Positions 1-64,000 of a stretch of 64,000 bases of DNA are shown one piece after another (within the stretch, counting starts at the first letter, position 1; each line of letters begins with the position of its first letter). This stretch comes from Hyphomonas johnsonii MHS-2. Lineage in GTDB: Bacteria; Pseudomonadota; Alphaproteobacteria; Caulobacterales; Hyphomonadaceae. The position numbers and the translations under genes were made by a program. Location of the stretch: positions 1 through 64,000 of the forward strand of contig NZ_ARYK01000008.1 in NCBI RefSeq assembly GCF_000685275.1, read 5' to 3'. A model generated the notes under the pieces. The model was not told the DNA's origin. It did not search any database and worked only from the letters and a program-made list of their open reading frames with translations.

Positions 1-293
1 GCCACCGCTGCGTGCCCGTCGGCACCACCGCGATGCGGACACTCGAAAGCTGCTCCCGGCCGGACGGCACCCTCGCCCCGGCGACCGGCCCGACCGATAT
101 ATTCCTCAAGCCGGGTGACGCCGTGCGTGCCACCGACGCCCTCGTCACCAATTTCCACTTGCCCGGGTCCAGCCTGTTCATGCTGGTCTGCGCGCTGATC
201 GGAACGGACGTGATGCAGGCGGCCTATTCCCACGCCATCGCCAGTGATTACCGGTTCTATTCCTATGGTGATGCCTGCCTGCTTCTGCCCTGA
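1..293 (+). CDS. queA: QueA C-terminus (S-adenosylmethionine:tRNA ribosyltransferase-isomerase), 5' truncated by window edge
   Basis: QueA transfers and isomerises the ribosyl moiety of SAM to 7-aminomethyl-7-deazaguanine in the wobble position of tRNA, making epoxyqueuosine in the queuosine pathway. Only about the last 96 codons are present; the reading frame is already open at base 3, so the true start lies left of the window. Visible family signatures are [13 protein letters not shown], a TDIFLKPGD segment, the [14 protein letters not shown] block and the C-terminal [14 protein letters not shown], which closely match the usual QueA end. It converges with the exported protein to its right across a short hairpin. 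Identification is firm; only the truncation limits it. Confidence 0.93.
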
Positions 294-298
294 ATCAA

Positions 299-327
299 AA
301 ATCCCCACGCCATCGGCGCAGGGATTT
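299..327 (+). terminator. Hairpin between convergent queA and exported-protein gene
   Basis: AAATCCC (299-305) pairs with GGGATTT (321-327), and inside it CGCC (308-311) pairs with GGCG (315-318) around a three-base loop. The structure lies in the 54-base gap between two convergent stop codons and ends in TTT on one strand and begins with an A run on the other, so it could terminate in both directions. Confidence 0.55.
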
Positions 328-347
328 CAGTGATGGGTCAGGCAGGG

Positions 348-740
348 TCAGTCGATCCGCACGACAACCCGTGCCTCGCGATGCTCGAACCGGCGATCGC
401 GATCATCATAACAGAACGTCGTGTCATACCGCACGCGCTCACCATCCTCCCAGTCGTACCGGAAGGCCTGATAGCAATCATAGCCATTATAGCGCGCGTC
501 CCAGCGGTGCGAACGATGCATCTCGTGGCGGGAATGCCAATGGCCGGACTCGTAGCCGTCATGGACATACGCGCGCCGTGGCTCCGGCGTGGACTGTTTC
601 ACGCCCACGCCGACATCAACATTCGTGTCGACGCCGACACCGACGCCAAGGCCGAGTTGCGCGTTGGCGGGTGCGATTGCAAGTGCCGCACCTGCTGTCA
701 TGGCACCAATAATGGCCGTATGTTTCAAGGACTTGATCAT
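348..740 (-). CDS. Small exported protein rich in His/Arg/Asp, unknown function
   Basis: 130 residues. The ATG at 738-740 is chosen because an AGAGGAG Shine-Dalgarno lies just upstream; a longer frame from 788 adds only an arginine-rich leader before this start. The N-terminus (MIKSLKHTAIIGAMTAGAAL ending in a cleavable PANAQ) is a Sec signal peptide. A Gly/Val repeat of the type GVGVGVDTNVDVGVGV follows, then a charged half with many Tyr, His, Arg and Asp and two Cys (DCYQAF, TFCYDD). The second half resembles small periplasmic proteins of alphaproteobacteria with a conserved RYD/CYDD pattern. I do not recognise a function. Confidence 0.75.
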   Translation of the reverse strand: MIKSLKHTAIIGAMTAGAALAIAPANAQLGLGVGVGVDTNVDVGVGVKQSTPEPRRAYVHDGYESGHWHSRHEMHRSHRWDARYNGYDCYQAFRYDWEDGERVRYDTTFCYDDRDRRFEHREARVVVRID

Positions 741-805
741 GGTTCGGCTCCTCTGTGACGAACCCGAACAACGGGCCGGCGCACACAAGGTTCCGTGCTG
801 GCTGG

Positions 806-1303
806 TCAGGCCTGTTCCGCGGCCGGCAAGGCGCTGGCCGGCCCGCTCAGTTCTTCCATCGTGCGGATGGCCTTGGCGGCGGTGATCCGCGCCAGGTGCC
901 GGCCTTTCTCGTCGCGCCAGTCGGCCTCGACCAGTGCAGTCGTCCGGCCGCGGCTGACAAGGCGGCCCTCAATCCTGATCAGGCCATGCGGCACCGGGCG
1001 CAGGATGCGCGTCTGCAGTTCCATCGTCGTGAACCACTCGCCATCTTCCAGCGCGCTGGCCATCGTCATCGACACGATATGGTCCGACAGGCCCGCGACC
1101 CAACCGCCGAACGCGCGGCCCTCATTGATGTCGCGTGAGCCGTCATTCGGCCACTCGTACACCGTGTGCCCATAGGACACTTCCTTCAGCCACAGGTCAG
1201 GCCGGATGCCGAGATTCCTGATCCCGGCCGGGAAATCCCAGGTGCCATTCTTCAGGCGGTCGAAAAAGGCGGCCTGCTGCGCAGACAGTTCGGTACGGCT
1301 CAT
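806..1303 (-). CDS. Hotdog-fold acyl-CoA thioesterase-like protein
   Basis: 165 residues. Residues about 60-160 fit the PaaI/4HBT hotdog thioesterase pattern: the EGRAFGGWVAGLSDHIVSM segment corresponds to the conserved helix with Gly and the acidic active-site residue, and the strands carrying MELQTRILRPVPHGLIRIEG and the GRTTALVEADWRD stretch follow. Enzymes of this type hydrolyse acyl-CoA esters in the cytoplasm. Substrate cannot be told from sequence. It is the last gene of a leftward operon; its start overlaps the csaA stop by four bases (ATGA). The SDR oxidoreductase at the head of the operon could supply a related acyl-CoA route, which is inference. Confidence 0.8.
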   Translation of the reverse strand: MSRTELSAQQAAFFDRLKNGTWDFPAGIRNLGIRPDLWLKEVSYGHTVYEWPNDGSRDINEGRAFGGWVAGLSDHIVSMTMASALEDGEWFTTMELQTRILRPVPHGLIRIEGRLVSRGRTTALVEADWRDEKGRHLARITAAKAIRTMEELSGPASALPAAEQA

Positions 1304-1671
1304 GCGAGGCGGGCTCCGTTGGGGACAGGAAAGTCGGGTGAGAACATCACGATGGCATCGTCAGCATCGGGAAATCCGAGAGTCAGGACTTCCGACATGA
1401 ACTTGCCGATCTGGCGTGGTGGGAAATTGACAACGGCGGCAACCTGTTTGCCGACGAGCGTCTCGGGTGTGTAATGCACCGTGACTTGCGCCGAACTCTT
1501 CTTCACGCCAACCCCTGCACCGAAATCAATGATCAACCGCAAGGCAGGTTTGCGAGCGCCGTCCAGCGGCGCAGCCTCAAGGATCGTTCCGATACGGATG
1601 TCGATGTCGCGGAAGGTGGCGAAATCTGTTTGTGGGGCAGCCGGCGAGCCCGGTTCGTCTGTCAGGTGCAT
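1300..1671 (-). CDS. csaA: CsaA-type tRNA-binding domain protein
   Basis: About 123 residues. CsaA is a dimeric OB-fold protein with the EMAP/Trbp111 tRNA-binding domain, described as a secretion-associated chaperone in Bacillus. The frame shows the classic order: FRDIDIRIGTILEAAPLDGARKPA near the start, the acidic KPALRLIIDFG strand, VGVKKSSAQVT, the GKQVAAVVNFPPRQIG block and a C-terminal FSPDFPVPNGARL. The ATG at 1671 gives a length close to the family (about 110) and sits 7 bases after the SDR stop; an ATG at 1698 overlapping the SDR gene is possible. It is the middle gene of a three-gene leftward operon. Confidence 0.87.
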   Translation of the reverse strand: MHLTDEPGSPAAPQTDFATFRDIDIRIGTILEAAPLDGARKPALRLIIDFGAGVGVKKSSAQVTVHYTPETLVGKQVAAVVNFPPRQIGKFMSEVLTLGFPDADDAIVMFSPDFPVPNGARLA

Positions 1672-1678
1672 GGCGGGG

Positions 1679-2443
1679 TCAGCAAGTGGCGCCGCCATCG
1701 ACGACCATCATCTGGCCGGTCATGTAGGCACCCGCTGCCGATGCGAGGTACACGGCTGCACCGGCAATCTCGACCGGCTCGCCAATCCGCGCCATCGGCG
1801 TGCCGGCAAGCGCCGGCTTGAGGTTTTTCGGGTCTTCCCACAGGGCGCGCGCGAAATCGGTGCGGATCAGGCCCGGCGCGATGCAGTTCACGCGGATATT
1901 GTCCTTGCCGTATTCAGTGGCCAGGTTGCGGGCCAGCTGGAAGTCGGCCGCCTTGGAGATATTGTAGGCGCCGATGATCGGCGAGCCACGCAGGCCGCCA
2001 ATCGACGACACGAGGATGATCGCGCCATCCTTGCGCTCGCGCATCTGCGGCATGCACATCTGGATCAGCCAGTGATTGGAGATGATGTTGTTCTGCAGCA
2101 CCTTCTCGAACTGGTCGTCGGTGATGCCTTCCATCGGACCGTAATAGGGGTTGGCGGCCGCGTTGCAGACGACAATGTCGACCTTGCCAAACGCCTTGTT
2201 CGTGGCGTCGACCATGGCCTGCAGCTCGTCCTTGGACGAGATGTTGGCCGGCACGGCGATCGCGGTGCCGTCGCCATGCTTTTCATTGATGCCGGCGGCA
2301 ACGTCCTGGCAGGGGCCGGGCTTGCGCGACGAGATTGTCACTTTCGCGCCCTGGTCGGCCATGGCCTCGGCGATCGCCCGGCCGATGCCGCGCGACGAGC
2401 CCGTGATGATGGCTGACTTACCGGTTAGATCAAACAGGCTCAT
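1679..2443 (-). CDS. Short-chain dehydrogenase/reductase (SDR) family oxidoreductase
   Basis: 254 residues, normal for a classical SDR. It carries the cofactor motif TGSSRGIGRA near residue 15, the NAAANPYYGP motif (NNAG-like, here with an extra Ala), a catalytic Ser in LVSSIGGLRG, and YNISKAA, the YxxxK active site. The C-terminus MTGQMMVVDGGATC is the usual SDR ending. Arg at residues 18-19 next to the glycine motif hints at NADP(H), but this is not decisive. It heads the leftward operon with csaA and the thioesterase. Substrate is unknown; related proteins reduce 3-oxoacyl or sterol-like ketones. Confidence 0.9.
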   Translation of the reverse strand: MSLFDLTGKSAIITGSSRGIGRAIAEAMADQGAKVTISSRKPGPCQDVAAGINEKHGDGTAIAVPANISSKDELQAMVDATNKAFGKVDIVVCNAAANPYYGPMEGITDDQFEKVLQNNIISNHWLIQMCMPQMRERKDGAIILVSSIGGLRGSPIIGAYNISKAADFQLARNLATEYGKDNIRVNCIAPGLIRTDFARALWEDPKNLKPALAGTPMARIGEPVEIAGAAVYLASAAGAYMTGQMMVVDGGATC

Positions 2444-2573
2444 GGCGCCGCTCCCTCGTGTGTTGTTTTGCTGGCTGACCGTAAGGTCCGGCCGCCCGTC
2501 CCGCTAGGGGTAACCTAGGGAAAGGGGCCGAATTCGGGGCCGGGGGGCGGGGACCAGCCGGTCTTGCGGTGCC

Positions 2574-4232
2574 TCAGGTCAGGTTCCATTCCGCCGCGAG
2601 GATATCGGCCAGCCGCTCGGTCCGCTTCCGCACGACCTCCGGCGTCCAGGCGTCCTGGTCCATCAGGTCCCGGGTCAGCGCAAAATCGGCCCCGCCGCCG
2701 CCATTGAAGTAGACTTCCTTCTTGGCGCGATAGTCGAGGCGATCGGCCCGCTGGTTCACCTTGTTGGTCAGCAGCACGAAATTGCCCAGCGTGTCGCACT
2801 GTTCGCGCCGCTTGGCCGGGTCTGGCCAGGTGATCATCCAGTGGCTGTCTTCATGCACATTGCGCGGCAGGACATGCTCGACCGTCGCATCCGATTCCGG
2901 CGGGATGGTGAAGCCGCCATCGAGCGCCGCGTTCAGGCGGAGTGCCATGGCGCGCCGCTGCCCGAAAGTCGCAAAGCGTCCGGGCAGGCGTTCGCGCACC
3001 TTCCGCGCCTCGTCGCGCGACACGGCAAACGGCCCGTTCTTGGCCATCAGGGTGCGCTCGTTGGAGACCGCGTCGCTGACCTTGTTGAAGCGCTTGTTCC
3101 GCTGGTCCTTGTCGTGAACGATCAGCTGGATGACATAGCCCAGCCGCTCGAGCCGCGAGAAGAATTCAGGTGCGAGCGGCGAATCGAGGCCGCGCTCGAC
3201 GAGGAATTTGAGGGCAGGGGCCCGCCAGCTCTGCTGCTCCAGCGCGCGCAGCTGGTTCAACTTGTCGGCGACGAGGCTGGCATTCGGACTGTCGGCGACT
3301 TTCGCCGTCGTGATCTGGCGATAGGCCGAGACATAGTTCGGCAGAACGTCGTCCAGGAACACGCGCGGGTCGATCTTTGACAGCACGGCTTTCTGGAAGC
3401 CGGCGACCAGGTCACCCTTCGGCGAGCGGTCGTGGATGGCGCGGATCTGGCGCAGAAGGTCGTCAAATGCGCCGCCGCCAAGGACGGCTTCGTGTTCGGC
3501 CCAGCGCTCGGCATAGGCATTGGCTTCCTTGACCGAGAAGCGCGCCTTCTGGAACAGTTCGGTCTTGATGATGTCGTGGGCATCGGGTTCCTTGCCGCGC
3601 GTGTTGAGCACCCGGAACACCTTGAACCCCTGGTCCTTGTCGTTGACGACCACCCGCACGAGCGCGCAACCATTGACGACCGTGTCGACCAGCTTGCGTC
3701 TCTGCTCCTCGGAAAAGGACTTGATCTTCTTCCGCATGACAGCGGCATTGTCGACCATGCGCTGCTGGCTGTCGATTTCGTTGCGTTCGGTATCCAGGCC
3801 GCGCGTGGCACCGGGGCGCTGGATCGTGTCGCGGAAAAACGCGCCATCCATATAGTTCAGCGTCAGGCGCCAATTGGCCACTTCGCCCAGGATCGGGCGG
3901 TCCTGGTCGGCAATCAGGGCGTGAATTGCAGCGGCCTGGTCGGGGTCGGGTTCAAGGTCGCGCAGGACAGCAAGCAGGATCGTCAAGGTTGTCAGCCGCT
4001 GCTGGCCGTCGACGATTTCGACCATGCCCTTCTCCGCCCCGTCAACGAGCACGATCGCTCCGATGAAGTGCGGGCTGTCATTGTCTGTCGCTTCGGTGAG
4101 GTCGCCGAGCAGGTCCAGCGCCTCATTCTCCCCCCACGAGTAACTCCGTTGGTAAGGTGGCATGCACAGGCGTTCTCCCTGTCCGAATATGCCACTCAGC
4201 GAACTCTCCTGAGCTCGAACGCCAAGGTCCAT
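2574..4232 (-). CDS. DUF262 / DUF1524 (HNH) protein, GmrSD- or SspE-like nuclease, candidate anti-phage effector
   Basis: 552 residues from the ATG at 4232, preferred over a TTG at 4250 because GGGGAA lies at good spacing before it. The N-terminal DUF262 (ParB/Srx-like nucleotidase) shows MPPYQRSYSW at about 25-34 and the hallmark DGQQR at 75-79. The C-terminal DUF1524 shows VEHVLPRN at about 451-458 followed by GNFVLLTNKVNQ, the beta-beta-alpha metal nuclease pattern. This fusion is seen in GmrSD type IV restriction enzymes (cut glucosylated hydroxymethylcytosine DNA) and in SspE, the effector of phosphorothioate defence. No second subunit or modification gene is nearby; it is flanked by metabolic genes. 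Function as a defence nuclease is inferred from family. Confidence 0.85.
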   Translation of the reverse strand: MDLGVRAQESSLSGIFGQGERLCMPPYQRSYSWGENEALDLLGDLTEATDNDSPHFIGAIVLVDGAEKGMVEIVDGQQRLTTLTILLAVLRDLEPDPDQAAAIHALIADQDRPILGEVANWRLTLNYMDGAFFRDTIQRPGATRGLDTERNEIDSQQRMVDNAAVMRKKIKSFSEEQRRKLVDTVVNGCALVRVVVNDKDQGFKVFRVLNTRGKEPDAHDIIKTELFQKARFSVKEANAYAERWAEHEAVLGGGAFDDLLRQIRAIHDRSPKGDLVAGFQKAVLSKIDPRVFLDDVLPNYVSAYRQITTAKVADSPNASLVADKLNQLRALEQQSWRAPALKFLVERGLDSPLAPEFFSRLERLGYVIQLIVHDKDQRNKRFNKVSDAVSNERTLMAKNGPFAVSRDEARKVRERLPGRFATFGQRRAMALRLNAALDGGFTIPPESDATVEHVLPRNVHEDSHWMITWPDPAKRREQCDTLGNFVLLTNKVNQRADRLDYRAKKEVYFNGGGGADFALTRDLMDQDAWTPEVVRKRTERLADILAAEWNLT

Positions 4233-4342
4233 CTTTATTCCCCTATACAAGTCTTTTCCCTAGCCCTTGCCAACGCCCATCACAACGCGGGATGAACGGA
4301 TTGCAATGTCTTTGGAAAAAAGTGTGACGGGAGAGTGACGGT

Positions 4343-5176
4343 ATGCGTCTGGCAAGATTCGAGCGCGGCAAAGTAACAGGTTTCGGCGTGCTTCAGGGTG
4401 AAGCTGTTGTGCCGCTTGCAGCAAGCACTTTTGAAGCCGCCCTTCGGGCATCCCCTTCCGGCGATCCGTTGCCCCTGGCCACTGTCCGCCTGCTCGCACC
4501 GGTGGAGAAGCCGGGAAAAATCCTGGGCATCGGCGTCAACTACGCGGCGCATGCCGCAGAGAGTGTCAGCTTCGTCGACACGAAGAAGCCCGAGGTCCAG
4601 AAATGGTTCAACAAGCAGGTGACCGCGGTCAACGCGCCATACGCAAATGTCGACCTGCCGATAGTCTCCGACCAACTCGATTATGAAGGCGAACTGGTCG
4701 TGGTGATCGGCAAGCGTGGCCGCCACGTGCCGCGCGAGCGCGCCCTCGAGATTGTCGCCGGCGTGACGGTCGGGTGCGACTATTCCGTCCGTGACTGGCA
4801 GCGCGCCAGCCAGACCATGATCATGGGCAAGGGCTTCGACACCCACGCCGTGTTCGGTCCGGCCATTGTGACACTGGACGAAATTCCTGACCTCGGCGCG
4901 CTCGAAGTGCGCACCTATGTCAACGGCGAACAGCGCCAGAGCGGGCATGTGCGCGACCAGATCCATGACATTGCCGCGCAGATCGCCCACCTCACCGCCG
5001 CGTTCACGCTTGAGCCCGGCGACGTCATCTTCACCGGCACCCCGGCCGGGGTCGGCGCCGGCCACACGCCACCGAAATGGCTGAAGGCGGGTGACAGGGT
5101 GCGCGTTGAAATCGATGGACTCGGCCACACCGAAAACGAAATCGTAAGGGAAGCGGGTGAGACAGTGATCGGCTAG
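4343..5176 (+). CDS. Fumarylacetoacetate hydrolase (FAH) family protein
   Basis: 277 residues, typical of bacterial FAH-domain hydrolases and oxaloacetate decarboxylases/2-hydroxyhepta-2,4-diene-1,7-dioate isomerases. Visible are KILGIGVNYAAHAAE, the metal-binding acidic pair in DYEGELVVVIGK, VGCDYSVRDWQ, the GKGFDTHAVFGP block and FTGTPAGVGAG near the C-terminus, all family hallmarks. These enzymes need Mg2+ or Mn2+ and cleave or isomerise C-C bonds in 2-keto-type acids. The ATG at 4343 follows a purine-rich GGGAGAGTGACGG. It is transcribed divergently from the DUF262 gene and followed 17 bases later by a lipoprotein gene, probably in one transcript. Exact substrate unknown. Confidence 0.87.
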   Translation: MRLARFERGKVTGFGVLQGEAVVPLAASTFEAALRASPSGDPLPLATVRLLAPVEKPGKILGIGVNYAAHAAESVSFVDTKKPEVQKWFNKQVTAVNAPYANVDLPIVSDQLDYEGELVVVIGKRGRHVPRERALEIVAGVTVGCDYSVRDWQRASQTMIMGKGFDTHAVFGPAIVTLDEIPDLGALEVRTYVNGEQRQSGHVRDQIHDIAAQIAHLTAAFTLEPGDVIFTGTPAGVGAGHTPPKWLKAGDRVRVEIDGLGHTENEIVREAGETVIG

Positions 5177-5193
5177 ACCGGAGTCTGAAACCG

Positions 5194-5934
5194 ATGCGTG
5201 CGCTTGTCTTTTCTGGAATGCTCTGCCTGGCGGGGTGTGGCGGCCCTGCGACCCCCACGCCACCCCCATCCGACACGCGTCCTCCCATCGCCAGCACGGA
5301 CTTCGCGCTGATTCCCTGCGCCCCTGAAACCGCCCCGCAACCCTGCGTCCTGGTCATGGCGGGTGGTAAACGGCTGCTCTTCGGGACTCCCGCCGGCGCG
5401 GCCCGGAATCTCCTTGCCGCTGATCGAGTCGGCCTCGACGCCGTCATGTTGTTTTCGCTGCGCAGCGCCGACATTGAAGGCCTCGACGAAGTCCGCAATG
5501 CCGTCTGGCAGGCAGGCCATGAAGGCCCTTTGCGGGTGTCAGGTCCGGCTGGGACGGCGAGTGTCCTGTCGGCGATCAACAAGGCCTACGAGACGGCTGA
5601 TTCCTTCACCTTTGTAGAGGACCCGCCAGCCGGGGGATTCAATGCCGCGACTCTGGTTCCCCTGCCGGGAGAACGCGACACCAAGGCGCGCGTCTTCGAT
5701 ACCGGCGACCTGATCGTTACCCACCTGGTCAACGATTCGGGCCGGGTCGGCTACTGGGTTGATTATAATGGAGTCCGGGTCGTGCTGGAGCCGTGCGGCA
5801 TGAGCCAGGCCTCGTATTTTTCCGAGGCGCCGCGGCGGGTTGTGTCCTGTGGCGATGCGGGGGATTCCTGGCCGGTGGAGGCCGTTACTTTCGTGGATCA
5901 GGCCCCTCCGCCGGGCCCAACTGACGCCGGATAG
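5194..5934 (+). CDS. Lipoprotein with apparent metal-less metallo-beta-lactamase (RNase Z-like) fold
   Basis: 246 residues. MRALVFSGMLCLAGCGGPA is a lipoprotein signal with lipobox LAGC. The mature part lines up by eye with the RNase Z/arylsulfatase branch of metallo-beta-lactamases. AGAARNLLAADRVGLDAVML matches the first helix and strand. SLRSADIEGLDEV occupies the place of the HxHxDH loop but has no metal-binding His. GPLRVSGPAGT matches the conserved VYGPPGT strand. GRVGYWVDYNGVRVVLEPCG matches the GYRxxYxGRSVVxSGDT strand with the ligand Asp replaced. If correct, it is a surface-anchored pseudoenzyme. Fold assignment is inference from pattern; lipoprotein nature is clear. Confidence 0.7.
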   Translation: MRALVFSGMLCLAGCGGPATPTPPPSDTRPPIASTDFALIPCAPETAPQPCVLVMAGGKRLLFGTPAGAARNLLAADRVGLDAVMLFSLRSADIEGLDEVRNAVWQAGHEGPLRVSGPAGTASVLSAINKAYETADSFTFVEDPPAGGFNAATLVPLPGERDTKARVFDTGDLIVTHLVNDSGRVGYWVDYNGVRVVLEPCGMSQASYFSEAPRRVVSCGDAGDSWPVEAVTFVDQAPPPGPTDAG

Positions 5935-5939
5935 ACGAC

Positions 5940-5965
5940 GGGGCTCCGCATTGCTGCAGAGCCCC
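5940..5965 (+). terminator. GC-rich hairpin after the lipoprotein gene
   Basis: GGGGCTC (5940-5946) pairs with GAGCCCC (5959-5965), with an inner GCA/TGC pair around TTGC. It begins a few bases after the stop codon at 5934. No clear T tract follows, so termination strength is uncertain. Confidence 0.45.
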
Positions 5966-6065
5966 GCTCTCCCCCGAGATTGCCCCCGCTCCGGCCAATA
6001 AAATGGCCACGGACCAGTGGTTCAGGATGAGTTGTGCGTAACCATGGGAAAGTGCTTTGTCTAGA

Positions 6066-6083
6066 CATGACCGACGTGTCATG
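6066..6083. promoter_or_regulatory. Dyad CATGAC-N6-GTCATG in the 296-base gap before the TipF-like gene
   Basis: CATGAC at 6066-6071 and GTCATG at 6078-6083 form a perfect six-base dyad. A TTAACCA half-site resembling the CtrA box of Caulobacterales lies at 6176-6182, nearer the gene. The rest of the gap (5966-6230) shows no open frame with coding character. Regulatory use is inferred only from position. Confidence 0.3.
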
Positions 6084-6230
6084 ACTGTGTCTTGAAAGGG
6101 CTGTGGCCTTCCTGCAACGATGGAAGGTGACGGGATTGTCGGGGATGGCAAATTAGGCCATTTCCACGCAATTCGTTAACCAATTGACCGTATCTGTTAA
6201 GGTTGATGGGTTTCATTGGGTGCTGAACGT

Positions 6231-7460
6231 ATGACTTTTGTCCTGTTCCTGCTGTATATCGCGATAGGCGCTGGCGTCGGCTATGGTGTTAACGCGTTCG
6301 CGGGAATCGACCTGCCGCTGTCCATTGCAAGCGGGGCGATCACCTCCGCCATTCTCGGCCAGATCCATGTCCTCACGGCGAGCGGCCGGTCCAGCCGGGA
6401 ACTCGACGAGCGCATGATGATGGTCGAGCGCACGGGCCGCGACACGGCAGAACGTGTCAACGTCATGGAAGCCCGCACCGAAGCGGTCGAAGCCACGGTC
6501 AAACACGAACTGACCGAGCGCCGCGACGCCCTTGTCTCCGAAATGAAGCAGCTCGAAGGCCTGATCGACCGCCTGTCGCGCAGCTTCGAGGCCAAGCTGG
6601 CCGAGCCGACTGTTTCAACCATCGTCGCACCGCAGGAAGATGCCATCCTCCGCGATGTGAAGGATGCGCTCAAGGACGGCCGCGTCGACCTCCATCTCCA
6701 GCCCATCGTCTCGCTGCCCCAGCGCCGCGTGTCCTTCTATGAAGGGTTCACGCGCCTGCGTCGTCCCGATGGCTCGCTGATCCTGCCAGCAGAGTTCCTG
6801 GACGCGGCCCGACGCGCCAACCTGATGGGCATCATCGACAATTTCACGTTGTTCCGCTGCGTCCAGATCGTCCGACGCCTTGCCGAGCGTGACCGACGTG
6901 TGGGCGTGTTCTGCAATATCGCCGCCTCATCCCTGGAAGATACGACCTTCTTCCCGATGTTCCTCAAGTTCATGACCGAGAATCGCGACCTGTCGGGCGC
7001 GGTGATTTTCGAGATCCGGGCTGACCGGTTCGAAACCCGTTCGCCCGTGATGCGCGAGAACATGGACAAGCTGACCGCCCTCGGCTTCCGCTTCTCGATC
7101 GACCATGCCGCTGACCTGGGGCTGGACCTGCCGCGCCTGCAGGCAGCTGGCGTCCGGTTCATCAAGATGAACGGCACGACCCTGATCGAGCAGCTGCGCG
7201 ACCCGCACGGGCCGCGCCCTGTGTCGTCCATCAACCGCCGTGTCGATGGTGACGAAGTCAGCGCCGTCTTCTCCCGCTACGGCGTCACGATGGTGGCGGA
7301 AAAGATCGAGGATGAAGCCAGCGTCGTCGAGATTCTAGAATATGATATCCCTTACGGTCAGGGGCACATTTTCGGCGCGCCGCGCCCGATCAAGGCCTCG
7401 CTGATGGAAGAAACAGCGCCGCCAAGCGAACTGATGCAGCGCCTGTCGAATTTCGGCTGA
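6231..7460 (+). CDS. TipF-like membrane protein with degenerate EAL domain
   Basis: 409 residues from the ATG at 6231; a TTG at 6216 is less likely. Two short hydrophobic segments (about 2-20 and 28-50) are followed by a coiled coil (about 55-125) and an EAL domain from about 145. The signature EAL is replaced by EGF at 171-173, and DDF by DHAAD, while the Asn of FCNIAAS, the Glu of IFEIRAD, the Lys of FIKMNG and the Glu of VAEKIED remain. Caulobacter TipF has this layout; it binds c-di-GMP without phosphodiesterase activity and helps place and build the flagellum. The layout and the altered EAL make a c-di-GMP receptor more likely than an enzyme. Confidence 0.78.
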   Translation: MTFVLFLLYIAIGAGVGYGVNAFAGIDLPLSIASGAITSAILGQIHVLTASGRSSRELDERMMMVERTGRDTAERVNVMEARTEAVEATVKHELTERRDALVSEMKQLEGLIDRLSRSFEAKLAEPTVSTIVAPQEDAILRDVKDALKDGRVDLHLQPIVSLPQRRVSFYEGFTRLRRPDGSLILPAEFLDAARRANLMGIIDNFTLFRCVQIVRRLAERDRRVGVFCNIAASSLEDTTFFPMFLKFMTENRDLSGAVIFEIRADRFETRSPVMRENMDKLTALGFRFSIDHAADLGLDLPRLQAAGVRFIKMNGTTLIEQLRDPHGPRPVSSINRRVDGDEVSAVFSRYGVTMVAEKIEDEASVVEILEYDIPYGQGHIFGAPRPIKASLMEETAPPSELMQRLSNFG

Positions 7461-7530
7461 AGCCGGTTCGGCATTATTTCGCCCAATTCCCGTCGCTTGC
7501 TGTGTGAACGTTGCATGCAAGGGGACCGGA

Positions 7531-8040
7531 ATGCGCACACTGATACTCGTTGGACTAATCGGATCACTCGTGCCCGCAGGCGTGGCGCAGGAAGTGCGCG
7601 AGGTGCGCGCCATCCTGCCTGATCCAGAGGCGGTCGATGAATTCGAAGCGCCCGAGGCACTCAACCAGATCGAGGATCGCACCGTCATCCTGCTCGACCT
7701 CACCATGTCGGTCGAAGCCTACCCATCCTTCGAAAATGCTGACGGCACCTATTCGGGCATCGATGGCGACTGTGAGTTCGGCGTGATGGAAGGGGTGCGG
7801 ATGCTGTCCATTCCAACCGGGTCGAATCATCTGCTGCTGAGCGTCCGGCCCGGAAATCCGGAAACCCACCAGGCCAACTCTGTCGCGTGCGAGTACATGC
7901 CAAGCCTGCAACTCGGCGAGAATATCGGGCAGGTCATGCGCGTGCGCGGGTGCTATCTTGCCAACTACATTTCCATCCCGACCGCCGCCCAGTACGTGCT
8001 CAATCCCCTGCCTGCCAGCGCCTGCGGCCTGACGCACTAG
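7531..8040 (+). CDS. Exported protein of unknown function
   Basis: 169 residues from the ATG at 7531, preceded by GGGGACCGGA; an upstream GTG at 7504 would only lengthen the leader. MRTLILVGLIGSLVPAGVAQ is a Sec signal peptide with likely cleavage after AQ. The mature part has four Cys (GDCEFG, VACEYM, RGCYLA, SACGL), suggesting two disulfides in the periplasm, and no domain I recognise. It lies between the TipF-like gene and the HAD hydrolase gene, same strand, 70 bases after the former, so it may have its own promoter. Confidence 0.7.
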   Translation: MRTLILVGLIGSLVPAGVAQEVREVRAILPDPEAVDEFEAPEALNQIEDRTVILLDLTMSVEAYPSFENADGTYSGIDGDCEFGVMEGVRMLSIPTGSNHLLLSVRPGNPETHQANSVACEYMPSLQLGENIGQVMRVRGCYLANYISIPTAAQYVLNPLPASACGLTH

Positions 8041-8087
8041 GCGGCCGCCTGATTGACCCTGCGCACGGCTCGGACTAGGTCGCGCCG

Positions 8088-8939
8088 ATGACTGTGCTTC
8101 GTTTTCCTGGCGGGCTCGCCGAAATTGCCGACGCCTATGACACGATCCTCTGCGATGTCTGGGGTGTCATCCACAATGGCCGCGCCGCATTCAGCGATGC
8201 CTGCGATGCGCTGGTAAAGTTCCGCGAGCAGGGCGGGCAGGTCTGCCTGATCACCAACGCACCGGTGCCGAACGCGCACGTCATCCGCCATTTCGAGCCC
8301 CTTGGCGTGCCGGACGCAGCCTTCGACGACTGCGTTTCGTCGGGTGACGCAACGCGCGCGGAACTGCAGGCGCGCGCCGACCAGACCGTCTGGCGGCTGG
8401 GTGGCGACGCGGGGTGGGAGCATGACCGTTTCCTCTATCAGGGCCTCGACCTGACCTTTGTGGACAGTGCGGCGGCCGATCTCCTGCTCTGCATCGGCTT
8501 GCGGGACAATGTGAACGACGTACCGTCCGACTATAGTGACGAGCTGCAGCAGGGCGTTGACCGCAACCTGCCGATGATCTGCGCCAATCCCGACAAGCAG
8601 GTCCGGATTGGTGGCAAGCTGTACTGGTGCGCAGGGGCCCTGGCGGAAATCTATGAGGAGCAGGGCGGGACGGTGATCTATCCCGGCAAGCCCTTCGCCC
8701 CGATCTACCAGCTCGCCATCGCCCGCCTCACAGCCCTTGGCAGAGCCCCGCAGCGCATCCTGTGCATCGGCGACAGCCCCGCCACGGATATCCGCGGCGC
8801 CAGCCTGCAGGGCTATGACAGCCTCTATGTCGGGACCGGTTTGAAGGAACATGGCGCGAATTTTCAGCAGGAGGTGACCGACCTGCTCGCCGACTATGGC
8901 GAATCCGCAACCTATGCGCTGACGGGCCTTAGGTGGTGA
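8088..8939 (+). CDS. HAD-superfamily class IIA hydrolase (TIGR01459 type)
   Basis: 283 residues. The HAD motif I appears as ILCDVWGVIHNG (Asp nucleophile, with the second Asp replaced by Gly-Val as in this subfamily), motif II as CLITNAP, the Lys motif in YPGKPF and motif IV in ILCIGDSPATDIRGA. The DVWGV(I/L)HNG signature is typical of the TIGR01459 family, which is common in alphaproteobacteria and often sits next to ribF, as here. The reaction is presumed phosphate-ester hydrolysis; the substrate is not known. A MaoC gene follows after 58 bases and ribF after that. Confidence 0.88.
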   Translation: MTVLRFPGGLAEIADAYDTILCDVWGVIHNGRAAFSDACDALVKFREQGGQVCLITNAPVPNAHVIRHFEPLGVPDAAFDDCVSSGDATRAELQARADQTVWRLGGDAGWEHDRFLYQGLDLTFVDSAAADLLLCIGLRDNVNDVPSDYSDELQQGVDRNLPMICANPDKQVRIGGKLYWCAGALAEIYEEQGGTVIYPGKPFAPIYQLAIARLTALGRAPQRILCIGDSPATDIRGASLQGYDSLYVGTGLKEHGANFQQEVTDLLADYGESATYALTGLRW

Positions 8940-8997
8940 CGCGCGCGGCGCCCGCGTGTATCGAGCAACTCAGACAGAACAGCAGAGAGGCAGACGG

Positions 8998-9429
8998 ATG
9001 AGCGAATTCACCGGCTACAAGTATGAAGACCTTGAAATCGGCATGGGCTACGAGACCGTGCACCTGATCACCGAAGAGGACGTCCAGCGGTTCGCTGAAG
9101 TGTCCGGGGACAACAATCCCCTGCACATGAACGAGGAGTTCGCGGCCAAGACGGTTTTCGGACGCCGGATCGCGCATGGCGCGCTGACGGCCAGCTATAT
9201 TTCAGGCATTCTGGGCAACAACCTGCCGGGGCCGGGCTCCATCTTCATCGGTCTTTCGATGCGCTTCAAGCGCCCCGTCCATATTGGCGACACGGTGACC
9301 GTGCGGGCTGAAGTGGCGTCGAAGAAGGACCGCGGCTGCCGTGTCACGCTGAAAGTGGAATGCACGGTTGACGGCAAGCGCGTGATCACGGGCGAAGCCG
9401 AAGTGGTCGCACCGCGCCGGGAAAGCTGA
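8998..9429 (+). CDS. MaoC-like (R)-specific enoyl-CoA hydratase
   Basis: 143 residues from the ATG at 8998, preceded by AGAGAGGC. Hotdog-fold hydratase: the active-site loop reads FAEVSGDNNPLHMNEEFA (Asp and His of the D-x5-H dyad), followed by GRRIAHGALTASYISG, both classical for PhaJ/MaoC enzymes. These hydrate trans-2-enoyl-CoA to (R)-3-hydroxyacyl-CoA, for PHA synthesis or fatty acid turnover. Its stop codon TGA overlaps the ribF start codon (TGATG), so the two are translationally coupled despite unrelated pathways. Confidence 0.9.
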   Translation: MSEFTGYKYEDLEIGMGYETVHLITEEDVQRFAEVSGDNNPLHMNEEFAAKTVFGRRIAHGALTASYISGILGNNLPGPGSIFIGLSMRFKRPVHIGDTVTVRAEVASKKDRGCRVTLKVECTVDGKRVITGEAEVVAPRRES

Positions 9430-10367
9430 TGCCCGTCTACGCCGATTTTCGCGGACTGCCTGAACGGGCGCGCGGCGCATCGATTGCGCTCGGCAATTTT
9501 GACGGCCTGCATTCAGGCCATCGGGCGGTGATCGAAGCGGCCCGCAAGGCCGGGCAGGGCCGGTTTTCGGTGGCGACGTTCGAGCCGCCACCACGGGCCT
9601 ATTTCCGCCCGAATGACCCGCCGTTCCGTATCTTCCGCCCGGAACGGCGCAATGCCTGCATTCTCGCCGAGGGCGCGGAAGCGGTGTTCGAACTGCCGTT
9701 CAACGGTGAGATGGCCGCAATGACGGACGAGGTCTTTGTCAGGTCTGTCCTGGTCGACGGGCTGGGCGTGTCTCATGTCTCGGTCGGCTTCGATTTCCGC
9801 TTCGGGCGCGGCCGCATGGGCCACGCGGCACGCCTGGCGAGCCTTGGGCGCGCGCTGGGCTTTGGCGTGTCGATCGTCGAGGAAGTGCTGGAGCATGGCA
9901 GCAAGGCCTCATCCACGGCCATCCGGCAGGCCCTGATGGCCGGCGAGCCGGAAGTGGCTGCCGAAATACTGGGCGACTGGTGGGTGGCCGACGGTATTGT
10001 CGAGGCGGGTGAGAAGAACGGGCGCAAGTTCGGCTTCCCAACCGCCAATGTCCCGCTCAACGACCTGATACATCCCCGCTACGGCGTTTATGCCGTGCGC
10101 GCCCGCATCGACGGCGAATCGCAGTGGCGTGACGGGGTTGCCAATTTTGGACGCACGCCCACGACCGGCCTGCGCGATCCATTGCTGGAGACGTTCATTT
10201 TCGACTTTGACGGCGATGTGTACGGCAAGCAGCTCGAGGTCCAGCTGATCGCCTACCTGCGGCCGGAACTGAAGTTTGACGACACGGACGCCATGATCGC
10301 GCAGATGCACAAGGATGCGGCGCTGGCAAAAGAGCGCCTTGAAGTTGCGCAATTGCCGACAAACTAG
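9429..10367 (+). CDS. ribF: Bifunctional riboflavin kinase / FAD synthetase
   Basis: 312 residues, normal for RibF. The N-terminal adenylyltransferase half has GNFDGLHSGHRAV (the nucleotidyltransferase H-x-G-H type motif), FDFRFGRGRMG, and SSTAIRQAL (the ISST-like motif). The C-terminal flavokinase half has NGRKFGFPTANV, the PTAN motif that binds ATP-Mg, then YGVYAVRA and ANFGRTPTTG, with ETFIFDFDGDVYG carrying the catalytic Glu. It converts riboflavin to FMN and then FAD. It starts within the maoC stop and precedes ileS in the ribF - ileS - lspA order that is widespread in proteobacteria. Confidence 0.96.
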   Translation: MPVYADFRGLPERARGASIALGNFDGLHSGHRAVIEAARKAGQGRFSVATFEPPPRAYFRPNDPPFRIFRPERRNACILAEGAEAVFELPFNGEMAAMTDEVFVRSVLVDGLGVSHVSVGFDFRFGRGRMGHAARLASLGRALGFGVSIVEEVLEHGSKASSTAIRQALMAGEPEVAAEILGDWWVADGIVEAGEKNGRKFGFPTANVPLNDLIHPRYGVYAVRARIDGESQWRDGVANFGRTPTTGLRDPLLETFIFDFDGDVYGKQLEVQLIAYLRPELKFDDTDAMIAQMHKDAALAKERLEVAQLPTN

Positions 10368-10436
10368 CGCCTGATTCCAGGATAGGATGAATCCGTTGCG
10401 CGGAACCAAAGGCGACGATCAGTGTTGAGGGATTGC

Positions 10437-10988
10437 ATGCGGAATATTCTTTTGCCCCTTTGCTTCTCCATAGTCGCTCCTCTGGCGGTCGCGCAGGGTG
10501 TGCCGCAGGCGGCACCGCCCACGGTGCGGGCACCGGACATGCTGGTGGGAACCGTTTCGCTTGGCGATCTCCAGCTGCTGCTGGATGACATGGCGGCCCA
10601 GCTGAATTCGTCCGGCGCCAATGAACGCGGGGCCCCGTTCGTGTTTGCGACCAGTGAGTCCGGCATGTCGTTCGGGATTTACACAGCCTGCGCCGATGAA
10701 GAGGCATTGGATTGCCGCGGTGTGGAGTTCCTGGCCGTGTTCGAGACGGATGCGCCCGCCGAAACGGTCAACCAGCTCGACAGCGACTATGCTGCCGTAT
10801 CTATCTATCGGTCCGGGCCGACAACACTGAACATATCGCGCTATGTCATTCTCGATCATGGCGTGACCTGGGCGAACCTGCTGGAGAATGCCGCGGTGTT
10901 TGAAGTGTTGTGTGAACGGGTGGGCGAAACCCTGTCCGAACAGGCGCAGAAACAGCTTGCGGAACACGCCGGACCCGTCCCCAGATAG
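10437..10988 (+). CDS. Exported YbjN-domain protein
   Basis: 183 residues from the ATG at 10437 with GAGGG upstream. MRNILLPLCFSIVAPLAVAQ is a signal peptide. The mature region follows the YbjN (putative sensory transduction regulator, PF10722) pattern: a strand with FVFATSESGMSFGIYTACAD containing a Cys pair with ALDCRGVEF, then the helix/strand ETVNQLDSDYAAVSIYRSG and the NISRYVILDHGVTWANL segment. The family fold resembles type III secretion chaperones and its role is uncertain. It sits between ribF and ileS; a hairpin at 11002-11018 follows it. Confidence 0.68.
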   Translation: MRNILLPLCFSIVAPLAVAQGVPQAAPPTVRAPDMLVGTVSLGDLQLLLDDMAAQLNSSGANERGAPFVFATSESGMSFGIYTACADEEALDCRGVEFLAVFETDAPAETVNQLDSDYAAVSIYRSGPTTLNISRYVILDHGVTWANLLENAAVFEVLCERVGETLSEQAQKQLAEHAGPVPR

Positions 10989-11001
10989 TGACAGGGCATT
11001 C

Positions 11002-11018
11002 TCCGCCTGCTAGGCGGA
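11002..11018 (+). terminator. Weak hairpin after YbjN-type gene
   Basis: TCCGCC (11002-11007) pairs with GGCGGA (11013-11018) across a TGCTA loop. No T tract follows. A second small dyad, CCCACG (11128-11133) with CGTGGG (11141-11146), lies in the leader of ileS. The remaining 205-base gap shows nothing else. Confidence 0.35.
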
Positions 11019-11193
11019 AAACATGGCACGGAAACACTGCATTCGAATTAGACGCCCGGCGGCGCACTGACCCGGTTTGACGGGAGGCGCGAAGCCGGGA
11101 ATTCATGCTGCAGACAACATCCAGACACCCACGACAAACCCGTGGGAATTCCGTATCAAAACCCCAGATACTGCAAGAAGCCATCCTGACCCC

Positions 11194-14100
11194 ATGACCG
11201 ATTCACTCACCGACCGCGATTACCGCGACACGCTGTTCCTGCCGACAACCGATTTCCCGATGCGCGGGGGCCTCCCCCAGCGTGAGCCGGAATGGATCAA
11301 GCGCTGGGACGAGATGAAGCTCTATGGCCAGTTGCGGGCTGATGCGAAGGCGCGCGGCGCCAAGCAATGGATCCTGCACGATGGCCCGCCTTATGCGAAC
11401 GGCCACATCCACCTCGGCACGGCGATGAACAAGATCGTCAAGGACGTGATCGTGCGCAGCCACCAGATGACGGGCCATGACGCCTCCTACCTGCCGGGCT
11501 GGGACTGTCACGGCCTGCCGATCGAATGGAAGGTGGAAGAGGAGTTCCGGTCGAAGAACCGCGGCAAGGACGATGTGCCGGGCGACGAGTTCCGCGCCGC
11601 CTGCCGCGCCTATGCCGAAAAATGGGTCGAGATCCAGGGCAGGGAGTTCCGCGCGCTGGGCATCGAGGGCGAATGGGACAATCCGTACCTGACCATGAAG
11701 TTCGAGAGCGAGGCGACAATCGTTGCCGAGTTCCTGCGCATGGCGATGCAAGGCGCGCTGGTGCGTGGCGCCAAGCCGATCATGTGGAGCCCGGTGGAAC
11801 GCACGGCGCTGGCCGAAGCGGAAGTGGAATATTACGACCGCAAAGTGCCGGTGATCTGGGTGAAGTTTCCGGTGTTGGAGCACTCCGGTCACGATGACTT
11901 AGACGATGCATCTGTCGTTATCTGGACGACAACGCCGTGGACGATTCCTGCGAACCAAGCGATTTCCTTCAGTGGCGATATTGAATACGGTCTTTATGAA
12001 GTCGCTGAAGTCATGTCAGAGGAAGAGGTGGGTTTTCCGCCTTACGCAAAGCAGGGTGAGAAACTCATCATTGCCCGAGACCTAGCTGATGCTGTCGCCA
12101 ATGCTGCTAAAATCAAGTTTCTTAGGCCGCTAAGGGAGAGATTTGGCGAAAACGGCAGAGTCTCTGTTGTTGAGCTTTCGAGTATGATTTGTGCTCATCC
12201 CCTTGCGAATGAAGGGCCTTTCTTTCAGCATAAGATTCCGTTGCTTGAAGGCCAACATGTTACTGCCGATGCAGGAACGGGTTTCGTGCATACCGCTCCC
12301 GCTCATGGCGAAGATGATAATATTGTCTGGTCTGCTTTCGCGCGTAGGTTCGCTGATCGTGGTGTCGATCAGGAAATCCGCCAGATCGTCGATGCCGAGG
12401 GCTGCTACACGCCGGACGTGCCGCGTTTTGCTGGCATGGACATCATCCGAACCAGCGGCAAGAAGCGCGGCGAACCGGGCAAGGCGAACAATGAAGTGAT
12501 CGCGGCGCTGGCCGAGAGCGGCAACCTGCTGGCGCGCGGTGTCACGACGATCCGCGATGCCCACTCGTGGCGCTCCAAGGCGCCCGTCATCCGCCGCGCA
12601 ACGCCGCAATGGTTCATCTCGATGGACAAGCCCGGCCCGAACGGCAAGTCGCTGCGCGAGAATGCTCTGGCGGCGATCGATGCGACCGAATTCTTCCCCG
12701 CGACGGGCCGCAACCGCCTGCGCAGCATGGTTGAAGGCCGGCCGGACTGGCTGATCAGCCGCCAGCGCAACTGGGGCGTGCCGATCACGATCTTCGTCGA
12801 CAAGAGCGGCCAGCCGCACACGGCGGCGCTGCCCGCCGATACGGCAAAGGCCCTCAACGAGACGATCAAGGCAGCCATCGCCAAGGGCGGCGTCGAGGCC
12901 TGGTTCGACACGCCGAAAGAGACCTTCCTGTCGGCGCACGGCATTGACGCGGCTGACTGGGACAAGGTGACAGACGTGCTGGACGTCTGGTTTGACAGCG
13001 GCACGACGCACGCCTTCGCGCTGCGCGCGCGCGGCATCATCGACGCCGAGACCGGGCAGGCAGACCTCTACATGGAAGGGTCTGACCAGCATCGCGGCTG
13101 GTTCCAGTCATCGCTGCTGGAATGCTGCGCCACGCGCGGCATGGCGCCTTACAAACAAGTGCTGACGCACGGATTCATCGTCGATTCCGATGGCAAGAAG
13201 ATGTCGAAATCGATCGGCAACACGATCGAGCCGGAACAGATTGCCAAGCAATACGGCATCGAAATCCTGCGCATCTGGACGGCCAGTGGCGATTATACCG
13301 AAGACCTGCGCATCTCCGACGAGATCATCAAGGGATCGGTGGAATCCTATCGCAAGCTGCGCAACACGGTACGCTACATGCTCGGCGCGCTGGACGGTTA
13401 CACGGCAGATGAAGCGATTGCGGCCGACAAGATGCCGGGCCTCGAACGCTGGGTGCTGCATCGCCTGTCCGAACTCGATGGACAGGTGCGCGCGGCCTAC
13501 AATGTCTACGACTTCAAGAAGGTGATGAGCCTGCTGATCAATTTCTGCGGCGTCGACCTGTCGGCGGTGTATTTCGATATCCGCAAGGACAGCCTCTACT
13601 GCGACCCACGGTTCGAAACGGCTAAGGCATGGGACAAGAAGACAGAGGTGTTCGGCAACCGGCGGCGTGCCGCGCGCACGGTGATGGCTGCGGTCCTGGA
13701 GCGGTTGCTGACCTGGCTTGCGCCGGTCATGCCGTTCACGATGGAAGAGGCCTTCCTCGAGAGCCACCTGAAGGACCGCGCCGCCTCGGTGCACCTGCTG
13801 CAATTCCTGGAGACGCCGGACGGCTGGCATGATGCAGAGCTGGCAGCGCGTTGGGAGAAGATATTCACCGTACGACGCGTCGTGACGGGGGCACTGGAAG
13901 TCGAACGGCGCGAGAAGCGGATTGGCGCTTCGCTGGAATCCTCGCCGCGTGTGCTGGTTGCAGACGAGACACTGATCGAGGCGTTCAAGGGCGAGGATGC
14001 GGGCGACCTGTTCATCACGTCGGGCGCGGAACTTGTCCATTCGGCCACGGGCGAGGGCGGCGGGTTCACGCTGGACGATACGCCGGGCGTGATTGTCTAT

Positions 14101-14235
14101 CCGGTCAAGGCGAGCGGCGTGAAATGCCGCCGCAGCTGGAAATACTTCGATCCCGCCACGGCGGACCCGGCTTTCCCGGACATCACACCGCGTGATGCGC
14201 TGTCCGTGAAGGCGTGGGATGCGACGCACGGTTGA
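11194..14235 (+). CDS. ileS: Isoleucyl-tRNA synthetase
   Basis: 1013 residues from the ATG at 11194; the open frame extends upstream but without family similarity. Class I signatures are PYANGHIHLG at about 66-75 and KMSKS at 669-673; DWLISRQRNWGVP and the WFDSG tryptophan block are also present. The CP1 editing domain retains WTTTPWTIPANQAI and GTGFVHTAPAHGEDD, which hydrolyse Val-tRNA. Two oddities: bases about 11881-12370 (residues about 230-392, the CP1 domain) are near 50% G+C by my count against about 70% either side, and the C-terminal zinc motif is reduced to KCRRSW with one Cys instead of paired CxxC. Charging of tRNA-Ile is certain. Confidence 0.97.
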   Translation: MTDSLTDRDYRDTLFLPTTDFPMRGGLPQREPEWIKRWDEMKLYGQLRADAKARGAKQWILHDGPPYANGHIHLGTAMNKIVKDVIVRSHQMTGHDASYLPGWDCHGLPIEWKVEEEFRSKNRGKDDVPGDEFRAACRAYAEKWVEIQGREFRALGIEGEWDNPYLTMKFESEATIVAEFLRMAMQGALVRGAKPIMWSPVERTALAEAEVEYYDRKVPVIWVKFPVLEHSGHDDLDDASVVIWTTTPWTIPANQAISFSGDIEYGLYEVAEVMSEEEVGFPPYAKQGEKLIIARDLADAVANAAKIKFLRPLRERFGENGRVSVVELSSMICAHPLANEGPFFQHKIPLLEGQHVTADAGTGFVHTAPAHGEDDNIVWSAFARRFADRGVDQEIRQIVDAEGCYTPDVPRFAGMDIIRTSGKKRGEPGKANNEVIAALAESGNLLARGVTTIRDAHSWRSKAPVIRRATPQWFISMDKPGPNGKSLRENALAAIDATEFFPATGRNRLRSMVEGRPDWLISRQRNWGVPITIFVDKSGQPHTAALPADTAKALNETIKAAIAKGGVEAWFDTPKETFLSAHGIDAADWDKVTDVLDVWFDSGTTHAFALRARGIIDAETGQADLYMEGSDQHRGWFQSSLLECCATRGMAPYKQVLTHGFIVDSDGKKMSKSIGNTIEPEQIAKQYGIEILRIWTASGDYTEDLRISDEIIKGSVESYRKLRNTVRYMLGALDGYTADEAIAADKMPGLERWVLHRLSELDGQVRAAYNVYDFKKVMSLLINFCGVDLSAVYFDIRKDSLYCDPRFETAKAWDKKTEVFGNRRRAARTVMAAVLERLLTWLAPVMPFTMEEAFLESHLKDRAASVHLLQFLETPDGWHDAELAARWEKIFTVRRVVTGALEVERREKRIGASLESSPRVLVADETLIEAFKGEDAGDLFITSGAELVHSATGEGGGFTLDDTPGVIVYPVKASGVKCRRSWKYFDPATADPAFPDITPRDALSVKAWDATHG

Positions 14236-14343
14236 GCGTTCACGGATTGTTGAGTGACGGCCCTCCGGCATGTGTTGCCGGGGTGCTGGCGCGCGTCTAC
14301 GATCACGGCCAATAACAATAATGGTGATCGGGAGGGACAGGTC

Positions 14344-15204
14344 ATGAAATATCTCGCCATTGGAATTGTGGGTGCCGTGCTGCTGGGGGCGTGTGCAACG
14401 CCGGTCGCAGAGGCGCCGGAAGCGACGCTGGTCGCGGCGCCCGCTGCGCCAGAGGCCGCGGCGGAGACGATGATGGACGCCACGGTGGACGAAACGGCGA
14501 TGGCCGCGCCGTCGGTCATTGATATTGCTGCCGTGACTGCGGCGCTGGCGTCGGCTGAAACCCGCCCCGCCGCTGAAAAGGAACGCGATGCGGGCCGCAA
14601 GCCGGCTGACGTGCTGGCATTCCTGGGCCTGAAGCCGGGTGATACGGCGGCAGACTTTATTGCGTCGGGTGGCTGGTACACCGAAGTCCTGTCGATCGCC
14701 GTCGGGCCGGACGGAACAGTCTACGCCCAGAACAGCGAAGCGGCGCTGGAACTGAACGACCGCGCCTATGACAAGGCACTGACGGCACGCCTCGAAGGCG
14801 GACGGCTGGCCAATGTGGTGCGCAAGGATGACGAATTGTCGGCCCTGACCATCCCGGCGGGCAGCGTCGATGTGGCGATCACCGCACTCAACTTCCACGA
14901 CGTCTACAATGCCTACGGGCCGGAAGCGGCCGTCGGCTTCCTTGCGGCCATCCGAACCACGCTGAAGCCCGGCGGCGTTCTGGGCCTGATCGACCATGTC
15001 GGCGCGCCTGACGGCGCCAATACGGACCTGCACCGGATCGACCCGGCGCTGGCAATAGCATCGGCCGAAGCGGCAGGATTTGTGGTCGAGGCACAATCGA
15101 ATGTCCTGTCGAATGACACGGACGATCACACCAAGCTCGTGTTTGATCCCGAGGTGCGCGGCCAGACCGACCGGTTCGTGCTGAAGCTGACGAACCCGGC
15201 CTAG
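14344..15204 (+). CDS. Lipoprotein with SAM-dependent methyltransferase-like domain
   Basis: 286 residues from the ATG at 14344 preceded by GGGAGGGACAG. The lipobox is LLGAC at about 15-19. An Ala/Pro/Glu-rich linker follows to about residue 75. The C-terminal domain resembles class I methyltransferases: LAFLGLKPGDTAADFIASGG at the motif I position, GGWYTEVLSIAVGPDGTVYAQN, then VDVAITALNFHDVYN and LKPGGVLGLIDHVG. The motif I glycines are weak (DFIASGGW). The family is annotated as class I methyltransferase and is usually periplasmic, where SAM is not expected, so an enzymatic role is doubtful. Confidence 0.78.
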   Translation: MKYLAIGIVGAVLLGACATPVAEAPEATLVAAPAAPEAAAETMMDATVDETAMAAPSVIDIAAVTAALASAETRPAAEKERDAGRKPADVLAFLGLKPGDTAADFIASGGWYTEVLSIAVGPDGTVYAQNSEAALELNDRAYDKALTARLEGGRLANVVRKDDELSALTIPAGSVDVAITALNFHDVYNAYGPEAAVGFLAAIRTTLKPGGVLGLIDHVGAPDGANTDLHRIDPALAIASAEAAGFVVEAQSNVLSNDTDDHTKLVFDPEVRGQTDRFVLKLTNPA

Positions 15205-15293
15205 GGCATTCCCGCCATCGCGGTGCGGTGGCGGCGCCCTGGCTGTGCAGAGAATCGCTTGATCGGCGGGGCGGTGTCTGCAATCTGCTCGCC

Positions 15294-15809
15294 ATGAAGT
15301 TCAATCCGGCGAATATCTGGGCATTGGCCCTCGTGCCTGTTGTCGTCCTGGCGGACCAGGTATCGAAATGGCTGGTGCTGTCCGAGCCCAGGTTCAACGC
15401 GATGGGCTGCCTTACCCAGCCGAACACGTGCGGGACGATCCCGTTGCCGGGCCCGATCGATTTCAGCATGCTCTGGAACCGGGGCATGAGCTATGGATTC
15501 CTGCAATCGGAAGGCTTCATGCGCTGGGTGCTGGCGGCCCTGATGCTGGTGATCGCACTGGGCTTCATGGTCTGGTTGCTGCGCGCCGAGGGCCGTTTGC
15601 TGAAACTGTCGCTGGCACTGGTGGTTGGCGGCGCATTCGGAAACCTGATCGACCGGGTGCGTTTCGGCGCCGTGGTCGATTTCATCAATGCCGGGGCCCT
15701 GCATTTCCCGTGGGTCTTCAATGTTGCCGACGCTGCGATTAGTGTTGGTGCGGTCTTGCTGTTTGTCGATCAGTTCTTACTGTCGGGCCGAAAGCAGGCT
15801 AAGGCCTGA
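15294..15809 (+). CDS. lspA: Lipoprotein signal peptidase (signal peptidase II)
   Basis: 171 residues from the ATG at 15294. LspA cleaves the signal peptide of diacylglyceryl-modified prolipoproteins in the inner membrane. Four transmembrane segments are visible, with the family boxes ADQVSKW near residue 20, NRGMSYGF, GGAFGNLIDRVRFGAVVDF with the first catalytic Asp, and FNVADAAI with the second. It has an unusually Cys-containing periplasmic loop (MGCLTQPNTCGT), a candidate disulfide. It precedes a BamF-like lipoprotein and M16 peptidases, an order common in alphaproteobacteria; several of the nearby products are its substrates. Confidence 0.96.
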   Translation: MKFNPANIWALALVPVVVLADQVSKWLVLSEPRFNAMGCLTQPNTCGTIPLPGPIDFSMLWNRGMSYGFLQSEGFMRWVLAALMLVIALGFMVWLLRAEGRLLKLSLALVVGGAFGNLIDRVRFGAVVDFINAGALHFPWVFNVADAAISVGAVLLFVDQFLLSGRKQAKA

Positions 15810-15858
15810 AAACCAGAGACTTAAACCCGATACCACTCACAGGCGAGGACGCCGTATC

Positions 15859-16353
15859 ATGATGAAACCTGTAATGTTGATCGCAGTTGGAGCGGCTCTG
15901 GCTGTCACCACTGCCTGCAGTTCCGGAAGGAGCGGCGCACGCACGCCCGACGAGTTTCGTGTGGTCACGCAGGCTCCGCTGATCGTGCCGCCGGAATATT
16001 CGCTGCGTCCCCCGACTGCCGGCGGCTCGCTTCCGGCTGAAGTGGATCCCGGCCGGGCGGCCGTGGCGACCGCTTTCGGAACGAATATCGGCCAGAATGC
16101 CAGCCTGTCCGAACGGGCCCTTGTTGCGGCTGCAGGCGCGAATGCGGTGAACCCGCTGATCCGCTCGCAGGTCGACTATGAAGAGACCAAGACGATCCGC
16201 AAGTCGACGAGCGCTGTGGACAAGCTGTTGTTCTGGCGCAAGGATAATGCGGACGATATCGCCGCAACGCAGGACGACAATGCAACCGGCGGCGAGCCCG
16301 TGGTGATTGAACAATCAGGCGCAACGGCGCGCCTCAAGCTGCCGGGAACCTGA
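15859..16353 (+). CDS. BamF/DUF3035-type lipoprotein
   Basis: 164 residues from the ATG at 15859 (an adjacent ATG at 15862 is equally possible). The N-terminus ends in a lipobox VTTACSSG. The mature protein begins with the family motif TPDEFRVVTQAPLIVPPEYSL, then LRPPTAG, and near the C-terminus has the VDKLLFWR segment typical of DUF3035 (PF11233). Members in Caulobacter are reported as a BAM-complex lipoprotein, BamF, which assists outer-membrane barrel assembly. The gene lies 49 bases after lspA and 46 before an M16 peptidase, consistent with an envelope operon. Confidence 0.83.
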   Translation: MMKPVMLIAVGAALAVTTACSSGRSGARTPDEFRVVTQAPLIVPPEYSLRPPTAGGSLPAEVDPGRAAVATAFGTNIGQNASLSERALVAAAGANAVNPLIRSQVDYEETKTIRKSTSAVDKLLFWRKDNADDIAATQDDNATGGEPVVIEQSGATARLKLPGT

Positions 16354-16399
16354 TCTGCTGCATGCAGGATGACGATTACGCATAGAAGGAAGTAAGCCC

Positions 16400-17755
16400 A
16401 TGAAACGGATCATTACCGGAGGGCTGCTTGCTCTCGCGTTTATGGTTCCGGGTGCGCAGGCCGACGATTCCGGCTGGGCCCCTGAAGCCTTTGTCCTCGA
16501 CAATGGAATGGAAGTCGTCGTGGTGCCCGATCACCGCGCACCGGTCGTGACGCACATGGTGTGGTACAAGGTCGGCGCAGTCGACGAAGACGAGGGCAAG
16601 TCCGGCCTGGCGCACCTGTTCGAACACGTCATGTTCAAGGAAACCGAAAATCTCGGGCCTGAAGAATTCACGACCATCGTGCAGCGCAATGGCGGCCAGC
16701 TGAACGCCTTCACAAGCTGGGACTACACGGCCTATTTCGAGCGCGTCGCCAAGCCCCAGCTGCGCCGGATGATGGAGCTCGAAGCCGAGCGCATGCGCAA
16801 CCTGAAGATCAATGACGACCCCGAGGGGCCGTTCATCTCGGAGCGCGACGTCGTCAAGGAAGAACGCCGCCAGCGGATCGACAACAATCCGGGCGTGATC
16901 CTCCAGGAGCAGGTTCTCTCGGAGTTCTGGAAGGGCCATCCCTACGAAATCACCGTCATCGGCAAGATGGACGAAGTGGCCAGGCTGTCGCCCGAAGACG
17001 GCATGGCATTCTACAAGAAGTATTACTCGCCCGAGAATGCGATCCTGGTCGTGGTCGGTGACGTTGAACCTGAAGAGGTGCGCGTCATGGCCGAGGACGT
17101 CTATGGCAAGATCGAGCCCACCGGCACGGTCGATGGCACCCGCAAGTGGGCGCCGGTGCCGTTGCTGACCAAGAACGACCGTATCGTGCATTCCGACCCG
17201 AAGGTGCGTCAGCCAAGCTGGAGCCGGTATTATAACGGGGTCTCGCAGGTACGTGACCGGCACGCGGCGTTCGCGCTGGATGTCGGCCTGGAAGTGCTGG
17301 GTGGCGGCATGACAAGCCGCCTCTACCAGGCGCTGGTTGAAGACCAGAAGATCGCAATCAACGTCAACACCTATGCCTGGACAGGCCTGCACGACGCGGG
17401 ACCTGCGGTCATCGCGGCAAGCCCGGTCGACGGCGTGACGCTGGACGAACTCGAAACGGCCGTGATGGCTGAAGTGCGCAAGGTGCTCGCCGAAGGCTTT
17501 ACCGATGCTGAAGTGGAGCGCGCACGCAACTCGCTCGCGGCATCGGCGATCTATGCCCGTGACAGCCAGTCGACAATGGCCAACGAGTTTGGTTCGACTC
17601 TGGCGTTGGGCGGCACGATCGACGACATCCTCGATTATCCGGACGATGTCCGTGCGATCACCACCGAGGAGGCGATCGCCGCCGTGCGCCAGGTGTTTGC
17701 AGAAGACCGCCATTACATCGAAGCGGAACTCGTTCCAGCCGAAGGAGACCAGTAG
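16400..17755 (+). CDS. M16 family zinc metallopeptidase, active subunit
   Basis: 451 residues with a signal peptide (MKRIITGGLLALAFMVPGAQA). The inverted zinc motif HxxEH is HLFEH at 72-76, and the third ligand lies in VKEERRQ around residues 154-155, so all catalytic elements are present. The C-terminal half contains the second M16 domain with the GGMTSRLYQALVE pattern that contacts substrate. These peptidases act in the periplasm as pairs of active and inactive subunits. The next gene starts one base after this stop codon and encodes the likely inactive partner. Confidence 0.92.
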   Translation: MKRIITGGLLALAFMVPGAQADDSGWAPEAFVLDNGMEVVVVPDHRAPVVTHMVWYKVGAVDEDEGKSGLAHLFEHVMFKETENLGPEEFTTIVQRNGGQLNAFTSWDYTAYFERVAKPQLRRMMELEAERMRNLKINDDPEGPFISERDVVKEERRQRIDNNPGVILQEQVLSEFWKGHPYEITVIGKMDEVARLSPEDGMAFYKKYYSPENAILVVVGDVEPEEVRVMAEDVYGKIEPTGTVDGTRKWAPVPLLTKNDRIVHSDPKVRQPSWSRYYNGVSQVRDRHAAFALDVGLEVLGGGMTSRLYQALVEDQKIAINVNTYAWTGLHDAGPAVIAASPVDGVTLDELETAVMAEVRKVLAEGFTDAEVERARNSLAASAIYARDSQSTMANEFGSTLALGGTIDDILDYPDDVRAITTEEAIAAVRQVFAEDRHYIEAELVPAEGDQ

Positions 17756-17756
17756 G

Positions 17757-19148
17757 ATGAGCCAATTGAAGCTGATAGGCGGCGCGATCGCCGCTCTGGC
17801 CCTGGCTGCCTGTGCATCGCAGCCGGTTACGGAAACCGTCGAGCAAACGATCGTTGAAACCGTCGCGCCCCCGGCGCTGAAGGTGGATGTCCACAAGGGC
17901 GACTTTGCGGAAATCCAGCAATTCGTGACGCCGGGCGGCATCTCGGTCTGGCTGGTATCGGAGCCTTCGATCCCGATCCTGTCCCTCGAGATGGCGTGGA
18001 AGGGGGGCGAGACGTCCGATCCCGAAGGCCTGGAAGGCCTGTCGGAATCGGTCACCTACAACATGAACGAGGGGGCCGGCGATCTCGACTCCCTCGCTTT
18101 CCAGACGCGCATGCAGGATCTCAACATGAGCTTCGGCTGCAGCGTGGGACGCGACTGGACCAGCTGTTCCAGTTCCATGCTGACCGACAATGCGCAGGAC
18201 GCCATCGACCTGATCGCCACCGCGTTCACGGCGCCGCGTTTCGACGATGGCCCGTTCGATCGCTACAAGCGCGAGGCCCAGATCGGCATCAAGCAGCGCG
18301 AGACCAGTGCGAACTGGCTGGCCAGCACGGCGATGGCGAATGCGCTCTATCCCGATCACCCCTATGCACGGCAAACGACGGCGGAAAGCATCGAGGCGCT
18401 GACGCCAGACCTGGCGCGTGAGCGGATGCGCCAGATGATGGTGAAGGACCGGTTGCTGGTGACCGCTGTCGGCGCCGTGTCGCCGGAAGACCTGGCGCCC
18501 ATGCTGGACAAGGCATTCGCCGACCTGCCGGAAACCAGCGCGCTGGACGTGGCGCCTGATGTGGTGCTTCCGCCGGCCGTACCCGCCCCCATCATCGTCG
18601 ACCTGCCACAACCGCAGAGCCTGGTCATGTTTTCCGGACCCGGCCTGGCGCGCAAGGACCCGGATTTCTTCGCGGCCTACGTGCTGAACTACACGGTTGG
18701 TGGCGGCGGGTTCGAAAGCCGCTTGATGAAGACGCTGCGCGTCGACAAGGGCCTGACCTATGGCATCTATACCGGCCTTTCGACGTCGGATCATCTCAAC
18801 ACCTGGGGCGGCGGTGGCCAGACCAAGAACGAGAGCGCTGGCGAGTTCCTGGCCGGGATCCGTGACGAACTCAGCCAGTTTGTCGCCGACGGCGTCACGC
18901 CGGAAGAACTGTCGGACGCGAAGGCCTACCTGACCGGCTCCTACGCGCTGGGCTTTGATTCCAACGCAAAGATTGCCGACCAGATGATGACCATCCGGCA
19001 GGAAGACCTCGGCATCGACTATTTCGATACGCGCAATGCCAATATGGAAGCGGTGACCCTGGAAGACGTGAACCGCATCAGTGCGCAATACCTGTCGCCG
19101 GACAATTTCACCTATGTGATCGTCGGCGAGCCGGAAGGGATCGAATAG
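17757..19148 (+). CDS. M16 family peptidase-like lipoprotein, non-catalytic subunit
   Basis: 463 residues from the ATG at 17757, separated by one base from the previous stop. A lipobox LAACAS lies at about residues 15-20. The region corresponding to HxxEH reads GLEGLSESVTYNMNEGAG, with no zinc His pair, while the C-terminal domain keeps GGGGFESRLMKTLRVDKGLTYG, the conserved substrate-binding Arg-Tyr element. This is the usual composition of the inactive half of an M16B heterodimer. It is probably membrane anchored and may tether the active subunit. Its stop codon abuts the stop of the convergent NrtR-type gene. Confidence 0.9.
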   Translation: MSQLKLIGGAIAALALAACASQPVTETVEQTIVETVAPPALKVDVHKGDFAEIQQFVTPGGISVWLVSEPSIPILSLEMAWKGGETSDPEGLEGLSESVTYNMNEGAGDLDSLAFQTRMQDLNMSFGCSVGRDWTSCSSSMLTDNAQDAIDLIATAFTAPRFDDGPFDRYKREAQIGIKQRETSANWLASTAMANALYPDHPYARQTTAESIEALTPDLARERMRQMMVKDRLLVTAVGAVSPEDLAPMLDKAFADLPETSALDVAPDVVLPPAVPAPIIVDLPQPQSLVMFSGPGLARKDPDFFAAYVLNYTVGGGGFESRLMKTLRVDKGLTYGIYTGLSTSDHLNTWGGGGQTKNESAGEFLAGIRDELSQFVADGVTPEELSDAKAYLTGSYALGFDSNAKIADQMMTIRQEDLGIDYFDTRNANMEAVTLEDVNRISAQYLSPDNFTYVIVGEPEGIE

Positions 19149-20093
19149 TCAGTCCGGCGTCCTGCGCGGGGTGGCAAGGCCCGGCGCAGCGATGCCCCTG
19201 ACATAGTCGCGGCGGAATTCGTAGAGTTCCGCCGGACGCCCGCCGGTGGCGGTTTCAAGCCGCCCGGTCCCCGCGACGAGGCCGGTCTTGTCCAGCGCGC
19301 GGCGGAAGTTCTGCGTGTGCAGCGACAGGCCGAGGATGCCTTCGACCGTGCGCTGCAGCGCCGAAAGCGTGAACCGCTCCGGCAGCAATTCAAAGATCAC
19401 CGGCCGGTATTTCAGCTTGCCGCGCAGGCGCGACAGGGCGGTGGCGAGGATGCGGCGGTGGTCTGACGCCAGGGGGGCGCCGAACGTGACAGCGGGCTGG
19501 GGCAGGCCGGCGTCACGGGCGCATTCGGCCACCAGCCCGGCTTCATAGAGCAATTGGTAGCGTTCCAGCACGCCCTCTTCGTCCCAGCGGGCTGCGTCGA
19601 GGCCAAACGCGATGCGGGCGCGCTCAAGGCGCTGCGGATCGCCAGCGGCCCATGTGTAGAGGTGCGGCGCGAGTTCGGCATCGATCATGGCGGGGCGACC
19701 GTTGCGGTGGTCCTCCCACGGGAAGTAGCCGTACCAGCCCTGCCAGCGCGCTTCGAAAGGGGCGCCGGTCGGGGCGGCGTCCGGCGTCAGGGCCAGATAG
19801 CCGACGGATATGACCCGAGCCGAGGGCGGGGCGGATGCGAGCGTGGCGTCGGGCGTGTCGCGGTTCTTGTCGCCGAACGTGTAGAGCTGTTCGACATAGC
19901 CGAGTTCGAAGCCGGTCTGCTCGCGCACCCAGCCGCGCAGTGACAGGTCGAACGTGACGTGATGCTCCGGATCGAACGGGCCGAACGGCAGGGCATCCTC
20001 GCCCGTGTCTCGGCGGGTGATGAGCACGAGCGGTGCACCATCGTCGACGGCGACCATGACCGCCGAAAGGCCAATCAGGACGGACAGGGTCAT
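19149..20093 (-). CDS. NrtR-family NAD regulator (Nudix domain plus winged helix)
   Basis: 314 residues. The N-terminal part resembles a degenerate Nudix domain (LRGWVREQTGFELGYVEQLYTFGDKNRD is the region of the Nudix box and following loop, lacking the full catalytic REVxEExG). The C-terminal part (from about 220) has RLRGKLKYRPVIFELLPERFTLSALQRTVEGILG, the winged-helix region of NrtR, ending with RRPAELYEF-type residues. NrtR proteins repress NAD biosynthesis genes and sense ADP-ribose. The start overlaps the stop of the HD-hydrolase gene by four bases, so both are co-translated. Its targets are not visible in this window. Confidence 0.82.
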   Translation of the reverse strand: MTLSVLIGLSAVMVAVDDGAPLVLITRRDTGEDALPFGPFDPEHHVTFDLSLRGWVREQTGFELGYVEQLYTFGDKNRDTPDATLASAPPSARVISVGYLALTPDAAPTGAPFEARWQGWYGYFPWEDHRNGRPAMIDAELAPHLYTWAAGDPQRLERARIAFGLDAARWDEEGVLERYQLLYEAGLVAECARDAGLPQPAVTFGAPLASDHRRILATALSRLRGKLKYRPVIFELLPERFTLSALQRTVEGILGLSLHTQNFRRALDKTGLVAGTGRLETATGGRPAELYEFRRDYVRGIAAPGLATPRRTPD

Positions 20094-20716
20094 CGGCGGG
20101 CACTCGCTTCGAGTTCAGTGTGCAACTGGCTGTACCGGGCCAGGAACACGTCCTGCGCTTCGGGAATGGATTTGGGTGACAGTTTCAACCGGATGCCGTC
20201 GGGCGGCGTGCCGAACAGCTTGTTGGATTCGGCCTCGGAAAACCCGGCGAGCTGGACCGCCTCGAACCAGGCCGAGATGTGATCGGCCTTCTTGATCAGC
20301 CGTTTCAGCCTGACGGGCGTGATGGGTGCCAGTTCGAACCGGATGTGGATGGCTTCCTGCAGGCGGGCTTCGATCGACTTGTAGCTCTCGCCGAGCAGCG
20401 CCTTGAACGGCGAGATCATGTCGCCGATGACGTATTCCGGGCTGTCATGCAGCAGGGCGGTCATGCATTGCCGCGCATTGAGGCCGGGATCGAGCTTGCG
20501 GCACAGGTTTTCCACGACCACAGAATGCTCGGCGACCGAGAAGGCGTGACCGCCTTTGGTCTGGCCGTTCCAGCGCGCGACGCGGGCCAGCCCGTGGGCA
20601 ATGTCCTCGATCTCGACATCGACGGGCGAGGGGTTCGCCAGGTCGAGTCGGCGGCCCGACAACATGCGTTGCCAGACGCGGGGAGGCTTAACAGATCGCT
20701 TCACGGACGTGCTCAT
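20090..20716 (-). CDS. HD-domain phosphohydrolase (YfbR-like)
   Basis: 208 residues from the ATG at 20716. The HD metal site is clear: GHAFSVAEHSVVVE (first His), then TALLHDSPEYVIGDM with the HD pair and following Glu, and a later Asp in KKADHISAWFEA. The fold matches YfbR/5'-nucleotidase-type HD hydrolases acting on deoxynucleoside monophosphates. The pairing with an NAD regulator through an ATGA overlap hints at nucleotide salvage, which is inference. It is divergent from the small membrane protein at 20891. Confidence 0.83.
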   Translation of the reverse strand: MSTSVKRSVKPPRVWQRMLSGRRLDLANPSPVDVEIEDIAHGLARVARWNGQTKGGHAFSVAEHSVVVENLCRKLDPGLNARQCMTALLHDSPEYVIGDMISPFKALLGESYKSIEARLQEAIHIRFELAPITPVRLKRLIKKADHISAWFEAVQLAGFSEAESNKLFGTPPDGIRLKLSPKSIPEAQDVFLARYSQLHTELEASARR

Positions 20717-20890
20717 GGGACCCATCTTTAAGCTATTGGTAGCAAGGGTAAAGAAACGGAGGCTGTACGGTTACGAAGTGACCCCATTTCCGCCTTCATT
20801 GGCAAATGCGGTGTTAAGTCCCTCGCGGCATAAGGGTTGCATCAACACAGTAACAGGCCGCCATTTCCGCGCAGCCAAAGAGGACAGCTT

Positions 20891-21040
20891 ATGATCGACA
20901 TGATGATCCAATTCGTTTCCGGACAGACGCTGCCTTTCTGCATCCTGCTCGGCGGTTGTATCATTGTTGTCGTCGAAGCCGCACGGGCCAGTCGCCGTGC
21001 CCTGTGGGGCGACATGTTCGCCGAAGAGCTCGAAGACTAG
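20891..21040 (+). CDS. Small single-pass membrane protein, unknown
   Basis: 49 residues from the ATG at 20891 with AGGACAG seven bases upstream. The sequence has one hydrophobic segment (about residues 11-26, LPFCILLGGCIIVVVEA), a basic stretch ARASRRALW after it, and an acidic tail FAEELED. The charge pattern predicts the C-terminus in the cytoplasm. No family recognised. The 165-base upstream gap leaves room for a promoter; it converges with the ketoacyl synthase gene eight bases away. Coding status is supported by the Shine-Dalgarno and compact composition. Confidence 0.55.
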   Translation: MIDMMIQFVSGQTLPFCILLGGCIIVVVEAARASRRALWGDMFAEELED

Positions 21041-21048
21041 GCGCGGCT

Positions 21049-22170
21049 TCAGGCCGTCTTTTCCACGAACACGGTGCCGGCGGAATAGCCCGCACCGAAC
21101 GAGCAGATCAGGCCCTTGTCGCCGGCTGCGAAATCTTCCGAATGCTTGTGGAACGCGATGATCGATCCTGCCGAGGATGTATTGGCGTAGGTGTCGAGCA
21201 CGGTCGGGCTCTCGTCGTCTGTCGCTTCGTGACCGAGAACCTTTGACGAGATCAGCCGGTTCATGTTGGCATTCGCCTGGTGCAGCCACATGCGGCGCAG
21301 GTCTGAACCTTCCAGGCCAAGCTCGGTGAGATGCTCGCCGATCATGTTGGCAACCATCGGGACGACTTCACGGAAGACCTTGCGGCCTTCCTGCACGAAC
21401 AGCTTGTCCGGTGCCCCAATACCTTCCGGTGCGGCGCGATTGAGGAAGCCGAAATTGTTGCGGATATTGTTGGAGAACTCGGTCTTGAGTTTGGTGCCGA
21501 GGATTTTCCAGTGTCCGGCAGGCGCGATGCTTTCCTCTTCGACGAGGACAGCCGTCGCGACATCCCCGAAGATGAAGTGGCTGTCGCGGTCAGTGAAGTT
21601 CAGGTGACCGGAACAGATTTCCGGATTGACCATGAGCACTGACCTGGCGCTGCCGCTGCGGATGAAATCTGCCGCTGTCTGGATACCGAACGTCGCTGAC
21701 GAACAGGCCACGTTCATGTCGAAGGCAAAGCCGCTGCAACCGAGCGCGGCCTGCACTTCAACGGCCATCGCCGGATAGGCGCGCTGCATGTTGGAAGCGG
21801 CGCAGATGACCGCATCGACGTCTTCGGGCTTGCGCCCGGCGCGCGCCAGCGCGTCACGCGCCGCAAACACGGCCATTTCGGCGAGGACGGAAATCTGCTC
21901 GTTCGGGCGTTCGGGAATGCGGGGGGCCATCGTGCCCGGATCCAGGATGCCTTCCTTGTCGACGACATAGCGGGACTTGATGCCCGACGCCTTTTCGATG
22001 AACTCGACGGAGGAATGGGTTTTCGGATCAAACGTGCCAGCGCCAATCTCGGCGGCATAGGCGGCGTTCCAGTTGTCTGCCCACGCGTTGTAGCTATCGA
22101 CCAGTTCCTGGTTGGAAATCGAGTTCGGGGGCGTCCAGAGGCCGGTCGCCGAAATGACTGCTGTTTTCAT
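21049..22170 (-). CDS. Beta-ketoacyl-ACP synthase III-like condensing enzyme
   Basis: 373 residues. The Cys-His-Asn triad of FabH-type enzymes is present: Cys156 in NVACSSATFG, His in LHQANANMN, and Asn in DTYANTSSAGS. N-terminal and C-terminal thiolase-fold halves are complete, and the C-terminus ends with FGAGYSAGTVFVEK, as in FabH. The length is about 50 residues above typical E. coli FabH because of an insert near residues 25-90. Such long forms are seen in alternative initiation enzymes for fatty acid or secondary lipid synthesis, so the exact substrate is open. Single gene, leftward, with a 117-base upstream gap before the lipoprotein. Confidence 0.86.
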   Translation of the reverse strand: MKTAVISATGLWTPPNSISNQELVDSYNAWADNWNAAYAAEIGAGTFDPKTHSSVEFIEKASGIKSRYVVDKEGILDPGTMAPRIPERPNEQISVLAEMAVFAARDALARAGRKPEDVDAVICAASNMQRAYPAMAVEVQAALGCSGFAFDMNVACSSATFGIQTAADFIRSGSARSVLMVNPEICSGHLNFTDRDSHFIFGDVATAVLVEEESIAPAGHWKILGTKLKTEFSNNIRNNFGFLNRAAPEGIGAPDKLFVQEGRKVFREVVPMVANMIGEHLTELGLEGSDLRRMWLHQANANMNRLISSKVLGHEATDDESPTVLDTYANTSSAGSIIAFHKHSEDFAAGDKGLICSFGAGYSAGTVFVEKTA

Positions 22171-22287
22171 CTTGCCCTCTAGGTCGGCACGGTTCGATCC
22201 GCGCTTCGTTCAATTGAGTGTTCAGGCCGTCAGGTCTAACCTGCGATATCGACAGGGTCGAGAGCGGACTGGCATGCGAATGGTCTG

Positions 22288-22599
22288 CTATTTCGGCAGC
22301 TTGAGGCCGGAATCGGTTGTCTGTTTTGCCTTGTCGGCAGGCACGCCATGCGCCTCCAGCTTCGCCTGGCGGTCTTCGGCCGCTTCCTGGCTGGCCTTGA
22401 CGCTCTGGGCTTCGGATCGGTCGGCCGCCTCCATGAGGGCAATCTGTGTCTTGATGCACGAGGCGCGGGCGTCCGGCCCGGGCGAACTGGCGCAGCGGTT
22501 CCAGGCGACCGACTTGCGGTATTCCGGCCCGGACGTGGCGGCGCATGCGGTCACCAGCGGAAGGGCCACAAGAAGGCTTGCGGCGAGACGTTTCATCAT
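22288..22599 (-). CDS. Small lipoprotein, unknown
   Basis: 103 residues from the ATG at 22599 with a GGAG upstream. Signal and lipobox: MMKRLAASLLVALPLVTAC. The mature part is Ala/Lys/Glu rich, with a Cys pair (RCASSPG and ASCIKTQ), a predicted helical segment (MEAADRSEAQSVKASQEAAE) and no known domain. Its ATG overlaps the stop of the neighbouring lipoprotein by four bases (ATGA). Last gene of the leftward bioY operon. Confidence 0.7.
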   Translation of the reverse strand: MMKRLAASLLVALPLVTACAATSGPEYRKSVAWNRCASSPGPDARASCIKTQIALMEAADRSEAQSVKASQEAAEDRQAKLEAHGVPADKAKQTTDSGLKLPK

Positions 22600-22907
22600 A
22601 GGGGCTCCGTCGGTTTGAGGTCGCAACTGCCTGGGTTCATCGCGCAGCGTTCCGGCTCGGGCCGGGTTTCGCAGGCAACAGGGTCCTGGGAGCAACGGCT
22701 CGGGGGGATGCCTGCGCGGGCTCGGTCGCGTTCGAGCGCGTCCGGAACGGTTTGGGATGCCTGCCGGTCGCGGCACATCTGACGATCAGACGCGCTGTCA
22801 ATATCGTCGCAGATGCTGGCCGCTTGCGGCAAAGGCGTTGATGGCTCGCGGTGCGCACATGCGCCGGACAGCAGGATCGCGGGCGGGATCAGGACAGCCA
22901 GTCGCAT
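22596..22907 (-). CDS. Small Cys-rich lipoprotein, unknown
   Basis: 103 residues from the ATG at 22907, directly after AGAGGAAG. MRLAVLIPPAILLSGACAH is a lipoprotein signal. The mature part contains six further Cys in a charged, Pro- and Arg-rich sequence (SICDDID, QMCRDRQ, SRCSQDPVACETR, ERCAMNPGSCDLK). The paired spacing suggests disulfides in the periplasm. No recognised family. Same length as, and overlapping with, the next lipoprotein, and both keep a similar Cys-helix layout, so they may be distant duplicates; I could not verify that. Confidence 0.7.
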   Translation of the reverse strand: MRLAVLIPPAILLSGACAHREPSTPLPQAASICDDIDSASDRQMCRDRQASQTVPDALERDRARAGIPPSRCSQDPVACETRPEPERCAMNPGSCDLKPTEPL

Positions 22908-22908
22908 T

Positions 22909-23487
22909 TCACTTCCTCTGCACTTCAGCATGCCGGGGGCAGTGTATCTCATGATCGTTGACCATGCCAACAGCCTGCGCCCATGCGTAGACAATGGTCG
23001 GGCCGACAAACTTGAAGCCGCGTTTCTTGAGGTCCTTTGACATGGCGGTGGACCAGTCGGTGAAGGTCGGCGCTTTGCGGAAATCGGTCCATTTGCCGAC
23101 AATCGGCTGGCCGCCGACATGGCTCCAGCAATAGGCGGAGAAGTCTTCGCCCGCCGCCATCATGTCGAGATAGGCGCGCGCATTGCCGATTGTCGCGGCG
23201 ATCTTGGCGGGGCTGCGGATGATGCCGGGGTTCTGCAGGGCCTTGTCGATGCGTTTCGGTGTCCAGCGCACGAGGCGTTCGGGATCGAAGCCGTCGAATT
23301 CCTCGCGCAGCGAGTCGCGCTTGCGCAGGATGGTGATCCAGGACAGGCCGGCCTGCATGCCGTCGAGCTGGAGTTTTTCCCACAGCGCGCGTGAATCGCG
23401 TTCGGGCACGCCCCATTCCTCGTCATGATAGGCGCGGTAGATGGCGTCGTCCGCCGGTGCCCAGGCGCAGTGGAGGCGGTCAGTCAT
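22909..23487 (-). CDS. tag: DNA-3-methyladenine glycosylase I
   Basis: 192 residues from the ATG at 23487. Tag removes 3-methyladenine from alkylated DNA in base excision repair. Visible are CAWAPADDAIYRAYHDEEWGVP, with the Cys-containing zinc site, GLSWITILRKRDS with the catalytic-pocket Glu/Trp region, and the C-terminal GPTIVYAWAQAVGMVNDH followed by HCPRH supplying the other zinc ligands. The start overlaps the end of ygfZ, so it is read in the same leftward transcript as bioY and ygfZ. Confidence 0.94.
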   Translation of the reverse strand: MTDRLHCAWAPADDAIYRAYHDEEWGVPERDSRALWEKLQLDGMQAGLSWITILRKRDSLREEFDGFDPERLVRWTPKRIDKALQNPGIIRSPAKIAATIGNARAYLDMMAAGEDFSAYCWSHVGGQPIVGKWTDFRKAPTFTDWSTAMSKDLKKRGFKFVGPTIVYAWAQAVGMVNDHEIHCPRHAEVQRK

Positions 23488-24286
23488 CGGCGGCGAGCGC
23501 CAGCAATTCGGATTCCAGCCAGGCGGGCTTGTCGACAGAAACAGGCGCGCCATTGCAGGTCAGCGCGCGCCCGGCGCTCTCTGCCGCAGCCAGCCGGTCG
23601 GTGCGGACCAGCGCAAGGCCGGCCGTCCCGGCGACACTGGTCACGCGGCCGATGGGCGTATCCGCCATGATGTCGGCGCCCACGACGAGCGCGTCGCCGC
23701 TGACGGGCAGGGTCCGCTTGCGGATCTTGCCCTTGCGCTTCATGCGGCTGGCGACTTCCTGGCCCACGAAGCAGCCTTTCTTGTAGTCCACGCCGCCCAG
23801 TATATCGAGGTTCACGTCGGTCGGGAAAACCTCGGTGGCGCGATAGTCGGCGCCCCATTCGGGGACCCCCGCCGCGATCCTGTGGGCGTGCCATTCTTCT
23901 TCCGGCATTTCGAGGCCGATGGTGCCCTTTGGCGAGATCGCCCGGTGCGGCAAGTGGGTGGAGCGCACGTCGACCCAGCTGCCCTCGGTGACGACATCCT
24001 CGGTCAGGCGCTCGATGACCACGTCAGAGCGCAGGCGGAACATGCGCAGGCGCCGCTCGAGGTCGTCTGCCGCGTCGGCGTGCACGTCGAGATAGATGTC
24101 GTCGAGCGCAAGCATGGCGAGATAGTCGGCAATGATCTTGCCCTGGGGGGTGAGGAGGGCGCCGTAGCGCATCTCGCCGGTCTGCCAGTTGTCGACCGAA
24201 TGGGTCACTGTGCGGTCAAGCAGGGCCAGCATGTCAGGCCCGGTCAGGCGGATGATGGCTCGGTTGGGGAGGGCGCGTTTCGTCAT
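23480..24286 (-). CDS. ygfZ: YgfZ / GcvT-like folate-binding protein
   Basis: 268 residues. The defining motif KGCFVGQE is present within DYKKGCFVGQEVASRM, the Cys-containing K-G-C-x-x-G-Q-E signature of YgfZ proteins (tetrahydrofolate-binding, helping repair or assembly of certain iron-sulfur enzymes such as MiaB-type proteins). The upstream GcvT-like fold is indicated by LLDRTVTHSVDNWQ and YGALLTPQGKIIADY. The gene starts nine bases after the bioY stop and overlaps tag at its 3' end. Confidence 0.93.
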   Translation of the reverse strand: MTKRALPNRAIIRLTGPDMLALLDRTVTHSVDNWQTGEMRYGALLTPQGKIIADYLAMLALDDIYLDVHADAADDLERRLRMFRLRSDVVIERLTEDVVTEGSWVDVRSTHLPHRAISPKGTIGLEMPEEEWHAHRIAAGVPEWGADYRATEVFPTDVNLDILGGVDYKKGCFVGQEVASRMKRKGKIRKRTLPVSGDALVVGADIMADTPIGRVTSVAGTAGLALVRTDRLAAAESAGRALTCNGAPVSVDKPAWLESELLALAADD

Positions 24287-24295
24287 CTGCGCAGT

Positions 24296-24856
24296 CTAGT
24301 GCGCGTGTTCCGTTTTGTCAGTGTCCTTCCACGCTGCCAGCAATCCGGTAGCGAGACCGCTTTTCAGCGCCGAACCGGCGAGGAAGGGCAGGACGCCATT
24401 CACGAAAGCGGAATGCATGCCCACGAAATGCGACAGCCACAGCCAGCCACAGGCCAGCACAAGTGCGTGAAGTGCGAGAAATCCGGCCAGGCCAAGGGCG
24501 AGAGAGCGGATCCGCCCGCCCGTGGGCAGGTAGCCGGCAAGATAGGCGACAAGCGGAAAGCTTGCGAGGTAGCCGCCGGTCGGGCCGGTAAACGCCATCA
24601 GGCCTGCCTTGCCGTCTGCCAGCAGGGGAAGGCCGGCCATTGAAAGCCCGAGCCAGGCCAGCACGATCGTTGCGCCCATCCAGGGCCCGGCAAGGGCCCC
24701 TACCATCAGCACGACCAGCGTCTGCAACGTGACCGGGACGGGATAGAGCGGAACGGACAAATAGGATGAACCCGCCAGGGCTGCGACGCCGATGATGCCG
24801 ATCACAAGAGGGTGGATTCCGGTCTTGGGCGTCGTGTTGACGGTCTCGCTCTTCAT
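24296..24856 (-). CDS. bioY: Biotin transporter S component BioY
   Basis: 186 residues from the ATG at 24856, after GGAG. BioY is the biotin-binding membrane subunit of an ECF transporter or a solitary biotin importer. Six hydrophobic segments and the family box GPTGGYLASFPLVAYLAGYL are evident, as is VPVTLQTLVVLMVGALAGP in the first half. No ecfA or ecfT gene lies in the window, so it may act alone or with distant subunits. It heads a leftward operon with ygfZ, tag and two lipoproteins. A dyad covers the leader immediately ahead of the Shine-Dalgarno, a candidate control site. Confidence 0.92.
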   Translation of the reverse strand: MKSETVNTTPKTGIHPLVIGIIGVAALAGSSYLSVPLYPVPVTLQTLVVLMVGALAGPWMGATIVLAWLGLSMAGLPLLADGKAGLMAFTGPTGGYLASFPLVAYLAGYLPTGGRIRSLALGLAGFLALHALVLACGWLWLSHFVGMHSAFVNGVLPFLAGSALKSGLATGLLAAWKDTDKTEHAH

Positions 24857-24867
24857 GACTACTCCTG

Positions 24868-24886
24868 CACCTGTTGGTTGCAGGTG
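24868..24886. promoter_or_regulatory. Dyad CACCTG-N7-CAGGTG just upstream of the bioY ribosome-binding site
   Basis: CACCTG (24868-24873) and CAGGTG (24881-24886) form a perfect six-base dyad with a seven-base spacer. On the bioY strand it ends within a few bases of GCAGGAG, the ribosome-binding site. It does not match the BioR operator core TTATAGATAA, so any regulator is unknown. It could be a transcription-factor operator or an RNA hairpin. Confidence 0.35.
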
Positions 24887-24966
24887 TGCTGCGCGCATGG
24901 CGTAACGTCAAGACTCAATTCGGGTGGCAGGATGACACATCTCACGAGTGGTTGCATAAGGGACAC

Positions 24967-26310
24967 ATGACCCAGACATTTGACCTGATCTTGCGCGATG
25001 GCACTGTTGTGACCCCCGGTGGCGAGGCGCGCGTTGACATCGGCGTCCGCGGCGAACGGATTGCGGTGATCGGAGACCTTTCCGGCGCAGCGGCGGGCGA
25101 GACCTACGATGCGACCGGCCTGCACATCCTGCCCGGTGTGATCGACAGCCAGGTCCACTTCCGCGAGCCGGGTCTCGAATGGAAGGAAGACCTCGAAACT
25201 GGCGCACGCTCTGCAGCTTTGGGTGGAGTCGTCGCTGTCTTCGAGATGCCCAACACCAATCCCTCCACCACCAGCCCGGCGATGCTGGCCGACAAGCTGA
25301 AGCGGGCAAAAGGACGGATGGACATTGACCACGCCTTCTATGCCGGGGCGACGCACCAGAATGTCGACGTGCTGGCTGAAATGGAGCGCACGCAGGGCTG
25401 CTGTGGCGTCAAGGTGTTCATGGGCGCGTCCACCGGCGACCTGCTGGTGCATGATGACGAGGGCGTCGAAGCGGTGCTGCGTGCGATAAAGCGACGCGCG
25501 GCTTTTCACTCAGAGGATGAATACCGGCTCGCCGAACGGCGCGAACTGGCGGTGACCGGTGACTGGACGAGCCACCCCGTGGTGCGCGATGTCGAGACGG
25601 CGGTGCGATCGACACGGCGCCTCCTGAATCTGGCCCGCAAGGTGGGCAAGCGCATCCATGTGCTGCACATCACGACGGCGGAAGAACTGGAGATGCTGCG
25701 CGATGCGAAGGACGTGGCCAGCGTCGAATGCCTGCCGCAGCACCTGACACTGGTGGCGCCGGAAGCCTACCAGCGGCTCAAGGGCTATGCCCAGATGAAC
25801 CCGCCGATCCGCGAGCAGCACCATGTCGATGCGCTGTGGCGCGCACTGAACGCCGGCATCGTCGACGTGATGGGATCAGACCACGCGCCGCACTCGATCG
25901 AGGAAAAGGCGCGGCCTTATCCGGCGTCGCCGTCGGGCATGCCGGGCGTGCAGACCCTGGTGCCGATCATGCTGACGCATGTGCACAACGGAAAGCTGAC
26001 GCTGCAGCGTTTTGTCGAGCTGACCAGCGCCGGGCCGCAGCGCGTGTTCGGCCTCGCCGACAAGGGCCGCATCGCCGAGGGCTATCATGCCGACTTCACG
26101 GTCGTGGACCTGAAGCGCAAGGAAACGATCACGACGGACTGGTCGAAATCGAAATGCGGCTGGACGCCGTATGACGGGTTCGAGGCAACCGGCTGGCCGG
26201 TGGCAACCATCGTGCGCGGCGGTTTCGTGATGCGCGACGGCGACCTGGTGGCAAAGGGCGGCGGCAAGCCCGTCCGCTTCAACGAGACGCTGGAGCCGGC
26301 AGGCGTTTAG
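24967..26310 (+). CDS. pyrC: Dihydroorotase (PyrC-type, class I amidohydrolase)
   Basis: 447 residues from the ATG at 24967 after AAGGGAC. It cyclises N-carbamoyl-aspartate to dihydroorotate in pyrimidine synthesis. Visible are PGVIDSQVHFREPG, the carboxylatable Lys in CCGVKVFMGAST, His in AFHSEDEYR, the HVLHITTAEE region, and DVMGSDHAPHS with the catalytic Asp. The first His of the usual DxHxH is Gln here (DSQVH); the same Gln occurs in alphaproteobacterial dihydroorotases I know of, so it may be a conserved subfamily trait. pyrE is at 36463 in this window, far away. A terminator lies over its stop codon. Confidence 0.86.
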   Translation: MTQTFDLILRDGTVVTPGGEARVDIGVRGERIAVIGDLSGAAAGETYDATGLHILPGVIDSQVHFREPGLEWKEDLETGARSAALGGVVAVFEMPNTNPSTTSPAMLADKLKRAKGRMDIDHAFYAGATHQNVDVLAEMERTQGCCGVKVFMGASTGDLLVHDDEGVEAVLRAIKRRAAFHSEDEYRLAERRELAVTGDWTSHPVVRDVETAVRSTRRLLNLARKVGKRIHVLHITTAEELEMLRDAKDVASVECLPQHLTLVAPEAYQRLKGYAQMNPPIREQHHVDALWRALNAGIVDVMGSDHAPHSIEEKARPYPASPSGMPGVQTLVPIMLTHVHNGKLTLQRFVELTSAGPQRVFGLADKGRIAEGYHADFTVVDLKRKETITTDWSKSKCGWTPYDGFEATGWPVATIVRGGFVMRDGDLVAKGGGKPVRFNETLEPAGV

Positions 26311-26323
26311 GCGCCTGCGTTTT
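26299..26323 (+). terminator. Intrinsic terminator overlapping the dihydroorotase stop codon
   Basis: GCAGGCG (26299-26305) pairs with CGCCTGC (26312-26318), loop TTTAGG, followed by G and TTTT (26320-26323). The stop codon TAG lies in the loop. This is a convincing rho-independent terminator. Confidence 0.75.
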
Positions 26324-26418
26324 CCCTAGTCACGCTGAGATTTGGGGTTAAGTTCTCCAAACGGGGGACGAGTGATGGCGAGGCGTGACAGCAGCATAGC
26401 ACAGGCAGGCGTGGGCAT

Positions 26419-27174
26419 ATGATCCTGCGCCGTTTGACGGATGCCTTCCGCAAGCAGGACTGGTTCACTGTCGCGGTGGAAACGCTGATCGTTGTGTTCG
26501 GCGTGTTCATCGGTTTGCAGGTCAACAACTGGAATGGGGCGCGGGTCGCAGGCAGCGATGCGGCTGGCCTGCTGTCACGGCTGCGCATTGAGGCCGAAGG
26601 CACGCGCGCCGACATTGCGGACTATATCGCACTGAACGAATTGATCCTGACCGACGCAAAGCGTCTCGCCGTCCGGCTGGGCAACAGCGAAACCTGTCTT
26701 GCCATGGATGATGAGATGAAGGGACTGATCTTGGGCATCGGAGACTTTGCGCCGCCCCGCTTTTCGCTGTCATCGGCAAACGAGGCGCTTGAGACGGGTC
26801 GGCTGTCGCTGATCGGGTCACCAGAGATTCGTGAGAGTGTCCGCGAAATGGCGGACCAGATGGTGTTCATGGACAACCAGTGGCAGCGCTATGTCCGCGT
26901 CAAGCAGGACACCGAAAAGGCCACTTTCACTGCGGCGGGCCTGCGCCTGATGACCGAGAGTGACCTGGAAGCCCGCCCCGGAACCAACGTCATCGCCGGG
27001 CTGGACCAGTACGAGATGACCACGCCGGACCGCATCTGCGGGAATTCCGAAGTCATCGCGCTGGTCAGCAATGCGGCGCTCACCCAGCACCTCTATACGA
27101 TCTATGTCGGCCAGATCGCTGACAGGCTCGACGCCTATGCAGCCACCCTTTCCCGCACGAAGGCGCAACCATGA
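26419..27174 (+). CDS. DUF6090-like membrane-anchored protein
   Basis: 251 residues. The N-terminus MILRRLTDAFRKQDWFTVAV leads into one transmembrane segment (TLIVVFGVFIGLQVNNWNG), the family signature of DUF6090 proteins (an IGxxIALQxNNWN pattern). The rest is a soluble, helix-rich domain. Its function is unknown. The gene overlaps, by ATGA, a truncated second copy of itself at 27171-27315. An amphipathic start and no signal cleavage site suggest the N-terminus stays in the inner membrane. Confidence 0.8.
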   Translation: MILRRLTDAFRKQDWFTVAVETLIVVFGVFIGLQVNNWNGARVAGSDAAGLLSRLRIEAEGTRADIADYIALNELILTDAKRLAVRLGNSETCLAMDDEMKGLILGIGDFAPPRFSLSSANEALETGRLSLIGSPEIRESVREMADQMVFMDNQWQRYVRVKQDTEKATFTAAGLRLMTESDLEARPGTNVIAGLDQYEMTTPDRICGNSEVIALVSNAALTQHLYTIYVGQIADRLDAYAATLSRTKAQP

Positions 27175-27315
27175 TCCTCCGCCGTCTCACAAACGCCTTT
27201 CGCAAACAGGACTGGTTCACCGTCGCGGTGGAAACTCGGCCTCAGTTACGGCATCGAGGAACAGCTTGTCCGCGGCGAAGCCGTGTTCGCCGAGATCGAG
27301 AAAGCAAGAGAGTGA
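27171..27315 (+). pseudogene. Truncated, frameshifted second DUF6090 copy
   Basis: The first 22 codons (27171-27236) repeat the start of the preceding gene almost exactly: MILRRLTNAFRKQDWFTVAV versus MILRRLTDAFRKQDWFTVAV. The frame then breaks at about 27235. In the next frame the sequence reads LGLSYGIEEQLVRGEAVFAE and ends with IEKARE then TGA at 27313-27315, which looks like the natural tail of a related protein. An internal deletion joined the first and last pieces out of frame. It shares an ATGA overlap with the intact copy, so it was once its operon partner. Confidence 0.72.
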
Positions 27316-27426
27316 TCCTGCGCAGCAAAACACATTCAGCCATCGGCGCCATCCTGCCTCTGCGGCCTGCCACGTGACACTGGCGGGCCAATTGGTCCAT
27401 AACCGCCGACTGGAGGCAGGATCTGC

Positions 27427-28209
27427 ATGAGTGACCGCACGGGGCTGAACCGGGGGCTGTTCTGGCTGTACGAGGGGCATGGACGCGGGCCGTTCATTTT
27501 CCGCTGGGCGATGCTGATCTTCGATTTCGTGACGATTGCCTATTTCCTGCTGGCGCCATTCGCAGAGAGAGGCCCGCGGCACTTCATTGTCGATTACCTG
27601 ATTGGCGCCGTCATCCTGTTCGATCTCGTCTCGCGATTCTACATCGCCAAGGACAAGCGCAAGTTCCTGATGCGGTTCCTGCCCTGGGCGGATCTCATCG
27701 TGGTGATCACCATGTTCGCGCCGCTCCTGGTGGCGAACCTGGCCTTCCTGCGGGTGCTGCGTGCTGTCCGGGCGATCCGGGCGTTCACGTTCATCAAGCG
27801 TGCCGGGAAAATGTGGAGCTTTGTGTCCGAGAATGAACAGGTGATCGACCGGGTGACGAACCTGATCGTGTTCATCTTCATCATGGCGTCCCTGGTCTAT
27901 GTCTCGCAGGTGCGGGTCAATGACGGCATCAATTCCTATCTCGACGCGCTGTATTTCACGGTCACCAGCCTGACGACGACCGGCTATGGCGATGTCCTGC
28001 TGGTCGGTGACAGCGGCAAGGTGGTTGCGATCATCATCATGGTGCTGGGCCTGACCCTTTTCCTCCGCCTGGTGCGCGCCATATTGAAACCGACTGACAA
28101 GGTGAAGCAGGAATGCGAGACGTGCGGGCTGACGATGCATGATCCCGATGCCGTCCATTGCAAGCACTGCGGCGCGAATATCCATATCAAGACACAAGGC
28201 CAATCATGA
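27427..28209 (+). CDS. Voltage-gated-type potassium channel with C-terminal zinc ribbon
   Basis: 260 residues. Six hydrophobic segments with an arginine-rich S4 (LRVLRAVRAIRAF, about 108-120), a pore helix and selectivity filter TTTGYGD at 183-189, and an S6 segment ending near 220. It is the Kv-type prokaryotic ion transporter layout. The unusual part is the C-terminus: after a short linker, Cys230, 233, 245 and 248 form C-x2-C-x11-C-x2-C, a zinc ribbon, where other channels carry RCK or cyclic-nucleotide domains. Metal binding could sense zinc or redox state. Its TGA overlaps the start of the acyl-CoA ligase gene (ATGA). Confidence 0.85.
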   Translation: MSDRTGLNRGLFWLYEGHGRGPFIFRWAMLIFDFVTIAYFLLAPFAERGPRHFIVDYLIGAVILFDLVSRFYIAKDKRKFLMRFLPWADLIVVITMFAPLLVANLAFLRVLRAVRAIRAFTFIKRAGKMWSFVSENEQVIDRVTNLIVFIFIMASLVYVSQVRVNDGINSYLDALYFTVTSLTTTGYGDVLLVGDSGKVVAIIIMVLGLTLFLRLVRAILKPTDKVKQECETCGLTMHDPDAVHCKHCGANIHIKTQGQS

Positions 28210-30077
28210 CGACGTCCCATCTGCCTTTCCGTGAGGTTCCCTATCTTCCCCTCAAGCTGGAAGTGGACCGTCGCCCGGACGGCACGATCTACCTGGACAA
28301 TGGCCAGCCGCTGAAGCCTTGCCCGCCGCACATGCTGGCACCGCTGGTCGAGTGGGCCGCAAGGACGTCCGACCGGGTCTGGCTCGCCGAGCGCCATGTC
28401 GACGCCCCGGAGCAGGACGGCTGGCGCGAGGTGACCTATGCGCAGGGCCTCGAAATCGTGAAGCGCCTGGCGCAGGGCCTGCTTGATGCCGGCGCCGGGC
28501 CGGACGCGCCGCTGATGGTGCTGTCAAAGAACAGCGTCGACCATGCGCTGATCAAGTATGCCGCCATGTGGGCCGGCAGCCCCGTGGTGCCGGTGACGCC
28601 GGCCTATGCGCTGCTGAGCCAGGACCTCGCCCGGCTGAAATACATCGACGCGCTGGTGCAGCCGAAATTCATCTATGTCGAGGATGGCGCCGCCTATCAG
28701 CGCGCCCTCGATGGCCTCGGCGTGGACGGGCGCTTCGTGATCCATGGCGGGCCGGCGCCGGAGCGGTGCGAGACAGTGCGCCTCGAGCAATTCGGCCGCG
28801 CGCCGACTGACGCCGTCGATGCGGCCTATGCGCGGCTCACACCATCGACGGTGGCGAGCTATATGCTGACATCGGGGTCCACCGGCGAACCGAAAGCGGT
28901 GATCAACCTGCACGGCATGGTGGCCGCCAATGCCAAGATGATCCGATCAGTATGGGACGAGGACCGTCTCGAGGAAATGACCGGCGGCCCGCAGGTGATG
29001 TGCAACTTCCTGCCGTGGAGCCACACCTATGGCGCCCATTCGATCCTGCACAACATGCTCGACTGGGGCGGCACGCTGTATATCGACCAGGGCGCGCCGA
29101 CACCTGCGCGCCTGCCGGAGATGATCCGCAACCTGAAGGAAATCCCGACCACGCAGCATACGACAGTGCCCGCAGCCTGGGCGGCGCTGGCAACCGAACT
29201 CGAACGGGACGACGCGCTGGCCGAGACCTTTTTCAAGCGCATCATCAGCATGGCCTATGGCGGCGCGGCGATGGGCCAGGATATCTATGAGCGTATCCAG
29301 GCGGTGGCCGTGCGAGTGACCGGCGAGCGGATATCGCTGTCGGCCGGCTATGGCGCGACCGAGACGTCTCCGACAGCGTCGAACGTGCACTGGCCGAATG
29401 ACGTGATGGGCCTGATCGGCCTGCCACTGCCGGGCAATACGTTCAAGCTGGTGCCGAATGCGGGCAAGCTGGAACTGCGCGTGAAGGGCGTCAACGTCAC
29501 GCCGGGCTATTACCGGAACCCCGAGAAGACGGCCGAGGCATTTGACGAGGAAGGCTATTACCGCTTGGGCGATGCCGTGCGCTTTGTCGATCCGGACAGG
29601 CCCGAAAAAGGCCTCGCCTTTGACGGGCGCACGGCGGAGGAATTCAAGCTGGCGAACGGCACATGGGTGTCGGCGGGCACGGTCCGGGTGCAGGCAGTGG
29701 CGGCATCCGGCGGCGCGCTGTCGGATGCCGTGGTCTGCGGTCTCAACCGGGACGAAATCTGCCTGCTCGGCTTCCTGAACGAGGCCTGGTGCCAGCGCCT
29801 TGTGGGCGAGGCCCTGCCGCTGGCAGAGCTGGCGCATCATCCGAAGGTCAAGGCGGCGGTCAGGGACGGCCTGCAGACGCACAATGCGGCGCACCCCAAC
29901 GCGTCGGTGCGGATCGCCCGCGTGCTGTTGCAGGAGACGCCGCCGGAAGCGGATGCCGGTGAAATAACTGAAAAGGGCTACATGAACCAGGGCCGGACGC
30001 TGGACCGGCGGCACGACCAGGTTGCACGCCTGTATGCCGGAACTGCGGATCCGGACGTGATTGTCATCCAGGCCTGA
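28206..30077 (+). CDS. Feruloyl-CoA synthase-like AMP-binding ligase
   Basis: 623 residues from the ATG at 28206. The AMP-binding motif is SYMLTSGSTGEPKAVI (about 217-232), then NFLPWSHTYGAHSI, YGGAAMGQDIYE and the adenylation core YGATETSP, with KGVNVTPGYYRNPEKT and YRLGDAVRFVD. The length and the bipartite N-terminus (PLKLEVDRRPDGTIYLDNGQ) are those of feruloyl-CoA synthase rather than short acyl-CoA ligases. It forms CoA esters of aromatic or branched acids; hydroxycinnamates are the best guess. It overlaps the channel gene and is followed by a ThDP enzyme after 75 bases. Confidence 0.84.
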   Translation: MTTSHLPFREVPYLPLKLEVDRRPDGTIYLDNGQPLKPCPPHMLAPLVEWAARTSDRVWLAERHVDAPEQDGWREVTYAQGLEIVKRLAQGLLDAGAGPDAPLMVLSKNSVDHALIKYAAMWAGSPVVPVTPAYALLSQDLARLKYIDALVQPKFIYVEDGAAYQRALDGLGVDGRFVIHGGPAPERCETVRLEQFGRAPTDAVDAAYARLTPSTVASYMLTSGSTGEPKAVINLHGMVAANAKMIRSVWDEDRLEEMTGGPQVMCNFLPWSHTYGAHSILHNMLDWGGTLYIDQGAPTPARLPEMIRNLKEIPTTQHTTVPAAWAALATELERDDALAETFFKRIISMAYGGAAMGQDIYERIQAVAVRVTGERISLSAGYGATETSPTASNVHWPNDVMGLIGLPLPGNTFKLVPNAGKLELRVKGVNVTPGYYRNPEKTAEAFDEEGYYRLGDAVRFVDPDRPEKGLAFDGRTAEEFKLANGTWVSAGTVRVQAVAASGGALSDAVVCGLNRDEICLLGFLNEAWCQRLVGEALPLAELAHHPKVKAAVRDGLQTHNAAHPNASVRIARVLLQETPPEADAGEITEKGYMNQGRTLDRRHDQVARLYAGTADPDVIVIQA

Positions 30078-30094
30078 ATTCGGGCCGTTGTGCT

Positions 30095-30122
30095 TTGACG
30101 CCTGCGGCGGACACGCTACACA
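30095..30122 (+). promoter_or_regulatory. Putative promoter of the acetolactate synthase-like gene
   Basis: TTGACG (30095-30100) and TACACA (30117-30122) are separated by 16 bases and lie 30 bases before the ATG at 30153. They resemble the housekeeping promoter with a Caulobacter-like TTGACG -35 element. Predicted from sequence only. Confidence 0.35.
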
Positions 30123-30152
30123 GGCGCTCAAGGAATTCAGAAGGCAGGACAG

Positions 30153-31724
30153 ATGGCGAACGATCCCGAACAGGCAATGACGGGGGCCGAGGCCCTTGTT
30201 TCCACACTGGCCGACCATGGCGTTGCGGCCTGCTTCGCCAATCCCGGCACGTCGGAAATGCACCTGGTGACGGCGCTCGACCACGAGCCGCGCATCCACT
30301 CGGTGCTGTGCCTGTTCGAGGGTGTCGCGACAGGTGCAGCCGATGGCTATGCGCGGGTGTCGGGCGGACCGGCAATGACCCTGTTGCACCTTGGTGCAGG
30401 CTACCTGAATGGCGGGGCGAATATCCACAATGCGCGCCGGGCGTGGACGCCAATGGTCAACGTGATCGGCGACCATGCGGTGCCGCACCAGCGCTATGAT
30501 GCGCCGCTGGCGTCCGACATCAGGGGCATGGCCGGGCCGAACTCGGTGTGGATCAAGTCGGCGGACAAGGCGGAGACGGCCGGCGAGCTGGCGGCGGAAG
30601 CCTGGGAGGCGAGCCTGTCTCCGGTGCCCGGCCCGGCGGCGCTGATCCTGCCGGCAGACACGGCGTGGCTGGAAGGCGGCAAGTCCGGAAAGACGCGGGC
30701 GCGGCCGATGCTGTGGGGCCCGGATGCGGCGCGCATCGACGCGGCGGTGAAAGCGGTCAAGGCGGCGGCGAAGCCGATGATCCTGATCAATGGCACGGCA
30801 CTGACCGAGGCGGGCCTGGCCATGGCAGCGCGGCTGAAGGCCGCCGGCGTGCGGGTGATGACCGATACGTTCTTCCCGCGCCAGGCCCGCGGCGCCGGGC
30901 GGTTCATTCCGGACCGGATGCAGTATTTTGCCGAGGCGGCAATGGCGGACCTCGAGGGCTGTGACCTGATGCTGGTGGCGGGCAGCCAGGTGCCGGTGGC
31001 CTTCTTTGCCTATCCCGGCAAGCCCAGCGTGCTGGTGCCGGACGGGTGCACGACGATGATGCTGGGCGGTCCGGAAAGCGACAGCGCGGCGATCCTGGGT
31101 GCGCTGGCCGACGCGCTGGGTGCCAGGGATGCCGCACCGGCTGCGCCGCTCGACCTGCCGGGCGCACCGGCTGGCGACCTGAACGCCGTGGCCGTGGGCC
31201 AGTCGATCGCGCGGCACATGCCCGAGGGGACATTCGTGTCCGATGACGGCGTGTCGAACGGCCTGCCGGCCTTCCTGATGACCCAGCGGGCGAAGCCGCA
31301 CGACTGGATGATGCTGACGGGCGGGGCCATCGGGCAGGGCATGCCACTGGCGCTCGGCGCAGCGATGGCGGCGAAGGATCGCAAGGTGCTGTGCCTGACC
31401 GGCGATGGCGCGGCGATGTATACCAACCAGGCGCTGTGGAGCATGGCGCGCGAAAGCGCGAATGTGGTGACCGTCGTGTTCGTGAACCATTCCTACCGCA
31501 TCCTGAACATCGAGATGGCGCGGACCGGGGCGGGCAATCCGGGGCCGACGGCGAAGGGCATGCTGGAACTGGACCGGCCGGAAATCGACTGGGTCGCGCT
31601 GTCGACCAGCCTGGGCGTGCCGGCGGTGGCGGTGGATACGGCCGAGGCCTTCGACACCGCGCTGCAGCGGGCCTTCGCGGCCGAGGGGCCGCAGTTGATC
31701 GCCGCGCATGTTCCGGCGAGATAG
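30153..31724 (+). CDS. Acetolactate synthase large subunit-like ThDP enzyme
   Basis: 523 residues, in the range of this family (about 515) but shorter than IlvI. Catalytic Glu is in LFEGVATGAADGYAR; the ThDP/Mg site is GDGAAMYTNQALWSM, with Asn downstream of GDG. It starts with the ANPGTSEMHLVTALD-type motif of the catabolic ThDP-lyase branch. It lacks a nearby ilvN, so branched-chain synthesis is unlikely; a 2-keto-acid decarboxylase/lyase role is possible. It is followed four bases on by a TM2-like protein, and preceded by the acyl-CoA ligase. Confidence 0.8.
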   Translation: MANDPEQAMTGAEALVSTLADHGVAACFANPGTSEMHLVTALDHEPRIHSVLCLFEGVATGAADGYARVSGGPAMTLLHLGAGYLNGGANIHNARRAWTPMVNVIGDHAVPHQRYDAPLASDIRGMAGPNSVWIKSADKAETAGELAAEAWEASLSPVPGPAALILPADTAWLEGGKSGKTRARPMLWGPDAARIDAAVKAVKAAAKPMILINGTALTEAGLAMAARLKAAGVRVMTDTFFPRQARGAGRFIPDRMQYFAEAAMADLEGCDLMLVAGSQVPVAFFAYPGKPSVLVPDGCTTMMLGGPESDSAAILGALADALGARDAAPAAPLDLPGAPAGDLNAVAVGQSIARHMPEGTFVSDDGVSNGLPAFLMTQRAKPHDWMMLTGGAIGQGMPLALGAAMAAKDRKVLCLTGDGAAMYTNQALWSMARESANVVTVVFVNHSYRILNIEMARTGAGNPGPTAKGMLELDRPEIDWVALSTSLGVPAVAVDTAEAFDTALQRAFAAEGPQLIAAHVPAR

Positions 31725-31727
31725 GCG

Positions 31728-32123
31728 ATGTCCGGCGACCCACCCTCCAGGCGCCTGAATGATGCGTCCCACTATTACGACCCTGACAGGGACGTCAGCC
31801 TGAATCCGGATTTCGATCGGCCGAGAGACCCCGGCCTGGATTCTCCGGGGGTCGGTGTCGTCAAGGCGGCTGCCAAGGGCACGTTCAAATTCGTCGCCTT
31901 CATCCTGAACTTCTTCATTCCCGGCCTGGGCACGATCTTTGTCGGGCGGATCGGCACGGCGATCATCCAGCTGGCGCTGATCCCGGTCGGGATCTTGCTG
32001 ATTCCGTTCGGCGGGATCGGTATTCTGGTGCTGGTCGCCAACTGGGTGTGGGGGCTCTTGACGGTCGTGCAGGCCTGGCGCAAGCCAGTTGTGGTTTACG
32101 TACAGCACAACCGGCCACGATAG
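31728..32123 (+). CDS. TM2-like small membrane protein
   Basis: 131 residues. The first 40 residues are hydrophilic and Asp/Pro-rich; the rest contains two or three hydrophobic segments with a NFFIPGLGTIFVGRIGTAII motif, close to the TM2 domain motif with a conserved PGLGxxYxG turn. The C-terminus is basic. It is four bases downstream of the ThDP enzyme stop, so probably co-transcribed. Its function is unknown. Confidence 0.72.
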   Translation: MSGDPPSRRLNDASHYYDPDRDVSLNPDFDRPRDPGLDSPGVGVVKAAAKGTFKFVAFILNFFIPGLGTIFVGRIGTAIIQLALIPVGILLIPFGGIGILVLVANWVWGLLTVVQAWRKPVVVYVQHNRPR

Positions 32124-32185
32124 GATTTGCGCGACATTAAGGTTCTACCCTTAGGCGCCAGAAGTGGCTGACGGAGGATTGGGCC

Positions 32186-32893
32186 ATGGAAAACATGAGT
32201 ATTGGCGTTGTCGTGGCGATCGCACTGGTGGTCGCTGTCGCCCTTCTGTTCATTGTCAATGTCATCAGGACGCGCGCCGCGGCAAACGAACTGGAGCCGG
32301 CCCGGGGACACGGCGCGGGTGCGCCACCAGTCCAGGCGTCGGCCGTCACGCCCCAGGCGCATTCGCAATCCGCATTCGACGCCTATATCGCCGACCATAC
32401 CCCCGACCAGCTGGACGACATTCCGGTCTACGCCCTGGCGCACATGGTGACCGCATCATTTTCGTCGCCGTCGCGAGTGAAATGGCTGGAGGCTGTGGTT
32501 GCGGCTGCGGTGCCACGCGGCGCGGATCCGGAACTGCTCCACACGGCCGATTATTTCTGGGACAAGCACGAAAAATGGCTGTTCAGCGACGCGCCGATTG
32601 CCGACTTCTGCACCGAGTATCTCATTGCGAAGAAGGATGAGTGGTCGTCATCCGTGCATGAGCGGATCGTGCTGACGGGCTTTGCCGCGCTGGCATCGCG
32701 CGACCGGAGCGGCACCGCGGACAAGGCAAGCCGCGCGCACACCGTGTTCACATTCACGAACGGGCTGACGTCAGTGTGTGACGCCTATTTCGGCGCGGAT
32801 GCCCAGACTGTCTGCGCCCGCATCATGGCCGAAGCCGAGACGCTCGCTGCGCGTATCCGGGCTGACCTGGCCGCTGCCTCGCCGCCAGCATGA
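32186..32893 (+). CDS. Membrane-anchored protein of unknown function
   Basis: 235 residues with one N-terminal membrane segment (VVVAIALVVAVALLFIVNVI). A Pro/Ala/Gly-rich linker follows (about 35-60), then an alpha-helical domain with several conserved-looking Trp and Cys residues (ADYFWDKHEKWLF, DFCTEYL, SVCDAYFG). I do not recognise a family. It is preceded by a GGAGG-like sequence (GACGGAGGATTGGGCC). A GC-rich hairpin follows the stop codon. Confidence 0.68.
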   Translation: MENMSIGVVVAIALVVAVALLFIVNVIRTRAAANELEPARGHGAGAPPVQASAVTPQAHSQSAFDAYIADHTPDQLDDIPVYALAHMVTASFSSPSRVKWLEAVVAAAVPRGADPELLHTADYFWDKHEKWLFSDAPIADFCTEYLIAKKDEWSSSVHERIVLTGFAALASRDRSGTADKASRAHTVFTFTNGLTSVCDAYFGADAQTVCARIMAEAETLAARIRADLAAASPPA

Positions 32894-32897
32894 AGGT

Positions 32898-32920
32898 CCG
32901 GACCGGCAGGCGCCGTCCGG
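32898..32920 (+). terminator. GC-rich hairpin after the 32186-32893 gene
   Basis: CCGGAC (32898-32903) pairs with GTCCGG (32915-32920); an inner GGC/GCC pair narrows the loop. TTTG follows. Plausible intrinsic terminator. Confidence 0.5.
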
Positions 32921-32990
32921 TTTGACTGTAAAAAAGTGCGCGGGAGGAAGCCTCCGGGCACGCATGGTCAGTCTGTGGTCTGGAAGGTTG

Positions 32991-33006
32991 GAAGGTGCGC
33001 ACCTTC
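32991..33006. repeat. 16-base perfect palindrome
   Basis: GAAGGTGCGCACCTTC reads identically on both strands. It lies in the 227-base gap between two convergent genes (32186-32893 and the NYN gene), which otherwise shows no coding frame. It could be a protein-binding site or a small hairpin. Confidence 0.5.
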
Positions 33007-33120
33007 AGCTTCCGTCCCGCGCCAGTCTGCAGGTGCCGCACGCCAGGGAGCGCGCGCGGCGAAGCAGATTATACGGCAGGCAGCGCGGGGTTGGACAAGG
33101 CGGGGCCTGTCCCCCGGATA

Positions 33121-33693
33121 TCAGTCCTCGTTATCGTCGGCGGGGTCGTCTTCGGAAAAGTCCCGGCGCGGGCGGGCAATGAGTTCACCGAGGTCTTCAA
33201 GGTCGATGAAATGGTCGGCTTCGCGGCGCAGGTCGTCCGAAATCATGGGCGGATTGGAGGCCACGGTGGAGACGACCGAGACGCGCACGCCCCGCGCCTT
33301 GACCGCTTCGACCGCGCGGCGGAAATCGCCATTGCCGCTGAACAGGACGATATGATCGACGTTGCGGGCCATTTCGAGCATGTCGATGGCCAGTTCCACG
33401 TCCATGTTGCCGCGCACGCGTTTGCGCCCCTCACGGTCGGTGAATTCGCGTGCCGGCTTCTTGATGACTGTGAATCCGTTATAGGCGAGCCAGTCGACCA
33501 GCGGGCGGATCGGGCTGTAATCGTCCGTTTCGACCAGCGCGGTGTAATAATTGGCTCTCAGCAGGCGGCCCTTGCCCTGGAATTCCTTCAGCAGCTTGCG
33601 AAAATCGATCTCGAGACCGACTGCCCGGGCGGCGGAATAGAGGTTTGCGCCATCGATGAACAGCGCCAGGCGCTCGTCCTTGTAAAAAGCCAT
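33121..33693 (-). CDS. NYN-domain (LabA/DUF88) ribonuclease-like protein
   Basis: 190 residues. The NYN (PIN-like) core is visible: LALFIDGANLYSAARA near the start with the first Asp, then VRGNMDVELAIDMLEMA and the conserved HIVLFSGNGDFRRAVEA. Acidic residues in these motifs coordinate metal for RNA cleavage in family members. The C-terminus is acidic (RRDFSEDDPADDNED). The gene is divergent from rpoZ; family members act on RNA, so a role in RNA turnover is inferred. Confidence 0.86.
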   Translation of the reverse strand: MAFYKDERLALFIDGANLYSAARAVGLEIDFRKLLKEFQGKGRLLRANYYTALVETDDYSPIRPLVDWLAYNGFTVIKKPAREFTDREGRKRVRGNMDVELAIDMLEMARNVDHIVLFSGNGDFRRAVEAVKARGVRVSVVSTVASNPPMISDDLRREADHFIDLEDLGELIARPRRDFSEDDPADDNED

Positions 33694-33795
33694 TGGCTTT
33701 GATCCTTCAATACAATAGGCTGAAATCTAATAAAAATGCCGCGAATTCTTATATAACTGGCTTAATCAGGCTGCGTTTCAGGCGCAATAGCCGGG

Positions 33796-33824
33796 TTGCG
33801 CCGGCTTGCTGCACTGCATATAAG
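33796..33824 (+). promoter_or_regulatory. Putative sigma-70 promoter of the rpoZ operon
   Basis: TTGCGC (33796-33801) and TATAAG (33819-33824) are separated by exactly 17 bases, and the rpoZ ATG is at 33850 with CAAGGAG at 33834-33840. The spacing is ideal; the -35 hexamer matches only partly. Confidence 0.5.
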
Positions 33825-33849
33825 GGTCGGCTTCAAGGAGATTGCCCCC

Positions 33850-34200
33850 ATGGCCCGAGTTACCGTCGAAGATTGCATCGAGAAGGTGCCGAACCGTTTC
33901 GAGCTCGTTCTGCTCGCTTCGCACCGCGCCCGCATGATCCGCGAAGGTGCACCCCTGACGATCGACCGTGACAACGACAAGGACCCTGTCGTCTCGCTCC
34001 GCGAGATTGCTGAAGAGTCCATTGACCTCAAAGTGGTCAAGGAAGCGATGATCTCGAACCTGCAGGAAGTGCGTCCGAGCGAGGAAAGCGAACGCGAAGC
34101 CGACCGCCTCGCCCTCCTGTCCAGCCCTGCTGCGACCGAAGACGATGTCATGCGCGCCTACCAGGCTGAAATCGAGTCCGGACGCGACGACCGGCTCTAG
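33850..34200 (+). CDS. rpoZ: RNA polymerase omega subunit
   Basis: 116 residues from the ATG at 33850. The start [28 protein letters not shown] is highly typical of omega, as is the helix [15 protein letters not shown]. Omega helps assemble RNA polymerase and is a ppGpp contact; it precedes spoT/rsh in many proteobacteria, as here (nine bases). Confidence 0.96.
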
Positions 34201-34208
34201 GAGGCTTC

Positions 34209-36462
<2,254 letters not shown>

Positions 36463-36473
<11 letters not shown>

Positions 36474-37044
36474 AGACGTACTCGCGGTGTTCCGCGAGGC
36501 AGGGGCCCTGCTTGAGGGGCATTTCATCCTGTCGTCCGGCCGCCGCAGCCCGGTCTTCCTGCAGAAGGCGCTCGTTTTCTCGCAACCGGACCTGTCGGAA
36601 AAGCTCTGCAAGGCGCTGGCGGTCAAGCTGACCGAGGCATTCGGCAGGATCGATGTCGTGGCCGGCCCGGCTGTGGGGGGCATCATTCCGGGATACGAAC
36701 TGGCACGGCACCTGAACGCGCGGGCGATCTTTGCCGAGCGTGTCGATGGCAAGCTGGAATTTCGCCGCGGGTTTTCGATCGCCGAAGGCGAGAAGGTGCT
36801 GATTGCCGAGGATATCGTCACGACGGGCCTGTCGTTCCGCGAGACGGTCGAGGCGCTCGGGCGCCTGCCGGGCGACGTGGTCGGCGGTGCCTGCATCATC
36901 GACCGGTCGAACGGCAAGGCGGATGTCGGGTGTGAACTCGTCTCGCTCGCGGCCGTGGATTTTCCTGACTATGACGCCGATGACCTGCCGCCGGAACTGG
37001 CCGCGATGGCGGCCGTGAAGCCGGGCTCGAGAGGGCTTGCCTGA
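36463..37044 (+). CDS. pyrE: Orotate phosphoribosyltransferase
   Basis: 193 residues. The ATG at 36463 is preferred over 36457 because AGGAGG lies six bases before it. PRPP-binding motif: [15 protein letters not shown]; the catalytic loop region is [15 protein letters not shown] and the N-terminal [16 protein letters not shown] is a PyrE hallmark. It condenses orotate with PRPP to form OMP in pyrimidine synthesis. It overlaps rsh by 11 bases and its stop codon overlaps the pdxJ start (TGATG). The Caulobacter-like placement between rsh and pdxJ is consistent with order. Confidence 0.95.
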
Positions 37045-37787
37045 TGGCGGGCCGCATACGCCTCGGCGTGAATATCGACCATGTGGCGACGATAAGGAAT
37101 GCGCGGGGCGGTGCGCACCCGGACCCGATGCGGGCGGCGCTGATGGCGACGGAAGCCGGCGCCGACGGCATCACGCTGCACCTGCGCGAGGACCGGCGCC
37201 ACATCCGTGACGGCGACCTGTCGGAGATCCGCACGGCGACAGCGCTGCCGATCAACATGGAAATGGCCGCGACCGAGGAAATGCTGGATATCGCGCTGAA
37301 GTTCAAACCGGAAACGGCGATGTTCGTGCCGGAGCAACGCGCTGAGCTGACCACCGAGGGCGGCCTCGACGCCGCCCGCGCGCATAACCATCTCGCGCAT
37401 TATGTTCGCCAACTGAACAAGAATGGCAGCCGCGTCTCGTTCTTCATCGAACCGGACATGGTGCAACTGCACGCTGCGCAGGCGCTGGGCGTGCAAATCA
37501 CCGAATTCCACACGGGCCGCTACGTCGAACTGGTGCAGGCGGGCGAAATGAAGCTTGCGGAACTGGAGCTGGACCGGATCAGGGACTGCGCCGAAGAAGC
37601 GGTCCGTATCGGGATAGAACCCCAGGCGGGCCACGGCCTGGCGTTCGACACGGTCAAGCCCATTGCCGCGATCCCGCAGATCACCGAACTGAATATCGGC
37701 CACTTCCTGATCGGTGAAGCGATCTTCATCGGCCTGCCGGCAGCGATCACGGAAATGCGCCGCCTGATGGACGAGGCGCGGGCATGA
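37044..37787 (+). CDS. pdxJ: Pyridoxine 5'-phosphate synthase
   Basis: 247 residues. [17 protein letters not shown] near the start is the PdxJ signature, followed by [14 protein letters not shown] and [10 protein letters not shown]; the C-terminal [14 protein letters not shown] is also typical. It makes PNP from deoxyxylulose 5-phosphate and 3-amino-2-oxopropyl phosphate in vitamin B6 synthesis. It overlaps pyrE upstream and acpS downstream by four bases each. Confidence 0.97.
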
Positions 37788-38194
37788 TCATCGGGATCGG
37801 CAACGACCTCTGCAATATCGAGCGGATCGAGAAGACCCTTGAGCGCTTTGGCGAAAGGTTCGAGAAGCGCGTTTTCACCGAGACCGAGATTGCGCTGGCC
37901 TACAGCCGCAAGCGGACCGCCGAGACGTTCGCCAAGCGCTTCGCTGCCAAGGAAGCCTGCGCCAAGGCGCTGGGCACGGGCGTGCCCCGGCGCGGCGTGC
38001 ACTGGACCCATATGGGCGTGGTCAACCTGCCGACAGGCAAGCCGACAGTGGCGCTGACAGGCGGCGCAGCGGCGCGCCTTGCCGCGTTGACACCGGACGG
38101 CCATGAGGCCGTGATTCACCTGACAATCACCGACGACCATCCGTGGGCGGAAGCCCAGGTCATCATCGAAGCCGTGCCGGTGACGGCGCGATGA
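37784..38194 (+). CDS. acpS: Holo-[acyl-carrier-protein] synthase
   Basis: 136 residues. [14 protein letters not shown] near the start holds the metal-binding Asp, and [18 protein letters not shown] is the AcpS box; WTHMGV and [13 protein letters not shown] follow the usual pattern. It transfers phosphopantetheine from CoA to acyl carrier protein. It lies in the pdxJ - acpS - rnc - era cluster, overlapping both neighbours; lepB, often between acpS and rnc in alphaproteobacteria, is absent. Confidence 0.95.
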
Positions 38195-38946
38195 AGCCCG
38201 CCCGTCCCAAACGCACGCGCCTGCGGGCTGCTGCCAAGGCCAGCACGCCAGGACTGGCCGAAGCGGCGATCAAGGACATCCAGGAGCGTATCGGGTATCG
38301 CTTCAAGGACGCAGGCCTGCTGATCCGTTCGCTGACCCATCCGAGCGCGGTGGCCGCGGCGGATTCGATCCGCCTGTCGAACCAGCGGCTCGAATTCCTC
38401 GGTGACCGGGTGCTCAACCTGCTGATCGCCGAACGCCTGATCGAGCGGCGCAAGACCGAGAGCGAAGGCGACCTTGCGCCGCGCCTCAACCAGTTCGTCA
38501 AGAAAAGCGCCTGCGCAGAGGCCGTGCGCCATCTCGGCCTGCAGGAATTCATCATCCTGTCGGATGGAGAAATCGCGTCGGGTGGCCGCGAACGCGAATC
38601 CACGCTGGGTGACGTCTGCGAGGCGGTGATCGGCGCGATCTACCTTGATGGCGGGCTGTCGGCGGCACGGAAATTTGTCGAAGCCGGCTGGGCGCCGCAA
38701 TTCTCTTCGGCGCCGGCCGAAACCCGCGATCCGAAGACGTTGTTGCAGGAATGGGCACAGGGACATGGGCTGGACTTGCCGAAATACACTGTCACAAGCA
38801 GGTCAGGCCCTGACCATGCACCGGTTTACGAGGTAATGGTGCAAGTCGAGTCACAGGGCGAAGCCGTTGGCGCCGGCACGTCGAAACGGGATGCCGAGCG
38901 CCATGCAGCCGCACTGCTGCTGAATTCAATGATGGATACTGAATGA
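38191..38946 (+). CDS. rnc: Ribonuclease III
   Basis: 251 residues from the ATG at 38191. Catalytic motif: [16 protein letters not shown] (the usual NERLEFLGDAVL with Gln and Arg changes) and [15 protein letters not shown] with the second acidic pair. A dsRNA-binding domain lies in the C-terminal 80 residues (KTLLQEWAQ, then [17 protein letters not shown]). The basic N-terminal extension ([17 protein letters not shown]) is unusual and could bind RNA. It processes rRNA and dsRNA. Overlaps acpS and era by ATGA. Confidence 0.95.
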
Positions 38947-39890
38947 CTGAAACCGAGATTACCCGCGCCGGCTTTGCCGCGATCATAGGCGCGCCGAACG
39001 CCGGCAAGTCGACGCTGACCAACCGCCTGGTTGGCGCCAAGGTGGCGATCGTCACGCACAAGGTGCAGACGACGCGCTTCCCGGTGCGCGGCGTGGCGCA
39101 GGTGGGCGACGCGCAGATCGTTCTGGTCGACACGCCCGGCATCTTCGTGGCGAAGCGCCGGCTCGACCGGGCCATGGTGAAAGCTGCCTGGAGCGGCGCG
39201 GCCGACGCCGACGCCATCGTGCACCTGGTCGACAGTTCAGCCTGGGTCGCCGACAAGGCCGGCACCGCCACCGGCGCGCAGAAGATGTCGATCGCCGATG
39301 ATCGCCGCGTGATCGACCAGCTTAAGCTGACCGAGAAACGCGCCTTCCTGGCCCTCAACAAGATCGACCTGTTCCCGCATGACCAGGTGCTGCCAGTGAT
39401 GGCGGAACTGGATGCGACAGGCGTCTACGACCAGATTTTCATGATCTCTGCCGAGAATGGCGACGGCGTCGACCGACTGGCGGCGGCGCTGGTCGAGCGC
39501 ATGCCTGCGGGCACGGCGCTGTATCCGCCGGACCAGACAGCCGACCTGCCGATGCGCCTGCTCGCCGCCGAAGTGACGCGCGAGAAACTGCTGCTGCGCA
39601 TGCACCAGGAACTGCCCTACCAGCTGATGGTGGAAACCGAGAGTTGGGAAGAGAAGAAGGACGGATCGGTGCGCGTTCAGCAGGTGATTGTTGTCGGGCG
39701 GGACGGGCACAAGGCCATGGTGCTGGGCAAGAATGGCGCCTCGATCAAGGAGATCGGCCGCCTTGCCCGCAAGGAACTGACCGAGATGCTCGACCGGCCG
39801 GTGCACCTGTTCCTGTTCGTGAAAGTGGACGAGAAATGGCAGGAGCGGCGCGACAGCTATTCGGGCATCGGCCTGGAGTTTGATGTCTAG
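38943..39890 (+). CDS. era: GTPase Era
   Basis: 315 residues. G1 is GAPNAGKSTLT, the switch region has TTRFPVRGV, G3 is LVDTPGIF, G4 is LNKIDLFPH and G5 follows in ISAENGDG. The C-terminal KH domain is visible in VVGRDGHKAMVLGKNGASIKEIGR. Era binds 16S rRNA and supports 30S assembly. It is the last gene of the acpS-rnc-era run and is followed by a long inverted repeat before recO. Confidence 0.96.
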   Translation: MTETEITRAGFAAIIGAPNAGKSTLTNRLVGAKVAIVTHKVQTTRFPVRGVAQVGDAQIVLVDTPGIFVAKRRLDRAMVKAAWSGAADADAIVHLVDSSAWVADKAGTATGAQKMSIADDRRVIDQLKLTEKRAFLALNKIDLFPHDQVLPVMAELDATGVYDQIFMISAENGDGVDRLAAALVERMPAGTALYPPDQTADLPMRLLAAEVTREKLLLRMHQELPYQLMVETESWEEKKDGSVRVQQVIVVGRDGHKAMVLGKNGASIKEIGRLARKELTEMLDRPVHLFLFVKVDEKWQERRDSYSGIGLEFDV

Positions 39891-39912
39891 GGCGGGATAC
39901 TCGGTCTTCCGC

Positions 39913-39991
39913 GCTCGTCCTTCGACTTCGCTCAGGATGAGCGCTAGGGTGAAGGGACAGGCTCATCCTGAGCGAAGTCGAAGGATTGAGC
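39913..39991. repeat. 25-base perfect inverted repeat with extended stem between era and recO
   Basis: The left arm (39918-39942) starts TCCTTCGACTTCGCTCAGGA and the right arm (39961-39985) is its exact complement on the opposite strand, with an 18-base spacer. The stem extends by GCTC (39913-39916) with GAGC (39988-39991) after a bulge. It fills most of the 120-base gap between era and recO. This is a dispersed-repeat-like palindrome; a similar core is found in several alphaproteobacterial genomes, from memory. It could act as a terminator or RNA-processing hairpin. Confidence 0.85.
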
Positions 39992-40010
39992 CGGGCTTCG
40001 GGGCTTCATC

Positions 40011-40742
40011 ATGAACTGGTCTGATGACGGCCTGATCCTCGGCGGCCGCCGGTTTGGTGAAGGCGGCCTGATACTTGATGTCCTGACGAAGACCCGGGGC
40101 CGGCGGTCCGGCCTGGTCTATGGCGGCGCGTCGCGGGCGCGGCGCGGCCAGTATGAAGCAGGCAATACGGTTTCCCTGTCATGGACCGGTCGGCTAGAGG
40201 AACAGCTCGGCCGGTTCGATGTGGCCGAAGCCAGCCGCGAGCGGGCAGCGCGCGTGCTCGACGATGCCGGGGCGCTTGCCGCGATCTCCGCCGTCACGAC
40301 GCTGCTGCGCGGCGCACTCGACGAGGGCGATGCGGCGGGATCTGCGCTTTACGATGCGACGACGCTGCTGCTCGACCAGCTGGAAATGCAGAACATCTGG
40401 CCGGCACTTTATGTGCGCTGGGAGCTTGGCCTCCTGTCGGCGCTCGGGTTCGGGCTCGATCTTGACGTGTGTGCCCTCAGCGGCGCGAATGATGGCCTCA
40501 GCCATGTCTCGCCGAAGACCGGCCGGGCGGTGCGCGGCTCTGAAGCGGAGGCGTATGTCAGCCGCCTGCTGCGCCTTCCGGGCTTCCTTGTGTCATCCGA
40601 CGCGCCGGTCGGCCCGGAAGATATCGCAGACGGCCTGACGCTGACCGGGCACTTCCTCGAGGCGCGCGTGTTCAACGGCATGAACCGCGCCGTGCCGCCG
40701 CAGCGGGCACAGCTGGTTGCCAGGATGCTGAAGCGGCTCTAG
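40011..40742 (+). CDS. recO: DNA repair protein RecO
   Basis: 243 residues. MNWSDDGLILGGRRFGEGGLI is the start of the OB-fold domain, and GLVYGGASRARRGQYEAGNTV, ALYVRWELGLLSALGFGLDL and the C-terminal helix pattern match RecO. RecO loads RecA on SSB-coated ssDNA with RecR. It follows era across an inverted repeat and shares its stop with the convergent GST gene (CTAG at 40739-40742). Confidence 0.92.
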   Translation: MNWSDDGLILGGRRFGEGGLILDVLTKTRGRRSGLVYGGASRARRGQYEAGNTVSLSWTGRLEEQLGRFDVAEASRERAARVLDDAGALAAISAVTTLLRGALDEGDAAGSALYDATTLLLDQLEMQNIWPALYVRWELGLLSALGFGLDLDVCALSGANDGLSHVSPKTGRAVRGSEAEAYVSRLLRLPGFLVSSDAPVGPEDIADGLTLTGHFLEARVFNGMNRAVPPQRAQLVARMLKRL

Positions 40743-41350
40743 GCGCTGGCACTCGGCCGGGCGCCGACGCGCTCGAACCAGGCCGTGAGGTTCCGGAAGG
40801 CCGGGTTCAGCGGCTGGCCAACCTCGTTACCGAACACCAGGAAGCAATACAGCATGATGTCCGCGAAGGTGAATGTGTCGCCGGCAACGTAGTCACGGCT
40901 GGCCATCTGGCTGTCGAGGAAGGCGAGCTTGTCCTGTGCACAGGCTTTCAGGCCGGGGGCTGCCTCGGGCAGGCAGCGCATGCGGTCCTTGAACATGGGC
41001 AGGCCTTCGGAAAAGCGGAACCCGTTGGCCAGCGGCTCCACCACGTTGAGGTCCACCCAGCGTGTCCAGCGCCGCGTCTGGGCGCGTTCCTCGGGCGTCG
41101 ATCCGAACAGGGTGTCGCCGGGATGGGTTTCGTCGAGATATTCGCAGATCGGCCAGATTTCCGTGAGGATGGTGCCGTCATCCATTTCCAGCGCCGGCGA
41201 CTGGCCGGCAGGATTGACGGCAAGGAAGCCTTCCTGACGGTTCTCGCCGCCCATCAGGTCGAGTTCCTGGATCGGCAGCGTGATGCCCCGTTCGGCGAGG
41301 TACATGCGCACGACATGCGGGTTCGGGCCGATCGATGTGTAGAGTTTCAT
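40739..41350 (-). CDS. Glutathione S-transferase family protein
   Basis: 203 residues. The thioredoxin-like N-terminal domain starts MKLYTSIGPNPHVVRMYLAE and carries the cis-Pro GQSPALEMDDG and the ESxxI-like pattern in LTEIWPICEYLDE. The C-terminal helical domain has DSQMASRDYVAGDTFTFADI. Class cannot be fixed; the Ser7-type residue suggests a Beta- or Theta-like enzyme. It converges with recO and is divergent from the small lipoprotein at 41499. Confidence 0.9.
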   Translation of the reverse strand: MKLYTSIGPNPHVVRMYLAERGITLPIQELDLMGGENRQEGFLAVNPAGQSPALEMDDGTILTEIWPICEYLDETHPGDTLFGSTPEERAQTRRWTRWVDLNVVEPLANGFRFSEGLPMFKDRMRCLPEAAPGLKACAQDKLAFLDSQMASRDYVAGDTFTFADIMLYCFLVFGNEVGQPLNPAFRNLTAWFERVGARPSASA

Positions 41351-41498
41351 GGCGTGGGTTCCCTGTGTTCAGCCCGGACTTTTGCCTGCCGGGTGGGCCG
41401 GGCGCAAGCTCTCACACATTCACCGGGCGTTCAGGAATTGGCATGCAAGCATGCGTGCGGGGTAGATGGGCGTTCTTTAAACGAAGAAGGCTGAACAC

Positions 41499-41687
41499 AT
41501 GAAATTCTCTTTGATCGCGGCGGCATTGCTGTCGGTGTCCCTGACCGGCTGCATTTCCGTCAGCGACGTTTCCGATTCCGATGCCGTGAGCCGCAATACT
41601 GACCTGGCGATGCGGGTCTGCGGGGGCGCTGACCGCGTGAAGGAAGTCACCGACGACAGCTATACCTGCATGGACAGCCACAAATAG
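41499..41687 (+). CDS. Small lipoprotein, unknown
   Basis: 62 residues. MKFSLIAAALLSVSLTGC is a lipoprotein signal peptide. The short mature sequence is Ser/Asp-rich with two more Cys (RVCGGAD, YTCMDSH). The start has a GAAGAAGG upstream. Its stop (41685-41687) abuts the stop codon of the convergent extensin-like gene. No family recognised. The 148-base gap to the left (41351-41498) holds a GCATGC pair (two copies two bases apart) of unknown meaning. Confidence 0.65.
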   Translation: MKFSLIAAALLSVSLTGCISVSDVSDSDAVSRNTDLAMRVCGGADRVKEVTDDSYTCMDSHK

Positions 41688-42371
41688 TCATTTACAGGCG
41701 CGGCCCGTGCCCATGTCCATATGGAAATGGTCGGCATGGGCCGCGTTGTAATCCGGTCCGAGCGTGACCGAGAAGACATCACAGGCGCCGCCGTGGACGC
41801 GCTTCAGGAATTTCGCTTCCGGTCCACCCTTCTTCCAGTGCGTTTTCACATCGACCAGGCGGCCGTCCTCAAGGCGGAAGCCTGATATGTCGACAGCATT
41901 GGCGTGGGCGTGTTCCGACAGGCGCCCGCTGCCGGCAATGTTGCGGCAGGAAAAGCTGCCATAGGTTTCGATCCGCGCGATGGGCGAACCGAGGATTTCC
42001 ACAGCCGCCGGACGGGCGACATGGCGCTCCCAGGTGTAGAGGGCGGCGGTCTCGGCGCAGGTCATCGACAGGGTGGCAGAGTAGGGGGTGAGGGTGCGAT
42101 CCAGGGTCAGCGCGCTGCGCAGGCCGCACTTTTCGCCCTTCGGGGCATCCTCCAGCGGCGTGTAGAGGACGTTCGCCTCGTCGAGCGCCCGGAAGCAGAC
42201 TTCGCGGTGGTCGCGGGCACGTTCGAGCTTTGCGCGGGTGCCGAGGCCCAGCCGGTCGGTCAGGTCGATCGGGGCGAAGGGATTGTGCCGTGGCGGCGCG
42301 AACCAGAGGAACAGGCCGACAACCAGCAAGGGGACGCCAATCAGGAGGATCCAGGCCCGAAACTCAGTCAT
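41688..42371 (-). CDS. Extensin-like C-terminal domain protein
   Basis: 227 residues from the ATG at 42371 after an initial in-frame leader. The N-terminus has one membrane anchor (FRAWILLIGVPLLVVGLFLW). The domain has CGLRSALTLDRTLTPYSATLS, the conserved FSCRNIAGSGRLSEHAHANA and ADHFHMDMG, the metal-like HxH cluster of the extensin-like (PF06904) family, related to D,D-peptidases of the LAS type. It probably acts at the cell wall. It is divergent from parC. Confidence 0.85.
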   Translation of the reverse strand: MTEFRAWILLIGVPLLVVGLFLWFAPPRHNPFAPIDLTDRLGLGTRAKLERARDHREVCFRALDEANVLYTPLEDAPKGEKCGLRSALTLDRTLTPYSATLSMTCAETAALYTWERHVARPAAVEILGSPIARIETYGSFSCRNIAGSGRLSEHAHANAVDISGFRLEDGRLVDVKTHWKKGGPEAKFLKRVHGGACDVFSVTLGPDYNAAHADHFHMDMGTGRACK

Positions 42372-42393
42372 GTTCTTGCGTTTTACCCGTTCA

Positions 42394-42437
42394 TTAACCA
42401 AACCGCGCTTTCTGTTAACCTAGGCGGTGACTGAGTC
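42394..42437 (+). promoter_or_regulatory. TTAACC pair and GAGTC upstream of parC
   Basis: TTAACC occurs at 42394-42399 and again at 42415-42420, 21 bases apart, and GAGTC (a GANTC methylation site) at 42433-42437. The parC start is at 42493 and the divergent extensin-like start at 42371. TTAACC resembles CtrA half-sites and GANTC is the CcrM target in Caulobacterales, so cell-cycle control is conceivable. Confidence 0.35.
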
Positions 42438-42492
42438 GAAACTGACATAGTCCCTGCACCAGAATGTGGCACGAAATGCGGAAGAGGCCAGA

Positions 42493-44727
42493 ATGACCGA
42501 CCTGCTAGACGGTGGTCCTGAAGACCGGATCATTAATGAACCCATGAGCGAAGCGCTGTCGAAGCGCTATCTTGCCTATGCGCTGTCGACGATTACGTCG
42601 CGGGCGCTGCCGGATGTGCGCGACGGCCTGAAGCCTGTCCAGCGGCGCATCCTGTACGGGATGCGGGAACTGAAACTCGATCCCGAAGGCGGTTTCCGCA
42701 AGTGCGCCAAGATCGTCGGCGACGTCATGGGTAACTACCACCCGCACGGTGACAGTTCGATCTATGACACGCTGGTGCGCCTGGCGCAGGACTTCAACGT
42801 CCGCTACCCGCTGGTCGACGGCCAGGGCAATTTCGGCAATATCGACGGCGATAGCGCGGCAGCCTATCGTTATACCGAAGCGCGGATGACGCATGCGGCC
42901 GAACTGCTGCTGGACGGCCTGAGCGAGAATGCTGTCGATTTCCGCGCCAACTATGCCGAGAATGACGAAGAGCCGGTTGTCCTGCCGGCTGGATTCCCGA
43001 ACCTGCTGTGCAATGGCGCGACCGGCATCGCAGTCGGCATGGCGACGAGCATTCCGCCCCACAATGCGGCCGAGGTAATTGATGCGGCGCGCTTCCTGAT
43101 CGAGACGCCAAAGGCGACGACCGAACAATTGATGGGCTTCGTGAAGGGGCCTGATTTCCCGACCGGCGGCGTGATCGTGGAATCGCAGGAAACGATGCTG
43201 GATGCCTACGAGACGGGCCGGGGCAGTTTCCGCATGCGCGCGAAATGGGAAGTGGAAGATACCGGCCGCGGCACCTACCAGATCGTCGTCACCGAGATTC
43301 CCTACCAGGTGCAGAAGTCGCGCCTGCTGGAAAAGCTGGGCGAACTGATCGAGGCGAAGAAGCTGCCACTGCTGGATGACGTGCACGATGAGAGCGCCGA
43401 GGATGTGCGCCTCGTTCTGGTGCCGCGCGCCAAGACCGTGGAACCGCACGTGCTGATGGAAAGCCTGTTCAAGTCGTGCGACCTGGAAACCCGTTTCAGC
43501 ATGAACATGAACGTGCTGCACAAGGGTGCACCGCAGGTGATGGGCCTGAAGGACGTGCTGAAGGCCTATCTGGAGCATCGCCGCGAAGTGGTGGTGCGCC
43601 GGGCCGAGTTCCGCCTCGACAAGATCGAGAAGCGGCTGCACCTGCTCGACGGCTACCTAATCGCCTATCTCAATATCGACGAGGTGATCCGGATCATCCG
43701 CGAGGAAGACGATCCGAAACTGGTGATGATTGCCCGGTTCGGGATTACCGAGACCCAGGCCGAAGCCATCCTCAACCTTCGCCTGCGTGCCTTGCGCAAG
43801 CTGGAAGAGATGGAGATTCGCGGCGAGCACGCCAAACTGGTGGTGGAGCGCGACGATCTGACCAAGCTGATCGGGTCGACCGCGCGCCAGTGGACGAAAG
43901 TGTCGAAGGAACTGAAAGCCGCGCGCGATGTGCTGACGGCCGATCCGGCACTGGGCGACCGCCGCGCGCAGTTCGAGGATGCACCGGATGTCGACCTTGC
44001 GGCAGCGCTGGAAGCCTCCAGGCCAAAGGAACCGCTGACGGTCGTCCTGTCGGCGCAGGGCTGGATACGGGGCATGAAGGGCCACGGGCTGGACCCGGAT
44101 TCGACCAAGTTCAAGGATGGCGACGAGCTGTACCTGAGCGAAGAAGTGATGAGCACCGACAAGATCATCCTGATGGCGTCGGACGGGCGCGCGTTCACGC
44201 TGATGGCCGACAAGTTGCCGGGCGGACGTGGTCACGGCGAGCCGATCCGCCTGTCGATCGAACTGGAGGACAGCGTCGATATCGTCGCCATGTTCAGGCT
44301 GGAAGAAGGCCGCAAGCGGGTGATGGCGTCGACCGTGGGCTATGGTTTCGTCGTCGACGAGAAAGAGCTGGAATCGAACCGCAAGGCGGGCAAGCAGGCG
44401 GTCAATACCGGCCAGGGCACGCTGAATGTGTGCATGCCGGTCCAGGGCGACATGCTGGCCGTGGTCGGCTCGAACCGGAAGATGCTGATCTTCCCGCTGG
44501 ACGAACTGCCCGAAATGGCGCGCGGCAAGGGCAACAAGTTGCAGGCCTATCGCGGCAAGGACACGCTGGCCGACCTGATGACCTTCGACAAGCGCGACGG
44601 CCTGATCGTGATGGCCGGCGGGCGCCACCGCGCCTTCCCGGAATGGGAAGAGTGGATCGGCAAGCGCGCGCAGGCTGGCAAGACCGTTCCGAAAGGCTTC
44701 CCGCGCTCGGGCACGTTCAATGGCTGA
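42493..44727 (+). CDS. parC: DNA topoisomerase IV subunit A
   Basis: 744 residues from the ATG at 42493 (a GTG at 42466 is possible). Active-site Tyr is in [11 protein letters not shown]; the quinolone region reads [12 protein letters not shown] with Ser at the usual resistance position. The C-terminal beta-pinwheel lacks the GyrA box, and its [11 protein letters not shown] blade resembles ParC. It decatenates chromosomes with ParE. The last eight bases overlap the VOC gene. Confidence 0.95.
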
Positions 44728-45121
44728 GGCTGTCCGCGGCCAACGCATTTCAGCCCTGTCACTGCTGGTTCCGGACTATGAGTCCGGCATCGGCTTCTAT
44801 GTCGGCAAGCTGGGCTTTGACCTGCTCGAAGACACGGACATGGGCGGCGGCAAGCGCTGGGTGCGCGTGCGGCCCAGGGGCGGCGGTGTGGACCTGCTGC
44901 TGGCACGCGCGGCGACGGGTGAGCAGCGTGCAGCCATTGGCAACCAGGCAGGCGGGCGCGTGTTCCTGTTCCTTGAGACGGATGATTTCGACCGCGACCA
45001 TGCGGCCTATGTCAACGCGGGTGTGACCTTTCTCGAAGCGCCGCGCAGCGAGCCCTATGGCAAGGTCGTCGTGATGCAGGACCCGTTCGGGACCAAGTGG
45101 GACCTGATCCAGCCGGCCTAG
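44720..45121 (+). CDS. VOC/glyoxalase family protein
   Basis: 133 residues. The beta-alpha-beta-beta-beta unit is visible: ISALSLLVPDYESGIGFYVG, KLGFDLLEDTDMG, then FLFLETDDFDRDHAAYVNAG and a C-terminal VVVMQDPFGTKWDLIQ, the normal VOC end (metal Glu replaced, so ligands are incomplete). It overlaps the parC 3' end by eight bases. Function unknown. Confidence 0.85.
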   Translation: MAEAVRGQRISALSLLVPDYESGIGFYVGKLGFDLLEDTDMGGGKRWVRVRPRGGGVDLLLARAATGEQRAAIGNQAGGRVFLFLETDDFDRDHAAYVNAGVTFLEAPRSEPYGKVVVMQDPFGTKWDLIQPA

Positions 45122-45278
45122 CGCCGTGCGACACTGCGCTGTGGTCCGATCGGCCGCGCATTTTCACAGCGGGATACGGGGTCTCACTTATTGAATTCGC
45201 GCCGCGGCGAACGCAACTTTCACCCAGCGACACGTCTGTTCCGGATATGCGCGTCGCATGTTGAGAAAGGAGATTGAT

Positions 45279-45782
45279 ATGTCATTTCGAGATTTGATTC
45301 CCTTTGGCAACCGGTCGAACCTGCCGGTGCTTTCGCCTGCGAACGATCCCTTCGAGACTCTCCATCGCGAGATTGATCGTCTTTTCCAGGATGTTTGGCA
45401 GGGCAAGCCGTTCGGCACCGCCAATGGCTCGGCGAATGGCGCCATTCGGATGCCTGAAATCGAAGTGTCCGAGACCGACAAGGCCTATGCGATCGAGGCC
45501 GACTTGCCCGGCATGAGCGAAGATGATGTCGAGGTGAGCGTGGTTGATGGCGTCCTGACAATCGCGGGCGAACGCAGGCACGAAGAGGAACGGAAGGAAA
45601 AGGGCGTCCAGTATTCGGAACGCTCCTACGGCATGTTCAAGCGGTCACTGCAATTGCCGGCCGATGTGAACGAAGACGACATCAAGGCATCGTTCAAGAA
45701 CGGTGTGATTCATGTCGAGCTGCCGAAATCGCCGGAGAAGATCGAGAAAGTCCGCCGCGTCGCGATCAAGAAAGCCAGCTAG
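45279..45782 (+). CDS. Small heat-shock protein Hsp20
   Basis: 167 residues from the ATG at 45279 with GAAAGGAG. The alpha-crystallin domain begins at MPEIEVSETDKAYAIEADLP and has GVLTIAGERRHEEERKEKG, YSERSYGMFKRSLQLP, then FKNGVIHVELPK, all hallmark. It is a cytosolic holdase. The upstream 157 bases contain no convincing heat-shock promoter that I can identify. A strong terminator follows. Confidence 0.94.
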   Translation: MSFRDLIPFGNRSNLPVLSPANDPFETLHREIDRLFQDVWQGKPFGTANGSANGAIRMPEIEVSETDKAYAIEADLPGMSEDDVEVSVVDGVLTIAGERRHEEERKEKGVQYSERSYGMFKRSLQLPADVNEDDIKASFKNGVIHVELPKSPEKIEKVRRVAIKKAS

Positions 45783-45810
45783 GCCTGGGTCAGGCTTTTG
45801 AGCCATGATT

Positions 45811-45840
45811 GAAGGGCTGCCGGCGGGCAGCCCTTCGTTT
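45811..45840 (+). terminator. Intrinsic terminator of hsp20
   Basis: GAAGGGCTGCC (45811-45821) pairs perfectly with GGCAGCCCTTC (45826-45836), loop GGCG, followed by GTTTT. The hsp20 stop is at 45782 and the convergent sirtuin stop at 45846, so it terminates hsp20. Confidence 0.85.
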
Positions 45841-45845
45841 TCGGG

Positions 45846-46595
45846 TCAGTTGGACAGCCGCCCCAACACATCGCTCATCAGCGGCCCGATCTCTGTATTC
45901 AGCACCAGGTCTGCATACGGGTCCTGATCGGTCGGCTCTCGGTTGACGATGGCGAGTCGTGCGCCATTGCGTTTGGCTTCGAGCGGAATTCCCGCAGCGG
46001 GAAAGACCACAAGCGATGACCCCAGGACGAGGCAGAGGTCGCACAGCAGGGCCTCTTCGGCGGCGAGGGCCATCTTGTATTCCGGCATGGGCTGGCCGAA
46101 CGAGATGGTCGCGGTCTTGATCAGGCCGGTGCAGAACAGGCAGGTGAGGTCTTCGCCCGCTTCCCAGCGCGGCTTCAGCGCGTCGATCTCGTAGCGCTTG
46201 CCGCAGGTCAGGCACCGGGCATAGGTCGCGTTGCCGTGCAGCTCGATCACCAACTCGTCCGGCACGCCGGAATCCTGGTGCAGGTTGTCGACATTCTGCG
46301 TGATGACGCTGGTGGCCTTTCCGGCCGCAACCAGCTTTGCCACAGCAAAGTGGCCTTCATTCGGGGTGGCGCCGACCCAGCCAGCCGAACGGTTGAACAC
46401 GCGGGCCCAGGATTCGCGGCGCGCGTCGCGGGAACTGACGAAATCCTCGAAATAGATCGGCGTCATCTTGCTCCATACACCGCCGGGGCTCCGGAAATCG
46501 GGGATGCCGCTTTCGGTGGAAATGCCTGCGCCGGTGAAGACGATCACGCGCATTGCCGTGTCGATCATGCGCGCGAGGGTGGCAGCGTCTGACAT
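45846..46595 (-). CDS. Sirtuin-type NAD-dependent deacylase
   Basis: 249 residues from the ATG at 46595. NAD motif FTGAGISTESGIPDFRS, catalytic His in IELHGNAT after QNVDNLH, and paired zinc cysteines (RCLTCGK and CLFCTG). It deacylates lysines on proteins. The ATG at 46643 would only add a short leader. Single leftward gene, converging on hsp20. Confidence 0.93.
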   Translation of the reverse strand: MSDAATLARMIDTAMRVIVFTGAGISTESGIPDFRSPGGVWSKMTPIYFEDFVSSRDARRESWARVFNRSAGWVGATPNEGHFAVAKLVAAGKATSVITQNVDNLHQDSGVPDELVIELHGNATYARCLTCGKRYEIDALKPRWEAGEDLTCLFCTGLIKTATISFGQPMPEYKMALAAEEALLCDLCLVLGSSLVVFPAAGIPLEAKRNGARLAIVNREPTDQDPYADLVLNTEIGPLMSDVLGRLSN

Positions 46596-46651
46596 GCACG
46601 CGATGCTACACATTTTCGTCCGGCGTTCTACCGGGGCGGGCAAATTTTATA

Positions 46652-47104
46652 CTACTTGTACATGCCGTCGCGCAAATTCAGGCCATGCTCGATCCAGGCT
46701 TTCATTGCGCAGAGCATCTGCGACCAGCCCATGCAGTTGCCGTAGGAATTCTTCAGGCCCTGATCTGTCATCGGCCAGCCTTCCTCAGCGATGGTGACGA
46801 TGGTGCGGTTGTCGTCGGTCGGTTCGAACCGCATGGTGACCATGGTCTCCACCTGTCCGTTACGGTCGTTGTCCTCGCCCCATTTCAGGATGATGCGCTT
46901 GTCCTTTTCCACCTCGACGACATGGACCGGGAAGGCGCCGGGGTAATCGTGGAAATCCCAAGTCACGGTCGCGCCGGTTTCGAGACGGCCCTTCGCGCCG
47001 CCGGTGGTGAAATAGCCCGACAGCTTTTCCGGGTTCACGACGGCTTCGAACACCTCGGACACGGGGCGGCTGATTCGCGCGCTGACTTCGAATTTCAGGT
47101 CCAT
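46652..47104 (-). CDS. SRPBCC (AHSA1-type) ligand-binding protein
   Basis: 150 residues from the ATG at 47104. FEVSARISRPVSEVFEAVVN starts the START/Bet v1-like fold; KLSGYFTTGGAKGRLETGATV and ILKWGEDNDRNGQVETMVTM are AHSA1 strands, ending with ENSYGNCMGWSQML-like WSQMLCAMKAWIEHG. Pairs of AHSA1-type proteins and ArsR regulators are common. Divergent from the ArsR gene by 46 bases. Confidence 0.87.
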   Translation of the reverse strand: MDLKFEVSARISRPVSEVFEAVVNPEKLSGYFTTGGAKGRLETGATVTWDFHDYPGAFPVHVVEVEKDKRIILKWGEDNDRNGQVETMVTMRFEPTDDNRTIVTIAEEGWPMTDQGLKNSYGNCMGWSQMLCAMKAWIEHGLNLRDGMYK

Positions 47105-47132
47105 CTCGCGTCTCCTTGCCTTTCCGGTATCA

Positions 47133-47152
47133 ATGTTATAAATATACAACAT
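47133..47152. promoter_or_regulatory. Dyad over the ArsR start codon
   Basis: ATGTT (47133-47137) and AACAT (47148-47152) form an inverted repeat around an AT-rich core that contains TATAAA (47137-47142). The right half overlaps the ATG of the regulator, which has no Shine-Dalgarno. It is likely the operator and -10 region, with a leaderless transcript. Confidence 0.5.
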
Positions 47153-47492
47153 GTCAAGTGATGATCAAACCGACCGCGTATTCAAGGCCCTGGCCGCTCC
47201 GATCCGGCGGGACCTGATGGATGCCCTGAGGGACAATCCGCAGACCACCGGCGAGCTTTGTGCGCGCTTCGACGCCCTCAACCGGTGCACGGTGATGCAA
47301 CACCTGCGCGTGTTGGAAGAGGCCGGACTGGTGATCGCGCGCCGTCGGGGGCGCCAACGCTGGAATTATCTCAATGCCCTGCCGATCAAGCAGATCCATG
47401 ACCGCTGGATCGGTGCCTATGCTGCACAGGCGGTCGACCTGCTGGAGCGCATGAAAACGGACATCGAACGCGAAGCATGCGACGTGGATTGA
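47151..47492 (+). CDS. ArsR-family winged-helix regulator
   Basis: 113 residues. The helix-turn-helix reads TGELCARFDALNRCTVMQHLRVLEEAGLV, and the wing RRRGRQRWNYLN, with PIRRDLMDALRDNPQ upstream. The family is the SmtB/ArsR-type repressor; no metal-binding Cys cluster is evident, so it may sense a different ligand. It is divergent from the SRPBCC gene and probably represses both. Only three codons lie before DDQTD, and no ribosome-binding site is visible. Confidence 0.92.
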   Translation: MSSDDQTDRVFKALAAPIRRDLMDALRDNPQTTGELCARFDALNRCTVMQHLRVLEEAGLVIARRRGRQRWNYLNALPIKQIHDRWIGAYAAQAVDLLERMKTDIEREACDVD

Positions 47493-47511
47493 AGCAGGAT
47501 TTGCCAAGTTA

Positions 47512-47538
47512 GGTTCAATCGGCGGTATGGATTGAACC
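47512..47538. promoter_or_regulatory. Dyad with TTCAAT-N11-ATTGAA between ArsR and YeiH genes
   Basis: GGTTCAATC (47512-47520) pairs with GATTGAACC (47530-47538), a nine-base perfect inverted repeat; the inner T-N11-A spacing fits LysR-type binding sites. No lysR gene is in the window. It sits 72 bases before the YeiH start and 20 after the ArsR stop, so it could also be a hairpin. Confidence 0.4.
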
Positions 47539-47609
47539 GAATTGAAAGTTTCATTGGATAGTTTGTTCTCTGGGCTGTACCTCGGTCCGACGCAATCGGA
47601 ACTTGGGTC

Positions 47610-48653
47610 ATGACGCCAGTAAATTTCGACAGACCAGGGCCCGCGGCAGGCCTCAATCCACCTGCGCCCGGCGGCATCCTGCCCGGTGTGGTGTTGATAT
47701 TCCTGATCGCGCTGGCGGCGCTGGGGCTGCATCAGCTGCCCTATGTGAACATGTTGAGCCCGCTGATCCTGGCGATCCTGGTCGGCATGGTGTTCCACAA
47801 TCTCGTCGGCACGCCCGCCTGGGCGAAGGCGGGCGTGACGTTCGGCCTGAAGCGGGTGCTGAGGGCAGGGATTGTCCTGCTCGGCCTGCAACTGACCATG
47901 TCACAGGTTATCGCCGTGGGGGGCATTGGCGTGCTGGTGATTGCCGTCAGCCTGGTTGCGACATTCCTGTTCACGGTCTGGCTGGGCCGTGTGCTGAAGG
48001 TGGACGCCAAGCTGACCGAACTGATCGCCGCCGGGACCTCGATCTGTGGCGCCTCCGCGATCATTGCGACCAATACGGTGACGCGGGGACGTGACGAGGA
48101 TGTCGCCTATGCGGTGGCGTGCGTGACGCTGTTCGGGTCGATATCCATGCTGGTCTACCCGGTACTGAACGGCCTGCTGCATCTTGATCCGCATGCCTTC
48201 GGCCTGTGGACCGGGGCCTCGATCCACGAGGTCGCCCAGGTCGTGGCGGCAGCCTACCAGCAGGGCAGTGAATCCGGTGAGTATGGCACGATTGCCAAGC
48301 TGACGCGGGTGATGATGCTGGCGCCGACCGTGCTGGTGCTTGGTGCATTCGCCGCGCGGCGCATGAAGGCACCCAAGGGCGGGCCGAGGGTCGCGGCGCC
48401 CGTGCCGTGGTTCGTGTTCGGATTCATGGCAATGGTGTGCGTGGCCAGCCTTGGTGTCCTGCCACCTGGCGTGCTCGCACCGGCCAGTACGGGCACGCAA
48501 TTCCTGCTTGCCATGGCGCTGGCCGCGATGGGGCTGGAAACCGATTTTCGCAAGCTGGCGGCGCAGGGCCTGCGGCCGGCCTTGGTGGGGGCGGGCGGCT
48601 GGATCTTCATTTCCTGTGTCAGCCTGGTGCTGGTGCGCCTGACGACGGGCTGA
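47610..48653 (+). CDS. YeiH/UPF0324 family putative exporter
   Basis: 347 residues. About ten hydrophobic segments. Family motifs are [50 protein letters not shown] and [15 protein letters not shown], then [14 protein letters not shown]. YeiH members are putative sulfate/sulfonate-related exporters; the substrate here is unknown. It is preceded by a LysR-like dyad and followed by a hairpin. Confidence 0.9.
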
Positions 48654-48726
48654 CGGAAACAGGACGCCTGGCCCGAGGGAACGGGCATTTCAGGTAATTT
48701 CCACCGTAAAAGTATCGGCCTGAACG

Positions 48727-48760
48727 ACGGCCCAGTCTTGCGCCGCGCGCAATGGGCCGT
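48727..48760 (+). terminator. Hairpin between YeiH and lemA
   Basis: ACGGCCCA (48727-48734) pairs with TGGGCCGT (48753-48760), and TTGCGC (48738-48743) with GCGCAA (48747-48752), with a three-base bulge and loop. It could terminate yeiH or form a leader hairpin for lemA; a T-rich tail follows only after some bases. Confidence 0.5.
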
Positions 48761-48795
48761 TACCCCTAATACATTGTTTTGTGGAGGGACGGCTC

Positions 48796-49359
48796 ATGAG
48801 CCCCATACTGGTAATTCTGGCGCTTGTCGTCGCACTCGTCGGCTTTGTCATCCTGATCTACAACGGTCTGGTCATGAAGCGCCAGCGGGTCAACCAGGCG
48901 TTTGCCGACGTCGACGTGCAGCTGAAACAGCGCCAGAACCTGATCCCGAATCTGGTCGAAACCGTGAAGGGCTATGCCAAGCACGAGCAGGAGACGTTCC
49001 AGCAGGTGATCGCGGCGCGCAATGCCGCGCAATCAGCGTCCACACCGGCCGAAATGTCAGCCGCCGAGGGCATGCTGACTGGCGCGCTGGGCAAGCTGTT
49101 TGCGCTCGCCGAGGCCTATCCGGACCTCAAGGCCAACCAGAACTTCATCCAGTTGCAGAACGAGCTGTCGACCATCGAAGACAAGCTGGCCGCAGCGCGG
49201 CGCTTCTACAATTCGGCCGTGCAGGACTACAACACCTCGCGCGAACAATTCCCCGGATCGGTTATTGCGGGCATGTTCAACTTCGAGAGCCGCGACTTCT
49301 TCGATGTCGGCGTCGAAGGCCGCGAGGCGCTCTCGACGCCGCCGAAGGTGGAGTTCTAG
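48796..49359 (+). CDS. lemA: LemA family protein
   Basis: 187 residues from the ATG at 48796, preceded by GGAGGGAC. One N-terminal membrane segment (ILVILALVVALVGFVILIYN), then the LemA helical domain with QRVNQAFADVDVQLKQRQNL, NLVETVKGYAKHE and a C-terminal FPGSVIAGMFNFESRDFF. Function in the envelope is not established. No htpX or TPM gene follows, unlike some LemA operons. Confidence 0.94.
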   Translation: MSPILVILALVVALVGFVILIYNGLVMKRQRVNQAFADVDVQLKQRQNLIPNLVETVKGYAKHEQETFQQVIAARNAAQSASTPAEMSAAEGMLTGALGKLFALAEAYPDLKANQNFIQLQNELSTIEDKLAAARRFYNSAVQDYNTSREQFPGSVIAGMFNFESRDFFDVGVEGREALSTPPKVEF

Positions 49360-49372
49360 GCGCGCGCCTTTT
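49358..49372 (+). terminator. Short hairpin with T tract after lemA
   Basis: AGGCGCGCGCCT (49358-49369) is a palindrome that overlaps the lemA stop and is followed by T residues to 49372. The stem is only four pairs if the loop is four bases, so strength is modest. Confidence 0.4.
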
Positions 49373-49412
49373 GCGCTAGACTGGCCTCCTGCGATCAGTG
49401 GGAGGACGCACA

Positions 49413-49742
49413 ATGAGACTACCGATATGGGCCACCGCGCTGGCGCTGGGCGCGTGCGCCAGTTCCGGCAACAGCTGGAGCGCGTCGTCATGGGACGGCC
49501 TGGTGCCACAGACGATCGGAACTGGCGGGTATGACTTTCTCGCCGCCCCGATGACAGGGCAGGGCTTCAAGCTGAAATTCACGCTGAAGACCGGCGGTGA
49601 TTTCGGTGTGGCCAGCGCCGGGCCGCCGCCTGATGCCGATCTTGAAGCCGCGGCAATCGCTGCGGCGCCGGAGGGATGCACCTTCGTGTCGCTGGAGCGC
49701 ACGCCGGATGGCGGGGCCGAAGCGACGTATGACTGCGCCTAG
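49413..49742 (+). CDS. Small lipoprotein, unknown
   Basis: 109 residues from the ATG at 49413, with GGGAGGAC upstream. Lipobox: ALALGACASS. The mature part is Gly/Ala-rich with two Cys in the C-terminal half (EGCTFVS, TYDCA). No domain recognised. Its stop overlaps the convergent aminotransferase stop (CTAG at 49739-49742). Confidence 0.65.
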   Translation: MRLPIWATALALGACASSGNSWSASSWDGLVPQTIGTGGYDFLAAPMTGQGFKLKFTLKTGGDFGVASAGPPPDADLEAAAIAAAPEGCTFVSLERTPDGGAEATYDCA

Positions 49743-50893
49743 GCCCGCGCCTTGAACCAGGGGGCGATACGGGCCAGCGCATCCTCGACTTCCGGCGTCG
49801 ACACGGCGAACGAGAAGCGCATGTGGGTGTGGCCGTTGACGGGATCGAAGTCGACGCCGGGCGCTGTCGCAACGCCTGTGTCCTTCAGCAACTGCATGCA
49901 GAATTCGAGGCTGTCATCGGTGAAGCGCGAGATGTCGGCATAGATGTAGAACGCGCCGTCCGGCGGGGCGATGCGTTCGAGGCCGAGCGCCGGCAGGGCG
50001 GCGAGCATCAGTTCGCGGTTGCGGCGGTAGGTCTCGACATGGCCTTCCAACTCGTCGCGGCAGTCCATGGCGACGAGGCCGGCATGCTGCGACAGGGATG
50101 GCGCGGTGAGGAACATGTTGCCGATATAGGCGGCGACGCGCTCGGCCATGTCGTCGGGCGAGACGATCCAGCCGAGCCGCCAGCCGGCCATCGAAAAATA
50201 TTTCGAGAAGCTGTTGATGACGAAGGCGTCGGCCGTGTGTTCCAGCACCGAGGCACAGCGCGGGCCCCAGGAGAGACCGTGATAGATCTCGTCGGAAATG
50301 ATGCGGATGTTCCGTTCGGCGCAGACGGCGACAATCGCGGCCAGTTCGGCTTCCGGCAGGATGGTGCCGGTCGGGTTGGCGGGGCTGGCGATGATCAGGC
50401 CGGCAGGGGCGGGGTCGAGCGCAGCGACCTGCGCGGCGGTGAGCTGGTAGCGGGTTTCCTCGCCGCACTCGATTTCGAGCGGCACCAGGTTCAGAGTCTT
50501 CAGCGTACCGCGATAGGCGACGTAGCCGGGCCGGGCGAGGGCGACATGGTCTCCCGGGGAAAAGGCGCACGACAAGGCAAGGACGAGGGCGGGCGAGGCG
50601 CCGCAGGTGATCGCGAGGCGGCCGGGCGTGACGTCAACGCCATAGGTGTCGGCATAGTGCCGGCAGATGCGGGCCTTGAGTTCCGGGCTTTCCCAATACC
50701 CCATGGATTCGGAATCCAGCACGGCGTGGGCCGTTGCGATGGCGCGTTTCGGTGCGCCGGTGGATGGCTGGCCGAATTCCATGTGGATGATCGACCGTCC
50801 GGCGGCCTGCAATTCATAGGCGAGCCGGCTGACGGCGATGGCCTGGAAGGGGGAAACGTCCTGGGTCAATTGGCGGCGAGCCCCGGCAGCCAT
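49739..50893 (-). CDS. Class I/II PLP-dependent aminotransferase
   Basis: 384 residues. Lysine Schiff base in INSFSKYFSMAGWRLGW; the SPANPTGTILPEAEL and IISDEIYHGLSWG boxes are classical, and MRFSFAVSTPEVEDAL provides the C-terminal Arg. The start overlaps the TRAP permease end by 28 bases, so it is the last gene of the TRAP operon. Substrate could be the imported keto or amino acid. Confidence 0.92.
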   Translation of the reverse strand: MAAGARRQLTQDVSPFQAIAVSRLAYELQAAGRSIIHMEFGQPSTGAPKRAIATAHAVLDSESMGYWESPELKARICRHYADTYGVDVTPGRLAITCGASPALVLALSCAFSPGDHVALARPGYVAYRGTLKTLNLVPLEIECGEETRYQLTAAQVAALDPAPAGLIIASPANPTGTILPEAELAAIVAVCAERNIRIISDEIYHGLSWGPRCASVLEHTADAFVINSFSKYFSMAGWRLGWIVSPDDMAERVAAYIGNMFLTAPSLSQHAGLVAMDCRDELEGHVETYRRNRELMLAALPALGLERIAPPDGAFYIYADISRFTDDSLEFCMQLLKDTGVATAPGVDFDPVNGHTHMRFSFAVSTPEVEDALARIAPWFKARA

Positions 50894-52449
50894 GTGGCAA
50901 GGGCGGGAATGGTGGCGACCAGCAGGATCATTGCGAGCTGAAGGCCGATGAAGGGTACGGCGCCGCGCCAGATGTCCAGCGTCTCGACTTCAGCCGGGGC
51001 AGCGCCACGCAGGTAGAAGAGGGCAAAGCCGAACGGTGGTGTCAGGAAGCTGGTCTGCAGGTTGAGAGCCATCAGGATGGCGAGCCAGACCGGGTCGAAA
51101 CCGAGCATGATCAGGGGCGGCGCAACCAGCGGGACAACCACGAAAACGATCTCGATGAAGTCGAGGAAGAAGCCGAGCATGAACATGACCAGCATGGTCA
51201 TGGCGAGGGCGCCCCACTTGCCGCCGGGCGTCTGGTGGAGGATCGCGGCCACCATCTCGTCACCGCCATAGCCCCTGAACACGAGACTGAAGAGCGAGGC
51301 GCCGATCAGGATCAGGAACACCATGCTGGTAATGTGGGTGGCACTGGTCAGGGCCGGCAGCAGCTGGCGCATCCGGCGCAGCACGAGCAGGCCGGCAGCG
51401 AGGCCGGCGAAGAAGACGAGGCTGGCCAGGACGGTGAGCAGGATGCCCACGGAATTGGACAGGCTGATCGCCTCGACCCCGGCGCGCAGGTCCATCGAAT
51501 TGCGCAGGAGCAGGATGGCCGGGATGCTGACGAGGCCCGCCATCAGGAGCGGTGACAGGCGGCTCCTGGCGTCTTCCGACAGGCGCAGCCCGGCCAGCAA
51601 CACGGCGCCCGCCGCGCCAATGGCGGCCGCTTCCGTGGGCGGCGCGACACCGCCGAGGATGGCACCCAGCACGGCGAAGATCAGCAGCAGCGGTGCGCCG
51701 AGGCCGAAGGCGACCTGCCTGACGGTCAGCGGCGGGGTGTCGTCAGTCAGCGTGATGCGCGGGCAGGTGGCCGGCCGGAACATTGCCATTACGGCGATGT
51801 AGGCGAGGTAGAGGACAACCAGCAGCAGGCCCGGGATCAGGGCGCCCGCGAACAGGTCTCCGACCGAGACAACGCCGGAGCCGGCGCCGAGCTTCAGGCT
51901 GGCCTGGCTGGCCGCATTGGAGACGGCATCCGCCAGCAGGATGAGCACGATGGAGGGCGGGATGATCTGTCCCAGCGTGCCGGAGGCGGCGATCGTGCCG
52001 GCGGCGAGTTTCGGGTCATAGCCCTGGCGCAGCATGGTCGGCAGGGCGATCAGCGTCATGGTGATGACCGTGGCGCCGACGATGCCTGTCGAGGCGGCGA
52101 GCAGCGCACCGACGAGGACGACGGCATAGCCGAGGCCGCCGCGCACGCGGGCCAGGAGGCGGCTGGCAATGTGCAGCAGGTCTTCAGCGACGCGGGAGCG
52201 TTCGAGGATGACGCCCATCAGCACGAAGAGGGGGACGGCAATCAGGGTCTGGCTCTGCATGATCGAGCCGCCCTGGATGCGGCTGGGAAAGGCGATCAGG
52301 AAGGAGGACGAAAAGGTGCCCGTCGCAATGCCGATGAGCGCAAACAGCAGGGCGACGCCGCCGAGCGTGAGCGCCACGGAATAGCCGGCCAGCAGGGCCA
52401 TGATGGCGCAGGCAAACATGGCGATAGCGAGGATGATCTCAAATTCCAT
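50866..52449 (-). CDS. TRAP transporter large permease (DctM type)
   Basis: 527 residues from the ATG at 52449, which has GGGAG at better spacing than the ATG at 52455. About 12-14 hydrophobic segments, with DctM motifs such as LIAVPLFVLMGVILERS, TGIVGATVITMTLIALPTML, GTLGQIIPPSIVLILLADAV and PLVAPPLIMLGFDPVWLAIL. It forms the ion-coupled membrane pore. It overlaps DctQ by 11 bases. Confidence 0.94.
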   Translation of the reverse strand: MEFEIILAIAMFACAIMALLAGYSVALTLGGVALLFALIGIATGTFSSSFLIAFPSRIQGGSIMQSQTLIAVPLFVLMGVILERSRVAEDLLHIASRLLARVRGGLGYAVVLVGALLAASTGIVGATVITMTLIALPTMLRQGYDPKLAAGTIAASGTLGQIIPPSIVLILLADAVSNAASQASLKLGAGSGVVSVGDLFAGALIPGLLLVVLYLAYIAVMAMFRPATCPRITLTDDTPPLTVRQVAFGLGAPLLLIFAVLGAILGGVAPPTEAAAIGAAGAVLLAGLRLSEDARSRLSPLLMAGLVSIPAILLLRNSMDLRAGVEAISLSNSVGILLTVLASLVFFAGLAAGLLVLRRMRQLLPALTSATHITSMVFLILIGASLFSLVFRGYGGDEMVAAILHQTPGGKWGALAMTMLVMFMLGFFLDFIEIVFVVVPLVAPPLIMLGFDPVWLAILMALNLQTSFLTPPFGFALFYLRGAAPAEVETLDIWRGAVPFIGLQLAMILLVATIPALATWLPGLAAN

Positions 52450-53110
52450 CTTCATCTCCCGCTTCGCCTTCGATGGGCGTCTCGCCGGGGGGGAGCGCGC
52501 CGGTCAGGCGCAGCGCCGCCTTGAGGGCGACGGACAGGCCGGCGCCGAGCATGAGCACCGCGAACACGGGCACCAGCGTCTTGAACAGGAAGAGGATCGG
52601 CAGGCCGTCGGATTCGCGCGAGCCTTCGAGCAGGCCCCAGGACCGGGTGAGCCCCTGTTCGCCGGTGGTGATCAGGCGCAGGCAGATCGGGAAGAGGAAC
52701 AGGTAAGTGCCGACCAGTTCGATCCAGTTGCGACCCGTCTCGCCGAAGCGGGGTCGCAGGATGTCGACGCGGACATGGGCGTCATCGCGCAGGGCGGCGG
52801 CAGAGCCCAGCATGAACATGCCGGCAAAGGCGTACATGACGATCTCGTTCAACCAGGTAAACGATAGCCCGAAGGCATAGCGCAGGATCACGACGACGAG
52901 CTGGCTGACGACGAGGATCAGCGCGCTTGCCATCGCGGCGTTGAGCGCGCCGCCGGTGAACGCATCCAGCGCACGGATCATGCGTTTGGCGAAACCGTCG
53001 ACCAGGCCGGGAATGGTCAGGGCGATGAGCGGCACAAGGAAGAAGGGCAGGCAGAGCAGGCCGAGAATCTTCAGCCAGGCGCCGATCATGAGGAAAATCG
53101 CCGGATCCAT
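52439..53110 (-). CDS. TRAP transporter small permease (DctQ type)
   Basis: 223 residues. Four main hydrophobic segments with the DctQ pattern FTWLNEIVMYAFAGMFMLGSA and DDAHVRVDILRPRF, which is the conserved acidic-to-Arg loop. An extra N-terminal hydrophobic stretch and a C-terminal tail make it long (typical about 170). It lies between the P and M genes of the TRAP operon. Confidence 0.9.
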   Translation of the reverse strand: MDPAIFLMIGAWLKILGLLCLPFFLVPLIALTIPGLVDGFAKRMIRALDAFTGGALNAAMASALILVVSQLVVVILRYAFGLSFTWLNEIVMYAFAGMFMLGSAAALRDDAHVRVDILRPRFGETGRNWIELVGTYLFLFPICLRLITTGEQGLTRSWGLLEGSRESDGLPILFLFKTLVPVFAVLMLGAGLSVALKAALRLTGALPPGETPIEGEAGDEDGI

Positions 53111-53125
53111 GCGTTGCCCCCCGGC

Positions 53126-54235
53126 CTATTTGCCGAGTTCGCGGGCAGTGTAATAGGCGCCGTCGGAAACGGTTGCCCAACCGCGCATGAGTTTCAGGCT
53201 TTTCTCGAAGCTCTCGTAGATGCGCTTCTCGATACCGTCCTTGCCGCTGGCGGCGCGAACGTCAGCGGCCGCTTCGGCCATGCGCGCAACCACTTCCGGC
53301 GGGAAGGAGCGCAGCCTGGTTCCATGCTCGCGCACGAGCAGGTCGAGATAGACGGAGTTCTGATAGGTGAATTCGCCCAGCGATGTGTGGTTGGTCGATT
53401 CGCAGGCGGCCTTGATGATCGCCTGCTCTCCGGGGGTGAGGCTTTCCCAGACCTTGAGGTTCATGCCGACGGCGAGGCTGGCGCCGGGTTCGTGGAAACC
53501 GGGCCCGTAATAGTAAGGCGCCTCGCGGTGGAAGCCGAGCGAGTAGTCGTTCCAGGGGCCGACCCATTCGGTGGCATCTATGGAACCGGTCTGGAGGGCC
53601 TGGTAGATCTCGCCGCCCGACAGGGAGATGGCCGAACCGCCGAGTGCGCGCAGCACGTCGCCGCCTTGCCCCGGAATGCGCATCTTGAGGCCGACAAGAT
53701 CGTCGAGACTGTTGATTTCCTTGCGGAACCAGCCGCCCATCTGGTGGCCCGTATTGGCGCCCTGAATGGCTTTGACGCCAAACTGGCCGGACAGTTCGTC
53801 CCAGAGTTCCTGCCCGCCGCCGAAATCGATCCAGCCCATGATCTCCTGTGCGGTCATGCCGAACGGCACGGCAGTGAAGAAGGGAAAGGCCGAGGACTTG
53901 GCAGACCAGTAGTATTCGGCGCCGTGATACATGTCGGCCGATCCGTTGGCGACGGCATCGAAGCTTTCAAAGGCGGGCACCAGTTCGCCGGCGGCGAAGA
54001 CCTTGATCTCCATCAGCCCGTCGGACATCGCCAGGACACGTTCCGAGACGCGTTCGGCGGCCCGACCGAGGCCTGGCAGGCCCTTGGGCCAGGTGGTGAC
54101 CATGTTGAACTTGCGGCGGCTGCGATTGATCTTCGCCGGGGCGAGGACCTGTGCGGCTTCAGGATTGGCGAAAGCGGCAGCAGCGCCCACCGTACCAAGG
54201 AGGCCAGCGCCAACGATGTTGCGTCGGTTGATCAT
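53126..54235 (-). CDS. TRAP transporter substrate-binding protein (DctP/TakP type)
   Basis: 369 residues. MINRRNIVGAGLLGTVGAAA is a Tat-like signal (RR-N). Domain features include VTTWPKGLPGLGRAAERV, the ADMYHGAEYYWSAKS motif, and LSGGEIYQALQTGSIDATEW before VGPWNDY, matching the TakP branch that binds 2-oxoacids. It is the first gene of the operon P - Q - M - aminotransferase. The combination suggests uptake of 2-oxo acids that are then transaminated; this is inference. Confidence 0.9.
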   Translation of the reverse strand: MINRRNIVGAGLLGTVGAAAAFANPEAAQVLAPAKINRSRRKFNMVTTWPKGLPGLGRAAERVSERVLAMSDGLMEIKVFAAGELVPAFESFDAVANGSADMYHGAEYYWSAKSSAFPFFTAVPFGMTAQEIMGWIDFGGGQELWDELSGQFGVKAIQGANTGHQMGGWFRKEINSLDDLVGLKMRIPGQGGDVLRALGGSAISLSGGEIYQALQTGSIDATEWVGPWNDYSLGFHREAPYYYGPGFHEPGASLAVGMNLKVWESLTPGEQAIIKAACESTNHTSLGEFTYQNSVYLDLLVREHGTRLRSFPPEVVARMAEAAADVRAASGKDGIEKRIYESFEKSLKLMRGWATVSDGAYYTARELGK

Positions 54236-54277
54236 GACAAATCCTCCCAGCGGCCCCCGCCCTGTACTCCGACAGGG

Positions 54278-55036
54278 TTATTCGTCGTCTCTTAGCGTCC
54301 GCCAGTCGTCGCCGTCCAGCACTTCGAGAGGTTTGTAGCGGCGTTTGTAGTCCATCTTCGGGCTGCCCTTGACCCAGTAGCCGAGATAGACGTGGGGCAG
54401 GCCGAGGTCCTGCGCGTGACGAATATGGTCGAGGATCATGTAATGGCCGAGGCCGCGGCGGTCCTGTTCCGGGTCGAAGAAGGTGTAGACCATCGAAAAC
54501 CCGTCGCGCAGGACGTCCGTGATCGACACGGCGACGAGCGGGGCATCGTCTGCATCGCTGTCGCGGTATTCGAAGATCAGGCTCTGGACCGGGCTGCCGC
54601 CGACCATGGTGACATAGTCACGGTAGGTCATGTCCGACATGCCGCCCTTGTCGTGGCGGGTTTTCACATAGTCACGGAGCAGGCGGAACTGTTCGCGTGT
54701 GGCGACGGCCTGGACCGGGGTGCGGATCAGTGTCGCGTTGCGGGCGATGGTGCGGCGATCATTGCGCGACTGGACGAATTCGCGCGTCGGCACGCGCACG
54801 CTGCGGCAGGCATTGCAGCGCGGGCAGGCCGGCCGGTAGGCGATGGTCTGGCTGCGCCGGAAACCGGCCTGGCTGAGCGAATTGTGGATCGCATCGGCGT
54901 CGCCGACCGCGAGGTTGGTGAACGCCTTGCGTTCGCGTTTTCCGGGAAGGTAGGGACAAGGACTCGGGTTCGTTACGTAGAACCGTAACGACCGTTCGAG
55001 CCCCGCGGGCAGAATATTGGCTTCCGTGAACTTCAT
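54278..55036 (-). CDS. bpt: Aspartate/glutamate leucyltransferase (Bpt/Ate)
   Basis: 252 residues from the ATG at 55036; the open frame runs further upstream but the family starts here. It transfers Leu to N-terminal Asp/Glu of proteins for ClpAP degradation. Signatures: YRPACPRCNACRSVRVPT, RHDKGGMSDMTYRDYV and LGYWVKGSPKMDYKRRYKP. It sits 42 bases from the TRAP operon and 17 from the SLC13 gene, same strand. Confidence 0.93.
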   Translation of the reverse strand: MKFTEANILPAGLERSLRFYVTNPSPCPYLPGKRERKAFTNLAVGDADAIHNSLSQAGFRRSQTIAYRPACPRCNACRSVRVPTREFVQSRNDRRTIARNATLIRTPVQAVATREQFRLLRDYVKTRHDKGGMSDMTYRDYVTMVGGSPVQSLIFEYRDSDADDAPLVAVSITDVLRDGFSMVYTFFDPEQDRRGLGHYMILDHIRHAQDLGLPHVYLGYWVKGSPKMDYKRRYKPLEVLDGDDWRTLRDDE

Positions 55037-55053
55037 GGTTCCCGACGATACAC

Positions 55054-56898
55054 TTACAGATCGAACCGCCAAGAGGCGAAAATCGTAAAGACACACCAAA
55101 GCACAAATACGAGCGGTGCGCCAAATTTCATGAAGTCGCTGAATCTGTAATGGCCGGGGCCCATGACGAGCATGTTCGTCTGATAGGCGAACGGCGTCGC
55201 GAAGCTGCAATTGGCTCCATAGATCACTGCCAGCAGGAATGGCAGGGGATCGTCCACCTTCAGCTCGGCCGCCGCTGAAAGGGCGATTGGCGAGAACAGG
55301 ATGGCGGTTGCCGCATTGGTCAGGAGGTTGGTGAGCACGGCGACGGCCAGGAACAGGGCCGACAGCACGGCGAGCGTGCCATAGGGCGCTGCAAGGTCGA
55401 CCACGGTATGCGCAATCGCAGCGGCTGCGCCGGTTTTCTCGAGCGCCATGCCCATTGCAAGGGCAGAGCCGATGACGAGGAAAATGCGCAGGTCGAGGGA
55501 GCGGCTGGCCTGGCGCGTGTTGACGCAGCCGACAACCAGCATGGCGACCGCGGCGAGGACGGACGCGTGCAGGATCGAGACCAGGCCGGTCGCCGCGAGG
55601 GCGACCATGGCAAGGGCGATGACGCGCGCGGCAACCGCGCGCCGGGTGAGCGGTATCTCGGTCTGCGACCATTCCAGAAGGATGATGTCGCGGCTGGACC
55701 GCAGGTCGACAAAGGCGTCGACCGGGCCGCAGAGGAGCAGCGTGTCGCCGGATTCAAGGCGGATTTCGCCAAGCTTGGTGCGAATCATCCGGCTGCGGCG
55801 CTGGATCCCGAGGGTAACGGCGCGGGTGAGTCGGCGGAAACCGAGCATCTCGACCGTGCGGCCGACCATGCGAGACCCGGGGGCGATGACCGCCTCGGTG
55901 AGGGCGAGGGCGCCGGGGCGGCTGTTCTCTTCCAGGTCGCCACCGGCCGATTCCCAGACCTGCTGCAGGAAATCCGGCTGGCGGGCGAGGACGTTCTGCA
56001 GGGCCGCGCGGGTGGCTGCCACGATGACAAGGTCGCCCGGCTGGAGGGTGATGTCCTCGTAGGGCGGCAGGAAGGCGCGTTCGCCACGCTGGATCATGCG
56101 GACGGTCATGTCCGGCAGGTCGACGAACATGCCGGCGACGGGGTGCTTGCCTTTCAGGAAGTGGCCGAACGTGACCTCGATCTGGGCGACGAACTGCTTG
56201 CCGGACGGCTGGGCCAGCTCGTCGCTGAGGCCGCGCCGGTTGGGCAGCAGGAATTTCGAGAAGATGGCGAGGTAGATGAAGCCTGCACCAGCGAGGATGA
56301 GGCCCATCGGCGTCTGGTCGAAAAAGCCGAGCTGGCGGCCGTCGATCCGTTCGAAGGCCTCGGCGGCGAGCAGGTTGGTCGAGGTGCCGATCAGCGTTGT
56401 CATGCCGGCAAAGATGGACGCGAAACTGAGCGGCATCATCAGCTTGGACTGCGAGGTGTTCATGCGCTTGGCAATGGCGCTCATCACCGGCAGGAACATG
56501 ATGACGATGGGCGTATTGTTGACGAAGGCGCTGGTGACGAACACGGCGAGGAAGGCCAGGACCAGCGTGCTGACCGGGCGTTTCTCGTACCCCCCGACGA
56601 GCGCCTTGGTCGGGCCGTCCAGGGCACCGGTCTGGAACAGGCCCTGACCGACCACGAGCAGCGCCATGATCGTGATCAGGGCGGGATTGCCGAAACCGGA
56701 CAGCAGTTCGACGGCACTGACCGGCGTGCCGTCAGCCCCATAAGCGCCAGGAATGGTGAATAATAGCAGCAGGCCAGCGATCACGCCGACGGAGACGAGC
56801 TCCATCGGCCAGCGGTCCGACATGTACAGGACAATCGCAACGCACACGACCGCGAGGCTTGCCCACATGGGCCAGTGGGCCAGGAAGTCAGCGATCAT
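55054..56898 (-). CDS. SLC13-family permease with TrkA-C (RCK_C) domains
   Basis: 614 residues. N- and C-terminal membrane halves (about residues 1-215 and 410-614) flank two cytosolic RCK_C-like domains (about 220-395): GDLVIVAATRAALQNVLA and GDTLLLCGPVDAFVDL are their ends. Motifs SAFVNNTPIVIMFLPV, GTSTNLLAAEAFE and ATPFAYQTNMLVMGPGHY are those of the DASS/SLC13 fold. It probably carries dicarboxylates or sulfate with Na+, with ligand control by the RCK domains. Confidence 0.9.
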   Translation of the reverse strand: MIADFLAHWPMWASLAVVCVAIVLYMSDRWPMELVSVGVIAGLLLLFTIPGAYGADGTPVSAVELLSGFGNPALITIMALLVVGQGLFQTGALDGPTKALVGGYEKRPVSTLVLAFLAVFVTSAFVNNTPIVIMFLPVMSAIAKRMNTSQSKLMMPLSFASIFAGMTTLIGTSTNLLAAEAFERIDGRQLGFFDQTPMGLILAGAGFIYLAIFSKFLLPNRRGLSDELAQPSGKQFVAQIEVTFGHFLKGKHPVAGMFVDLPDMTVRMIQRGERAFLPPYEDITLQPGDLVIVAATRAALQNVLARQPDFLQQVWESAGGDLEENSRPGALALTEAVIAPGSRMVGRTVEMLGFRRLTRAVTLGIQRRSRMIRTKLGEIRLESGDTLLLCGPVDAFVDLRSSRDIILLEWSQTEIPLTRRAVAARVIALAMVALAATGLVSILHASVLAAVAMLVVGCVNTRQASRSLDLRIFLVIGSALAMGMALEKTGAAAAIAHTVVDLAAPYGTLAVLSALFLAVAVLTNLLTNAATAILFSPIALSAAAELKVDDPLPFLLAVIYGANCSFATPFAYQTNMLVMGPGHYRFSDFMKFGAPLVFVLWCVFTIFASWRFDL

Positions 56899-56939
56899 CT
56901 GGTCTCCGGTTCATATGGCAAGCATCTCCCTTACGGGGC

Positions 56940-57620
56940 TCAGCCGTCTGTGTGAACCAATATGCTGATCCGCCGGTTGGCTGACAAGTGCGGTTGGCCC
57001 GGATACAGAGGCTGGGTATCGGACAGGCCGGACACGGCGCGGATGCGCGATGCGGCCAGGCCGGCCTGTGTCAGGGCGCGCCGGGCTTCGCTGGCCCGCT
57101 CTGCCGAGAGATCCCAGTTGGAATAAGTGCCGGCGCCGGTGAAGGCATCGGTGTGGCCTTCGATCGAGACCGGCGCGTCGAAAGGTGCCAGCGCCTGGCT
57201 GGTGAGGGCGACGAGGTCGCGGCCCGCCGCCGTCAGGGCACCGCTGCCGGTGTCAAACAGGGGGCGCTGGGCGCTGTCGACCAGGTCGATTCGCACGCCG
57301 TCGGCTTCGGTCGTGAGGACGACATTGTCGCCCGCATCGGCAAGGCCGGGTTGCTGGCTGAGCGTGGTAAAGAGCTGGCCGGCAGGAGAATCAGGGGCGG
57401 CCGTCGTGATGGCCACGGCGGGGGTCGTCTTGCTGTGGAAATAGTCGGCGATCTCGGCACGGTCTTCCGGCGAGACGCCGCTGACCAGCCACATTATCAG
57501 GAAGAACGCCATCAGGGCCGTGAGGAAGTCGGCATAGGCCATCTTCCATGTGCCGGCCTTGCGGGCCGGCGCGACGGGCATTCTGCCCGCGTAGTGCCGA
57601 GTGGTCGTGGCATATGCCAT
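56940..57620 (-). CDS. MotB-like flagellar motor stator protein
   Basis: 226 residues, short for MotB (about 300). The N-terminus has the membrane motif WKMAYADFLTALMAFFLIMW with the proton-binding Asp31. A linker follows, then an OmpA peptidoglycan-binding domain (about 125-220) with SIEGHTDAFTGAGTYSNWDLS and the ANRRISILV end. No motA is adjacent. It is divergent from the oxidoreductase gene at 57753. It is likely the MotB of the flagellum that the TipF-like protein serves. Confidence 0.88.
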   Translation of the reverse strand: MAYATTTRHYAGRMPVAPARKAGTWKMAYADFLTALMAFFLIMWLVSGVSPEDRAEIADYFHSKTTPAVAITTAAPDSPAGQLFTTLSQQPGLADAGDNVVLTTEADGVRIDLVDSAQRPLFDTGSGALTAAGRDLVALTSQALAPFDAPVSIEGHTDAFTGAGTYSNWDLSAERASEARRALTQAGLAASRIRAVSGLSDTQPLYPGQPHLSANRRISILVHTDG

Positions 57621-57752
57621 ACGCTCGAAGTCCGATCCTTCTGATCTGTAATGTGAGAGATAGCAGGTCTTGGTGAAAGCCAGCCCAAAGCGAAGGGTAG
57701 GATTTCGATGAAATTTGATCTACTTGGCCAAGGGCTAGCAGGAGAAACTACG

Positions 57753-58616
57753 ATGGCGCGGACGGCATTCCTCGGACTTGGCGTGATGGGATTTCACATG
57801 GCGGGGCACCTGGCGCGGGCCGGTCACCAGGTCAGTGTGTGGAACCGGACGGCGGCCAAGGCAGCGGCGTGGAAAAAGGCCCACAAGGGCGACGTGGCCA
57901 AGGACCCGGCCTCGGCCGTGTTCGGCGCCGAATTCGTTTTCCTTTGCCTGGGTGACGACCCGGACGTGCGCACCGTGTTCGATGCGCTGGAACCGAGCCT
58001 CGGGGCCGGGATGATTGTTGTCGATCACACGACCGCCTCGTCTGGCCTCGCGCGGGAACTGTATGCCCGGTGCAAGGCGAAGGGCGCGCACTTCGTGGAT
58101 GCGCCGATTTCCGGCGGCGAGGCCGGCGCGGTCAATGGCAAGCTGACAATCATGTGCGGCGGCGACGCGCCAGCCTATGCCGCAGCCGAGCCGGTGATGG
58201 CCGCCTATGGCAGGAAGATGACCCTGATCGGGGACAGCGGCGCCGGACAGCTGGCAAAATCGGTCAACCAGATCTGCATCGCGGGGATCGTGCAGGGCCT
58301 GGCGGAAGGCCTGCACTTTGCCGAGAAGGCCGGGCTGGACGCCGAGAAGGTGATCGAGGCGATCAGCGGCGGCGCGGCGCAGAGCTGGCAGATGGAAAAT
58401 CGCTGGCAGACGATGGTCGATGGCCAGTTCGAACACGGCTTTGCGGTCGACTGGATGCGCAAGGACCTGCGCATCACGCTGGAAGCGGCGCGCGAGAATG
58501 GTGCGAGCCTGCCGCAGACGGCGGTGGTGGACCAGTATTATGCCGACGTGCAGGCGATGGGCGGCGCGCGCTGGGACACCAGCAGCCTGATCGCCCGCCT
58601 GACGCGGAGCAAATAG
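57753..58616 (+). CDS. NAD(P)-dependent 3-hydroxyisobutyrate dehydrogenase-type oxidoreductase
   Basis: 287 residues from the ATG at 57753 after AGGAG. Rossmann motif: LGLGVMGFHMAGHLARAGH; substrate motif DAPISGGEAGAVNGKL; catalytic Lys in GQLAKSVNQ. These enzymes oxidise beta-hydroxyacids such as 3-hydroxyisobutyrate or tartronate semialdehyde, depending on family. It is followed after three bases by a DUF389 gene. Confidence 0.93.
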   Translation: MARTAFLGLGVMGFHMAGHLARAGHQVSVWNRTAAKAAAWKKAHKGDVAKDPASAVFGAEFVFLCLGDDPDVRTVFDALEPSLGAGMIVVDHTTASSGLARELYARCKAKGAHFVDAPISGGEAGAVNGKLTIMCGGDAPAYAAAEPVMAAYGRKMTLIGDSGAGQLAKSVNQICIAGIVQGLAEGLHFAEKAGLDAEKVIEAISGGAAQSWQMENRWQTMVDGQFEHGFAVDWMRKDLRITLEAARENGASLPQTAVVDQYYADVQAMGGARWDTSSLIARLTRSK

Positions 58617-58619
58617 GCC

Positions 58620-59621
58620 GTGCGGCGCCTGGATATCCATCTCGCAAAGGACGCAGCCAGCGATACGGTGATGCGCGCCATAAAAGCTGCCGACCCCATC
58701 GATTATGTGGTGATGGAAACCGAGCAAAAGGACCGCAGCCTGATTTCGGTCTTCATGCGCGAAGGCACCGGCCAGATGCTGATGGACAATCTCCAGTCGG
58801 CGCTGGAAGGCCGCAAGGACTGGCGCATCACGGTGCTGCCGATCGAGGCGACGGCGCCCAAGCTGGACGACGTGGACAGTGAAAAGGCGGCCAAGTCCGA
58901 ACGCGCGACGCGCGAGGAGCTCTATTCCGATGTCGCTTCGGGCGCGCGGCTGGACCGTGATTTCCTGATCATGGTGGTGCTGTCGACCATCGTGGCGACA
59001 ATCGGCCTGAACTCGGACGGTATTGCCGCGGTGATCGGGGCGATGGTGATCGCGCCGCTGCTGGGGCCGATACTCGGGTTCTCGATGGGGGCCGCGCTGG
59101 GCGATTTCGACCTCCTGAAGCGGGGCAGCGTCACCCTGGCCGTGGGGATTGCGACGGCGCTTGCCACCTCGCTCATCATTTCCTTCTTCCTGCCTCTGGA
59201 CCTGAACAGCCGGGAACTGATGTCGCGGGCCGAAGTGCGGCTCGACGGCCTGGCGCTGGCCATGGCGGCTGGCGGGGCTGCGGCCCTGTCGCTGACGCGC
59301 CGGCAGGGAGCGGCCCTGGTCGGCGTGATGGTGGCAGCAGCCCTGTTGCCGCCCGGCGCGGCGCTGGGCCTGTTTGCGGGCAGCGGCGAGTTTTCCCTGG
59401 CGCTGAGGGCGGCGCTGTTGCTGGCATTGAACATCGCGAGCCTGGTCCTGTCGGCGCTGATCGTGTTCCGGCTGCGCAAGATCCGTCCGCGCAAGTGGAT
59501 CGAGCAGAAGAATGCGACCCGCGCGGTGTGGCTGAATGCCGGCCTTTCGGCCTTTTTCCTGGTCGTGGCGGCGATCCTGATCCTGGTGCTGGATCTCGGT
59601 GCCAAGGTCCAGATCGGCTAA
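58620..59621 (+). CDS. DUF389 (TIGR00341 type) membrane protein
   Basis: 333 residues from a GTG at 58620, three bases after the dehydrogenase stop. The N-terminal 100 residues are soluble (RLDIHLAKDAASDTVMRAIK); then about six hydrophobic segments with the conserved AAVIGAMVIAPLLGPILGFS and VGVMVAAALLPPGAALGL. Its function is unknown. Confidence 0.9.
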   Translation: MRRLDIHLAKDAASDTVMRAIKAADPIDYVVMETEQKDRSLISVFMREGTGQMLMDNLQSALEGRKDWRITVLPIEATAPKLDDVDSEKAAKSERATREELYSDVASGARLDRDFLIMVVLSTIVATIGLNSDGIAAVIGAMVIAPLLGPILGFSMGAALGDFDLLKRGSVTLAVGIATALATSLIISFFLPLDLNSRELMSRAEVRLDGLALAMAAGGAAALSLTRRQGAALVGVMVAAALLPPGAALGLFAGSGEFSLALRAALLLALNIASLVLSALIVFRLRKIRPRKWIEQKNATRAVWLNAGLSAFFLVVAAILILVLDLGAKVQIG

Positions 59622-59702
59622 GTGCAGGATACTTTGGATTTTTTTGCCGGAAGGTTGTAAGGTGGGATTTCCTCCCATTGTAAAGGACGTAGTCGTACCC
59701 TT

Positions 59703-60137
59703 ATGCCAGCAGCAGAATCCGTTATCCGAGCCCCGAAAACCCGTGTTGAGCGCTATGTTGCCAGTCTGAGCGACCCGCAACGCCGCGCCGAAGGCGAGGC
59801 GCTCCTGGAGCTGTTTGCCGGCGCTACGGAGCTGCCGGCAACGATCTGGGGCACCAGCAAGATCGGATATGGCCGCTATGCCTATTCGACGCCGAGCGGG
59901 CGCAAGAGCGAATTCATGATGGCCGGGTTCGAACCGGCGAAGAAGCATATCGTGGTCTACCTGTCGCCGGACTTCGAAACCTTCACCGCGCCGCTCGAAA
60001 ACCTGGGCAAGCATGACAAGGGCAAGTCCTGCGTCTTCATCAAGGCCCTGAAGGACGTGAACCTGACTGCACTGGAAGAACTGGTGCGCCTCAGCTTCGA
60101 GTCGACAGAGAAGAACTTCAAGACAAGCGAAACCTGA
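59703..60137 (+). CDS. DUF1801 domain protein
   Basis: 144 residues. The YdhG-like (DUF1801) core: RVERYVASLSDPQRRAEGEA, LPATIWGTSKIGYGRYAY, then EFMMAGFEPAKKHIVVYLS and GKHDKGKSCVFIKALKDVN. Its function is not known. It is followed 15 bases later by a second DUF1801 gene of identical length, so a tandem duplication is likely. Confidence 0.9.
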   Translation: MPAAESVIRAPKTRVERYVASLSDPQRRAEGEALLELFAGATELPATIWGTSKIGYGRYAYSTPSGRKSEFMMAGFEPAKKHIVVYLSPDFETFTAPLENLGKHDKGKSCVFIKALKDVNLTALEELVRLSFESTEKNFKTSET

Positions 60138-60152
60138 CAGCGGGCGCGGACG

Positions 60153-60587
60153 ATGGCCGGGGCGGACAACAAGACACAGCCGACCGCCATCTCGCCCGCG
60201 GCCTTCATTGCCAGCCTGGATGACCCGCGCCGCAAGGCGGACGCGGGCGTCCTGCTGTCATGGTTCGAGGATGTGACCGGCCTCGAGGCCCGGATGTGGG
60301 GGCCGTCGATCATCGGCTTCGGGCGATACCGGTACAAATATGCCACCGGCCGGGAGGGAGAGTTCCTGATGACCGGGTTCTCACCCCGCAAGGCGGCGAT
60401 GAGCATCTACATCCTGCCGGGCTATCGTGAGATGGGCGACAAGCTGGCCCGGCTGGGCAAGCACAAGACCGGCGCATCGTGCCTGTACGTCAAGAGCCTT
60501 GCCGACATCGACCTTGCTGTGCTGCGCGAGATGGTCGAGGACGGACTGGCCTACATGCGCCGGACGTACGAGACCTGGGACACCTGA
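60153..60587 (+). CDS. DUF1801 domain protein, tandem paralogue
   Basis: 144 residues. Same family layout as the gene before it: AFIASLDDPRRKADAGVLLS, LEARMWGPSIIGFGRYRY, EFLMTGFSPRKAAMSIYIL, GKHKTGASCLYVKSLADID. The two are clearly homologous but only moderately alike, so the duplication is old. Co-transcribed with the previous gene. Confidence 0.9.
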   Translation: MAGADNKTQPTAISPAAFIASLDDPRRKADAGVLLSWFEDVTGLEARMWGPSIIGFGRYRYKYATGREGEFLMTGFSPRKAAMSIYILPGYREMGDKLARLGKHKTGASCLYVKSLADIDLAVLREMVEDGLAYMRRTYETWDT

Positions 60588-60659
60588 GCTGCCAGGCAGG
60601 GCAATCCACATGCGCAAGGCACTCTGCGAGCGCGCTGCGCATGTGAAGGGATGGCCTGC

Positions 60660-62435
60660 CTATGGCGTCTTCGGCTTGAACAGGCCGCCAAGGCCTTCGA
60701 CAAGGCCTTCGGCCGGATTGTTGCCGAGTTCGCCCTGGCGTTCGAAGAAGGCCCGTTCTTCGGCTGTCAGGTCGGCCGGATCAAGGCCGGCATGGTTGGC
60801 CTCACAGGCAGCGATCAGGTCGGCCCGCTGGGTATCGCGGCAGGTCCTGACATGGGTCATGGCCAGGTCCACGTCGTCGCGGGCAACGGCGAGGTTGATG
60901 CGCGACGGCAGGAAATACTCCGTATCCATCAGGACAGTCTCGCCCCGCTGGATGACGGATTCAGCCTCTGCGTAATTGCCGCTGCGCACTTCGAGACGGG
61001 CCAGGCGCCGGTAGCCATCCGGCAGCGGCACGGTCTTGATGGCCGCCTGGTAGCGCAGGCGTGCGAGTTGCGGATTGCCGGCATATTCGGCAACCCGGCC
61101 GGCTTCGAACTGGATCGCTGCCTGCTGGCCGAAGCGGGTGTTCATGGCCTGCTGGATGGCCTGTTCGGCGGCGACATAGTTCCGGTCTTCCCGGTGGCCG
61201 ATGGATTCGTAATAGGCGATGGTCGCGGCCTTGGCGTCCATGAATTCATCGGTGGACTTGATGGCATCCAGCACCACGGTCGACGGTTCTTCCATGAAGG
61301 CAGCGGTATCGCGGCTTTCCTCCGTCACGTCGGGATAGGCCGTCAGCTCATAGGATTGCACGCCTTCCAGCCGCGTTTTCGGCGAGCGGTGCGTGCGGGT
61401 GACATAGCTGTAGAACTTTTCGCGGGCGGTGGTCATGAACTGCTTTTTTGCGCCGTCAAGCAGGGATGTGCCCACGTTGCCCGCATTGCCGGACATCGCC
61501 TGTTGCAGCGATGCGGGCTGGAGCGCCTGCTGCTGCATGCTGGAAACCGATTCCTGCAGTGCCGTGGTCAGGGCGGCGGTCAGCGTTTCCTGCTCGTACA
61601 GGGACGTGAACATGGCTTCGTAATAGGGCGCATTGATGCCCTCGGCCTTGATCAGGTCGAGGGCCAGCACATCGGCCTCGTCTTCCTGGTTGCGGTTCCA
61701 GGCCGGGGCGAGGCCCCGCGCCGAGAGGGCGCTGATCAGGTCGAACGTGTTGATCGCCGATTCCACGTTCTGTGACACTTCGCTCTGGTTCTGGACCACG
61801 AACGTGCCGCCGTCTGCCGTTTCCTGGTAGCGCATTTCCTGCAGGACGGCGGCCGTGTTGTAGAGGCCGGTCAGCTTGCTGGCGAACGATTGCATGCCAG
61901 CCAGGCTGTCGCCCTTGTTGTGGTGGCCGAGCGCATAATGGCTGAACTCGTGGGCCATCAGGTATTGCAGCTCCTGGTCTGACTGGACTGTCGGTCCCTG
62001 GGCCGCCGCCGCAGCGCCGGCGGTTTCGAGCACCGGCGAGAAGGTGCCGAGGCCGATGACGATCGTGCCATTGGCATAGGTGACACCGGAATACTCGTTG
62101 AGCATCGAGATCTTGACCCGCGGCTGGTCGGGAAGCGGATGCGGCCAGTTCGCCGCGATACCGGCCAGCATCGTGTTGAGCTGGGATTCGGTGTACGGCA
62201 TTTCGAGAACCAGCTGGGTCAGTTCACCCTTGTTCTCGAGGTCCTGGTTCAGTCTCGCGCCTTCAGAATCGGTCGAGTAGACGGTCGGCTCGCTGGTCAC
62301 GAGCTTGGGTCCGTCCTTGCCCGATTCCGAGAAGCCGATCGGATTGATCGTCTGCACCGCGTCCATCGCAGTCGCGCACGCGACAAGCGCGGCAGTGGAT
62401 GTGGCCATCGCCAGTATGTTCAGTAAGCGTTTCAT
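60660..62435 (-). CDS. M48 metallopeptidase lipoprotein with C-terminal TPR-like repeats
   Basis: 591 residues. The lipobox is ALVAC at 16-20. Zinc motif HEFSH at 162-166, with the third ligand in NQEDEADVLALDLI. The C-terminal part (about 420-560) is helical, TPR-like (ATIAYYESIGHREDRNYVAA, QAAIQFEAGRVAEYAGNPQL). This resembles BepA/LoiP-type periplasmic quality-control proteases acting on outer-membrane proteins. Followed on the same strand by nothing in the operon; the 72-base gap at its 3' side separates it from the DUF1801 gene. Confidence 0.9.
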   Translation of the reverse strand: MKRLLNILAMATSTAALVACATAMDAVQTINPIGFSESGKDGPKLVTSEPTVYSTDSEGARLNQDLENKGELTQLVLEMPYTESQLNTMLAGIAANWPHPLPDQPRVKISMLNEYSGVTYANGTIVIGLGTFSPVLETAGAAAAAQGPTVQSDQELQYLMAHEFSHYALGHHNKGDSLAGMQSFASKLTGLYNTAAVLQEMRYQETADGGTFVVQNQSEVSQNVESAINTFDLISALSARGLAPAWNRNQEDEADVLALDLIKAEGINAPYYEAMFTSLYEQETLTAALTTALQESVSSMQQQALQPASLQQAMSGNAGNVGTSLLDGAKKQFMTTAREKFYSYVTRTHRSPKTRLEGVQSYELTAYPDVTEESRDTAAFMEEPSTVVLDAIKSTDEFMDAKAATIAYYESIGHREDRNYVAAEQAIQQAMNTRFGQQAAIQFEAGRVAEYAGNPQLARLRYQAAIKTVPLPDGYRRLARLEVRSGNYAEAESVIQRGETVLMDTEYFLPSRINLAVARDDVDLAMTHVRTCRDTQRADLIAACEANHAGLDPADLTAEERAFFERQGELGNNPAEGLVEGLGGLFKPKTP

Positions 62436-62472
62436 GGTGTCCCCATTTGGAATGCTGTCTCAGGTGTTGTGG

Positions 62473-62841
62473 TCAGTTCTGGTTGACGCAGGCAGATTCC
62501 CCCGAACCCATCTGTGTTGCGCCGATTTTCTGGTTGCTCTGGGCGACCTTGATTTCAGTCGGTCCGCAAACGCGCGGCTTGTTGGTTTCGACGTTCGTGT
62601 CAGTCGCCTTCACGCGGTATTCCTTTCCGCCATGTGTGAATTTGACGAACATGCCGTCGACTTCATAAGGCGTGTCCAGTTGCTTGAAGGCGGTCGTGTC
62701 GACACGGGTGAGCTTGCCGTCGATCATGGCCATGACACTGGTCTTCTTGAAGGCCAGCGGCGTAGCGTCGTCCGCCTGTGCGAGTCCGGCCGAGGCCATG
62801 AACGCGCAAGATAATGCGAGGGCGAATAGGATGCGGGTCAT
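62473..62841 (-). CDS. Exported protein of unknown function
   Basis: 122 residues. MTRILFALALSCAFMASAGL is followed by AQADD, a Sec signal. The mature domain has a compact beta-like pattern with two Cys (RVCGPTE, SACVNQN) and a VDGMFVKFTHGGKEYRVKA core. Family unknown. Its ATG overlaps the stop of the CHASE2 gene by four bases, so it is co-translated with it. Confidence 0.7.
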   Translation of the reverse strand: MTRILFALALSCAFMASAGLAQADDATPLAFKKTSVMAMIDGKLTRVDTTAFKQLDTPYEVDGMFVKFTHGGKEYRVKATDTNVETNKPRVCGPTEIKVAQSNQKIGATQMGSGESACVNQN

Positions 62842-64000
62842 ATCGGGTCTCCTTCTGGGGTGGGGGCTGGTGGAAGCTGTGTCCCGGCTTCCGCGGGTGA
62901 TTCAGGTTCGTCTGCGATCGTGGTGGGTGGATACAGCAGGCTGACGATGCGCTCCTTCTCGGCGCGGGCATTGGCGGGCCGCTGGCTGCTTTCGAAGCCG
63001 ATCGTTTCCATGTCGAGATAGCGCGCCGTGCGGGCGATCATGTTGAGGAAGGCGTTGCCGGACCGCTTGATCACCGGCGTCTGGCGCAGCAGGCGCGCGA
63101 TGTCGTCGCCGATTTCGTCACGCATCAGGAAGATGAAGAACGACCATGACAGCGTCAGCACGCCGATCCAGTTGAGCGGCGCCATGCGCAGGTAGAACAG
63201 CTGGAAGTAGAGTGCGCCGCCGACGATCAGCAGGATGGTGCCGAACGTCATGATGTAGAATATCCAGTGGCTGGGGCGGCGTTGTGCGCGGGTGCCGGTT
63301 TCCAGGGCATGCGCCTTGTCGATCAGGCTGCGGTTCATGGTGAACTGGCCCAGAACCCCGGCCAGTGCGACGAACAGCATGACAAATGTCTCGTACACGT
63401 CTCCCTCGTCCACGCGGCCGATACCCATGAAGCTGAACAGCCTGTTGCCATCCGGGCCTCGCAGGTAATCCTGATGATCCGTGATCAGGTTGTCCAGTGC
63501 CATTGCGTGCTGGTGCATGCCGGGCAGCCGGCCGTGGGCCGTTGATGGCGTCCAGTCAGCCGAATTGCGGAACCGTGTGCCGACAATCATCACCCGTCCG
63601 TCAAACACCGCGCGGGCCATGCCGTCGGAGACGCTGCCCTCGCCGATCGTGAAGAAGGGCACTTCGAGATGGTACGGGCACGGCTGGACCAGCGTGCGAT
63701 AGGTCTGCATGTCGCTGCCGGACGTCCGGTTGAACAGGAGACGGGCCAGCATGACGACCGGGTTGGCGTCGATATAGCAGGTGATTTCGGATTTTTCCTG
63801 GCCGGGAACCACCGGATTGTCCTGCTTCGGCGCGGGGGCCATCTCGTCGATCTTCCGACCGAAAAGGGGCAGCTTCTCGATGGTCGGGGCCTTGCCGGTG
63901 ACGAAGGTTTCCATGTCGGCGAAATAGCGCGGCACATTCGACCCCCAGATCAGGGACATCTGGTCGCCCCGGCGGTCGAGGATCACCTGCAGCCGCTCTG
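62838..64000 (-). CDS. CHASE2-domain membrane protein, C-terminal part (truncated by window edge)
   Basis: The frame is open to the right edge, so the start is outside; about 387 residues are visible. CHASE2-like sequence: FDGRVMIVGTRFRNSADWTP and LPGMHQHAMALDNLITD, ligand-sensing extracellular features. Three hydrophobic segments follow (ETFVMLFVALAGVLG, FYIMTFGTILLIVGGALYFQ, WIGVLTLSWSFFIFLM), then a basic cytoplasmic tail. No kinase or cyclase domain is in the visible C-terminus, so the output is unknown. Confidence 0.85.
   Translation of the reverse strand, partial: ERLQVILDRRGDQMSLIWGSNVPRYFADMETFVTGKAPTIEKLPLFGRKIDEMAPAPKQDNPVVPGQEKSEITCYIDANPVVMLARLLFNRTSGSDMQTYRTLVQPCPYHLEVPFFTIGEGSVSDGMARAVFDGRVMIVGTRFRNSADWTPSTAHGRLPGMHQHAMALDNLITDHQDYLRGPDGNRLFSFMGIGRVDEGDVYETFVMLFVALAGVLGQFTMNRSLIDKAHALETGTRAQRRPSHWIFYIMTFGTILLIVGGALYFQLFYLRMAPLNWIGVLTLSWSFFIFLMRDEIGDDIARLLRQTPVIKRSGNAFLNMIARTARYLDMETIGFESSQRPANARAEKERIVSLLYPPTTIADEPESPAEAGTQLPPAPTPEGDPI

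Follow-up and report, generated by a model that had tools for sequence, protein, structure and literature searches.

Mosaic genes, of which penA in Neisseria is an example, arise by homologous recombination: an internal segment is replaced by DNA of a relative, which leaves sharp edges, tree conflict and raised synonymous divergence. Target-recognition domains of HsdS and variable outer-surface proteins are variable specificity modules under diversifying selection, in which a conserved frame holds many divergent alleles, often of low GC and few of them shared. Palindromic elements of the Rickettsia type insert in frame, and aminoacyl-tRNA synthetases are regarded as slow-evolving housekeeping enzymes. 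Horizontal transfer of whole synthetase genes is described for types 1 and 2 of isoleucyl-tRNA synthetase (IleRS) (PMC4861432) and for class I and II LysRS (PMC1475646). The ileS locus analysed here shares features with each of these systems. It has all the marks of a penA-type mosaic listed above, but one domain is divergent in many species of several genera, the gene encodes an essential intracellular synthetase, and no donor was found. Like HsdS and the outer-surface modules it combines a constant frame with divergent, low-GC alleles, as compared between species; however, IleRS is neither a surface nor a specificity protein, and its variable domain retains conserved catalytic motifs. Synthetases are exchanged between lineages here as in the whole-gene transfers, although only the editing domain or segment differs and the remainder of the gene has the history of the species. 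By eye, inserts resembling translated repeats of the palindromic-element kind are present in other genera (glyS L268-L271, ileS L088/L089), whereas the CP1 alleles of the genus are homologous domains, not inserted repeats, and 74 loop sequences were without a match outside their own gene in the DNA compared. In the literature covered by title and the start of the abstract, with subscription papers mostly outside the search, no paper was found on an IleRS CP1 or a GlyRS beta segment that is hypervariable or has been replaced repeatedly.

The window, i.e. the whole 64-kb stretch of DNA that was analysed, contains ileS for a bacterial-type IleRS (Table 1). The protein scores 737.1 bits against TIGR00392, relative to a cut-off of 621.4 (residues 21-917, profile 2-856 of 861), and aligns to S. 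aureus IleRS 1FFY with an E value of 1.6e-186; counted from an upstream TTG the open frame would be 1052 aa. By eye, genes resembling ribF and lspA are present on the upstream and the downstream side, respectively, not adjacent. The GC counts given in an earlier note on this DNA were exact, with 240/480 at 11881-12360, 43/60 at 11761-11820 and 40/60 at 12481-12540. The window as a whole has 63.5% GC, and the mean of its 480-bp windows is 0.634 (sd 0.032); that with the least GC, 11899-12378 (0.496), overlaps the block of the earlier note, and only 0.09% have a GC content at or below the block's value of 0.500. The best two-breakpoint fit of GC within ileS was 11821-12378 (0.502 inside, 0.640 outside, delta lnL 18.0), as compared to a maximum delta lnL of 7.8 across 300 codon shuffles of the gene, scanned on a coarser grid. 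A change in codon use had likewise been claimed and was confirmed: GC3 is 0.38-0.61 in five bins of residues 223-392 and 0.76-0.92 in the twelve other bins of the gene, and the Leu codon CTG is used 0/11 times in residues 228-388 against 46/61 in the remainder compared.

Table 1. Coordinates of ileS and of features of its variable block (positions in the window).
Feature	Position	Strand	Evidence
ileS, bacterial-type isoleucyl-tRNA synthetase, 1013 aa from ATG	11194..14235	+	TIGR00392, PF00133, PF08264, 1FFY alignment
Left break zone, codons for IWVKFP; close species near-identical up to it	11854..11871	+	codon alignments, three close pairs
Hypervariable low-GC CP1 block, residues ~227-392, unlike closest relatives	11872..12369	+	
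First CP1 loop EHSGHDDLDD; length and sequence strongly variable between species	11878..11907	+	alignments
Editing-site motif WTTTPWTIPANQ, identical in 30/30 species	11923..11958	+	motif check
Insert LRPLRERFGENG; related insert in L022 only, among 30 species	12121..12156	+	alignment and motif check
Editing-site motif DAGTGFVHTAPAHGEDD	12268..12318	+	motif check, 30 species
C-terminal insert type NIVWSAFARRFADRGVD; among 30 species L022 only, plus Henriciella MAG L061	12319..12369	+	
Right break zone, codons for QEIRQIVD; near-identity with closest relative returns	12370..12393	+	codon alignments

The block had been described as lying exactly over the CP1 editing domain. Its coordinates held to within a few codons of the segment that differs from the nearest relative (about 11872-12369), and its placement over CP1, obtained by alignment to 1FFY, is fair but approximate, the edges of CP1 in this enzyme being those we assume. 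Compared with the nearest relative, the left break follows WVKFP (residues 222-226) and the right break precedes QEIRQIVD (residue 393 onward), and identity changes sharply at both edges, as in a mosaic gene. The frame is intact, as had also been claimed, and both the Thr-rich and the HTAPxHGxDD-type motif, which we take to be the CP1 editing motifs, are present as WTTTPWTIPANQ and DAGTGFVHTAPAHGEDD in the form expected of an active editing domain. Within the latter, GTGFVHTAPAHGEDD is identical in 30/30 species and is preceded by DA in 29. Judging from these motifs, both the charging of tRNA-Ile and the editing of Val-tRNA-Ile should be preserved in the enzyme.

All of the 61 genomes searched matched the IleRS protein, a few of them partially or weakly. 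The genus alignment comprised 30 ileS copies, including that of the window (L001), from 37 genus genomes, with one genome per species. Outside this set were G001, G021, G026 and G027, whose matches were truncated or spread across contigs, as well as G008, G020 and G022, with long open frames but split matches (near the CP1 edge in G008 and G022); since these seven genomes were left out, some divergent cases are missing from the set. With residues 1-222 and 400-700 taken as the core, the window protein and its nearest relative (L002) are 97.9% identical in the core and 93% over residues 701-1013, as compared to 56.8% in CP1, where 20 gap columns occur; the corresponding values for L004/L006 are 99.2% in the core and 67.8% in CP1, with 21 gap columns. 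The 435 pairs of the 30 species include 51 with a core identity of at least 95%, and in these CP1 identity was <75% in 34 and at least 85% in 10. None of the same 51 fell below 75% in a C-terminal window of similar size (residues 700-864, minimum 79.4%). Judged by the remainder of ileS, 24/30 species had a nearest relative other than their best CP1 match, at a mean cost of 9.3% and a maximum of 34.3% identity; the same measure applied to seven other ileS windows gave 8-19 of 30, with costs of 0.5-1.2% and a maximum of 5.5%. Rank correlation of window identity with core identity was 0.26-0.46 for CP1 windows and 0.45-0.92 for others. CP1 and core identity are still weakly correlated (rho 0.35), which argues that many alleles were vertically inherited. 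At CP1 divergent alleles are in excess relative to both control genes and control lineages, as is expected of a locus under diversifying selection.

Low GC at CP1 is not confined to the window gene either. The earlier note had named, as a sign of an old inherited feature, the same low-GC block in close relatives together with one congruent tree for all parts of the gene; the outcome agrees with this by half, in that several close relatives of the window also carry low-GC CP1 blocks, but these blocks are not the same sequence and the trees are in conflict. In 30/30 species CP1 has a lower GC3 than the core, by 0.04 to 0.37, and the deficit is larger in CP1 alleles without close kin (rho -0.75, n=30; -0.49 at invariant residues). 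The first CP1 loop varies in length: the stretch from KF to IWTTTPWT has 8-33 residues in the 30 genus rows, and the first CP1 loops of some close species are unrelated sequences, not mutated versions of each other.

The CP1 tree groups the window allele with L022 at 100/99, and the two share two insertion types with no others among the 30 species. L022 is a member of the other main clade of the genus, with a core identity of 76% to the window. The core rejects the pair (delta lnL 441.65, p 1.5e-6, for a pair picked after the identities were known), and CP1 rejects, marginally (p 0.036), the clade of L001-L006, which has a support of 100 in the core. Such a conflict between segment and flanks was found for L001 and L022; CP1 of the other divergent alleles was unresolved or in line with the core. 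The best CP1 match was within the genus for each of nine divergent alleles tested. Consequently, import is less directly evident for alleles besides L001 and L022, and synonymous excess and unrelated loops are what would argue for it. A relative of the window allele was also found outside the genus, as the one match of six exact peptide patterns in the named species-level collection (L061, contig JAQWGO010000109.1 of a Henriciella sp. MAG). Its core is at most 76% identical to any genus row listed, and its CP1 is 80% identical to that of the window over the 66 CP1 residues present. GC3 of this CP1 piece is 0.36, as compared to 0.39 in the window and 0.60 in the L061 core. Nucleotide identity of the piece to the window is only 68%, and exchange between these hosts would thus be old or have passed via unsampled lineages. 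Since CP1 of L001 is very divergent from that of both L022 and L061 at the synonymous or nucleotide level, the exchange was not a recent one between those hosts.

The lower-GC donor proposed in the earlier note is a conjecture, as no close source was found in the collections searched, whose sampling is incomplete. Among the matches listed from 385 genomes of the class, none beyond the genus exceeded 60% CP1 identity, over about 145 residues. Among the other genera sampled, the best match of the window allele was 51% over 168 residues (L110), and the eight other divergent alleles tested reached at most 60% CP1 identity; of the rows compared here, L031 comes from the window's own genome and L032 from another member of the genus. 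CP1 identity peaked at 49% in the best 15 of 36 matching plasmid records, all of them <60%, and at 40% among 11 phage records with a CP1 match, and a pattern scan of IMG/VR, which detects close relatives only, gave no CP1 match. Gene conversion from silent cassettes of the pilE or vls type was rejected, with one CP1 match at E <= 0.001 in the window's own genome (G000). Likewise, 74 loop sequences compared with 1.6 Mb of two genus genomes, all loci and the window gave no match outside their own gene; 3/74 had outside matches, and all three were copies of the same locus. No splicing or homing Pfam domain indicative of an intein or intron was found in the IleRS protein, and the block aligns to CP1 of 29 relatives.

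At codons of invariant residues, L001 and L002 differ synonymously at 25/39 (64%) in CP1 and at 44/215 (20%) outside; CP1 divergence at such residues was about two to three times the outside value in the divergent close pairs listed. The mean synonymous difference was higher in CP1 than outside in 5/5 divergence bins (e.g. 0.43 vs 0.23). An excess was also seen in pairs whose CP1 looks vertically inherited (L017/L018, 0.38 vs 0.21; L026/L027, 0.41 vs 0.15), while L004/L005 had none. Because such pairs are raised and CP1 GC3 is low in all 30 species, part of the synonymous and GC3 signals may be regional, which makes the explanation preferred below slightly less likely and its two main rivals slightly more so. 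The transversion share at fourfold sites was 0.64 in CP1 and in the core alike (12 chosen pairs), as compared to 0.55 in CP1 pairs of resident alleles and 0.80 in distant core pairs. The equal share in CP1 and core gives no indication of a transition-type mutator, and transition-type hypermutation of CP1 was rejected on this basis.

The same decoupling of CP1 from the core was observed in two further genera. It is complete in g5 (25 rows; rho -0.10), where the first CP1 loop is unrelated in sequence in many species and the stretch from KF to IWTTTPWT has 11-44 residues in 24 rows; L094 and L095 are the same contig, which leaves 24 distinct rows, and 22 rows entered one comparison and 25 another. 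In g11 (12 rows, or 9 in the other count) rho was 0.37, and one pair had a core identity of 93.6% with 52.6% in CP1. A genus from another family of the class, g17 (20/31 genomes), was partially decoupled, with a rho of 0.30 and one pair at 90.3% in the core and 54.7% in CP1, while other close pairs were at 75-92%. Conversely, the control genera g3 (9 species, rho 0.97) and g2 (20 species, 20/31 genomes) had 0 CP1 gap columns and CP1 identities close to the core, with a mean CP1 identity of 95.5% in both for pairs with a core of 95% or more. The rho of g2 was only 0.40, over a narrow identity range, so that rho is not a clean measure. As CP1 tracks the core without gaps in g2 and g3, CP1 is not variable by nature.

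Nor is the variability a property of editing domains throughout the genus, where the CP1 edges of LeuRS and ValRS are again those we assume. For LeuRS (30 sequences, 16 close pairs) every window had a close-pair mean of at least 86% and the mean gap count was 0.0 throughout; CP1 of ValRS was stable as well (30 sequences, 16 close pairs). ValRS (valS loci L233-L262) has a gap-rich variable spot outside CP1, at residues ~441-480 of L258. To see which other genes behave in this way, 346 syntenic gene pairs in 800 kb of G036 and G018, or about 22% of each genome, were ranked by how far identity fell in the worst 100 columns of each gene. With a threshold applied to the 30 top-ranked pairs and chosen after the ranking had been seen (local flanks both at least 90%, block <70%), four of the 346 qualified, i.e. 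GlyRS beta, IleRS, TrkH and, mildly, ArgRS. RhlE (flanks 0.99, 0.88) and SpmX (0.91, 0.85) narrowly missed it. High ranks were likewise reached by stretches resembling linkers in SpmX, BlaR1, RNase E and RhlE.

The GlyRS beta segment is more variable than IleRS CP1. Between DPFALRRAALGVVRI and the DRLK helix, 24-122 mostly unrelated residues were found in 29 species, corresponding to the 29/30 loci (L203-L232) that passed the glyS motif filter. Mean identity in six close pairs was 28-46% in windows 481-560 vs 94-100% before residue 480, and GC3 drops to 0.53-0.58 in the segment from mostly 0.73-0.86 elsewhere. A few segment alleles are common to kin (L228/L229; L223, L225, L226 and L227), and the segment is variable in g5 too and partly in g3. 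In the window's own genome the gene (L213, G000:C6:225379-227574) has a hypervariable low-GC segment at ~485-560 with well-conserved flanks. In E. coli GlyRS beta, Loop H18-19 and Arg481/Arg482 are the means by which the HD domain clamps the acceptor stem of the tRNA (PMC9908026), and by residue spacing DPFALRRAA of the present proteins would fall at the Arg481/Arg482 site. The variable segments of these two enzymes may thus have in common that they belong to domains neighbouring the acceptor arm.

The reading of the earlier note, that a segment of the editing domain was recombined into the resident ileS of the window, is well supported by flank identity, synonymous excess, tree conflict and shared insertions. 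That this was one event did not stand. A single recent transfer limited to this strain would fit the sharp edges of the block and its overlap with the window's lowest-GC stretch, yet close species of this genus and of two others diverge strongly at the same place; the genus-wide comparison refutes it as the whole story, and we regard it as highly improbable. The explanation that we consider probable is that the window carries an imported divergent allele of CP1, which is a recurrently replaced, lineage-specific hypervariable module, presumably under diversifying selection. A divergent allele would have entered the resident gene through homologous recombination, with the conserved catalytic flanks as anchors, probably from a lower-GC relative outside the present sampling. 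Hypervariable CP1 alleles would be exchanged or imported repeatedly in at least three genera of the order, this one included, the editing-site motifs being kept while loops and outer parts change, and most other divergent alleles are likely to be imports as well. That diversifying selection favours change at CP1 is put forward with less certainty than recombination; its most likely source would be a protein or toxin that binds synthetase domains handling the acceptor arm, from which rare alleles escape. An artefact of assembly or contamination has a negligible likelihood: nothing was found in its favour, the contig is of 132 kb, the genome is 99.94% complete and 0.16% contaminated, and similar blocks occur in independent assemblies, two of them single-contig (G018 and G036).

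Two further readings compete with recurrent import under selection. The main rival, which we hold to be rather unlikely, needs no attacker: import rates of divergent DNA would be similar everywhere, and the imports would survive only in a modular, loosely constrained domain. The independent folding of CP1 (PMC4861432), the location of much of its change in loops, the 24 to 122 residues of the GlyRS beta segment in 29 species and the high-ranking linker-like stretches of the scan all agree with such tolerance. However, the near-core, gap-free CP1 of the stable control genera g2 and g3 and the stable CP1 of LeuRS and ValRS in the same genus speak against it, as does the small number of genes (4/346) with a block <70% between flanks of at least 90%, by the threshold set after ranking. 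Accelerated evolution in place, or local hypermutation without import, is improbable. It would account for the nine of nine divergent alleles tested with their best match inside the genus, some of which group like the core, and for the raised CP1 synonymous divergence of some vertical-looking pairs, and AT-biased change would reduce GC. Still, the 100/99 clade of the window allele with L022 against the core and their two common insertion types, the two- to threefold synonymous divergence at invariant residues in divergent close pairs, CP1 transversions as frequent as in the core and the unrelated first loops of some close species all oppose it, and because of the shared insertions it is already disfavoured for the window allele.

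If recurrent import under selection is true, the antigen-like variability of the IleRS editing domain and the GlyRS beta segment, in some genera only, would mark possible battlegrounds. A natural synthetase inhibitor or class of phage protein acting away from the active site would then be expected, and the natural CP1 alleles would be a ready panel for finding the attacker. Tentatively, and with more doubt than confidence, one intracellular agent (a phage protein, an interbacterial toxin or a defence factor) may, in these Alphaproteobacteria, bind both IleRS CP1 and the GlyRS beta HD region, escape being an antigenic type of variation fed by imported low-GC alleles; we know of no natural IleRS inhibitor that targets CP1. 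The variability also cautions against ileS and glyS as markers for phylogeny or strain typing in these bacteria.

Variable stretches were also noted in other genes. The TrkH potassium transporter (L144:10540-11991, G036 trkH) has an internal block of 51% identity with local flanks of 90-92%. ArgRS of G036 (L123:11447-13252, argS) is also variable, though more mildly, relative to its G018 ortholog: the stretch concerned contains a gap of 12 residues before LINSRGGTGYHTTDLATI, the local flanks being about 95% identical. In-frame inserts that by eye resemble translated dispersed repeats were seen in glyS L268-L271 at about residues 405-430 (PSVG.ADSSPASQGST), and the ileS first-loop insert in L088/L089 (PPPSASQTPPP.AGEE) has a similar appearance.
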